From a bacterium (GTDB lineage Bacteria; Myxococcota_A; UBA9160; UBA4427): 37,433 bases of DNA. The position numbers and the translations under genes are program-made. Shown here piece by piece: positions 1-37,433 of the stretch. The stretch is taken from the NCBI GenBank assembly GCA_030432735.1, contig JAUIMK010000008.1, positions 1 through 37,433 of the forward strand, read 5' to 3'. Every line of letters starts with the position of its first letter. Position 1 is the first letter of the stretch. The notes under the pieces were generated by a model, which was not told the DNA's origin, made no database searches, and saw only the letters and a list, made by a program, of their open reading frames with translations.

Positions 1-1
1 C

Positions 2-1762
2 CGCGAGGGCCGCACGATCGCGGCGAGCCGCCTCGCCCACGGCGTCGACGTGATCCCCCACGAAGTGCGGAACCCCTGGCGGACCTATTCGGTGCTCGCG
101 CAGATCCTCGGGGAGGATCCGGAGGCGCTGTCGGAGCAGGTCGGCCAGCCGCGGGGGCGTCGTCGCTTCCAGCCCGTCTCCCTCGCCAAGGACCTGCCGC
201 GGGAGTCGTGGGCGAAGGTCGACGCGCATCGTTATGCGATGCCCGGCGTCGAGCTGCGCCGGCAACCGCTGCGCGACTACGTCTACGGTCCGTTGGCCGC
301 GCAGCTGCTCGGGACGATCGGGGAGATCGGCACGAGCGAGCTCGCCCGGGAGACCTACGCCGACTACCGATCCGGAGAGACGATCGGCAAGACGGGGCTC
401 GAAGCGGCGAACGAGCATCATCTGCGGGGGCGCGCGGGAGGCGAGAACCTCGTGGTCGACGTCGCGGGCCGCGAGATCGAGACGATCGACCGGATCGAAC
501 CGACCCCCGGCGGCCGCCTCGTGCTCTCCCTCGACCTCGACCTGCAGCGCGTCGCCGAGGAGGCCTTCCGCAGGCCGCCGCTCCCCCCGCATCCCGAAGA
601 TCCCGAGTCCGGCCCGAGGCCGCAGCCCGACTTCATGGGCGCGCTCGTGGCGATGGATCCGCGGAGCGGCGACGTTCTCGCGCTCGTCTCGGCGCCGTCC
701 TACGACGCGAACGTCTTCGCCGGGGGCATCGATCGCGAGACCTGGCGCGACCTCAACCGCGACGAGTGGCGCCCGCTCCGCAACCGCGCGATCGCCGGCG
801 TCTATCCGCCGGGCTCGACCTACAAGGCGATCGTGGCGGCGGCGGGGCTCGCCGAGGGCGTGATCGACGAGACGACGGTCGTCCCCTGCACCGGTCATTT
901 CCGGTTGGGGCGGCGGGTCTACCGCTGCTGGAAGCGCGCCGGGCACGGCCCCGTCGATCTCTCCGCGGCCCTCGCCGGGAGCTGCGACGTCTACTTCTAC
1001 GAGCTCGGCAAGACCCTCGGCGTCGAGACCCTCGCCCGCTATGCGCGACTCTTCGGGCTCGGGCGGCCGACCGGGATCGGCATTCGCGGCGAGGTGGACG
1101 GGCTCGTGCCGACGCCGGAGTGGAAGATGCGCACCCGCGGTGAGCGCTGGATCGACGGTGAGACGATCTCGCTCTCGATCGGGCAGGGCGCGAACCTCAC
1201 CACCCCGATCCAGCTCGCGGTCGCCTACTCGGTGATCGCGAACGGCGGCGACGTGGTGGAGCCGCGGATCGTCCTGCGCCGGGAGACCTGGGACGGTCGG
1301 GTCCTCGAAGAGAGCCCGCCCGTCGTGCGGGAGCGCTCGGTGATCGCGCCGGCGATCCTGGAGCTCGTGACGCGGGGCCTCGCGCAGGTGGTGCAGGATC
1401 CGAGCGGGACCGGGCGGCGCGCGGCGGTTCCCGGCATCAACGTCGCCGGCAAGTCCGGCACGACCCAGGTCGTGAGCCTCGACCTGATCGAAGGGCTCGA
1501 GCCGGAGGAGGTCCCGCTCAAGTACCGCGACCACGCGCTCTTCGCGGCCTTCGCGCCGGTCGAGGCGCCGGAGATCGTCGTCGTCGCCGTCGCGGAGCAC
1601 GCCGGCCTCGGGGGCGGCGCGGTCGCGGCGCCGATGGTCCAGAAGGTGTTCACCGAGTATTTCCGCAAGAAGGAGCAGCGCGTGCCGACCCAGGTCGCCG
1701 GGATCGCGATCGACCCCACGCTCTTCGAGACCCGCGCGCACGGCGAGGAGACGCTTCGATGA
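2..1762 (+). CDS. mrdA: Penicillin-binding protein 2 (peptidoglycan D,D-transpeptidase), 5'-truncated by the window edge
   Basis: Frame is open from base 2 through the GTG at 50, so the start lies outside the window. Transpeptidase motifs: YPPGSTYKAIVA (SxxK), SCD, KSGTTQV (KSGT). Followed directly by rodA. Confidence 0.93.
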   Translation, partial: REGRTIAASRLAHGVDVIPHEVRNPWRTYSVLAQILGEDPEALSEQVGQPRGRRRFQPVSLAKDLPRESWAKVDAHRYAMPGVELRRQPLRDYVYGPLAAQLLGTIGEIGTSELARETYADYRSGETIGKTGLEAANEHHLRGRAGGENLVVDVAGREIETIDRIEPTPGGRLVLSLDLDLQRVAEEAFRRPPLPPHPEDPESGPRPQPDFMGALVAMDPRSGDVLALVSAPSYDANVFAGGIDRETWRDLNRDEWRPLRNRAIAGVYPPGSTYKAIVAAAGLAEGVIDETTVVPCTGHFRLGRRVYRCWKRAGHGPVDLSAALAGSCDVYFYELGKTLGVETLARYARLFGLGRPTGIGIRGEVDGLVPTPEWKMRTRGERWIDGETISLSIGQGANLTTPIQLAVAYSVIANGGDVVEPRIVLRRETWDGRVLEESPPVVRERSVIAPAILELVTRGLAQVVQDPSGTGRRAAVPGINVAGKSGTTQVVSLDLIEGLEPEEVPLKYRDHALFAAFAPVEAPEIVVVAVAEHAGLGGGAVAAPMVQKVFTEYFRKKEQRVPTQVAGIAIDPTLFETRAHGEETLR

Positions 1763-2865
1763 GCGCGCTTCGCGTCGACCGCGGCCGGGGGCAGCATTTC
1801 GACTGGGTGCTCGCGGGCATGGTCCTGCTCTTGATGGGCATGGGGCTCGTGAATCTCGTCTCGGCGGCGGCCTCCGGCGTCGAGGGCGGATCCGACATCG
1901 TGACGCGCCAGATGACGGTGATGGGGCTCGGTCTCCTCGTGATCGCGTTCGTCGTGCTGATCGACTACCGCCACTACGACCGCTTCGCCTACTTCCTCTA
2001 CGGAGGGACGATCGCGCTCCTGCTGCTCACGCTCGTGGTCGCGGAGGAGACGCGCGGCGCCCGGGCCTGGCTCTTCGGTGGCCGCTTCCAGCCCTCCGAG
2101 CTCGCGAAGATCGGCATGGTGCTGGCCCTCGCCCACTGGTTCGGGCGCAACCCCCCGTCGACGATCCATCGCCTGCGCGATCTCTTCGTGCCCGGCTTGA
2201 TCGTCGCGATCCCGGTCGGACTGATCGTGGCGCAGAAGGATCTGGGCGTCGCGGTGCTGACGCTGCTGATCGGCCTCACGCTGCTCCCCCTCGTGCACGT
2301 GCCGCTTCGTGCGTGGGTGAGTCTCGCGATGCTCGGCGCCGCGGGACTCGCGGCGCTCTGGCGCTTCGGCCTCAAGCCCTATCAGCAGGAGCGCATCCTC
2401 GGCTTCCTCGACCCGTCTCGGGACCCGCTCTCCTCCGGCTACCAGCAGATGCAGTCGAAGATCGCCGTCGGCTCCGGCGGCCTCTTCGGCACCGGCTGGC
2501 AGGAGGGGACCCAGACGCAGTTTCGTTTCCTCCCGACCCAGCACACCGACTTCGCGTTCTCGGTCCTCGCGGAGGAGTGGGGGTTCGTGGGGTCGATCTT
2601 CGTTCTCGGGGTCTACGCCGCGATGCTGCTCTGGGGGCTGCTCATCGCCCGCAACTCGAAGGACGCCTTCGGGGCGATGCTCGCGATCGGGCTCGTCGGG
2701 ACGCTGCTCTGGCCGGCCGCGATCAACGTGGCGATGGTGCTCGGGCTCGCCCCCGTGATCGGCGTGCCGCTGCCGCTCTTCTCCTATGGCGGCTCGGCGC
2801 TGCTCTCGACGGTGATCGTGATCGGGCTGCTGTTGAACGTCTCGATGCGGCGGTACGTTTTCTAG
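1759..2865 (+). CDS. mrdB: Rod shape-determining protein RodA (SEDS family)
   Basis: Multi-TM SEDS protein with 'AEEWGFVGS', 'QKDLG' and 'GVPLPLFSYGGSALLS'. ATGA overlap with mrdA. Confidence 0.95.
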   Translation: MSALRVDRGRGQHFDWVLAGMVLLLMGMGLVNLVSAAASGVEGGSDIVTRQMTVMGLGLLVIAFVVLIDYRHYDRFAYFLYGGTIALLLLTLVVAEETRGARAWLFGGRFQPSELAKIGMVLALAHWFGRNPPSTIHRLRDLFVPGLIVAIPVGLIVAQKDLGVAVLTLLIGLTLLPLVHVPLRAWVSLAMLGAAGLAALWRFGLKPYQQERILGFLDPSRDPLSSGYQQMQSKIAVGSGGLFGTGWQEGTQTQFRFLPTQHTDFAFSVLAEEWGFVGSIFVLGVYAAMLLWGLLIARNSKDAFGAMLAIGLVGTLLWPAAINVAMVLGLAPVIGVPLPLFSYGGSALLSTVIVIGLLLNVSMRRYVF

Positions 2866-2912
2866 GCCGCGCCCTCGGGTCGGAGGCCACGGGTCGCGGC
2901 GGGAGAGTCGCG

Positions 2913-4223
2913 ATGGCCGAGGACAGCCCGGAGAACGAAGAGATCCTCGACGGGCTGCGTCGGCCGTCGCGCTATCGCGCGCTGGGCTCGCTCGGCGAGG
3001 GCTCGCTCGGTCGGGTCGATCGCGTCTACGACGCGCGGCTCGGTCGGGTGGTCGCGGCGAAGACGCTCCACGAGAGGCACCTCGGCGAGACGAACGCGCT
3101 GCGTTCCTTCGTGAACGAGGCGCGGATCCTCGGCCGCCTCGACCAGGCGGCGATCATCCCGATCTTCGATGCGGGGCTCACGCCGGACGGGCTGCCGGCC
3201 TACACGATGCGCGAGATCAGCGGCCGCAGCCTGGCCCAGCATCTCGAGATGGACAAGCGCACGGCGAACGTCCAGCCTCTCTCCCTCGAACGAACGCTCA
3301 AGATCATCACGTTGTTATGCGAGGCGCTCGGCCACGCCCACGAACGCGGCATCGTCCATCTCGACCTGAAGCCGCAGAACGTGATCCTGTTGCCCTACGA
3401 CGAGGTCATGCTCGTCGACTGGGGCGCGGCGACGGTCTACGACGAGGACCTCTTCAGCGAGAGCCTCGGCCCCGAGCTCTTCGACGAGCTCGGCGAGTTC
3501 GACCCGCGTCTCGTCCAGGACGACGAGTTCATCGTCGGCACCCCCCGCTACATGTCCCCCGAGCAGACGGAGTGCGCGCGCTCGACGCTCACGCCGGCTT
3601 CGGACATGTTCTCGGCGGGCGTGCTCTTCTATCAGATGCTGACGGGTCGCTTGCCGTTCCGGGGCGAGAGCCTCGAAGAGCTCCTCTTCCACATCCGCGA
3701 GACGGAGGCGCCCGACCCGCGCGACGTCTCGCCGGGGATCCATCCGCGCCTCGCGAGCCTCGTGCTCGAGATGCTCGCGAAGGACCCGGACGACCGGCCC
3801 TACGACATGGATGCGGTGATCTCGGAGCTCGAGGCCTTCCGCGGGAGCGCCGGCGAGTTCCCGCTTCGCCACTACGCGAAGGGAGAGCTGATCATCCGGG
3901 AGGGCGAGGAGGCCCCGCTCTCCTACGTCCTGGTCGAAGGCGAGGTCGAGATCTGGAGCGGCGAGGGCAGGGGCCGCCGCGTCCTCGGCCGCGCGCTCCC
4001 GGGCGACACCTTCGGCGAGCTCGGCGTGCTCCGCGACGGGCCGCGCTCCGCGAGCGCCACCGCGCTCTCCGACGTCGTGGTTCGCGAGATCGACCGCGCG
4101 TCGCTGCTCGCCGAGACCGAGCGACTGAGCCCCTGGGTCCTCGCCATGTTCGAGGGCGTCGTCGGCCGCTTCGTCGACCGGTCCGAGCGCCTGCTCGAGC
4201 TCATGCAGAACGACGAAGACTGA
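2913..4223 (+). CDS. Serine/threonine protein kinase with C-terminal cyclic-nucleotide-binding (CAP_ED) domain
   Basis: ATG at 2913 (MAEDSPENEE). Gly loop GEGSLGRV, VAAK, HLDLKPQN, DWG, RYMSPEQ. C-terminal GDTFGELGVLRDGPRSASATA matches a phosphate-binding cassette. The longer track ORF from 2313 overlaps rodA. Confidence 0.88.
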   Translation: MAEDSPENEEILDGLRRPSRYRALGSLGEGSLGRVDRVYDARLGRVVAAKTLHERHLGETNALRSFVNEARILGRLDQAAIIPIFDAGLTPDGLPAYTMREISGRSLAQHLEMDKRTANVQPLSLERTLKIITLLCEALGHAHERGIVHLDLKPQNVILLPYDEVMLVDWGAATVYDEDLFSESLGPELFDELGEFDPRLVQDDEFIVGTPRYMSPEQTECARSTLTPASDMFSAGVLFYQMLTGRLPFRGESLEELLFHIRETEAPDPRDVSPGIHPRLASLVLEMLAKDPDDRPYDMDAVISELEAFRGSAGEFPLRHYAKGELIIREGEEAPLSYVLVEGEVEIWSGEGRGRRVLGRALPGDTFGELGVLRDGPRSASATALSDVVVREIDRASLLAETERLSPWVLAMFEGVVGRFVDRSERLLELMQNDED

Positions 4224-4260
4224 AGCGGCGGGGCGAGTGCGCCCCGGGCCTCGAACGACG

Positions 4261-4296
4261 ACGGCCGCCGAGGAACCCGTGTCCCTCGACGGCCGT
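4261..4296 (-). terminator. Candidate hairpin between convergent kinase (+) and thioredoxin (-) genes
   Basis: acggccgccgagg - aacccgtgtc - cctcgacggccgt: 13-bp inverted repeat with one C/A mismatch on +, which is a G-U wobble on the - transcript. No clear U-tract. Confidence 0.45.
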
Positions 4297-4328
4297 GTGG
4301 TTCGGCCGGGCCTCTCGGGCCCGATGGA

Positions 4329-4652
4329 TCAGACGACGGAGTCGACCATCTGCTGGAAGTCGCCCTTCGGCCGCGCGCCGACGAGCTGACCCGCGACCTG
4401 GCCGTCCTTGAAGACGAGGATCGTCGGGATCGAGCGGATGCCGTAGGTGCCCGGGGTCTGGGGCGACTCGTCGATGTTCATCTTGACGACCTTGAGCTTC
4501 TCGCCGTTGTCGTCCGCGATCTCCTTCACGATCGGGGCGATCGCGCGGCAGGGCGCGCACCACTCGGCCCAGAAATCCACCAGGACGGGGGTGTCGCTCT
4601 TCAGCACCTCGCCTTCGAAGGTCGCATCGGTCACATCGCTGATCTCGGCCAT
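4329..4652 (-). CDS. trxA: Thioredoxin
   Basis: MAEISDVTDATFEGEVLKSDTPVLVDFWAEWCAPCRAIAPIV...SIPTILVFKDG; WCAPC active site and cis-Pro motif. Start trimmed from the longer track ORF to 4652 with a GAGAGTGG SD-like sequence. Confidence 0.95.
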   Translation of the reverse strand: MAEISDVTDATFEGEVLKSDTPVLVDFWAEWCAPCRAIAPIVKEIADDNGEKLKVVKMNIDESPQTPGTYGIRSIPTILVFKDGQVAGQLVGARPKGDFQQMVDSVV

Positions 4653-4947
4653 TTCCACTCTCTTTTCTGGTTTCGGTTCGCCGCGCCTGGGGTCGGCGGA
4701 GCTTGGGGTTCCGGGCGTGTCGGCTCGTGGCCGCGGAAGCTCGTTCCGGTCCGCCCGTTGGCAAGCCCTCGGCTCGGAGGGTCTGTCGATTCGGGGTCGG
4801 GCGCGCCAATATAGCAGTTGCACCGGTCGGGATTTCCTCGTGGTTCCGAGGGGATCCAGACGGGGGCTGCGTCGCTCGGACGATCGGCGCGGCGCCCTGG
4901 GAGGCCCCCTTCGTGCCCCGCTCTTCGTCCGTGCAGAGGACCTTCGT

Positions 4948-5991
4948 GTGACGCGCCGCACGCCGCCCGTCGACCGCTCCCGCGTCCGGACCCAGCCCGC
5001 CCGCCGCCGTCCGAGCAAGGTGAAGACCGTCGACGAGGCGCGCCCCCTCGCTCCGGGCGCGACGGTCGCGGAGCTCCTCGACTCGCTCCCGGATCTGCTC
5101 GGGGCCGCCGACCTGAACGCGGCGATCGATGCCTGGGTGAAGGCCTGGCAGCGCGATCGGCTCGTCCTCTTCGGCTTCGGGGCGCACCTGATCAAGGTCG
5201 GGCTCGCGCCGATCGTGGTCGACCTGATGGAGCGCGGCGCGATCGGCGCGCTGATGATGAACGGCGCCGGCTGCGTCCACGACCTCGAGCTCGCCATGAT
5301 GGGGCGGACCAGCGAGGACGTGGCCAGCGCCCTCGACGAGGGCACCTTCGGCATGGCGCGCGAGACCGGGGAGCGGCTCAACGGCGCGATCGCGGCGGGT
5401 CGGGACGACGGTCTCGGGATGGGCGCCGCGATCGGGCGGGACATCGTCGAGTCGAACGACCGGCACGCGGCGCGCTCCGTGCTCGCGACGGCCTGGCGGC
5501 TCGAGATCCCGGTGACGGTCCACGCGGCGATCGGCACCGACATCCACCACATGCATCCCTCCGCCGACGGCGCGGCGATCGGCGAGACCAGCTACCGCGA
5601 CTTCGAGACCCTGGCCGGCCTCGTGCCGCGTCTCGAGGGGGGCGGGCTCGTGTTGAACGTGGGCTCGGCGGTGATCCTGCCGGAGGTCTTCCTCAAGGCG
5701 CTCGCCCTGGCGCGCAACGTCGGGCGCCGGGTGGAGCGCTTCACCACGGTCAACTGCGACTTCATCCGGCAGTACCGTCCACAGATGAACGTCGTGGAGC
5801 GTCCGACGCGTCGCGGGGGGCGGGGGATCTCGCTGGTCGGCCAGCACGAGGTGCTCATCCCGTTGCTGGCGGCGGGCGTGATCGAACGCCACGCGAACGC
5901 GCGCAACGCCCCGCGATCGAAGCAGACGAAGGCCGGTGCGCGAAAGGCCCCGGGTGGTCGGCGCGGCACGGCGAGAAAGAAGAAGCAATGA
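4948..5991 (+). CDS. Deoxyhypusine-synthase-like protein (bacterial DHS-superfamily paralog)
   Basis: GTG at 4948 preceded by AGAGGA. 'MMNGAGCVHDLELAMMGRTSEDVASAL' and the overall Rossmann-like pattern resemble DHS-family proteins, but the canonical GGGxxKHH lysine motif is not seen ('NVGSAVILPEVFLKAL'). Confidence 0.5.
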   Translation: MTRRTPPVDRSRVRTQPARRRPSKVKTVDEARPLAPGATVAELLDSLPDLLGAADLNAAIDAWVKAWQRDRLVLFGFGAHLIKVGLAPIVVDLMERGAIGALMMNGAGCVHDLELAMMGRTSEDVASALDEGTFGMARETGERLNGAIAAGRDDGLGMGAAIGRDIVESNDRHAARSVLATAWRLEIPVTVHAAIGTDIHHMHPSADGAAIGETSYRDFETLAGLVPRLEGGGLVLNVGSAVILPEVFLKALALARNVGRRVERFTTVNCDFIRQYRPQMNVVERPTRRGGRGISLVGQHEVLIPLLAAGVIERHANARNAPRSKQTKAGARKAPGGRRGTARKKKQ

Positions 5992-6536
5992 CCCGCATCA
6001 CGCTCCGAGAAGGCGACATCACCGACGAAGAGGTCGATGCGATCGTGAACGCAGCGAACAGCGCCCTCGTACTCGGCAGCGGCGTCGCCGGCGCGATCGA
6101 CCGCAAGGGCGGCCCCACCGTCGGCGAGGCGTGCGCGGCGCACGGTCCGATCGAGGTCGGCGCGGCGGCGATCACGACCGCCGGTGACCTGTCGGCGCGG
6201 TTCGTGATCCATGCGGCGGGGATGCCGCCGGGCGGACAGGTGACGGAGGACGCGCTCCGGCGGACGCTCCACGCGAGCCTCGCCCTGGCGGAGGACAACG
6301 ACTGCCGGACGGTGGCCTTCCCGGCGATCGGAGCCGGGGTCGGTGGACTCTCGCTCCAGACCTGTGCGGAGATCTCCCTCGCCGAGGTCCGACGCTATGT
6401 CGAGGATCGGGGCGACGCGTGCACCCTCGAAGAGATCCGCTTCGTCCTCTTCGGGGAGCCGGCCTATCGGCTCTTCGAGATGGTGAACGACGCGGCGAAG
6501 GTCGAGGCGCAGATGCGCCGGCTCCAGAATCGCTGA
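5988..6536 (+). CDS. Macrodomain protein (ADP-ribose binding/hydrolase type)
   Basis: 'GDITDEEVDAIVNAANSALVLGSGVAGAI' and 'VAFPAIGAGVGGLSL' are macrodomain signatures. ATGA overlap with the upstream gene. Confidence 0.9.
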   Translation: MTRITLREGDITDEEVDAIVNAANSALVLGSGVAGAIDRKGGPTVGEACAAHGPIEVGAAAITTAGDLSARFVIHAAGMPPGGQVTEDALRRTLHASLALAEDNDCRTVAFPAIGAGVGGLSLQTCAEISLAEVRRYVEDRGDACTLEEIRFVLFGEPAYRLFEMVNDAAKVEAQMRRLQNR

Positions 6537-6551
6537 GAGTCACTGGGATCC

Positions 6552-6567
6552 GCGGGTATACTCCCGC
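6552..6567 (+). promoter_or_regulatory. Candidate -10 element (TATACT) embedded in inverted repeat GCGGG-TATACT-CCCGC upstream of the heme operon
   Basis: TATACT at 6557-6562 matches TATAAT 5/6. No good -35 was found. Confidence 0.35.
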
Positions 6568-6624
6568 CCGTCGTCTTCTCGACGTCGAAACCCCGAGCGC
6601 CGTGCCCCGCCCGCGAGGATCTTC

Positions 6625-7410
6625 GTGTACGCACTCCAATACATGGCGGCCGCCCTCTACCTGGCGGCCGGAGTCGGCGCCGTGCTGGGACTCTCCCTGC
6701 CGGCGCCGAAGGTATTGCGCGGCGCACGCTTCGGCCTGGCGATCGGCGCGGCGGTCCAGCTCGGTGCGTTCGCGACGCTCCACCGACTCGATCCGGCCCC
6801 CTCGCTCACGGACCTCGGCTACGCGATCTCGGCCATGGCCTGGCTCGCGGTCGGCGTGACCCTCTTCCTCATGACGCGGATCCACCTGCCGGGCTTCGTG
6901 CCGCCGGTCGCCTTCGTCGCCTTCCTCGCGACCTTCGGCGCGACCCTCGGCCGCCCCGAAGCCGCCGTCCGCGACGTCGGCGCGACGATTCCCCACGCGC
7001 ACGTGCTGCTCGCGAGCGCCGGACTCGCGGCCCTCGGCCTGGCGGGTCTCGCGGGCTTCTTCTTCCTGCTCGAGCACCGGACGCTCAAGCGGCGCCGCAA
7101 GGTCTCGCGCAAGGTCCCGATGCCGTCCCTCGAGGCACTCGATCGGGTGAATCGCGTGACCCTCGCGGTGGGCTTTCCGCTGCTCTCCCTCGGCGTCGTG
7201 ACGGGGGGGCTCTGGCTGCACGCGAGGAGGGGGAGCTACTTCGAGGGCAGTCTCCACGAGACGTGGATGCTGATCGCCTGGCTGATCTACGTCGGGCTCG
7301 TCTGCCTGCGCTTCGTCGGCCGGCAGGGCGCCCGCCAGGCCGCGGCCAGCGCCGTCGCCGGCTTCGCCTTCCTGCTCTTCGCCATGCTCGGCGCCGGGTT
7401 GGTCTCGTGA
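6625..7410 (+). CDS. hemX: CcsA/HemX-like cytochrome c assembly membrane protein
   Basis: Multi-TM, about 261 aa, directly upstream of hemA; 'GSYFEGSLHETWMLIAWLIYVGLVCLRF' resembles the CcsA/HemX family. GTG start with an upstream GAGGA. Confidence 0.7.
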   Translation: MYALQYMAAALYLAAGVGAVLGLSLPAPKVLRGARFGLAIGAAVQLGAFATLHRLDPAPSLTDLGYAISAMAWLAVGVTLFLMTRIHLPGFVPPVAFVAFLATFGATLGRPEAAVRDVGATIPHAHVLLASAGLAALGLAGLAGFFFLLEHRTLKRRRKVSRKVPMPSLEALDRVNRVTLAVGFPLLSLGVVTGGLWLHARRGSYFEGSLHETWMLIAWLIYVGLVCLRFVGRQGARQAAASAVAGFAFLLFAMLGAGLVS

Positions 7411-7420
7411 GGGGGCGGCG

Positions 7421-8728
7421 ATGAAGATCCTCGTCCTCGGCATGAATCACCGGACCGCGCCGGTCGACGTGCGCGAACGCTTCGCCGCGAAGGCGCCCGG
7501 GCCGGTTCTCCGGAAGCTCGTCGATCGGCCCGAGATCGCGGAGGCGACGCTGATCTCGACCTGCAACCGCGTCGAGCTCGTCGTCACGAGCGAGAACCCC
7601 GACGCGGCACAGCACGTGCTCTACGACTTCTTCGCGCGGGAGCTCGGCGACGGCGCGGGGCCTTCCGCGGGCGCGCTCGTGGACCTCACCTATCTCCGGG
7701 AGGGGCGACAGGCCGTGGAGCACGTGTTCCGGGTCGCGTCGGCGATCGATTCGATGGTCGTCGGGGAGCCGCAGATCCTGGGGCAGGTGAAGGACGCCTA
7801 TCGGGAGGCGACCGACGCCGGCGTGTGCGGTCCCGTCCTCGCACGGCTCTTCCAGCGGGCCTTCGCGACCGCCAAGCGCGTCAAGAACGAGACCGGCATC
7901 GCCCAGCGCCCCGTCTCCGTGGCCCGCGTCGCCGTCGACCTCGCCAAGCAGATCTTCGAACGCCTCGACGACAAGAGCGGGCTCCTGATCGGGGCCGGCG
8001 AGATGATCGAAGCGGCGCTGGTCGCGCTCCACGACCACGGTCTCGGCGAGCGCCGGGTCGCGAACCGCACCGCGGCGAACGCGCGCGCGCTCGCCGATCG
8101 CTTCGGCGGCAGTGCCCACGCCCTCGACGAGCTCGACCGACTGCTCCCCGACAGCGACGTGGTCCTGACCTGCGTGGGCGGCGACGAACCGATCCTGACC
8201 CGGGAGCGCGTGGAGCGAAGCCTCGTCGCCCGTCGCGGCCGGCCGCTCTTCCTGATCGACATCGGCGTGCCCCGCAACGTCGATCCCGGCGTGCACGAGC
8301 TCGACAGCGCCTACCTCTACGACCTCGACGACCTCCAGGAGGTCGCCGCGGCGAACGAAGAGGAACGCCGCCGCGAGTCGGCCCGGGCCGAGCGGATCAT
8401 CTACGAGGAGCGAGAGCAGTTCGAGGGCTGGATGGTCGCGCTCCAGGCGGTTCCGACGATTCGCGATCTGCGCGATCGCGCGGAATCGATCCGGCGCGGC
8501 GAGATCGATCGTTTCGCGGGCCGGCTCGGACTCTCGAACGCCCAGAGCGAGACCCTCGAGCAGCTCACGAACTCGATCGTGAACAAGCTGATGCACGAGC
8601 CGATCTCGCGCCTGCGCGACGAGACGGACCGTGAGGCCGGGCTCGTACGCCTCGAGGAAGCGCGTGCGCTCTTCGGCCTCGACGGCGACGCAGCCTCCGA
8701 CGACGCGGAGCGGGGGACCGAGGAATGA
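7421..8728 (+). CDS. hemA: Glutamyl-tRNA reductase
   Basis: GMNHRTAPVDVRERFA, ISTCNRVEL, GEPQILGQVKDAY, IDIGVPRNVDP. Confidence 0.96.
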   Translation: MKILVLGMNHRTAPVDVRERFAAKAPGPVLRKLVDRPEIAEATLISTCNRVELVVTSENPDAAQHVLYDFFARELGDGAGPSAGALVDLTYLREGRQAVEHVFRVASAIDSMVVGEPQILGQVKDAYREATDAGVCGPVLARLFQRAFATAKRVKNETGIAQRPVSVARVAVDLAKQIFERLDDKSGLLIGAGEMIEAALVALHDHGLGERRVANRTAANARALADRFGGSAHALDELDRLLPDSDVVLTCVGGDEPILTRERVERSLVARRGRPLFLIDIGVPRNVDPGVHELDSAYLYDLDDLQEVAAANEEERRRESARAERIIYEEREQFEGWMVALQAVPTIRDLRDRAESIRRGEIDRFAGRLGLSNAQSETLEQLTNSIVNKLMHEPISRLRDETDREAGLVRLEEARALFGLDGDAASDDAERGTEE

Positions 8729-9672
8729 ACGCGCCCCGAGCGCCGCTGCGGATCGCAACGCGCGGCAGCGATCTGGCCCTCACCCAGACACGCCACATCG
8801 CCGCGCGGATCGCCTCGGCCCTCGACGTCGAGACCGAGCTCGTCGTGCTGCGCACGACCGGCGACCGGATCCAGGACCGCTCCCTCGCCAAGATCGGCGG
8901 CAAGGGGCTCTTCGTGAAGGAGATCGAAGAGGCGCTCCTCGACGGTCGGGCGGACGTCGCGGTGCACAGCGCGAAGGACGTGCCCGCGAAGATCGCCGCG
9001 GGCTGCGCGATCGCCGCGCATCCCGAGCGCGAGGATCCGCGCGACGCGCTCTGTTGTCGCGAGCGCGGACGGACCCTCGCCGACCTGCCCGAAGGCGCGC
9101 GGGTCGGGACGGGCAGCACCCGCCGCAGCGCGCTCCTGCGCGCCCATCGCCCCGACCTCGAGATCGTGCCGCTCCGCGGGAACGTGCCGACGCGCCTCGG
9201 GAAGCTCGAGAGCGACGGGCTCGACGCCGTCGTGCTGGCCTCCGCGGGCCTCGACCGGCTCGGACTCTCGGACGCGATCGACGAGCGGGTCGCGCCGGAG
9301 GTCCTGCTGCCGGCGGTCGGGCAGGGCGTGCTCGCCCTCGAGACCCGCGCCGACGATCCGTGGCACGCGCGGATCGCGGCCCTCGAGCCGGAAGAGGTCG
9401 CGGCGGTCTCCCGCGCCGAGCGCGCCTTCCAGACGACGCTCGGCGGCGATTGCAGCGTGCCCCTCGCGGGCTTCGCCGAGCGGCTCGCGCCCGGGACGCT
9501 GCGCTTCCGCGGGCTCGTCTCGAGCCTCGACGGGCGCGAGGTCGTCCGCCACGAAGAGACGGGCGCGGAGGCCGACGCCGCCGCGTTGGGCGCCCGGGTC
9601 GCCGAGCGCGTCCTGGCCTCGGGCGGCCGTGCGATCCTCGATGCGCTGGCCGAGCACGCGGGCGATGACTGA
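8725..9672 (+). CDS. hemC: Porphobilinogen deaminase (hydroxymethylbilane synthase)
   Basis: LRIATRGSDLALTQT, GKGLFVKEIEEALLDGRADVAVHSAKDVP, GGDCSVPLAGFA. ATGA overlap with hemA. Confidence 0.96.
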   Translation: MNAPRAPLRIATRGSDLALTQTRHIAARIASALDVETELVVLRTTGDRIQDRSLAKIGGKGLFVKEIEEALLDGRADVAVHSAKDVPAKIAAGCAIAAHPEREDPRDALCCRERGRTLADLPEGARVGTGSTRRSALLRAHRPDLEIVPLRGNVPTRLGKLESDGLDAVVLASAGLDRLGLSDAIDERVAPEVLLPAVGQGVLALETRADDPWHARIAALEPEEVAAVSRAERAFQTTLGGDCSVPLAGFAERLAPGTLRFRGLVSSLDGREVVRHEETGAEADAAALGARVAERVLASGGRAILDALAEHAGDD

Positions 9673-11200
9673 CGTCGGACGCGTCGTCCTCGTCGGGGCG
9701 GGGCCCGGAGATCCCGACCTGATCACCGTGCGCGGCGCGAAGGCCCTCGCTGCTGCGGACGTCGTGCTCTACGACCAGCTCGCGACCGGGGACCTGCTCG
9801 ACCTCGCGCCGGCGCGGGCGGAACGGATCAACGTCGGGAAGCGCGGGCACGAGGAGCCGACGCGGACGCAGGACGACATCAACGCGCTGATCGTCGAACG
9901 CGCGCGGGCGGGCCGGACCGTCGTGCGGCTGAAGGGCGGGGACCCCTTCGTGTTCGGTCGCGGCGGCGAAGAGGTGAGCGCCTGCGCGGAAGCCGGCATC
10001 CCCTTCGAGATCGTGCCGGGCGTGACGTCGGCGATCGCCGCCGCGGCGTACGCCGGGATCCCGGTCACCGATCGCCGACACTCCGCCTCCTTCGCCGTCG
10101 TGACCGGCCACAAGGACCCCTCGAAGGCCGCGGAGCAGACCCGGTGGCGCGAGCTCGGCCGGGCCGTCGACACCCTCGTGATCCTGATGGGCATGCGGAA
10201 TCTGGCGGGGCTCGTCGACGAGCTGCTGGCGGGCGGGAAGTCGCCGGATACGCCGGCCGCCGCGGTGATGCAGGGAACGCTGCCGCAGCAGCGGACGGTG
10301 ACGTCGACCCTCGGCGGGATCTGCGCGGCGGTCGCCGAGGCAGGCCTGCGCGCGCCGTCGGCGGTGATCGTCGGCGACGTGGTCGGGCTTCGCGTGGGCC
10401 TGTCCTGGTGGGAGAAGCAGCCGCTCTTCGGCCGCCGGGTCCTGGTCACGCGGGCGAAGGAGCAGGCCGCGGAGCTCTCGGCGGCGCTCCGGGCGCGGGG
10501 GGCGATTCCGGTCGTGCGACCGATGATCGAGCTCTCACCGGTCGAGGCGGACGAGGATCGCGCGGCGATCGAGGACGCGATCGCGAATCTCGCGCGCTAC
10601 ACCGCCCTCGTCTTCACGAGCTCGAACGCGGTGCGCTTCTTCGCCGAGGCCTGTCGGCAGGGCCCTGAGATCGCGCCGCGGACCCGGGTCTTCTGCGTCG
10701 GCGACGCGACGGCGAGGGCGGCACTCGACGCGGGGCTGCCGGTGCACCTCGTGGCGAGCGGGCGCAGCGACGCCGAGGCGCTGCTCGCGCGGCTCCTGCC
10801 CGCCCTCGACGGCCCGGACGAACGGGTGTTGATCCCGCGGTCGCGGATCGCGCGGACGGTGATCGCGGACGGGCTCGAGGCGGCCGGCGTCGCGGTCGAT
10901 TCCATCGCGTTCTACGACAACCGGCGCCCCGAGGTCGACGACGGGGCGCTTCGTGCCGAGCTGGTCGCGGGGGAGCTCGATGCGCTCACCTTCTCGAGCC
11001 CGTCGACCGTCGACCATTTCCTGGCCGGGCTCGACGACGCGAGCCGCGAAGCCGCGGGGCGGGTTATGATCGCCGCGATCGGGCGGACGACCGCGCGGCA
11101 TCTCGACCGCGTCGGGCTGCCGGCGACGGTGGTGGCCGCTCGACCGGATGCCGAGTCGATGGCGGAGGCCCTCGTCGCCGCGAGCGCTCGAGGCGCGTAG
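9665..11200 (+). CDS. cobA-hemD: Fused uroporphyrinogen-III C-methyltransferase / uroporphyrinogen-III synthase
   Basis: N-terminal [19 protein letters not shown] and [16 protein letters not shown] (SUMT), then C-terminal [22 protein letters not shown]...[12 protein letters not shown] (UroS). ATG at 9665. Confidence 0.93.
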
Positions 11201-11211
11201 CGGTTCGGCCG

Positions 11212-12231
11212 ATGATGCCTTCGTCGGATCTCGACGAGAACCGAAGCGAGAGGAGTCCAGGGTTGGCCCACCCCGTCACGCGCATGCGCCGGCTGCGGCG
11301 CAACGAAACGATCCGCGGGATGGTCCGCGAGACCCGGGTCGCCCGGGAAGACCTGATCCTGCCGCTCTTCGTCGTCGAGGGAAGCGGCGTCCGCGAGCCC
11401 ATCGCGTCGATGCCCGGTGTGGAGCGCTTCTCCGTCGACCAGGTCGTACTCGAAGCGAAGCGGGTCGCCGATCTCGGCATTCCCGGCGTGATCCTGTTCG
11501 GGATTCCCGCCGAGAAGGACGCCCGCGGCTCCGGCGCCGATGCGGACGACGGCATCGTGCAGCGCGCCACCCGCGCGATCGCCGACGGCGTACCCGACCT
11601 CGCGGTCATCACCGACGTCTGCCTCTGCGAGTACACGGACCACGGCCATTGCGGGCTGCTCGATGGCGAGGAGGTCGAGAACGATTCGTCGGTCGAGCGG
11701 CTGGCGGCGACGGCGGTGTCCCACGCGCGGGCCGGCGCATCGATCGTCGCGCCCTCGGACATGATGGACGGCCGCGTCGCGGCGATCCGGGCGGCGCTCG
11801 ACGCGGAGGGCTTCGAGCAGGTCGCGATCCTCTCGTACGCGGCGAAGTACGCGAGCGCCTACTACGGGCCCTTCCGCGACGCGGCGGAGAGCACGCCGGC
11901 CTTCGGAGATCGTCGCGCCTATCAGATGGATCCGCCGAACCGACGCGAGGCGATGCGCGAGATGCGCCTCGATCTCGAAGAGGGCGCCGACATGCTGATG
12001 GTCAAGCCGGCGATGGCCTATCTCGATATCCTGGCGGACGCGCGCCGCGAGTTCGACGTGCCGCTCGCCGCCTATCACGTGTCGGGGGAGTACTCGATGA
12101 TCAAGGCCGCGGGGGAACGCGGCTGGATCGACGCGGACCGCGCCATGGAAGAGGCGGTGATCGCGATGAAACGCGCCGGCGCCGATCTGATCCTCACCTA
12201 TGCCGCGGCGGAGCTCGCGGAGAAGCTCTAG
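11212..12231 (+). CDS. hemB: Delta-aminolevulinic acid dehydratase (porphobilinogen synthase)
   Basis: [31 protein letters not shown] (Cys-rich metal site), [24 protein letters not shown]. Exact start uncertain (ATG 11212, or a later TTG after GAGAGGAG). Confidence 0.95.
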
Positions 12232-12242
12232 CGGGCGGGCGC

Positions 12243-12258
12243 CGGCCGCCGGCGGCCG
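12243..12258. repeat. Perfect 16-bp palindrome CGGCCGCCGGCGGCCG in the hemB 3' flank
   Basis: cggccgcc|ggcggccg equals its own reverse complement. Confidence 0.5.
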
Positions 12259-12284
12259 CGCAGCAGAAGAATTCGGGGGGCGCC

Positions 12285-12467
12285 GTGTCGCTTCGCTACA
12301 AGGTCGTCGAGATCGCCATGGTCACCGACGAAGAGATCGAGAAGACGCTGAACGAGTGGACCGCCGAGGGCTGGACCTTCGACACGATGCAGTTCGCGAT
12401 GCGGGACGCGTCGAAGCGGCCGAGCATGGCCTTCGTCACGTTCACCCGAGAGGACGACGACGGCTGA
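12285..12467 (+). CDS. Small DUF4177-like protein (60 aa)
   Basis: VSLRYKVVEIAMVTDEEIEKTLNEWTAEGWTFDTMQFAMRDASKRPSMAFVTFTREDDDG; YKVVE...LNEWTAEGW pattern. G-rich SD-like sequence before GTG. Confidence 0.65.
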   Translation: MSLRYKVVEIAMVTDEEIEKTLNEWTAEGWTFDTMQFAMRDASKRPSMAFVTFTREDDDG

Positions 12468-13500
12468 CGCGGAGCCGGTCCGCGGGGCGCGGGGTCGCTT
12501 CGACGACGGCGGGCCAGACCTCCTCGGCGAGCAGACGGAGCGAGCGCTCCGCGTCCTCGCGTCCGATCTGCGAGAGCTGGGGGCGGGCGACCAGCAGGTC
12601 GAGATCGAGCCGGGACTGGATCCGCGTCAGGCGGGCGCGGACCTCGTCCGGCGTGCCGACGACCGCTCGGTCTTCGAGCGGCGCGTCCAGGGCTTCGTGG
12701 ACGGCCTTCGGCATGCCCTTGCGTCGTCCCGCCATCTCGCGCTCGAGAGCGCTTCGGGCCGCGTCGAGGACGGCGGTGTCCTCGTGGACGAAGACCGTGC
12801 GCAGCGCGAGCTTCAGGACCTCGCTCTTCGGATCGGGAAGCCCTTCGCGGTGGCGCGCCTGGTTGGCCGCGATCTGATCGAAGGTCTCGACCGGCGAGGC
12901 GAGGTAGGGGAGGCCGCGGCGGGCGGCCTGGGCGAGCCCCTTCGGGCCGAAGGCCGCGACCGCGAGGGGCGGGTGGGGCCGCTGGGTCGTCTGGAGCGGC
13001 GTGCGGGCTTCGCGGGCGTTGTGCTCCCGCCAGAGGTCGAGGATCCGGTCGAGGGCCTCGTCGAAGCGGTCGCGCTTCTCGGCGGGCGGGACGCCGAACG
13101 CCTCGAGCATCGGCCGCTGGAACCCGCGCCCGAGGCCGATCAGCAGGCGCCCGCCCGAGATCTGGTCGAGGGTCGCGATCTCGGCGGCGATCTCCTCCGG
13201 CGGATGGAGCGGGAGCAGGAGGGACGTGGTGCCGAAGCGGAGTCGCTGGGTCCGGGCGGCGTAGCCCGCGAGCTCGAGGAGCGGCGCGGGGCAGACGCCG
13301 GGCTGGAAATGCATCTCGGGGAGCCAGACCGAGTGGAGCGAGAGGGCCTCGGCGAGATCCACCCAGGCCCGGTGGGCCGCCGCCTGGTCGGGACCGTGGG
13401 CGCCACCGAGCGAGAGCGCCAGGCCCGGGGTCTCGAGGCTCCAGGTCCCGCGGAGGCTCGCGAGATCGGGGGAGGTGGCGGCATCGGCGGCTTGGGACAC
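12442..13500 (-). CDS. LLM-class (luciferase-like) flavin-dependent oxidoreductase
   Basis: LHSVWLPEMHF, RLRFGTTSLLLPLHPP, EIATLDQISGGRLLIGLGRGF. GTG start at 13500. Confidence 0.87.
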   Translation of the reverse strand: MSQAADAATSPDLASLRGTWSLETPGLALSLGGAHGPDQAAAHRAWVDLAEALSLHSVWLPEMHFQPGVCPAPLLELAGYAARTQRLRFGTTSLLLPLHPPEEIAAEIATLDQISGGRLLIGLGRGFQRPMLEAFGVPPAEKRDRFDEALDRILDLWREHNAREARTPLQTTQRPHPPLAVAAFGPKGLAQAARRGLPYLASPVETFDQIAANQARHREGLPDPKSEVLKLALRTVFVHEDTAVLDAARSALEREMAGRRKGMPKAVHEALDAPLEDRAVVGTPDEVRARLTRIQSRLDLDLLVARPQLSQIGREDAERSLRLLAEEVWPAVVEATPRPADRLRVSRRRPLG

Positions 13501-13620
13501 GCGCCGGACGGTATCCCGGGCGGCCGAAGCGAGAAAGCGACCGCCGGGCGCGGCCGGAGCGCGTCGTTTCCAACCGCCGTTCGACGGAATCGCCCCGCGA
13601 TCCTCCGAATCTGGCGGGAT

Positions 13621-13649
13621 TTGCTGCACCCACGGGGATCCTCTACCCT
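13621..13649 (+). promoter_or_regulatory. Candidate promoter TTGCTG-N17-TACCCT upstream of the universal stress protein gene
   Basis: Hexamers with 17-nt spacing in the divergent intergenic region; weak match to consensus. Confidence 0.25.
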
Positions 13650-13772
13650 TCCACCTCGTCAGCCGTCCCCCGAAGGACTTCACCTTCGGGGCGAATCGGC
13701 CGATCCTGCGGGTACACCCTTCCCACGAGGGATCCCTCGGTTGCGAGCGATCCCTCCCCGGAGCGAGACGAC

Positions 13773-14594
13773 ATGATCGAGACGATTCTGGTGGCCACGG
13801 ATGGTTCGGACGACTCGAGCGCCGCGGAGCAGACCGCCATGGGCCTCGCGTCCCGCCTGGGCGCCCGGCTCTCCGGGGTCTCGGTGCTCGACGAGCGCCT
13901 CGTGCGCGCCCCGAGCGCGGACGGGTTGGCGCTGCCGCCCTTTCCGGAGGCCGACCTGACGGCGTACTACCGGGCCCGGGTCGAGGCCGTCGCGCGTCGC
14001 TTCGGCGAGCGCGCGCGGGGGGAAGGCCTGGAAGCGAGCTGCGAGGTCCTCCAGGGGGCGCCCGACGACCGGATCGTCGACAAGGTACAGGGGGCGGACC
14101 TGCTGGTGATCGGCCGGAGCGGCACCCGCGCGGGAGATCGCGGCGCGCTGATCGGCGCGACCGTCGACTCGGTCCTGCGCAAGACGAGCAAGCCGACCCT
14201 TCTCGTGCCTGGCGGCGCTCCGCTTACCGGTCCGCTGGTGCTCGGCTTCGACGGCTCCCCGGGCTCGCGGATCGCCGCGAAGCTCGCGGTGACCCTGGCC
14301 AACGGGCTGAACGAGGCGGTCCACGTCTTCGTCGACTCGAAGGACAAGGGCCGCGCCGTGGCGCGCTTCGACGAGGTCCGGCAGCTGGTGGGGGGGCTGA
14401 ACGTCCCGGTGCGCGAGACGAGCTCGACCCTGGGGCGGCCCGACGTGAAGATCGTCGACACCGCCAAGGAAGTCCGCGCCAGCCTGATCGTGATGGGCGC
14501 CTACGGCCGCAACCGGATCACCGACTACTTCCTCGGCAGCAACGCCGCCTCGGTTTCGCGGACCTCGCCGGTGTCCGTGCTGCTCGCGCGGTAG
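13773..14594 (+). CDS. Tandem-domain universal stress protein (UspA family)
   Basis: ILVATDGSDDSSAAEQ...LLVIGRSGTRAGDRGALIGATVDSVLRKTSKPTLLVPG; second half LVLGFDGSPGS...LIVMGAYGRNRITDYFLGSNAASVSRTSPVSVLL. Confidence 0.92.
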   Translation: MIETILVATDGSDDSSAAEQTAMGLASRLGARLSGVSVLDERLVRAPSADGLALPPFPEADLTAYYRARVEAVARRFGERARGEGLEASCEVLQGAPDDRIVDKVQGADLLVIGRSGTRAGDRGALIGATVDSVLRKTSKPTLLVPGGAPLTGPLVLGFDGSPGSRIAAKLAVTLANGLNEAVHVFVDSKDKGRAVARFDEVRQLVGGLNVPVRETSSTLGRPDVKIVDTAKEVRASLIVMGAYGRNRITDYFLGSNAASVSRTSPVSVLLAR

Positions 14595-14603
14595 CGCCGG
14601 CAC

Positions 14604-15638
14604 GTGCCCCGCGCCGCGCGGCCCCGCTCCGTCTCCGAGCTCGCGGCGTTCCTCGACGCTCCCTTCGAGGGCGACGGGGCGATCCGGGTCGCCGGCTTCG
14701 CCTCGCTGGTCCAGGCGAAGGCCGACGAGCTTGTCTTCTTGCGGGACGCCCGCCTCGCCGCGGGGCTCGCTGCCTCCTCGGCGCGGGTCGTGCTCGCCCC
14801 GCTCGGCGTCGACACGGCCGGCCGGGCCACGATCCGGTCGCGCCGGCCCGCCGCGGACTTCTCGCGCCTCGTGGAAGCCTTCGCGCCCCGCTGGCGCCCG
14901 GCCGCCGGCATCGCCGACGGAGCGCAGGTGGCACCGACGGCGGTCGTCGATCCGACCGCGGCGATCGAGCCGGGGGCGCGGGTCGGGCCGGATTGCCGGA
15001 TCGGGGCGCGGACCGTCGTCGGGTCCGGCGCGGTGCTCGTTCAGGACGTCCACGTCGGAGACGACGGCTGGATTCACGCGGGCGCGATCCTGCGGGAGGG
15101 CACGCGGGTCGGGGATCGCGTCGTGCTCCAGCCCGGGGTCGTGCTCGGGGGAGACGGGTTCGGGGTCGTGCCCGATGCCGAGGGACGACCGGTGGCGATG
15201 GCCCAGCGTGGACGGGTGGTCCTCGAGGACGACGTGGAGATCGGCGCGAACACGACGGTCGATCGCGCGACCCTCGACGAGACCCGGATCCGGCGCGGGG
15301 CGAAGATCGACAATCAGGTCCAGATCGCCCACAACTGCGACGTCGGCGAAGACGTCCTGATCGCCGCCCAGAGCGGTCTCTCGGGGAACACGATCGTCGG
15401 CGACCGGGCGATCCTGATGGCCCGTTGCGGGACGACGGGGCACCTGAAGATCGGCGAGGGGGCCTTCCTGGCGGCGAACACCGCCGTCCACCACGACGTC
15501 CCGCCCGGCGCGCGGCTCTACGGCGCACCGGCGATGGAGGAGCGCGGCTGGCACCGGACGATCGCCGCGCTCAAGCGCCTGCCCGAGCTGGTGAAGCGCG
15601 TGCGAAGGCTCGAGCGCCGCCTCGACGAGCGCGACTAG
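14604..15638 (+). CDS. lpxD: UDP-3-O-acylglucosamine N-acyltransferase
   Basis: Left-handed beta-helix hexapeptides; GDGFGVVPDAEGRPVAMAQRGRVVLEDDVEIGANTTVDRATLDETRI and KIDNQVQIAHNCDVGEDVLIAAQSGLSG. Confidence 0.94.
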   Translation: MPRAARPRSVSELAAFLDAPFEGDGAIRVAGFASLVQAKADELVFLRDARLAAGLAASSARVVLAPLGVDTAGRATIRSRRPAADFSRLVEAFAPRWRPAAGIADGAQVAPTAVVDPTAAIEPGARVGPDCRIGARTVVGSGAVLVQDVHVGDDGWIHAGAILREGTRVGDRVVLQPGVVLGGDGFGVVPDAEGRPVAMAQRGRVVLEDDVEIGANTTVDRATLDETRIRRGAKIDNQVQIAHNCDVGEDVLIAAQSGLSGNTIVGDRAILMARCGTTGHLKIGEGAFLAANTAVHHDVPPGARLYGAPAMEERGWHRTIAALKRLPELVKRVRRLERRLDERD

Positions 15639-15722
15639 CGGCGCGCATCGTTCCGCGGGAGACTCCGCCCGGGCCGATCCGGCCCAGGCACGCCCCGCGC
15701 GAGGGCGTCGAGGAGCCCCTTC

Positions 15723-16553
15723 CTGTCCGATCGAGACCCGACGCGAGAGCCCTCCTTCGATCCGCCGCGTCCCCTCGCGCAGCTGCGCGCCGCGTTCGCC
15801 GGTGCCGAATCCGACGAAGCCCTCCAGCTGCTGCTGAAGGAGCTCGATCCGGATCCGCGCGCCGGGGCCCGGCAGCTCGCCGACCGCGCGCGCCGCACCC
15901 TCGCGGCCCGCGCCGGCGAGCGCGAGCGGCTCGCGCGTCTGCTCGTGCTCCGCGACGAGCTCGCGGCGGGCGGCGCGCGGGGGATCGCGGGCGTCGACGA
16001 GGTCGGCGTGGGACCCCTGGCCGGGCCGGTGATCGCGGCGGCGGTCGTGCTGCCGAAGGACGTGCACCTCGAGGGTCTCGACGACTCGAAGAAGGTGCCG
16101 AAGGCGCGCCGGGAGAGGCTGGCCGAAGAGATCGAGGCCATCGCCCTCGGCGTGGGGTTCGGGGAGGTCGGCCCGGAGGAGATCGACCAGCGCGGGATCT
16201 ACCGGGCCGCGCTCGAAGCGATGCGCCGGGCGGTGGCGAGCGTCGACCGGGTGGTTCCGGTCGATCACCTGCTCGTCGACGCGCGGACGGTGCCGGGGGT
16301 CGACGTGCCCCAGACGTCGATCGTGAAGGGGGACTCGAAGGACGCGAGCATCGCCGCGGCCTCGATCGTCGCGAAGGTCCGCCGCGACGCGCAGATGGCG
16401 GTGCTCGGCGCGCGCTATCCCGCCTACGGATTCGAGCGTCACATGGGCTACGGGACGGCGGAGCACATGGCGGCCCTCGAACGCTTCGGTCCCTGTCCGA
16501 TCCACCGTCATTCCTTCGCGCCGGTCGAAGAGGCCGCGCGGCGCAGGCGTTAG
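15723..16553 (+). CDS. rnhB: Ribonuclease HII (likely N-terminally extended relative to the 15945 GTG)
   Basis: GIAGVDEVGVGPLAGPVIAAAV, LDDSKK, KGDSKDASIAAASIVAKVRRD, YGFERHMGYGT. Frame open upstream to 15639; GAGGAG at 15709-15714 lies 8 nt before a CTG at 15723. Conservative start is 15945. Confidence 0.88.
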   Translation: MSDRDPTREPSFDPPRPLAQLRAAFAGAESDEALQLLLKELDPDPRAGARQLADRARRTLAARAGERERLARLLVLRDELAAGGARGIAGVDEVGVGPLAGPVIAAAVVLPKDVHLEGLDDSKKVPKARRERLAEEIEAIALGVGFGEVGPEEIDQRGIYRAALEAMRRAVASVDRVVPVDHLLVDARTVPGVDVPQTSIVKGDSKDASIAAASIVAKVRRDAQMAVLGARYPAYGFERHMGYGTAEHMAALERFGPCPIHRHSFAPVEEAARRRR

Positions 16554-16562
16554 GCGAGCCCC

Positions 16563-17576
16563 GTGTCCACCCCTCCGCCGCTCCGCATGCGTTCCACGCC
16601 GGAAGACTTCCGGGTCGTCGAGGAGCCGCTCTATCCCGCCTCCGGCGAGGGCGGGCACACCTTCCTCTTCGTGGAGAAGCGCGGGCGGACGACCGAGCAG
16701 GTCGCGAAGGACCTCGCACGGGTGAGCGGGGTGCCGGCCCGGGACGTCGGCTACGCCGGTCGCAAGGATCGCCATGCCGTCACCCGCCAGTGGTTCTCCC
16801 TCGAAGGCGTCGACCCGGAGGCGGCGGCGCGGTTCGAGCTCGAGGGCGCCGAAGTGCTCGACGCCCGCCGGCACGGGAACAAGCTGCGCACCGGCCATCT
16901 GCGTGAGAACGCGTTCGAGATCGTGCTCCGGGGCGACGAGCCGATCGATCTCGCGCCGATCGAGGCGCGCGTGGCGGAGGCGCTCCGGCGTGGTCTGCCG
17001 AACCGATTCGGGGGCCAGCGCTTCGGCCGCGACGGCGACAACGCGGAGCGCGCGCGGGAGATGCTCGCAGGGGGGCGCGCGCCGCGGGACAAGCGGAAGG
17101 CGCGCTTTCTCGTGTCGGCGCTGCAGTCCGAGATCTTCAACGCCGTCCTCGATGCGCGGGGCGACCGGTTCGATGGCGTCATGTTAGGCGACGTCGCGCG
17201 GGTCGAGGAGAGCGGGGGGCTCTTCTGGGTCGACGACCCGGAGACGGATGCCGAGCGCGCGCGTTCCTTCGAGATCAGTGCGACCGGCCCGATCATCGGG
17301 AAGAAGATGCGCGAGCCCCGCGACGATGCGGCGGCCCTCGAGGCCCGCGTGCTCGAGCGCTTCGGCTTCGCGAGCGGGCGCGACCTGAAGCCGCCGCGGG
17401 GCGTCCGCGCGCAGGGGACGCGGCGACCGCTGCGGATCCGGCCGGAAGGCCTCGGGATCGAGGCGCTCGAGGACGGAGCTTCGCTCCGCCTCGTCTGCCG
17501 TCTGCCTCCGGGCGCGTACGTGACGGTCGTCGTCGAGGCGCTGGTGGGGCCGGTCGTCGATGCCTCCCGGGCCTGA
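16563..17576 (+). CDS. truD: tRNA pseudouridine(13) synthase TruD
   Basis: STPEDFRVVEEPLY, AGRKDRHAVTRQWFSL, NRFGGQRFGRDGDNA, SALQSEIFNAVLDAR. Confidence 0.94.
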   Translation: MSTPPPLRMRSTPEDFRVVEEPLYPASGEGGHTFLFVEKRGRTTEQVAKDLARVSGVPARDVGYAGRKDRHAVTRQWFSLEGVDPEAAARFELEGAEVLDARRHGNKLRTGHLRENAFEIVLRGDEPIDLAPIEARVAEALRRGLPNRFGGQRFGRDGDNAERAREMLAGGRAPRDKRKARFLVSALQSEIFNAVLDARGDRFDGVMLGDVARVEESGGLFWVDDPETDAERARSFEISATGPIIGKKMREPRDDAAALEARVLERFGFASGRDLKPPRGVRAQGTRRPLRIRPEGLGIEALEDGASLRLVCRLPPGAYVTVVVEALVGPVVDASRA

Positions 17577-17585
17577 ACGCCGTCC

Positions 17586-17615
17586 CTGACGTTCGCGCGG
17601 GCGCGGCGGTATGCT
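17586..17615 (+). promoter_or_regulatory. Candidate promoter CTGACG-N18-TATGCT upstream of cysK
   Basis: Matches to TTGACA (4/6) and TATAAT (4/6), followed by a leader with a GGAAGGA SD-like sequence. Confidence 0.35.
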
Positions 17616-17672
17616 GGATGGGCCCGAACCCGCGGCTCCCCCGGTCGCGCCTCAATCCGGAAGGACAAAGAC

Positions 17673-18629
17673 ATGAACATCGCCTCCTCCGTGTCCGATC
17701 TGATCGGCGGTACCCCCCTGGTCCGCCTGAACCGCGTCGTCGGCGATTGTCAGGCGACGATCCTCGGCAAGCTCGAGGCGGCGAACCCGGGCAACAGCGT
17801 CAAGGATCGGATCGGCCTCGCGATGATCGAAGCCGCCGAGAAGTCCGGCGACCTCGTCCCCGGCAAGTCGACGATCGTCGAGCCGACCTCGGGGAACACG
17901 GGAATCGCGCTCTCCCTCGTGGCGGCGAGCAAGGGCTATCCGGTGGTGATCGTCATGCCCGACACGATGAGCCCCGAGCGCCGCGCGACCATGCGCGCCT
18001 TCGGCGCGAAGATCGTCCTGACCGAGGGCGCGAAGGGCATGAAGGCGGCGATCGAGAAGGCGAACGAGATCGCCGACCGGATTCCCGATTCGTTCATGCC
18101 GCAGCAGTTCCGCAACCCGGCCAATCCCGACGTCCACTTCGCCACGACCGGCCGGGAGATCTGGGAGGACACCGACGGCACCGTCGACGCGCTCGTCGCC
18201 GGCGTCGGCACCGGCGGGACGATCACGGGCGTCGCCCGCTACATCAAGCCGAAGAAGCCCGGGTTCCAGGCGATCGCCGTCGAGCCGGCGGACAGCCCGA
18301 TCCTCTCCGGGGGGCAGCCGGGGCCGCACAAGATCCAGGGCATCGGCGCAGGCTTCGTGCCCGACGTGCTGGAGACGGACGCCCTCGACGGCGTCATCCA
18401 GGTCTCGAACGACGACGCCGTCGAGATGGCCCAGCGCCTCGCGCGGGAGGAGGGGCTGCTCTGCGGCATCTCCGCCGGCGCCAACGTGAAGGCGGCGATC
18501 GAGTTCGGATCGCGTCCCGAGAACGCGGGCAAGACGATCGTCACGATCCTCTGCGACTTCGGGGAGCGCTACATCCAGACCGTCCTCTTCGACGCGATCC
18601 GCTACGACGGCAGCGACTCGATCGATTGA
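17673..18629 (+). CDS. cysK: Cysteine synthase A (O-acetylserine sulfhydrylase)
   Basis: [65 protein letters not shown]. Confidence 0.96.
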
Positions 18630-19201
18630 CCGCGAACGACCGGGACCGTGAACGCTTCCCCGGCGCGATCATCCGCGCCTACGGAGACCTCTTCCCCGCG
18701 ATCGACGCGTCGGCCTGGGTCGCGCCCGGTGCGACCGTCGTGGGCGACGTGGAGATCGGCCCGCTGTCGAGCGTCTTCTACGGCTCCGTCCTGCGCGGCG
18801 ACGTCCACCACATCCGGATCGGGGCCCGCACCAACCTGCAGGACCAGTCGACGGTCCACGTCACGAGCGGACGCCACCCCTCGATCCTCGGCGACGAGAT
18901 CACGGTCGGGCATCGCGCCGTCGTCCACGGCTGTCGCGTCGGCGACGGGGCGCTGATCGGGATCGGCGCGATCGTCCTCGATGGCGCCGTCGTCGGGGAA
19001 GACGCGCTCGTGGCGGCGGGGGCCGTCGTGCGTCCGGGGCAGGTCGTGTCCCCCGCGACGCTCTGGGCCGGGGTGCCCGCGAAGGAGATCCGACCTCTTT
19101 CGGCGGAGGAGATCCGGCTCCAGCGCGAGCGGACGCTGGCCTACGTCGAGACCGCGGCGACCCACGCGGCGAGTGGCGGGACCCCCTCGAATCCGGTCTG
19201 A
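18626..19201 (+). CDS. Gamma carbonic anhydrase-family protein (left-handed beta-helix)
   Basis: [78 protein letters not shown] start in a TTGA overlap with the cysK stop. Confidence 0.9.
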
Positions 19202-19286
19202 GGGAGCCCTCGTCGGCTCTCCCCGCGTCGGTTGCGCTCTCGTTGCGCGTGGACTGCCGACGGGACCGAATTCGACGACGGCGCGC

Positions 19287-19314
19287 TTGAATTTTCGCGC
19301 CCGAGCGAGACAAT
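19287..19314 (+). promoter_or_regulatory. Candidate promoter TTGAAT-N16-GACAAT directly upstream of the TetR ATG
   Basis: 4/6 matches to both consensus hexamers, in a relatively AT-rich patch; -10-like element ends 6 nt before ATG. Confidence 0.4.
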
Positions 19315-19320
19315 CCACGC

Positions 19321-20001
19321 ATGTCCCGAGACCAGAAGAAGGCGGAGAGCCGCAGGCGGATCCTGGAGGCCGCCCGCGACGTGTTCTTCCGCGACGGATT
19401 CATGAGCGCGAACCTCGACGAGATGGCGGAGAAGGCCGGCGTCGCGAAGGGCACGCTCTACCGCTACTTCGAGAGCAAGGCGGATCTCTACGTCGCGGTC
19501 CTGACGAACAACCACGAGATCTTCCTCGAGCAGATGCGCGTGGCGGGACAGCAGGGCGAAACGGCCCTCGAGCGCGTCCGTTCGATCGCGCGCTTCTACT
19601 TCGACCATTGGATGGAGCACCCCGACTACTTCCTGATCTTCTGGGCCGTCGACAACGAGAGCGTGATCGGTGAGCTGCCTCGGAGCGAGCTCGAGAAGAT
19701 CTCCGAGTTCTGGGAGCGGAACCTGAACGTGATCCACGAGGCCCTGGTCTACGGCGTCGAGCGGGGCGAGTTCGTCCAATGCGACACCTGGGAGGTGGCG
19801 ACCATGCTGTGGAGCGTCGCGGACAGCCTCATCGAATCGGACAACACCCGCGCGCGACGACAGATCCGCCGCCGCCCGCTCGAGCCGCTCTTCATGCACG
19901 CCGTCGACGTGATCATGCGCGGAATCCTGGTCGACCCCTCGGTGGTGTCGCTCGCGCCGCCCGCCGAGGAGAAGAAGAGCACGCTGGTCAAGCTGGGGTA
20001 G
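19321..20001 (+). CDS. TetR/AcrR family transcriptional regulator
   Basis: N-terminal HTH: RRRILEAARDVFFRDGFMSANLDEMAEKAGVAKGTLYRYFESKADLYVAVL. Confidence 0.93.
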   Translation: MSRDQKKAESRRRILEAARDVFFRDGFMSANLDEMAEKAGVAKGTLYRYFESKADLYVAVLTNNHEIFLEQMRVAGQQGETALERVRSIARFYFDHWMEHPDYFLIFWAVDNESVIGELPRSELEKISEFWERNLNVIHEALVYGVERGEFVQCDTWEVATMLWSVADSLIESDNTRARRQIRRRPLEPLFMHAVDVIMRGILVDPSVVSLAPPAEEKKSTLVKLG

Positions 20002-20059
20002 CCCCGGCGCGCCGGATCCTGCGTCGCCGCCACGCGCGCGAGTGCTGTACCCTCGGCGC

Positions 20060-22759
20060 GTGACGAAAACCGCCGCCCCCCGACTGGTCGTGATCGATGG
20101 CGCGAACGCCATCTATCGCGCGTTCTTTGCGATTCCCAACCTGCGCGCGCCCGACGGCACGCCGACGAACGCGGCCTACGGCTTCGCGACGATGCTCGCG
20201 AAGGTGCTCCGGGAGGAGCAGCCGACCCACGTGGCCTACGCCGCGGATCCCCGGGGCGGCTCGTTCCGCAAGGCGCTCTACCCCGAGTACAAGGCCGGGC
20301 GCGACAAGCAGCCCGAAGACCTGAGCGCCCAGCTCCCGCTGGTCGCCGAGCTCTGCGAAGCGTTCGGTGTGAAGCAGCTCGAGGTCCCCGACTTCGAGGC
20401 GGACGACGTGATCGCGAGCCTCGTCGCGACGGCGCCGGCGGGCGCGGAAATCTGCATCGTCTCGACGGACAAGGACCTGATGCAGCTCGTCCGTCCCGGG
20501 GTCGAGCTGCTCGACAGCGCCAAGGACCGGCGCATCGATGCCGCCGTCGTCGAAGAGCGATTCGGGGTGCCGCCGGAGCAGCTGCTCGACGTCCGGTCCC
20601 TGGTCGGGGATCCCTCGGACAACATCCCCGGCGTGAAGGGGATCGGCGAGAAGGGCGCGGCGAAGCTGATCCGCGAGTTCGGGGATCTCGAAGCGCTCCT
20701 CGAGCGGGCCGAAGAGGTGAAGGCGAAGCGCGCGCGAGAGGGGCTCCTCGAGCACGCGGAGGATGCGCGGCTCTCGCGGAAGCTCTCGACGCTCCGCGAC
20801 GACGTTCCGCTCGAGCCGGACTGGTCGGGGCTCGAGGTCCAGGCGCCCGACGAGGACCGCTTGCGCGAGCTCTACACGAAGCTCGGCTTCACGCGGCTGC
20901 TCGACACGCTGGCCGGCGAGGGGAAGGACGGGGGCGCGGCGGACGGCGGGGCGGCGACCGAGGTCGCGACGACCTTCGTCCGCGACGAGGACGCCCTCGA
21001 GTCCGCGCTCGAAGACCTCTCCGGAGCAGAGCGGATCGCGGTCCACGCGGTGACGTCGGAGGGGACGGCCGTCTCGCGTCGCCTGCTCGGGCTCGCGCTC
21101 TGCGGGGAAGAGGGGAAGGCGAGCTACCTCGCGATCGCGGGCGAGGGCCTCCTCGACCGCGAGGGCGTCGCGCCCGAGGCGGCGGCGGGCGCGCTCCGGA
21201 GGCTCCTCGTCGAGGGCGACGCCCGGTGGTCGGCCTTCGATACGAAGGGAACGCAGAGCCTCTTCGCCGAGCTGGGACAGGAGCTCCCGCTGCCGGAGGT
21301 CGACGTCGAGGTCGCGGGTCACATGATCGACGCGACCGGCGCGCATCAGCTCGGGCCGCTCGCGATGGAGCATCTCGGTCGCAGCGTGGCGTCCTGGGAG
21401 GAGCTCGCGGGACGGGGCGCGAAGGCGAAGTCGGTGGAGGAGCTCGGGATCGAGGCCGTCGGCCCCTGGGCCGGTGCGCAGGCGTCCGCCGTCCTCGCGC
21501 TCGGCGAGGTGCTCCGGGCGCGGCTCGACGCCGACGAGCTGATCTCCCTCTTCGACGACGTCGAGATTCCGCTGACCGCGGTGCTCTCGAAGATGGAGCG
21601 CGCCGGCGTCCGGATCGACGAAGACCACCTCTCCCATCTGTCCAGCGAGTACGAGGCGGAGCTCGCGCGGATCGAGAAGGAGATCCACGAGCTCGCCGGG
21701 GAGGAGTTCCTGATCAGCAGCCCCAAGCAGCTCTCGGTGATCCTCTTCGAGAAGCTCGGACTTCCGATCCTGAAGAAGACGAAGACCGGCTACTCGACCG
21801 CGGAGAGCGTGCTCGAGCAGCTCCAGGAACACCACCCGCTGCCGGGGCGGATCCTCGCCTGGCGCAAGCTCGCGAAGCTGAAGAGCACCTACATCGACGC
21901 GCTGCCTCCGCTCGTCGACGAGCGGACCGGGCGCATCCACCCGAGCTTCCACCAGCTGGGCGCGGCGACCGGGCGCCTCTCCGCCTCGAACCCGAACGTC
22001 CAGAACATCCCGATCCGGGGCAGCGAGGGGGCGCGCATCCGCGAAGCCTTCGTGCCCGCGGAAGGCCGGGTGCTGCTCGCGGCGGACTACTCCCAGGTCG
22101 AGCTGCGGATCGTGGCCCACTATTCGGGAGACCCGTCGCTGATCGATGCGTTCAAGCACGGGCACGACATCCACCGACGCACCGCCGCCGAGGTCGCCGG
22201 AATCGATCTCGAGGACGTCGACGACGAGATGCGCGCCCGCGCGAAGGCCGTGAACTTCGGGATCATCTATGGCTCTTCGGCGTTCGGCCTCGCCCAGCAG
22301 CTCGGCATCGCCGCGGGAGAGGCACAGGAGACGATCGACGCCTACTTCGAACGCTATGCCGGCGTGCGCCGCTTCCTGGACGAGACGAAGGCGCAGGCAA
22401 AGAAGGACGGCTTCGTGCGGACCTGGATGGGGAGGCGGCGCTACCTCCCCGATCTGAACTCGCGGAACCGGGTGCTGCGTCAGGCGGCGGAGCGGATGGC
22501 GACGAACACGGTGATCCAGGGGACCGCGGCGGATCTGATCAAGAAGGCGATGGTCGACGTCGACCGGGCCCTCGAGGCGGCGGATCTCTCCGCCACGATG
22601 ATCATGCAGGTCCACGACGAGCTCGTCTTCGAGACGCCCGAGGAGGAGCGCGAGGCGCTCACGCGCCTCGTCATCGAGCAGATGGAGCAGGTGGCGGAGC
22701 TCTCGGTGCCGCTCACGGTGGACGTCGGATTCGGGATGAACTGGCGGGACGCGCACTAG
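20060..22759 (+). CDS. polA: DNA polymerase I
   Basis: 5' nuclease domain (LVVIDGANAIYRAFF, DFEADDVIASL, GVKGIGEKGAAKLI) and polymerase motifs (AADYSQVELRIVAHYSGD, RAKAVNFGIIYG, MQVHDELVFE). GTG at 20060. Confidence 0.95.
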   Translation: MTKTAAPRLVVIDGANAIYRAFFAIPNLRAPDGTPTNAAYGFATMLAKVLREEQPTHVAYAADPRGGSFRKALYPEYKAGRDKQPEDLSAQLPLVAELCEAFGVKQLEVPDFEADDVIASLVATAPAGAEICIVSTDKDLMQLVRPGVELLDSAKDRRIDAAVVEERFGVPPEQLLDVRSLVGDPSDNIPGVKGIGEKGAAKLIREFGDLEALLERAEEVKAKRAREGLLEHAEDARLSRKLSTLRDDVPLEPDWSGLEVQAPDEDRLRELYTKLGFTRLLDTLAGEGKDGGAADGGAATEVATTFVRDEDALESALEDLSGAERIAVHAVTSEGTAVSRRLLGLALCGEEGKASYLAIAGEGLLDREGVAPEAAAGALRRLLVEGDARWSAFDTKGTQSLFAELGQELPLPEVDVEVAGHMIDATGAHQLGPLAMEHLGRSVASWEELAGRGAKAKSVEELGIEAVGPWAGAQASAVLALGEVLRARLDADELISLFDDVEIPLTAVLSKMERAGVRIDEDHLSHLSSEYEAELARIEKEIHELAGEEFLISSPKQLSVILFEKLGLPILKKTKTGYSTAESVLEQLQEHHPLPGRILAWRKLAKLKSTYIDALPPLVDERTGRIHPSFHQLGAATGRLSASNPNVQNIPIRGSEGARIREAFVPAEGRVLLAADYSQVELRIVAHYSGDPSLIDAFKHGHDIHRRTAAEVAGIDLEDVDDEMRARAKAVNFGIIYGSSAFGLAQQLGIAAGEAQETIDAYFERYAGVRRFLDETKAQAKKDGFVRTWMGRRRYLPDLNSRNRVLRQAAERMATNTVIQGTAADLIKKAMVDVDRALEAADLSATMIMQVHDELVFETPEEEREALTRLVIEQMEQVAELSVPLTVDVGFGMNWRDAH

Positions 22760-22934
22760 TCCTCCGCCTGCGGGCGCTCGGCGGGGGACCTCCGGCTGCT
22801 CCGCCGCCTGCGGGCGCTCGGCGGGACCTCCGGCTGCTCCTCCGCCTGCGGGCGCTCGGCGGGGGACCTCCGGCTGCTCCGCCGCCTGCGGGCGCTCGGC
22901 GGGACCTCCGCTGCTCCTCCGCCTGCGCGTGCGG
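22760..22934. repeat. GC-rich minisatellite of about 4.5 copies of a ~40-nt unit immediately after the polA stop
   Basis: Units 22760-22799 (40 nt), 22800-22837 (38), 22838-22877 (40, identical to unit 1), 22878-22914 (37), plus a degenerate partial copy. Core tcc(t/g)ccgcctgcgggcgctcggcggg(gg)acctcc(g)gctgc. Confidence 0.92.
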
Positions 22935-22948
22935 TGCGGGGGAGATGC

Positions 22949-23121
22949 CGGGGGTTCCCCGCGGGAGCCCTGTTGGGCGGGAGAACGAAAAAAAACGACG
23001 GGGAGACCGAGTTTTCGTGACACGTTGCCCGGGAAGCGCCCACTTCCCATGTACAAAAGCCGAATTCCCCTTCCCAGGGATGCCCGGAACACTCCTCGTG
23101 GGTGTTCCGGGTTTTGCTTTT
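22949..23121 (+). ncRNA. Candidate structured RNA or polA 3' UTR element with consecutive hairpins ending in an intrinsic terminator
   Basis: Hairpins: cgggg/ccccg; gccc-tgtt-gggc; acgaaaa/ttttcgt; gggaag-cgccca-cttccc; cccggaacac/gtgttccggg followed by TTTTGCTTTT. The segment is visibly more AT-rich than its surroundings. Confidence 0.4.
23083..23121 (+). terminator. Rho-independent terminator
   Basis: Perfect 10-bp stem cccggaacac (23083-23092) / gtgttccggg (23102-23111) followed by ttttgctttt. Confidence 0.85.
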
Positions 23122-23185
23122 GGGGCCTCGCCTCGGGCCCTCGCCTGGTGGGCGCCTGCTCGACCACAGGCCCGTCCGCGCGGTG

Positions 23186-24190
23186 TCAGGCGCGCGCGAA
23201 GACGCTGACCGCGAAGCGTTCTCCCGCGTCCCGGATCTGCGCCTCGACGCGCAGGGAAGCGCCTCTCGCGAGCGCGTCGATCTCTTCGGGACCGTATTTG
23301 TGGGAGTCCTCGGTGTGGATCCGCTCGCCGGCCCGAAAGGCGACTTCGAGGTCGGCACCCGGGATCTCGACCCGTTGAGCGGCCAGGCTCTCGAGGAAGC
23401 TCTTCACCGCGCCCGAGTCCTCGTCGTAGCGGACGACGTGCCGGAACGCGTCGAGATCGAAGTTTCCGCCGAGCTCGCGGTTGATGCGTGCGAGCAGGTT
23501 GAGGTCGAAGCGGGCGGTGACCCCGTCGGCGTCGTCGTCGGCCGCCTCGAGCACCGCCGGATCCTTTCGCAGGTCGATGCCGACGAGCAGGCGATCGTCG
23601 GTCCGCATGTCGCGCGCGATGCGCGAGACGAACGCCGCGGCCTCGGGCTTGCTCAGGTTGCCGATCGAAGAGCCCAGCCAGAGCGTGAGCGTCGGGCCGA
23701 GATCGAGCGCGCGAAGCTCGGCCAGGCCCGCTTCGTACTCGGCGAGGGCGGGTCGGATCTCGAGCTCCGGGTGATCGCGCCCGAGCCGCTCGATGCTCTC
23801 CTCGAGGGCGGCTCGGGACACGTCGATCGGCGCATAACAGAGCCCGTCGCGGGTCTCGAGGAAGGCGCGGAGCAGGACCTCGGTCTTGATCGCGCTGCCG
23901 CTCCCGAGCTCGACGATCGTCTCGATCCGCGGATGGCGCACGGCCAGGTCGGGGGCGGCGCGTTCGAGGATCTCCGCCTCGGCGCGCGTCAGGTAGTACT
24001 CGGGGAGCTCGCAGATCTGCTCGAAGAGGCGCGAGCCTTCGGCATCGTAGAAGAACTGGCTCGGGAGCGTCTTGCTCGCGCGCGAGAGACCCTCCCGGAC
24101 CGCCTCGCCGAAGTCCAGCTGCGCAGAATCTGGCGGGACCTCGATCCAGTCGATGTCGACGCTTCGATCGGGGGACGCGTTGGATCGCAT
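23186..24190 (-). CDS. egtD: L-histidine N(alpha)-methyltransferase EgtD-like
   Basis: KTLPSQFFYDAEGSRLFEQICELPEYYLTRAEAEIL, ELGSGSAIKTEVLLRAF, LTLWLGSSIGNLSKPEAAAFV, LVGIDLRKDPAVLEAADDDADGVTARF. Confidence 0.92.
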   Translation of the reverse strand: MRSNASPDRSVDIDWIEVPPDSAQLDFGEAVREGLSRASKTLPSQFFYDAEGSRLFEQICELPEYYLTRAEAEILERAAPDLAVRHPRIETIVELGSGSAIKTEVLLRAFLETRDGLCYAPIDVSRAALEESIERLGRDHPELEIRPALAEYEAGLAELRALDLGPTLTLWLGSSIGNLSKPEAAAFVSRIARDMRTDDRLLVGIDLRKDPAVLEAADDDADGVTARFDLNLLARINRELGGNFDLDAFRHVVRYDEDSGAVKSFLESLAAQRVEIPGADLEVAFRAGERIHTEDSHKYGPEEIDALARGASLRVEAQIRDAGERFAVSVFARA

Positions 24191-24251
24191 GCGAGGACCC
24201 TAGCATCGCATTCGCGCGCGTCCGGAGACGTCGCGTTCGGGCCGGCGCGAT

Positions 24252-24788
24252 TCAGGCGAGCAGCTTCGCCTTCGCGACCGCGTACTCCTCCTCCGTGAGC
24301 ACACCCTGCGCCATCAGCTGGTTCAGCTTCTTCAGCTGATCCGCGAGCGCATCGCCCGTCTGCACCTCGACCGGGAAGGACACGTCGGTCGTGACGACGA
24401 GGTCCGCTTCTTCTTCGGTGAGCTCGATGGCGTCTCCGCCCGGCGTCTGGGCGGCCATGCGACCGGACGCGAGGCGCGCCGCGTCTTCGGCAGCGAGGTC
24501 GTCGGCGTTCAGCGAGCTCAGTGCGTTCCCGCGCCGCGCGGCGAGACGCTCGGCGTGGGCCTGGGCGTGTTGGTTCGTTCGGATCGTCGGGTTGAGCTTC
24601 CGCTCGACGCGCTTCTCCGCCTTCGCCATCTCGACCTTGTTGGCGCGCAGGAACTTGATCGCACCGAGACCGAAGGTCGCGAGCGCCGGAAAGAAGGTGA
24701 CCGACGGCAACGTCTGCGTCGTCGTGCCGAGGAACGCGGCGATCGAGAGTCCCATCAGGGCCAGACCAGTCATCCTGGGATCGGACAT
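24252..24788 (-). CDS. SHOCT-domain protein with N-terminal membrane segment(s)
   Basis: C-terminal ALADQLKKLNQLMAQGVLTEEEYAVAKAKLLA is a SHOCT motif. ATG at 24788 preceded by GAGGAAA. Confidence 0.8.
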   Translation of the reverse strand: MSDPRMTGLALMGLSIAAFLGTTTQTLPSVTFFPALATFGLGAIKFLRANKVEMAKAEKRVERKLNPTIRTNQHAQAHAERLAARRGNALSSLNADDLAAEDAARLASGRMAAQTPGGDAIELTEEEADLVVTTDVSFPVEVQTGDALADQLKKLNQLMAQGVLTEEEYAVAKAKLLA

Positions 24789-25052
24789 CGGATTTTCCTC
24801 GAGGGGTGGGGGCGCGCGTCGCGGGAAGCGACGCCTGCCATCGCGCTTCATCGTCGGGACGGCGGGATTCCCTTGAGGTGAATCCCCCGGGATTCTCTCG
24901 AAGATCCCCGCGGGCAACGCCCCGAGGCCCCGTCTCGGAAGAAAATCGAGAAAATGCGCGTCCGCCTTGCCCGCTCCGCGCCGGGCTTCCGCCTTCCAGG
25001 ACAAGAGCGCTGGGCGTCCCCCGCCCGCGCCGGAATCCGGAAGGAGTGACCG

Positions 25053-25760
25053 ATGACCGTTTCGACCCTGAGCCCCGCATCCGCTTCGATGGCCACGCGA
25101 CCGGCGGGCACTGCCGCGCCGATCGCATCGACGGGCCAGGCCGCCCCGGTCCTGTCCATCACGACGGGCCGCCCGGTGGATCCCGCCGTCGCGGAACGCC
25201 GCCGCGAGGACCAGGCGCTCGTGCGCGAGATCCTCGCCGGCTCGGCCGAGGCGTTCGGCCGCCTCTACGAGCTCTACCACCAGCGCCTCTATCGCTTCGC
25301 CGTGAAGCGGCTCGGAGACGCGACGGAGGCCGAGGACGTCGTGCAGGACGTCTTCCTCGAGGTCCACAAGTGCCTGGGCTCCTGGGAGGGACGCTCCTCG
25401 CTCCTGACCTGGATGTTCGGCATCGCCCACCACCAGCTCTGCCGCCGCTTCCGCAAGAAGACGCCGATCGGCGTCCCGATCGAGCAGCTCGAGGCGCAGC
25501 CGCCGGTCGCGCCGGAGGCGCCCTCGGATCGTCGGGTCGAGGCGGCGCGGATGCTCGAGGTCTGCGCGGACGTCCTCGACGCGGAGGTGTCCGAGGCGCA
25601 GCGCGAGATCTTCGACCTCTACTACGGCGAGGGGCACCCGACCAAGGTGATCGCCGAGGAGCTCGGCAAGTCGAATCAGGCGGTGAAGATCAGCCTCTTC
25701 CGAACGCGCCGAGCCATGGAGGCCCGCCTCGAAGAGCACGGCATCCAGGCGAGCGCCTGA
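25053..25760 (+). CDS. ECF-family RNA polymerase sigma factor with long N-terminal extension
   Basis: AFGRLYELYHQRLYRFAVKRLGDATEAEDVVQDVFLEVHK (region 2) and KVIAEELGKSNQAVKISLFRTRRAM (region 4). GGAAGGAG SD. Confidence 0.9.
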   Translation: MTVSTLSPASASMATRPAGTAAPIASTGQAAPVLSITTGRPVDPAVAERRREDQALVREILAGSAEAFGRLYELYHQRLYRFAVKRLGDATEAEDVVQDVFLEVHKCLGSWEGRSSLLTWMFGIAHHQLCRRFRKKTPIGVPIEQLEAQPPVAPEAPSDRRVEAARMLEVCADVLDAEVSEAQREIFDLYYGEGHPTKVIAEELGKSNQAVKISLFRTRRAMEARLEEHGIQASA

Positions 25761-25813
25761 TCGGATCCGGCGCGCCGCGCCGCTCCGGCCGAGCTCCAGA
25801 GCCCTCAGCGCAA

Positions 25814-25837
25814 GCCGGCGCCCACCCGGGCGCCGGC
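25814..25837. terminator. Candidate bidirectional hairpin between convergent ECF sigma genes
   Basis: Perfect 10-bp stem gccggcgccc - accc - gggcgccggc. Confidence 0.5.
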
Positions 25838-25862
25838 GAGAGGCGCGCCGCGCCGACCGACG

Positions 25863-26429
25863 TCAGTCGGCAAGAAAAACGCCGAGGCGCTCCCGGGCGA
25901 GGGCCCAGTCGTTCTTGACCGTGCGCTCGGCCACCTTCACCTCGGCGGCGATCTCCGGGATCGTGAGCCCGCCGAAGACCTTGAGCGTGACGACGAGGGC
26001 GGCGCGTTCGTGCTCTTCGGCGAGGCGTTCGAGGGCGCGCTCCGCGATCTGGAAGCCCTCGTCGTCGGCCTGGACGGAGGGGAAGACCGATTCGTCGAGC
26101 TCCTGCTTCGCCGCGCCCCCGCCGCGCTTGTCCGCGCGGTGGCTCCGGGCGTGGTCGATCAGCACGTGGCGCATGATGCCGGAGGCGGTGTTGTAGAAGT
26201 GGGAGCGGTCCTCCCACTCGTGGGCCATCCGCGTCGAGAGCCGGACGAAGGCCTCGTTCACGACCGCCGTCGCCGAGAGCGTGTGGTCGCTGCGCTCGTT
26301 CCGGACGAGGTTCGCGGCGCGTCGCCTTAGCTCGGGGTAGACCAGCTCCCAGAGTCGATCGGCCATCGTCGCGTCTTCGCCCGCGACGCGAAGGAGCCCC
26401 GTGACCTCGCCGGTACCTTCTTTCGACAT
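25863..26429 (-). CDS. ECF-type sigma factor (TIGR02999-like group)
   Basis: LWELVYPELRRRAANLVRNERSDHTLSATAVVNEAFVRL...FYNTASGIMRHVLIDHARSHRADKRGG...LTIPEIAAEVKVAERTVKNDWALARERL. Confidence 0.9.
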   Translation of the reverse strand: MSKEGTGEVTGLLRVAGEDATMADRLWELVYPELRRRAANLVRNERSDHTLSATAVVNEAFVRLSTRMAHEWEDRSHFYNTASGIMRHVLIDHARSHRADKRGGGAAKQELDESVFPSVQADDEGFQIAERALERLAEEHERAALVVTLKVFGGLTIPEIAAEVKVAERTVKNDWALARERLGVFLAD

Positions 26430-26512
26430 GCGGCGATTCTAGGGCATTCCGACCCGGCCGCTGGGTTCGTGCCTGCGCCGAGCGTCCGCGGACGGGGGAC
26501 GCGATGGCGGGC

Positions 26513-27706
26513 TCATGCCCGGGCGTCGCGGCCGCGGGCGGCGACGGCGAAGAGCATGGCCGGAACGCGCGGGTCGGCACGAGGGATGCCGACGAGCCGA
26601 AGGTTCTCTTCCACGTGGGCGGCTTCGCGCATGCCGACGACGACGGAGGTCACGTTGGCCGTGCTGCGGGCGAACTGGAGGGCGGCGAGGGCCTGGCCCG
26701 GTGCTTCCGGCAGCGCGCGCATCACGAACTCGGGGACGCGCCCGACGAGCCGGCCGCCGTAGAGGGGCGCGCTCGCGAAGACGGCGGTTCCGGTGTCCCG
26801 GAGACTGTCGAGGATGGCGCGGCTGTGCCCGTCCGGGCCGAGCTGACTGTCGAGAGCGACGCCTTCGCCCATCGCCAGTCCGTAGGGAAGCTGGATCGCG
26901 CGGAGGTGGTGGTCGGCCTGACCGACGTCGAGGGCGGCCTCGAAGACCTCGACGATCCCGAGATGGTTACGGTCCGTATCCGGGACCAGGAAGCCCTCCC
27001 AGGTGCACAGGCCGTAGGCGCCGATCCAGCCCCGCTCGACCGCGTGCTCGAGCGCTTCGAAGGCGGCCTTGAGGGCGTCCTTGAAGCCGTCGACGCCGCG
27101 GTCCTTGAGATGGATCTCGGGCTCCTGGATCAGGTAGTAGTCGAGGGTTTCGAGGCCGAGGTTGCGCCGGCTGCGCTCGATCTGGTCGAGCAGGAAGCGC
27201 GGGTCGATCGAGTGACCGCGATAGACGTCGTCGGGGGAGACGATGCCGCTGTCGATGTAGGTCGCGTAGAGATCGCGCTGCGCGGAGGTGTAGCTGCCGG
27301 CGCGATCCGGGTCGGGGGTGAGCCCGCCCCCCTTGGTGACGACGACGATTTCGTCTCGTGCGACGGTGCCTTCCGCGATCGCGCGGCGGAGCGCGTGTCC
27401 GATCGCGCGCTCGCTGGTCTGCATGCGATCGGAGAGTGCGGTGTCGAAGACGTTCACGCCGCCCTCGAGCAGGTCACCGACGACGCTCCGGTAGAGCAGG
27501 TCGTCGATGCCGCCGGGATCACCGCGCAGGGTGCCGAGGGAGAGCGACGAGAGCCAGAGCTCGTCCGGCCGGGTGAAGTGGTCCGCGGCGGTCGCGAGTC
27601 CGGCCTCTCGGCGGCGGGCGGTGATCCGGTCGGCGTAGCGGCGGGTACCGGCGGAGGTGGCTCGGCCGGGCAGGAGCCCTCCGGTTTCGGCAGCAGCGTC
27701 GGACAT
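26513..27706 (-). CDS. Aldo/keto reductase family oxidoreductase
   Basis: SSLSLGTLRGD, NVFDTALSDRMQTSERAIGHAL, EIVVVTKGG, LGLETLDYYLIQEPE, SVVVGMREAAHVEENL. Confidence 0.87.
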   Translation of the reverse strand: MSDAAAETGGLLPGRATSAGTRRYADRITARRREAGLATAADHFTRPDELWLSSLSLGTLRGDPGGIDDLLYRSVVGDLLEGGVNVFDTALSDRMQTSERAIGHALRRAIAEGTVARDEIVVVTKGGGLTPDPDRAGSYTSAQRDLYATYIDSGIVSPDDVYRGHSIDPRFLLDQIERSRRNLGLETLDYYLIQEPEIHLKDRGVDGFKDALKAAFEALEHAVERGWIGAYGLCTWEGFLVPDTDRNHLGIVEVFEAALDVGQADHHLRAIQLPYGLAMGEGVALDSQLGPDGHSRAILDSLRDTGTAVFASAPLYGGRLVGRVPEFVMRALPEAPGQALAALQFARSTANVTSVVVGMREAAHVEENLRLVGIPRADPRVPAMLFAVAARGRDARA

Positions 27707-27863
27707 CGCGCCCGAGGCTACCGTGGGCGCCGCCCGGCGTGAAGGCCCGTGGCGGCGCGACGATCGGTGCCACCGTCGGTCGCCGGAGATGCCCGGCGTG
27801 CGCGGCGGCCCCGCCTATACTCGCGCCGCGCGCGGTCGGTGGCCGAGCCGGAGGAGAGTGCCC

Positions 27864-28655
27864 GTGACGGTGAATGTGAACGTTTCCGATCTCTTTTCGA
27901 TCGACGGGAAGGTGGCGCTCGTCACTGGCGGCGGCAGCGGCATCGGCTGGATGATCGCCGAAGGGTACGCCCGTGCCGGCGTGAAGGTCTACATCGCCTC
28001 CCGCAAGGAGGCGGAGCTCGAGGCGCGGATCGCGGAGCTCGGCGACGGCGGCGACGTGACTGCGATCGTCGCCGATCTGTCGACGGAGGCCGGCTGCAAC
28101 GCCCTCGGCGACGAGATCGAGTCCCGGGAGAACGGGAAGCTCGACATCCTGGTGAACAACGCCGGCGCGAACTGGGGCGAGCCCTACGAGACCTTTCCGG
28201 AGTCCGCCTGGAACCGCGTGCTCGACGTCAACGTGAAGGGCGTCTTCGCGCTGACCCGGCGTCTCACCGGCGCCCTCGAGGCGGCCGCGTCCCACGAGGA
28301 TCCGTCTCGCGTGATCAACATCGGCTCGATCGATGGGCTGACGGTCCCGGCCCTCGAGACCTTCTCCTACTCGGCGAGCAAGGCCGCGGTCCACCACATG
28401 TCCCGGGTGCTCGCGAAGAAGCTCGCGCCGAAGCGGATCACGGTGAACGCCGTCGCGCCCGGTCCGTTCCAGAGTCGCATGATGAAGGCGACCCTCGAGA
28501 ACGTCGGCGAGGCCATCAACAAGATGGTGCCCCTCGGACGGATCGGGAATCCGGAGGACATGGCCGGCATCGCGATCTTCCTCGCGTCTCGCGCCGGCCA
28601 GTACGTGAACGGGACCGTGATTCCCGTCGACGGCGGGATCAGCGGGTGCCGCTGA
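27864..28655 (+). CDS. Short-chain dehydrogenase/reductase (SDR)
   Basis: VALVTGGGSGIG (TGxxxGIG), LVNNAGANWG (NNAG), FSYSASKAAVHHM (YxxxK), VNGTVIPVDGGISG. GGAGGAGAG SD. Alternative GTG at 27858. Confidence 0.93.
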   Translation: MTVNVNVSDLFSIDGKVALVTGGGSGIGWMIAEGYARAGVKVYIASRKEAELEARIAELGDGGDVTAIVADLSTEAGCNALGDEIESRENGKLDILVNNAGANWGEPYETFPESAWNRVLDVNVKGVFALTRRLTGALEAAASHEDPSRVINIGSIDGLTVPALETFSYSASKAAVHHMSRVLAKKLAPKRITVNAVAPGPFQSRMMKATLENVGEAINKMVPLGRIGNPEDMAGIAIFLASRAGQYVNGTVIPVDGGISGCR

Positions 28656-28677
28656 GCCCCGGGCCGGGTCGGGACCG

Positions 28678-28995
28678 ATGAGCCGCGTCCACCACCCCGC
28701 CTGCCGCGTCTCCGTGGCGGCCTTCGGCGACGGCCCGCCCTTCGAGTGCGACGACGCGGAGGTCTGGATCGAGGGCGGACGGATCCTGATCTCCTACTTC
28801 GACGACGAGGGGATCGTCGTGCTCGAGGGCTGGCCGCGGGACGGCGGGGGCTGGGAGTTTTCCGGCCGGAGCCGCCCGCGGCGAGCATTCCTGGCGCCGA
28901 TGTCCGACTCTCCGGGTGATCTCGAAGGAGAGATCGATGAACACGGGGAGATCGCCGTCTGGCGGCTGACCCTGGGCGACCCCGCCGGCGCCTGA
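28678..28995 (+). CDS. Hypothetical protein (105 aa)
   Basis: Intact + strand ORF downstream of the SDR gene; GC-rich codon bias; no family recognised. Confidence 0.6.
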   Translation: MSRVHHPACRVSVAAFGDGPPFECDDAEVWIEGGRILISYFDDEGIVVLEGWPRDGGGWEFSGRSRPRRAFLAPMSDSPGDLEGEIDEHGEIAVWRLTLGDPAGA

Positions 28996-29037
28996 ACCTC
29001 GCGCTCTGGCCGGCACGCCGCGAAACGAAAGAGAACC

Positions 29038-29862
29038 ATGTCCGAAGAACCGCTGATCGCGGTGTTCGTCGACTACGAGAACCTCGCCCTCGGCGCGCGC
29101 GACTCGAAGTGGCGGACCCTCGACATCGACCTGATCCTCCGGCGCCTGCTCGAGAAGGGGCGCATCGTCTACAAGCGCGCCTACTGCGACTGGAGCCAGT
29201 ACCGGAACGACGTCCGTGAGTTCCACGCGCGCGGGATCGAGCTGATCGACATCCCGCGATCGAAGATGAGCGGCAAGAACAGCGCCGACATCCGAATGGT
29301 CGTCGATGCCCTCGACCTCTGTTATTCGAAGGAACACATCGAGATTTTCGCGCTGCTGACCGGTGACAGCGATTTCTCGCCGCTCGTCGCCAAGCTCAAG
29401 GAGAACCACAAGCGCGTCATCGGCTGCGGCGTCAAGAACTCGACGTCGGGACTGCTGATGGGGAGCTGCGACGAGTTCATCTACTACGACGATCTCGCGA
29501 AGGCCGCCGACCTGAAGGCAGGCAAGCGCGCGGAGAAGCAGAAGTCGAAGCCCTCGTCGAAGAAGAAGGCGTCCAGGACCAAGGCCGCTTCGAAGTCGAA
29601 GACGGAGGCGCCGATCAACGACGACGGCGCCGACGCGATCGACCACATGCTCGACGTCCTCGAGAACCTGTCGAAGGACCACGATGCGGTCTGGGGCTCG
29701 ATGATCAAGCAGGCCCTCAGGCGCGTCCATCCGGACTTCGACGAGACGAACGCCGGATACCGCAACTTCGCCGAGCTGCTCCAGGCGGCCGAGCGCGAGG
29801 GATGCGTGAAGCTCGAGTACGACGAGCGCCGCGGGAACTACAAGGTCGATCTGCTCGAGTAG
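29038..29862 (+). CDS. NYN-domain (LabA/DUF88-like) protein with C-terminal OST-HTH/LOTUS-like domain
   Basis: IAVFVDYENLALGA, KNSADIRMVVDALDLCY, FALLTGDSDFSPLVAKLKENHKRVIGCG; Lys/Ser-rich linker; C-terminal MLDVLENLSKDHDAVWGSMIKQALRRVHPDFDETNAGYRNFAELLQAAEREGCVKLE. Confidence 0.88.
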   Translation: MSEEPLIAVFVDYENLALGARDSKWRTLDIDLILRRLLEKGRIVYKRAYCDWSQYRNDVREFHARGIELIDIPRSKMSGKNSADIRMVVDALDLCYSKEHIEIFALLTGDSDFSPLVAKLKENHKRVIGCGVKNSTSGLLMGSCDEFIYYDDLAKAADLKAGKRAEKQKSKPSSKKKASRTKAASKSKTEAPINDDGADAIDHMLDVLENLSKDHDAVWGSMIKQALRRVHPDFDETNAGYRNFAELLQAAEREGCVKLEYDERRGNYKVDLLE

Positions 29863-31049
29863 GCGGCTCGGCGCCGCCGCGCCGCCGCCAGGACGAGGGC
29901 ACCGATCGACAGCGGGAGACCCGGCTCGGGATCGGGCAGCTCGTAGGGATTCTGCGGGTGCAGGCAGCCCGGGTCGTCCGGGAAGTCGACGAAGCTGTCG
30001 AGGTCGTCGTCGAGGCCGTTGTCGCACTCGTAGAGCGGGCCGCGTTCGTCGACGTCGCCGGGATTCGCGCAGCCCGGATCCGAGAGGTCGATCGTTCCGT
30101 CCCCGTCGTCGTCGATCTCGTTGTCGCAGGCGAGGCTCGCCTCGCGCTCGCTCTCGTCCGTCGGGCTCGTGCAGCCGGGATCCGCCGGGTGGTCGACCAG
30201 GCCGTCCCCGTCGTCGTCGAGACCATCGTCGCAGTCGGGCTGGTCGATGACCGCGAGGACGTCGTCGCGATACGCGAAGAGATCGACGATCAACCCGAGG
30301 TTGCCGTAGATCGACGTGTTCTGGGGCTGGTCGACGAAGGAGGCGCGCGCGAAGAGGATGCCGATCAGCTCGGCGCCGGCGCCCGAGCCGAGGAACGCGG
30401 CTCCTCCCGAGTCCCCGTTCACGATGTCCGCTTCGTGCTGGCCGGGCGGGCCGGTGGTCCGGTCGTCGTAGACGATCACGAAGGATCGGGTGTCGAGGTT
30501 CACCTGGTCGATCTCGCTGATGCGGTTGGTGCCCCAGCGCATCGTCCGCGAGCCGAGCCACGCCCAGCCGTCGACGCCCATGAAGCTCGTCGCCGCGCCC
30601 CGATCCCGCCCGTGCCCGATCAGCGTGACGAGGTCGTTCGGCGAGGGCGGCTGGCTCGCGATCGAGAGCGCCGGGAGCGCCGGGCGCGTCGCGAGCTTGA
30701 AGGCGCGCAGGTCGGCGAGGGTCCCGTCGGGGTTCTCGAAGCGCACGCTCGACCCGGCGATCGGGAGGTAGGTCACGCCGCCGAAGGTGACCGGATTCTC
30801 GCCGACGTGGTTCGCGGTCAGGACCCATCCGTTGCGCACGTAGACGGCGGAGAGGCCCGTCGAGGTGATGCCGACGTTCGAGAATCCCGGGTCGCCGGAG
30901 GGGGGCGCCGTGTTGCCGGTCCCGTCGCCCGTGTCGATCAGCACGGCGCCGGTCGGCACCGCGACGAGCGCGAACGCCAACGCCGCGACGAGCCCGGGGA
31001 GGCGGGGAGCGAAGCGGATCACGGCGCGGAGTCGAGGCAGGGGCAGCAT
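29838..31049 (-). CDS. Secreted trypsin-like serine protease with Cys/Asp-rich repeats and a PEP-CTERM-like C-terminal tail
   Basis: Signal-like N-terminus MLPLPRLRAVIRFAPRLPGLVAALAFALVAVPTGA; LTANHV, DIVNGDSGGAAF; three CDxxxDDDxDxxxDxxxDPGC repeats; tail DPEPGLPLSIGALVLAAARRRR. Confidence 0.82.
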   Translation of the reverse strand: MLPLPRLRAVIRFAPRLPGLVAALAFALVAVPTGAVLIDTGDGTGNTAPPSGDPGFSNVGITSTGLSAVYVRNGWVLTANHVGENPVTFGGVTYLPIAGSSVRFENPDGTLADLRAFKLATRPALPALSIASQPPSPNDLVTLIGHGRDRGAATSFMGVDGWAWLGSRTMRWGTNRISEIDQVNLDTRSFVIVYDDRTTGPPGQHEADIVNGDSGGAAFLGSGAGAELIGILFARASFVDQPQNTSIYGNLGLIVDLFAYRDDVLAVIDQPDCDDGLDDDGDGLVDHPADPGCTSPTDESEREASLACDNEIDDDGDGTIDLSDPGCANPGDVDERGPLYECDNGLDDDLDSFVDFPDDPGCLHPQNPYELPDPEPGLPLSIGALVLAAARRRRAAYSSRSTL

Positions 31050-31172
31050 GGGGGGCGGCGGCTCGGGCGATCGGATTCGGGAGGCCGCAGTGTACCATCG
31101 CGGCGCCGCGCCCTTCGCGCCGAACGCTCGGAGCGCGGCCGAGGAAGGCACGGTCTGCCGGCCCACTGCCGA

Positions 31173-31439
31173 TCAGCCGCGCGGGAGTCCGAGGACGGCC
31201 CGGCAGTGGGCGGCGAGGTGCTCCGAGAGCGCTTCCAGGCGGTCACCCGCGACGTCGACGCCGGCCAGACCGTCGAGGGCCTCGAGGGCGGCGCGGGCCG
31301 CGCTCGAGAGATCGGGCTGGCTCGAGAGGCGGGCGCGCTCGAGGGCGGCACGGTGGGGCGCGGCCTGCGCGGCGGGCAGCATGTCGACGGCGGCGAGCAG
31401 CGTCTCGAGGGCGCGACCGAATTCTGCGTGGACGGACAT
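31173..31439 (-). CDS. Hypothetical protein (88 aa, predicted helical)
   Basis: MSVHAEFGRALETLLAAVDMLPAAQAAPHRAALERARLSSQPDLSSAARAALEALDGLAGVDVAGDRLEALSEHLAAHCRAVLGLPRG; no recognised family. Confidence 0.5.
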   Translation of the reverse strand: MSVHAEFGRALETLLAAVDMLPAAQAAPHRAALERARLSSQPDLSSAARAALEALDGLAGVDVAGDRLEALSEHLAAHCRAVLGLPRG

Positions 31440-31488
31440 GGCGGATTCCCGGCTGCGTTCGGGCGACGCGGGATCGGCGAGGGCGCGC

Positions 31489-32058
31489 TCAGGGCGCGGC
31501 GCCGCTCGCGCCGTCGCCACCCCCGAGGATGGCGGGTTCCGTTCCACCTGGCGATGCCGCCGCCGGCGTCCCGTCCGCGGACGGCGAGGCCGGGGGCGCC
31601 GCGGGCGCTTCGGGCGCTTCGGCGGGGGCGGGGACCTGCGCGGGCGCCGCCGGAACGGGCGCTCGGCTGGTCTCGTCGCGCAGCGTCTCGTAGCGCTTCC
31701 GCCACGTCCGTGCACTCGCGTTCGCGTCCTTGCGCTTGCGATCGGCTCGCGCGAGATCCTTCTCGGCCTGGGCGAGGGCGGCCTCGGTCTTCTCGAGGGC
31801 GGTCCTTGCTTCCTGATACGCCTCGGGGTCGACGCGCTCCGCCTCCTGGCTGCGCAGCCGGGCGAGCTCGTCTGCGAGCTTCAGGTTCTCCAGGTTGCGC
31901 GCATCGAGCTTCTCCTCGAGCGCGGCGATCTTCCAGGTCAGCGAGCCGTGCAGCGGCCGCCAGGAGTAGCCGAACGCGATCACGCCGCCGAGCACGAAGA
32001 GCCCGGCACCGACCAGGATCTGACGGGCCCATCCGGGAAGCTTGAACGAGTCGTCCAT
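31489..32058 (-). CDS. Hypothetical membrane-anchored coiled-coil protein with Pro/Ala-rich C-terminus
   Basis: N-terminal TM (ILVGAGLFVLGGVIAFGY), then a charged heptad-like region and a PAPAEAPEAPAAPPASPS tail. Confidence 0.6.
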   Translation of the reverse strand: MDDSFKLPGWARQILVGAGLFVLGGVIAFGYSWRPLHGSLTWKIAALEEKLDARNLENLKLADELARLRSQEAERVDPEAYQEARTALEKTEAALAQAEKDLARADRKRKDANASARTWRKRYETLRDETSRAPVPAAPAQVPAPAEAPEAPAAPPASPSADGTPAAASPGGTEPAILGGGDGASGAAP

Positions 32059-32214
32059 GCGCGTCTCATCGGCAAGCGCGCCCGGAATCTACAGTCCGGG
32101 CTGCGTTTTCCAGCGTGACGGGAATCACCGGCTGCTAGCCTCGCGCAGGTCCCCGCAACTGCTCCGTTTTTCCTCTCCTCGCGCCGGCCCGCCCGGCACC
32201 GGAGGTTCGATCCG

Positions 32215-33654
<1,440 letters not shown>

Positions 33655-33670
33655 CGGCGCGAGCGGCGTC

Positions 33671-35392
33671 TCACGGGAGGGGACACCGCGCCGCGCCGAC
33701 CGTACCGCGCGGGACCAGACGTCGACGTCGTCCGAGCAGGCGGACCGCGCCGACCGCGAGGAAGGGCTCGAGTCCGATCAGGCCGCACGCCGCGCCTCCG
33801 CCCCCGTCGCTCACGGCCGACGGCGTGGGGGTCGCGCTTCCACCCGCGCCGGCCGCCGCCGCGGTGGACAGGAGGTCGATCGCACCCTGCACGTCGAGGC
33901 GGGGAAGGGTGACGTCGCCGCGCGGGTCGTGGATGGGCACGCCCGCGAGAACGAGGGCGTTCTCGATCTCCGCGGGGGTCGCGGCGGGATGATGCTGGCG
34001 GAGGAGGGCGATCGCGCCGCTCACGTGGGGGGCGGCCATCGACGTGCCGCCGACGAGGCTCGTGCCCCCGCCGTTCGCTGCGGACTCGACGCCGGCGCCG
34101 GGGGCGAGCATCGTCAGCAGGTCGGTCGAGTTCGAGTAGCCCGGGACGAGGTCGGCCGCATTCGTCGCGCCGACGCCGATCACGTCGGTGAGACAGGCGG
34201 GACTCGTGATCGCGTCGACGCGGCCGTCGTTGCCGCCGGCGGCGACGGTCACGATTCCGGCGTCGCGCAGCGTGGCGATCGCGGCGGAGGCGGAGGACGA
34301 GCCCGCCTCGCACGCTGCGACGCTGCCGAAGATCGTCCCGCCGACGGAGAGGTTCACCGCATCGACGTCGTAGGTCATGCCGAGGCCGAGCACGTGCTGG
34401 AGGCCGGCGACGATGTCGGAGGTGTAGGCGCCGATGTCCCCGCCGCCGAGCTCGCTGAAGACCTGGATCGCGATCAGCTGCGCCGCCGGCGCCACGCCGA
34501 CGAGCCGGTCGTCCGCGGCGTGCCCGGCGGCGATGCCCGCGACGCTCGTGCCGTGCCCGCAGCCGGACCCCGAGCAGGGGACGGCCGCGCCGCGGCCGAC
34601 CATGGCTCGAGACGCGTCGGGGCAGCTCGCGAGGAGCGAGAAGCACGCCTCTTCGGCGACGCGTCCCGCGAACATCTCGTGGCTCGTGTCGATGCCGGTG
34701 TCGAGGATCGCGATCGCACGTCCGGTGCCGTCGTCGCCGGCCCGGTGGGCCTCGTCGGCCCGAATCAACGGGATCGTCGCGGCGAGGCTCGGGCGATGGA
34801 TCACGTCGAGGTCGATCGACGCGAGCAGCCCCGACTCGATCAGCGCGACGAGTCGGTCACCGTCGACGCGCGCGGCGCCCTGCCCGAGGAGCGGGAAGAA
34901 GCGCAGGTCCGTCGGCCCGTCCGGGCGCGCGAGGAGGTTCCTCGCCCGCGCATGATGATCGACGTCGATCGGGAAGAGGATGCGGACGTCGCCGCGGTCG
35001 AGGACGGTGTCGACGACGGCGGGATGGATGGTGAAGTCGCGTTCGGTCTCGGCGCGGGCGATCGCGCGCTCGAGCCGTTCGCGAAGCGACGTCTCGACCG
35101 GGGGCTCGGGCGTCTCGTGCGTCGCGTCGCGGGTGGATGCGGTGCTCGAAGTAGCCTCCGAAGGCGCCGGCGCGCGCCGCGCCTGGCGGGGCTCGATCGG
35201 CCGCGGCTGCTCCGCGTCGCTCGCGCGGGTCGACGCCGCGTTCGCGGGCGGCCCGGCGGCCCGGACCTCGTGGTCCGCGGGCGCGCCGGTCGTGCCGGGC
35301 GCAGGGCTGCTGCCCGCGAGCGCCGCGACGACGACGAGCCCGATTCCCAGCATCCCGAACGCGATCGCTGCCTTGTCGAGCCCCTTGCGCAT
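33671..35392 (-). CDS. Secreted S8 (subtilisin-like) serine protease with C-terminal sorting-like tail
   Basis: AIAILDTGIDTSHEMF, GCGHGTSVAGIAAG, GGTSMAAPHVSGAIALL; N-terminal hydrophobic signal; tail GGGGAACGLIGLEPFLAVGAVRLLGRRRR. ATG at 35392. Confidence 0.9.
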   Translation of the reverse strand: MRKGLDKAAIAFGMLGIGLVVVAALAGSSPAPGTTGAPADHEVRAAGPPANAASTRASDAEQPRPIEPRQARRAPAPSEATSSTASTRDATHETPEPPVETSLRERLERAIARAETERDFTIHPAVVDTVLDRGDVRILFPIDVDHHARARNLLARPDGPTDLRFFPLLGQGAARVDGDRLVALIESGLLASIDLDVIHRPSLAATIPLIRADEAHRAGDDGTGRAIAILDTGIDTSHEMFAGRVAEEACFSLLASCPDASRAMVGRGAAVPCSGSGCGHGTSVAGIAAGHAADDRLVGVAPAAQLIAIQVFSELGGGDIGAYTSDIVAGLQHVLGLGMTYDVDAVNLSVGGTIFGSVAACEAGSSSASAAIATLRDAGIVTVAAGGNDGRVDAITSPACLTDVIGVGATNAADLVPGYSNSTDLLTMLAPGAGVESAANGGGTSLVGGTSMAAPHVSGAIALLRQHHPAATPAEIENALVLAGVPIHDPRGDVTLPRLDVQGAIDLLSTAAAAGAGGSATPTPSAVSDGGGGAACGLIGLEPFLAVGAVRLLGRRRRLVPRGTVGAARCPLP

Positions 35393-35620
35393 CGCGCCCC
35401 TCGCAGGTCGGCAGAGCCTCTCCGTCCGCCTCGAATCGGCATCGGTCCGGCTTCCCTTGATGGACGTGTCGGAGCGCACAGCGCCGGGGAAGGGACCGGC
35501 GCTACGCGACGCCGCCCGGGAGCTCGGGGATTCGCCGCAGACCGCTTGAGGAGACCATCCCGGGGGTTCGCCCCATCAAGTCCGCCTGCCGCCGCGCCGC
35601 AAGAGACTCCTGGAGGTGGA

Positions 35621-36577
35621 ATGTCGGTCGACGCCGTCGAAATCGGAGACGAAGGGATCGGGGACCAGGCAGCCGGCGAGTACGCCGATGCCGCGATCGC
35701 CGGCGCCCGTGCGCTCATCGAAGCCGACCCCGCGCAGGAGCGTTGGCTCACGCCCCTCGTCCGCGCGATCAAACGCAAGCGGCTGCGGCTCCCGTCGCTC
35801 TCGCCGACGACCCATCGTGTCGTCCGCCTGATCGAGCAGGCGGAGGTCGACCTCGACGAGCTGGCCCAGGCGGTGAACGGCGATCCCGTGCTCGCGACGC
35901 GGATCATGGGCGTCGCGAACAGCTCCTACTTCCGGGGCGCGACGGAGGTCCCGAACGTTCGCGAGGCGCTCATGCGCATGGGCGTTCGCGAGGCGCGGAC
36001 GCTGGTCGTCGTGGTCGCCCTCCGCTCGACGCTGCTCCGTTCACCGGGGCTCGGAGAGCGGGCGCAGGCGCTCTGGCGTCATTCGCTGCTCAGCGCGAGC
36101 GCGACCCAGGAGATCACGCAGGAGATCCCGCCCTGGGAGACGACGGGGTTCCTGGCGGGGCTGCTCCACGATCTCGGGCAGCTGGTCGTGTTCGCCTTCG
36201 TGGCCGAGCTGCCTGCCTGGCAGGACGACGGGGCTTCCCCCTCCGACTCGGCGGTGGACGCGATGCTCGAGGCGACGCATCCGGCGCTCGGCGCGATGGT
36301 GCTCGCGTCCTGGGGATTCCCGGCGGCGTTCTGTGACGCCGTGCTCGGGCATCACGACATGGAAGGCATCACGGGAGACGCGGAGCATCTCGCCCACGCC
36401 GTCGATCTCGGGCACACGATCGCGAATCGGATCGCGGAGGGCTTCGCCGAGAGCGCCGACGAGATCGACGCGGAGCTCCTCGAGAAGGGGGAGCGGGTCG
36501 GGCTCGACGCTCCGCGCCTCTTCGACATCGCCGAGGAAGCCGAGGCCAATCTCGAGGCGCTGTCCAAGCTCGCCTGA
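35621..36577 (+). CDS. HDOD domain protein
   Basis: LPSLSPTTHRVVRLIEQAEVDLDELAQAVNGDPVLATRIMGVANSSYFRG...GLLHDLGQLVVFAF...HPALGAMVLASWGFPAAFCDAVLGHHD. SD TGGAGGTGG. Confidence 0.92.
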   Translation: MSVDAVEIGDEGIGDQAAGEYADAAIAGARALIEADPAQERWLTPLVRAIKRKRLRLPSLSPTTHRVVRLIEQAEVDLDELAQAVNGDPVLATRIMGVANSSYFRGATEVPNVREALMRMGVREARTLVVVVALRSTLLRSPGLGERAQALWRHSLLSASATQEITQEIPPWETTGFLAGLLHDLGQLVVFAFVAELPAWQDDGASPSDSAVDAMLEATHPALGAMVLASWGFPAAFCDAVLGHHDMEGITGDAEHLAHAVDLGHTIANRIAEGFAESADEIDAELLEKGERVGLDAPRLFDIAEEAEANLEALSKLA

Positions 36578-36607
36578 GCCTTGCGGGCAGGTGTTCTTCG
36601 GCTTCGC

Positions 36608-37433
36608 CTAACGAAGGCCCAGGGCCTTCGCCGCGTGCTCGACGTGGTCGGGCATGAAGGTGGCGATGAAGAAGTAGCTGTGGTCGTAGCCCTCCTGGCG
36701 CCGCAGGGTCAGCGACTGTCCCGACGCTTCGCAGGCGGCCTCGAAGAGCTCGGGCTTGAGCTGCTCCTCGAGAAACCCGTCGGCGAGCCCCTGGTCGATC
36801 AGGATCTCGCCGGGATGGGGATTCGCGACGAGGAGCGAGGCGTCGTAGGCCTCCCAGGTCGAGCGGTCGTCGCCCAGATAGTTCGCGAAGGCCTTGTGGC
36901 CCCAGGGGCATCGCGTCGGCGAGACGATCGGAGCGAACGCCGAGATCGACGCGTAGCGCTCGGGGTGGCGGAGCCCGACGACCAGCGCGCCGTGCCCGCC
37001 CATGGAATGACCGGTGACGGACGCGCGGGCCGTGTCGATCGGCTCGTGGGCCCCGACGAGGGCGGGAAGCTCCTCCACGACGTAGTCGTACATCCGGTAG
37101 TGGTCCTTCCACGGCGCCTCGGTGGCGTTGACGTAGAAGCCCGCGCCGCTCCCGAAGTCCCAGTCGTCGTGCTCACCCGGAAGGTCGAGTCCGCGCGGGC
37201 TGGTGTCGGGCATGACGAGGGCGATCCCCGCGTCCGCGGCGCATCGCTGGGCCCCGGCCTTGACCGTGACGTTCTCCTCGGTGCAGGTGAGACCCGACAG
37301 GTAGTAGAGGACCGGAACCGGGCCGTCCGCGGCCTCGGACGGGAGGAAGATCGAGACGTTCATGTCCGTCCCGGTCGCTTCGGACGCGTGTTGGATCGTC
37401 TTCTGGACGCCACCGAAGCAACGCGTCTCCGAG
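36608..37433 (-). CDS. fghA: S-formylglutathione hydrolase, 5'-truncated by the window edge
   Basis: CFGGVQKTIQHASEATGTDMNVSIFLPS...LYYLSGLTCTEENVTVKAGAQR...SVTGHSMGGHGALV...GYDHSYFFIATFM. The frame continues past the M at 37363 to the window edge. Confidence 0.94.
   Translation of the reverse strand, partial: SETRCFGGVQKTIQHASEATGTDMNVSIFLPSEAADGPVPVLYYLSGLTCTEENVTVKAGAQRCAADAGIALVMPDTSPRGLDLPGEHDDWDFGSGAGFYVNATEAPWKDHYRMYDYVVEELPALVGAHEPIDTARASVTGHSMGGHGALVVGLRHPERYASISAFAPIVSPTRCPWGHKAFANYLGDDRSTWEAYDASLLVANPHPGEILIDQGLADGFLEEQLKPELFEAACEASGQSLTLRRQEGYDHSYFFIATFMPDHVEHAAKALGLR

What the first reader, a model, noticed from the sequence alone, without database searches (positions are those of the whole stretch)
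22949..23121. Candidate unannotated structured RNA downstream of polA
Between polA and the convergent egtD lie five consecutive short inverted repeats, the last a perfect 10-bp GC-rich stem followed by TTTTGCTTTT (a textbook + strand terminator about 360 nt past the polA stop). The 22980-23080 stretch is AT-richer than the flanks and codes for nothing convincing. The position recalls enterobacterial Spot 42 (spf) downstream of polA, but I see no sequence similarity. No convincing promoter was identified, so it could equally be a long polA 3' UTR.
Basis: partly seen in the sequence, partly recalled or inferred. Interest (0 to 1): 0.6.

Follow-up and report, generated by a model that had tools for sequence, protein, structure and literature searches.

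The report
Small RNA restraining its sigma factor
Downstream of polA lies a real, previously undescribed small regulatory RNA found throughout one order of environmental Myxococcota; it appears to be switched on by a particular sigma factor (a gene activator) and its invariant core is complementary to the translation start of that same sigma factor's messenger RNA, which suggests a feedback brake on a cell-surface programme.

Summary
The RNA is about 70 nt, window ~23053-23121 (+). Its promoter, TGACAC-N16-CCACTTC at 23018-23046, was missed. The hairpins upstream of 23013 are not conserved.

A covariance model finds the RNA in 66 of 80 genomes of the window's order (Myxococcota; includes MAG UBA9160), 1-5 copies, sometimes in tandem. 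It is absent from 11 genomes of the sister order; phylum-wide, only terminator look-alikes turn up elsewhere. A 15-nt core (TCCCCTTCCCAGGGA) is invariant and the terminator stem covaries strongly. Rfam has no match.

The same promoter precedes PEP-CTERM surface-protein genes, comM, and one ECF sigma gene ("ECF-P", 23 of 30 orthologs). ECF-P and the RNA co-occur. The RNA's core and 5' arm are complementary to the ECF-P ribosome-binding site and start codon (z about 8.6; control genes at or below 1). In the window's genus the pairing uses the genus-specific 5' arm instead.

Best explanation: ECF-P activates the RNA, which blocks ECF-P translation, a negative feedback loop working without Hfq (absent in 60 of 60). 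It is not Spot 42 and not a polA 3' UTR. Everything is computational; no transcript has been measured.

The parts
20042..22759 (+). polA (DNA polymerase I), conserved upstream neighbour of this RNA copy; not part of the RNA
   Evidence: ORF 905 aa; polA next to the RNA in 28 loci of the order
23018..23023 (+). -35-like box TGACAC of the RNA promoter
   Evidence: consensus [TC]G[AC]CAC, with CAC invariant in 79 of 79 homologs; only such promoter in the window
23040..23046 (+). -10-like box CCACTTC, spacer 16
   Evidence: AC invariant at its centre in 79 of 79; spacer 16 in 64 and 17 in 14
23053..23121 (+). the small RNA (about 69 nt); start inferred from the -10 box, end at the terminator T tract
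   Evidence: covariance-model match 23046-23121, E 1.9e-12; start inferred, not mapped
23055..23065 (+). single-stranded 5' arm AAAAGCCGAAT (genus-specific form), predicted to pair with the ECF-P start region
   Evidence: mean duplex -16.6 versus -11.5 kcal/mol for shuffled leaders in 8 genomes of the genus
23066..23080 (+). invariant core TCCCCTTCCCAGGGA; predicted small hairpin CCCU[UCCC]AGGG (23068-23079) and main pairing region
   Evidence: identical in 60 of 60 aligned members; complementary to ECF-P ribosome-binding sites
23082..23121 (+). intrinsic terminator: GCCCGGAACACTCC...GGGTGTTCCGGGT plus T-rich tail
   Evidence: 10 of 12 pairs with changes on both sides, covariation score 0.411 versus 0.128 shuffled
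23186..24190 (-). egtD-like gene, convergent downstream neighbour; not part of the RNA
   Evidence: ORF 334 aa; neighbour in only some relatives

Best explanation
The feature is a trans-acting small RNA gene of about 70 nt with its own alternative-sigma-type promoter and intrinsic terminator, the polA-linked copy of an order-wide family. An ECF sigma factor (called ECF-P here) transcribes it together with PEP-CTERM surface-protein genes, comM and its own gene. The RNA's 5' arm and invariant core (AAGCCNAAUAUCCCCUUCCCAGGG) pair with the Shine-Dalgarno to start-codon region of the ECF-P mRNA (typically CCUGGGAAGGGGGA...AUGGCU) and block its translation, giving a negative feedback loop. Shown by sequence: family, promoter, covarying terminator, shared promoter, co-occurrence, complementarity. 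Inferred: that ECF-P recognises this promoter, that pairing occurs, and that it represses.
For: Family: blastn matches in 58 of 61 relatives; model R1 in 66 of 80 order genomes and 0 of 11 sister-order genomes; phylum hits outside the order are plain terminators. Structure: terminator covariation 0.411 versus 0.128 shuffled and 0.076 or less when slid. Promoter: strict two-box element in 79 homologs; a similar pattern hits 58 times versus 5 for the reversed control in 30 genomes. Downstream genes: PEP-CTERM proteins, comM and ECF-P, with the motif upstream of 23 of 30 orthologs; dprA 0 of 30. Co-occurrence RNA/ECF-P in the order: both 65, RNA only 1, ECF-P only 5, neither 9 (Fisher p 8e-8, not corrected for phylogeny). 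Target: complementarity to ECF-P leaders 19.0 versus 15.1 shuffled (60 shuffled means never above 16.7), mostly ending 4-8 nt before an in-frame start; dprA, comM and PEP-CTERM leaders z 1.0 or below. Native RNA-mRNA pairs -26.4 kcal/mol, dprA control -22.8, partner permutation p 0.0007; mRNAs of the window's genus prefer RNAs of that genus by about 5 kcal/mol. Own genome: AAAAGCCGAAUUCC x AAGGAUUUCGGCUUUG. No Hfq in 60 of 60.
Against: No expression or interaction data; the genomes are metagenome assemblies. Among genera other than the window's, native and swapped partners differ little (p 0.09), as expected if the core is invariant but also weaker evidence of co-evolution. Some genomes show weak or no site (L257, L282; G005). 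Three of the window genus' ECF-P orthologs, including the window's own genome (L264), show no promoter box in the region examined. Five genomes have ECF-P without a detected RNA and one the reverse. Sigma-promoter specificity rests on association. The exact 11-mer target is not enriched genome-wide beyond the RNA genes, so further targets are unproven.
Confidence: 0.68

Rival explanations
1. The RNA is a regulatory RNA of the same ECF-P regulon, but its main job is to repress (or activate) many envelope or metabolic mRNAs through its C-rich core, as MicA/RybB, FoxI or GsrN do; pairing with ECF-P is secondary.
For: C-rich core; multi-copy with divergent 5' arms in tandem arrays, which suits several targets; some regulon leaders other than ECF-P carry CUGGGAAGGG (L249, L247, L136).
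Against: PEP-CTERM leaders as a group z 1.0, comM and dprA about 0.8; the 11-mer CTGGGAAGGGG is not enriched outside the RNA genes (133 hits, about 35 of them RNA genes, versus 92 control hits).
Confidence: 0.2
2. The conserved complementarity runs the other way: the RNA is a decoy or activator that opens or protects the ECF-P leader, raising sigma-factor synthesis (positive feedback, GsrN-like).
For: GsrN, an ECF-controlled C-rich sRNA, activates katG by pairing with its leader (PMC5869019).
Against: The predicted duplex covers the Shine-Dalgarno sequence and often the start codon, which normally blocks initiation.
Confidence: 0.08
3. It is a polA 3' UTR with an ordinary terminator, not a separate RNA.
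For: It follows polA on the same strand with a good terminator.
Against: Own conserved promoter; identical core at loci away from polA; tandem arrays; in many families an ECF sigma, an anti-sigma and a secreted-protein gene separate polA from the RNA.
Confidence: 0.02
4. It is a CsrA-binding sponge or another protein-sequestering RNA.
For: Multi-copy small RNA with a conserved GGGA.
Against: One GGA per copy, next to or inside a stem, no repeated GGA loops; complementarity to ECF-P is unexplained on this view. CsrA occurrence was not tested.
Confidence: 0.02

Closest known systems
StsR of Rhodobacter sphaeroides (PMC8307010)
   Same: 72-nt sRNA made under alternative sigma factors (RpoHI/RpoHII) that pairs near the start of an ECF sigma mRNA (rpoE) in a negative feedback loop
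   Different: Indirect loop (RpoE to RpoHII to StsR), pairing starts 10 nt downstream of the GUG, Hfq-bound; here the pairing covers the Shine-Dalgarno to start region of the presumed direct activator, and there is no Hfq
FoxI / FoxJ of Fusobacterium nucleatum (PMC11005410)
   Same: ECF (sigmaE)-dependent sRNAs with C-rich seeds in a bacterium without Hfq; overexpression lowers rpoE
   Different: Main targets are envelope mRNAs; unrelated phylum; no antisense match to the rpoE ribosome-binding site described in the passages read
GsrN of Caulobacter (PMC5869019)
   Same: sRNA under an ECF sigma (sigmaT), pairs with mRNA leaders through G-rich target stretches
   Different: Activates katG; no feedback on sigmaT found there; Hfq-stabilised; Alphaproteobacteria
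Pxr of Myxococcus xanthus (PMC5568312, PMC5684412)
   Same: Myxococcota sRNA with a C-rich stretch and tandem paralogs in some species; no hfq in M. xanthus
   Different: 108 nt with three stem-loops, sigma54 promoter, locus between nla19/pxrR and MXAN_1080, reported from Cystobacterineae only
Spot 42 (spf), enterobacteria
   Same: sRNA gene downstream of polA
   Different: No Rfam match here, different sequence, promoter and predicted target; Hfq absent; many family copies are not at polA

Membership tests
Spot 42 (Rfam spf) | match to the Rfam covariance model | tested here: not met
   no match at gathering score in the window and none with E up to 10 in 22700-23300
Spot 42 (Rfam spf) | position downstream of polA | tested here: met
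   window, and 28 loci with polA; positional resemblance only
Spot 42 (Rfam spf) | Hfq-dependent action | tested here: not met
   no Hfq (PF17209) in 60 of 60 genomes, controls positive
Pxr | sigma54 promoter (GG-N10-GC) | tested here: not met
   promoter is [TC]G[AC]CAC-N16/17-CCAC
Pxr | locus beside nla19/pxrR, three stem-loops of about 108 nt | tested here: not met
   loci are polA/ECF or ACT gene/CoA ligase; about 70 nt with two hairpins; description of Pxr from PMC5568312
ECF-sigma-dependent sRNAs (functional kind) | promoter shared with the sigma regulon and the sigma gene itself | tested here: met
   shared with ECF-P in 23 of 30 orthologs, PEP-CTERM genes and comM; by sequence only
ECF-sigma-dependent sRNAs (functional kind) | transcription depends on the sigma factor | not testable with these tools
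   needs RNA from a cultured relative or a reconstituted system
Trans-acting base-pairing sRNA | conserved region complementary to the target initiation region | tested here: met
   ECF-P leaders 19.0 versus 15.1 shuffled; control leaders z 1.0 or below
Trans-acting base-pairing sRNA | compensatory change between RNA and target across lineages | tested here: inconclusive
   clear for the window's genus (5 kcal/mol preference, overall p 0.0007), weak elsewhere (p 0.09)

The most novel reading that the evidence does not exclude
An order-wide, multi-copy sRNA is the dedicated negative regulator of one ECF sigma factor: it covers the Shine-Dalgarno and start codon of the mRNA of its own activator and so stands where an anti-sigma factor would (none was seen next to ECF-P in the loci inspected), setting the dose of an exosortase/PEP-CTERM surface programme in bacteria without Hfq.
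Probability: 0.45. Interest if true: 0.8.

Novelty: new variant of a known kind. Interest (0 to 1): 0.7.

Why it matters
Little is known about small RNAs in Myxococcota outside Pxr, and here comparative sequence alone yields an RNA family, its promoter, a likely sigma factor, its regulon and a specific target site. If right, it shows a direct sRNA-to-own-sigma feedback without Hfq, and it points to an ECF factor, rather than the known RpoN route (PMC9850573), as controller of PEP-CTERM surface proteins in this lineage. The pairing model makes base-by-base predictions that are easy to test in a laboratory host.

Tried and rejected
Rfam at gathering and relaxed thresholds: nothing. Spot 42 and Pxr membership: rejected (see membership tests). 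Homologs elsewhere in the phylum: G096, G167 and G256 hits turned out to be bare terminators without the core. The RpoE-like ECF that sits between polA and the RNA in many families was first suspected as the cognate sigma; it has no such promoter upstream, so it was dropped for ECF-P. A general competence regulon (suggested by comM) was tested with dprA: 0 of 30 carry the promoter. comM and PEP-CTERM leaders as pairing targets: no excess over shuffles. A first test with automatically chosen ECF-P starts picked wrong starts and gave a diluted signal; it was replaced by promoter-to-gene leaders. Genome-wide excess of the exact 11-mer target: none beyond the RNA genes.

Full report
WHAT IS IN THE WINDOW. 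The terminator is real: a perfect 10-bp stem and a T-rich tail. The 173-nt stretch as a whole folds only slightly better than shuffles (z -1.7). Rfam has no match.

IT IS A CONSERVED FAMILY. A blastn search with window 22930-23135 matched 58 of 61 relatives, and the conserved part was narrow: about window 23013-23115 in the nearest genome, with the best-kept block at 23066-23087. Collecting the matches showed one pattern everywhere: a promoter-like pair, a short A-rich 5' arm (AAAGCCAAATA or relatives), the invariant 15-mer TCCCCTTCCCAGGGA, and a GC-rich terminator. An exact scan of 84,980 named genomes for TCCCCTTCCCAGGGANNCCCG gave 61 stretches. Nearly all are MAGs titled Myxococcota, Myxococcales, Deltaproteobacteria or Proteobacteria, including the MAG UBA9160; two (L040, L088) lack promoter and terminator and are chance.

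STRUCTURE. In 60 distinct members the 12-bp terminator stem has changes on both sides in 10 pairs; the covariation score is 0.411 against 0.128 in shuffles and 0.076 or less in slid controls. The small hairpin CCCU[UCCC]AGGG never varies, so covariation says nothing about it; its invariance fits a pairing seed equally well.

DISTRIBUTION. Covariance model R1 found the RNA in 66 of 80 genomes of the window's order, with one to five matches each, and in none of 11 genomes of the other order in the class. In 284 genomes across the phylum the only hits outside the order, in family f18, are bare terminators. The window's own genome has two copies: 23046-23121 here and contig C332 9139-9212. Some genera carry tandem arrays of four or five. 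Two loci recur: downstream of polA (28 loci), where many families have an RpoE-like ECF gene, an anti-sigma-like gene and a small secreted-protein gene between polA and the RNA; and between a divergent ACT-domain gene and a convergent CoA-ligase gene.

PROMOTER AND REGULON. In 79 homologs the upstream boxes read [TC]G[AC]CAC, 16 (64 cases) or 17 (14) bases, then CCAC[TA]; CAC in the first box and AC in the second never change. This is not a sigma70, sigma54 or RpoE-type consensus. In the whole window the element occurs once, at this RNA. The pattern TGACACN{16,17}CCACWTM occurs 58 times in 30 genomes against 5 for the reversed pattern. Apart from the RNAs the hits precede (i) comM/YifB, in most of 30 genomes examined, followed by a conserved leader; (ii) secreted proteins ending in a PEP-CTERM signal (NCBIfam PEP-CTERM models); and (iii) an ECF sigma factor gene, here ECF-P. 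Of 30 ECF-P orthologs 23 carry the element upstream, against about one expected from the local background. dprA has it in 0 of 30.

CO-OCCURRENCE. Among 80 genomes of the order, ECF-P (E at or below 1e-50) and the RNA are both present in 65, RNA alone in 1, ECF-P alone in 5 (two of them poorly complete) and neither in 9, the last spread over six families. Fisher p is 8e-8; this is not corrected for shared ancestry, and several of the nine are reduced genomes.

TARGET. The reverse complement of the core is CCCTGGGAAGGGGA. ECF-P leaders repeatedly carry CCTGGGAAGGGGGA or a split form (CTGGGA...AGGGGGA) 4-8 nt before the start codon, which is usually ATGGCT. Local complementarity over 23 promoter-to-gene leaders averages 19.0 against 15.1 for dinucleotide shuffles; the highest of 60 shuffled means is 16.7. 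Control leaders show nothing: dprA z 0.8, comM 0.8-0.9, PEP-CTERM 1.0. Genome-matched duplexes run across the Shine-Dalgarno sequence into the start codon, e.g. G055 ACCUUGGGGAAGGGGAGACAUGGCA with AGCCAAUAUCCCCUUCCCAGGGA, and G018 CUGGGAAUUCAGGGGGAUAUGGAUAUGCA with UGCAUCCAAAUAUCCCCUUCCCAG. In the window's genus the mRNA site has changed to (G/A)AGGAUUUCGGCUUUG-type sequences around a probable UUG or GUG start, and the RNA's 5' arm is the matching AAAAGCCGAAUU. There, genus mRNAs prefer genus RNAs (-26.4 against -21.6 kcal/mol), and permuting partners over all 39 genomes gives p 0.0007, although among the other genera alone p is 0.09. The 5' arm by itself beats shuffled leaders in the genus (-16.6 against -11.5).

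MECHANISM. ECF-P transcribes its own gene, surface-protein genes, comM and the RNA; the RNA then covers the ECF-P ribosome-binding site and damps translation. Hfq is absent in 60 of 60 genomes while the positive controls ring, so pairing must be long or use another helper; predicted duplexes of 15-20 pairs fit that. No anti-sigma gene was seen beside ECF-P in nine loci inspected, which leaves room for the RNA as the main brake; this is inference.

WHAT IS KNOWN. ECF-dependent sRNAs with C-rich seeds (FoxI/FoxJ, GsrN) and an sRNA acting on rpoE mRNA (StsR) exist. PEP-CTERM genes were previously tied to RpoN. No paper naming this RNA was found. It is therefore a new family and a new variant of a known kind of regulation.

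LIMITS. No transcript, sigma-promoter or RNA-RNA measurement exists; genomes are draft MAGs; start sites are inferred; counts across related genomes are not independent.

Noticed in passing
L159-L188 (comM loci), e.g. L141, L143, L158: comM/YifB is preceded by the same promoter and a conserved structured 5' leader (GCCCC..CCTNGCGGGGC, then a long stem GGAAGGCAGGG...CCCTGCCTTC) and a hairpin CCGGTCCCGG before the start; 20 leaders align with compensatory changes and no Rfam match. A second candidate RNA element.
   Followed up: partly
window 22745-22939: About five tandem copies of a 40-nt GC-rich unit (GGGACCTCCGGCTGCTCCTCCGCCTGCGGGCGCTCGGCGG) directly after the polA stop; not conserved with the RNA.
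   Followed up: no
L063:2900-4393, L081:2875-4474, L096: In many families polA is followed by an RpoE-like ECF sigma, an anti-sigma-like protein and a small secreted protein without Pfam match (over 30 loci), then the RNA. The ECF's upstream region lacks the RNA's promoter element.
   Followed up: partly
window 25053-25757: Another ECF sigma gene close to this RNA locus, about 31% identical to ECF-P; it lies even closer to the RNA in L010, L014 and L043. Not preceded by the element.
   Followed up: partly
L265, L270, L275, L281, L282 upstream of ECF-P: A palindrome-like CGTCACCGGTGAC-type block abuts the -35 box of several ECF-P promoters, possibly a site for an extra regulator.
   Followed up: no
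L249, L247, L136: A PEP-CTERM gene, an ECF-like gene and one further leader also carry CUGGGAAGGG or UUGGGAAGGG soon after the promoter, so a few extra targets are possible.
   Followed up: partly
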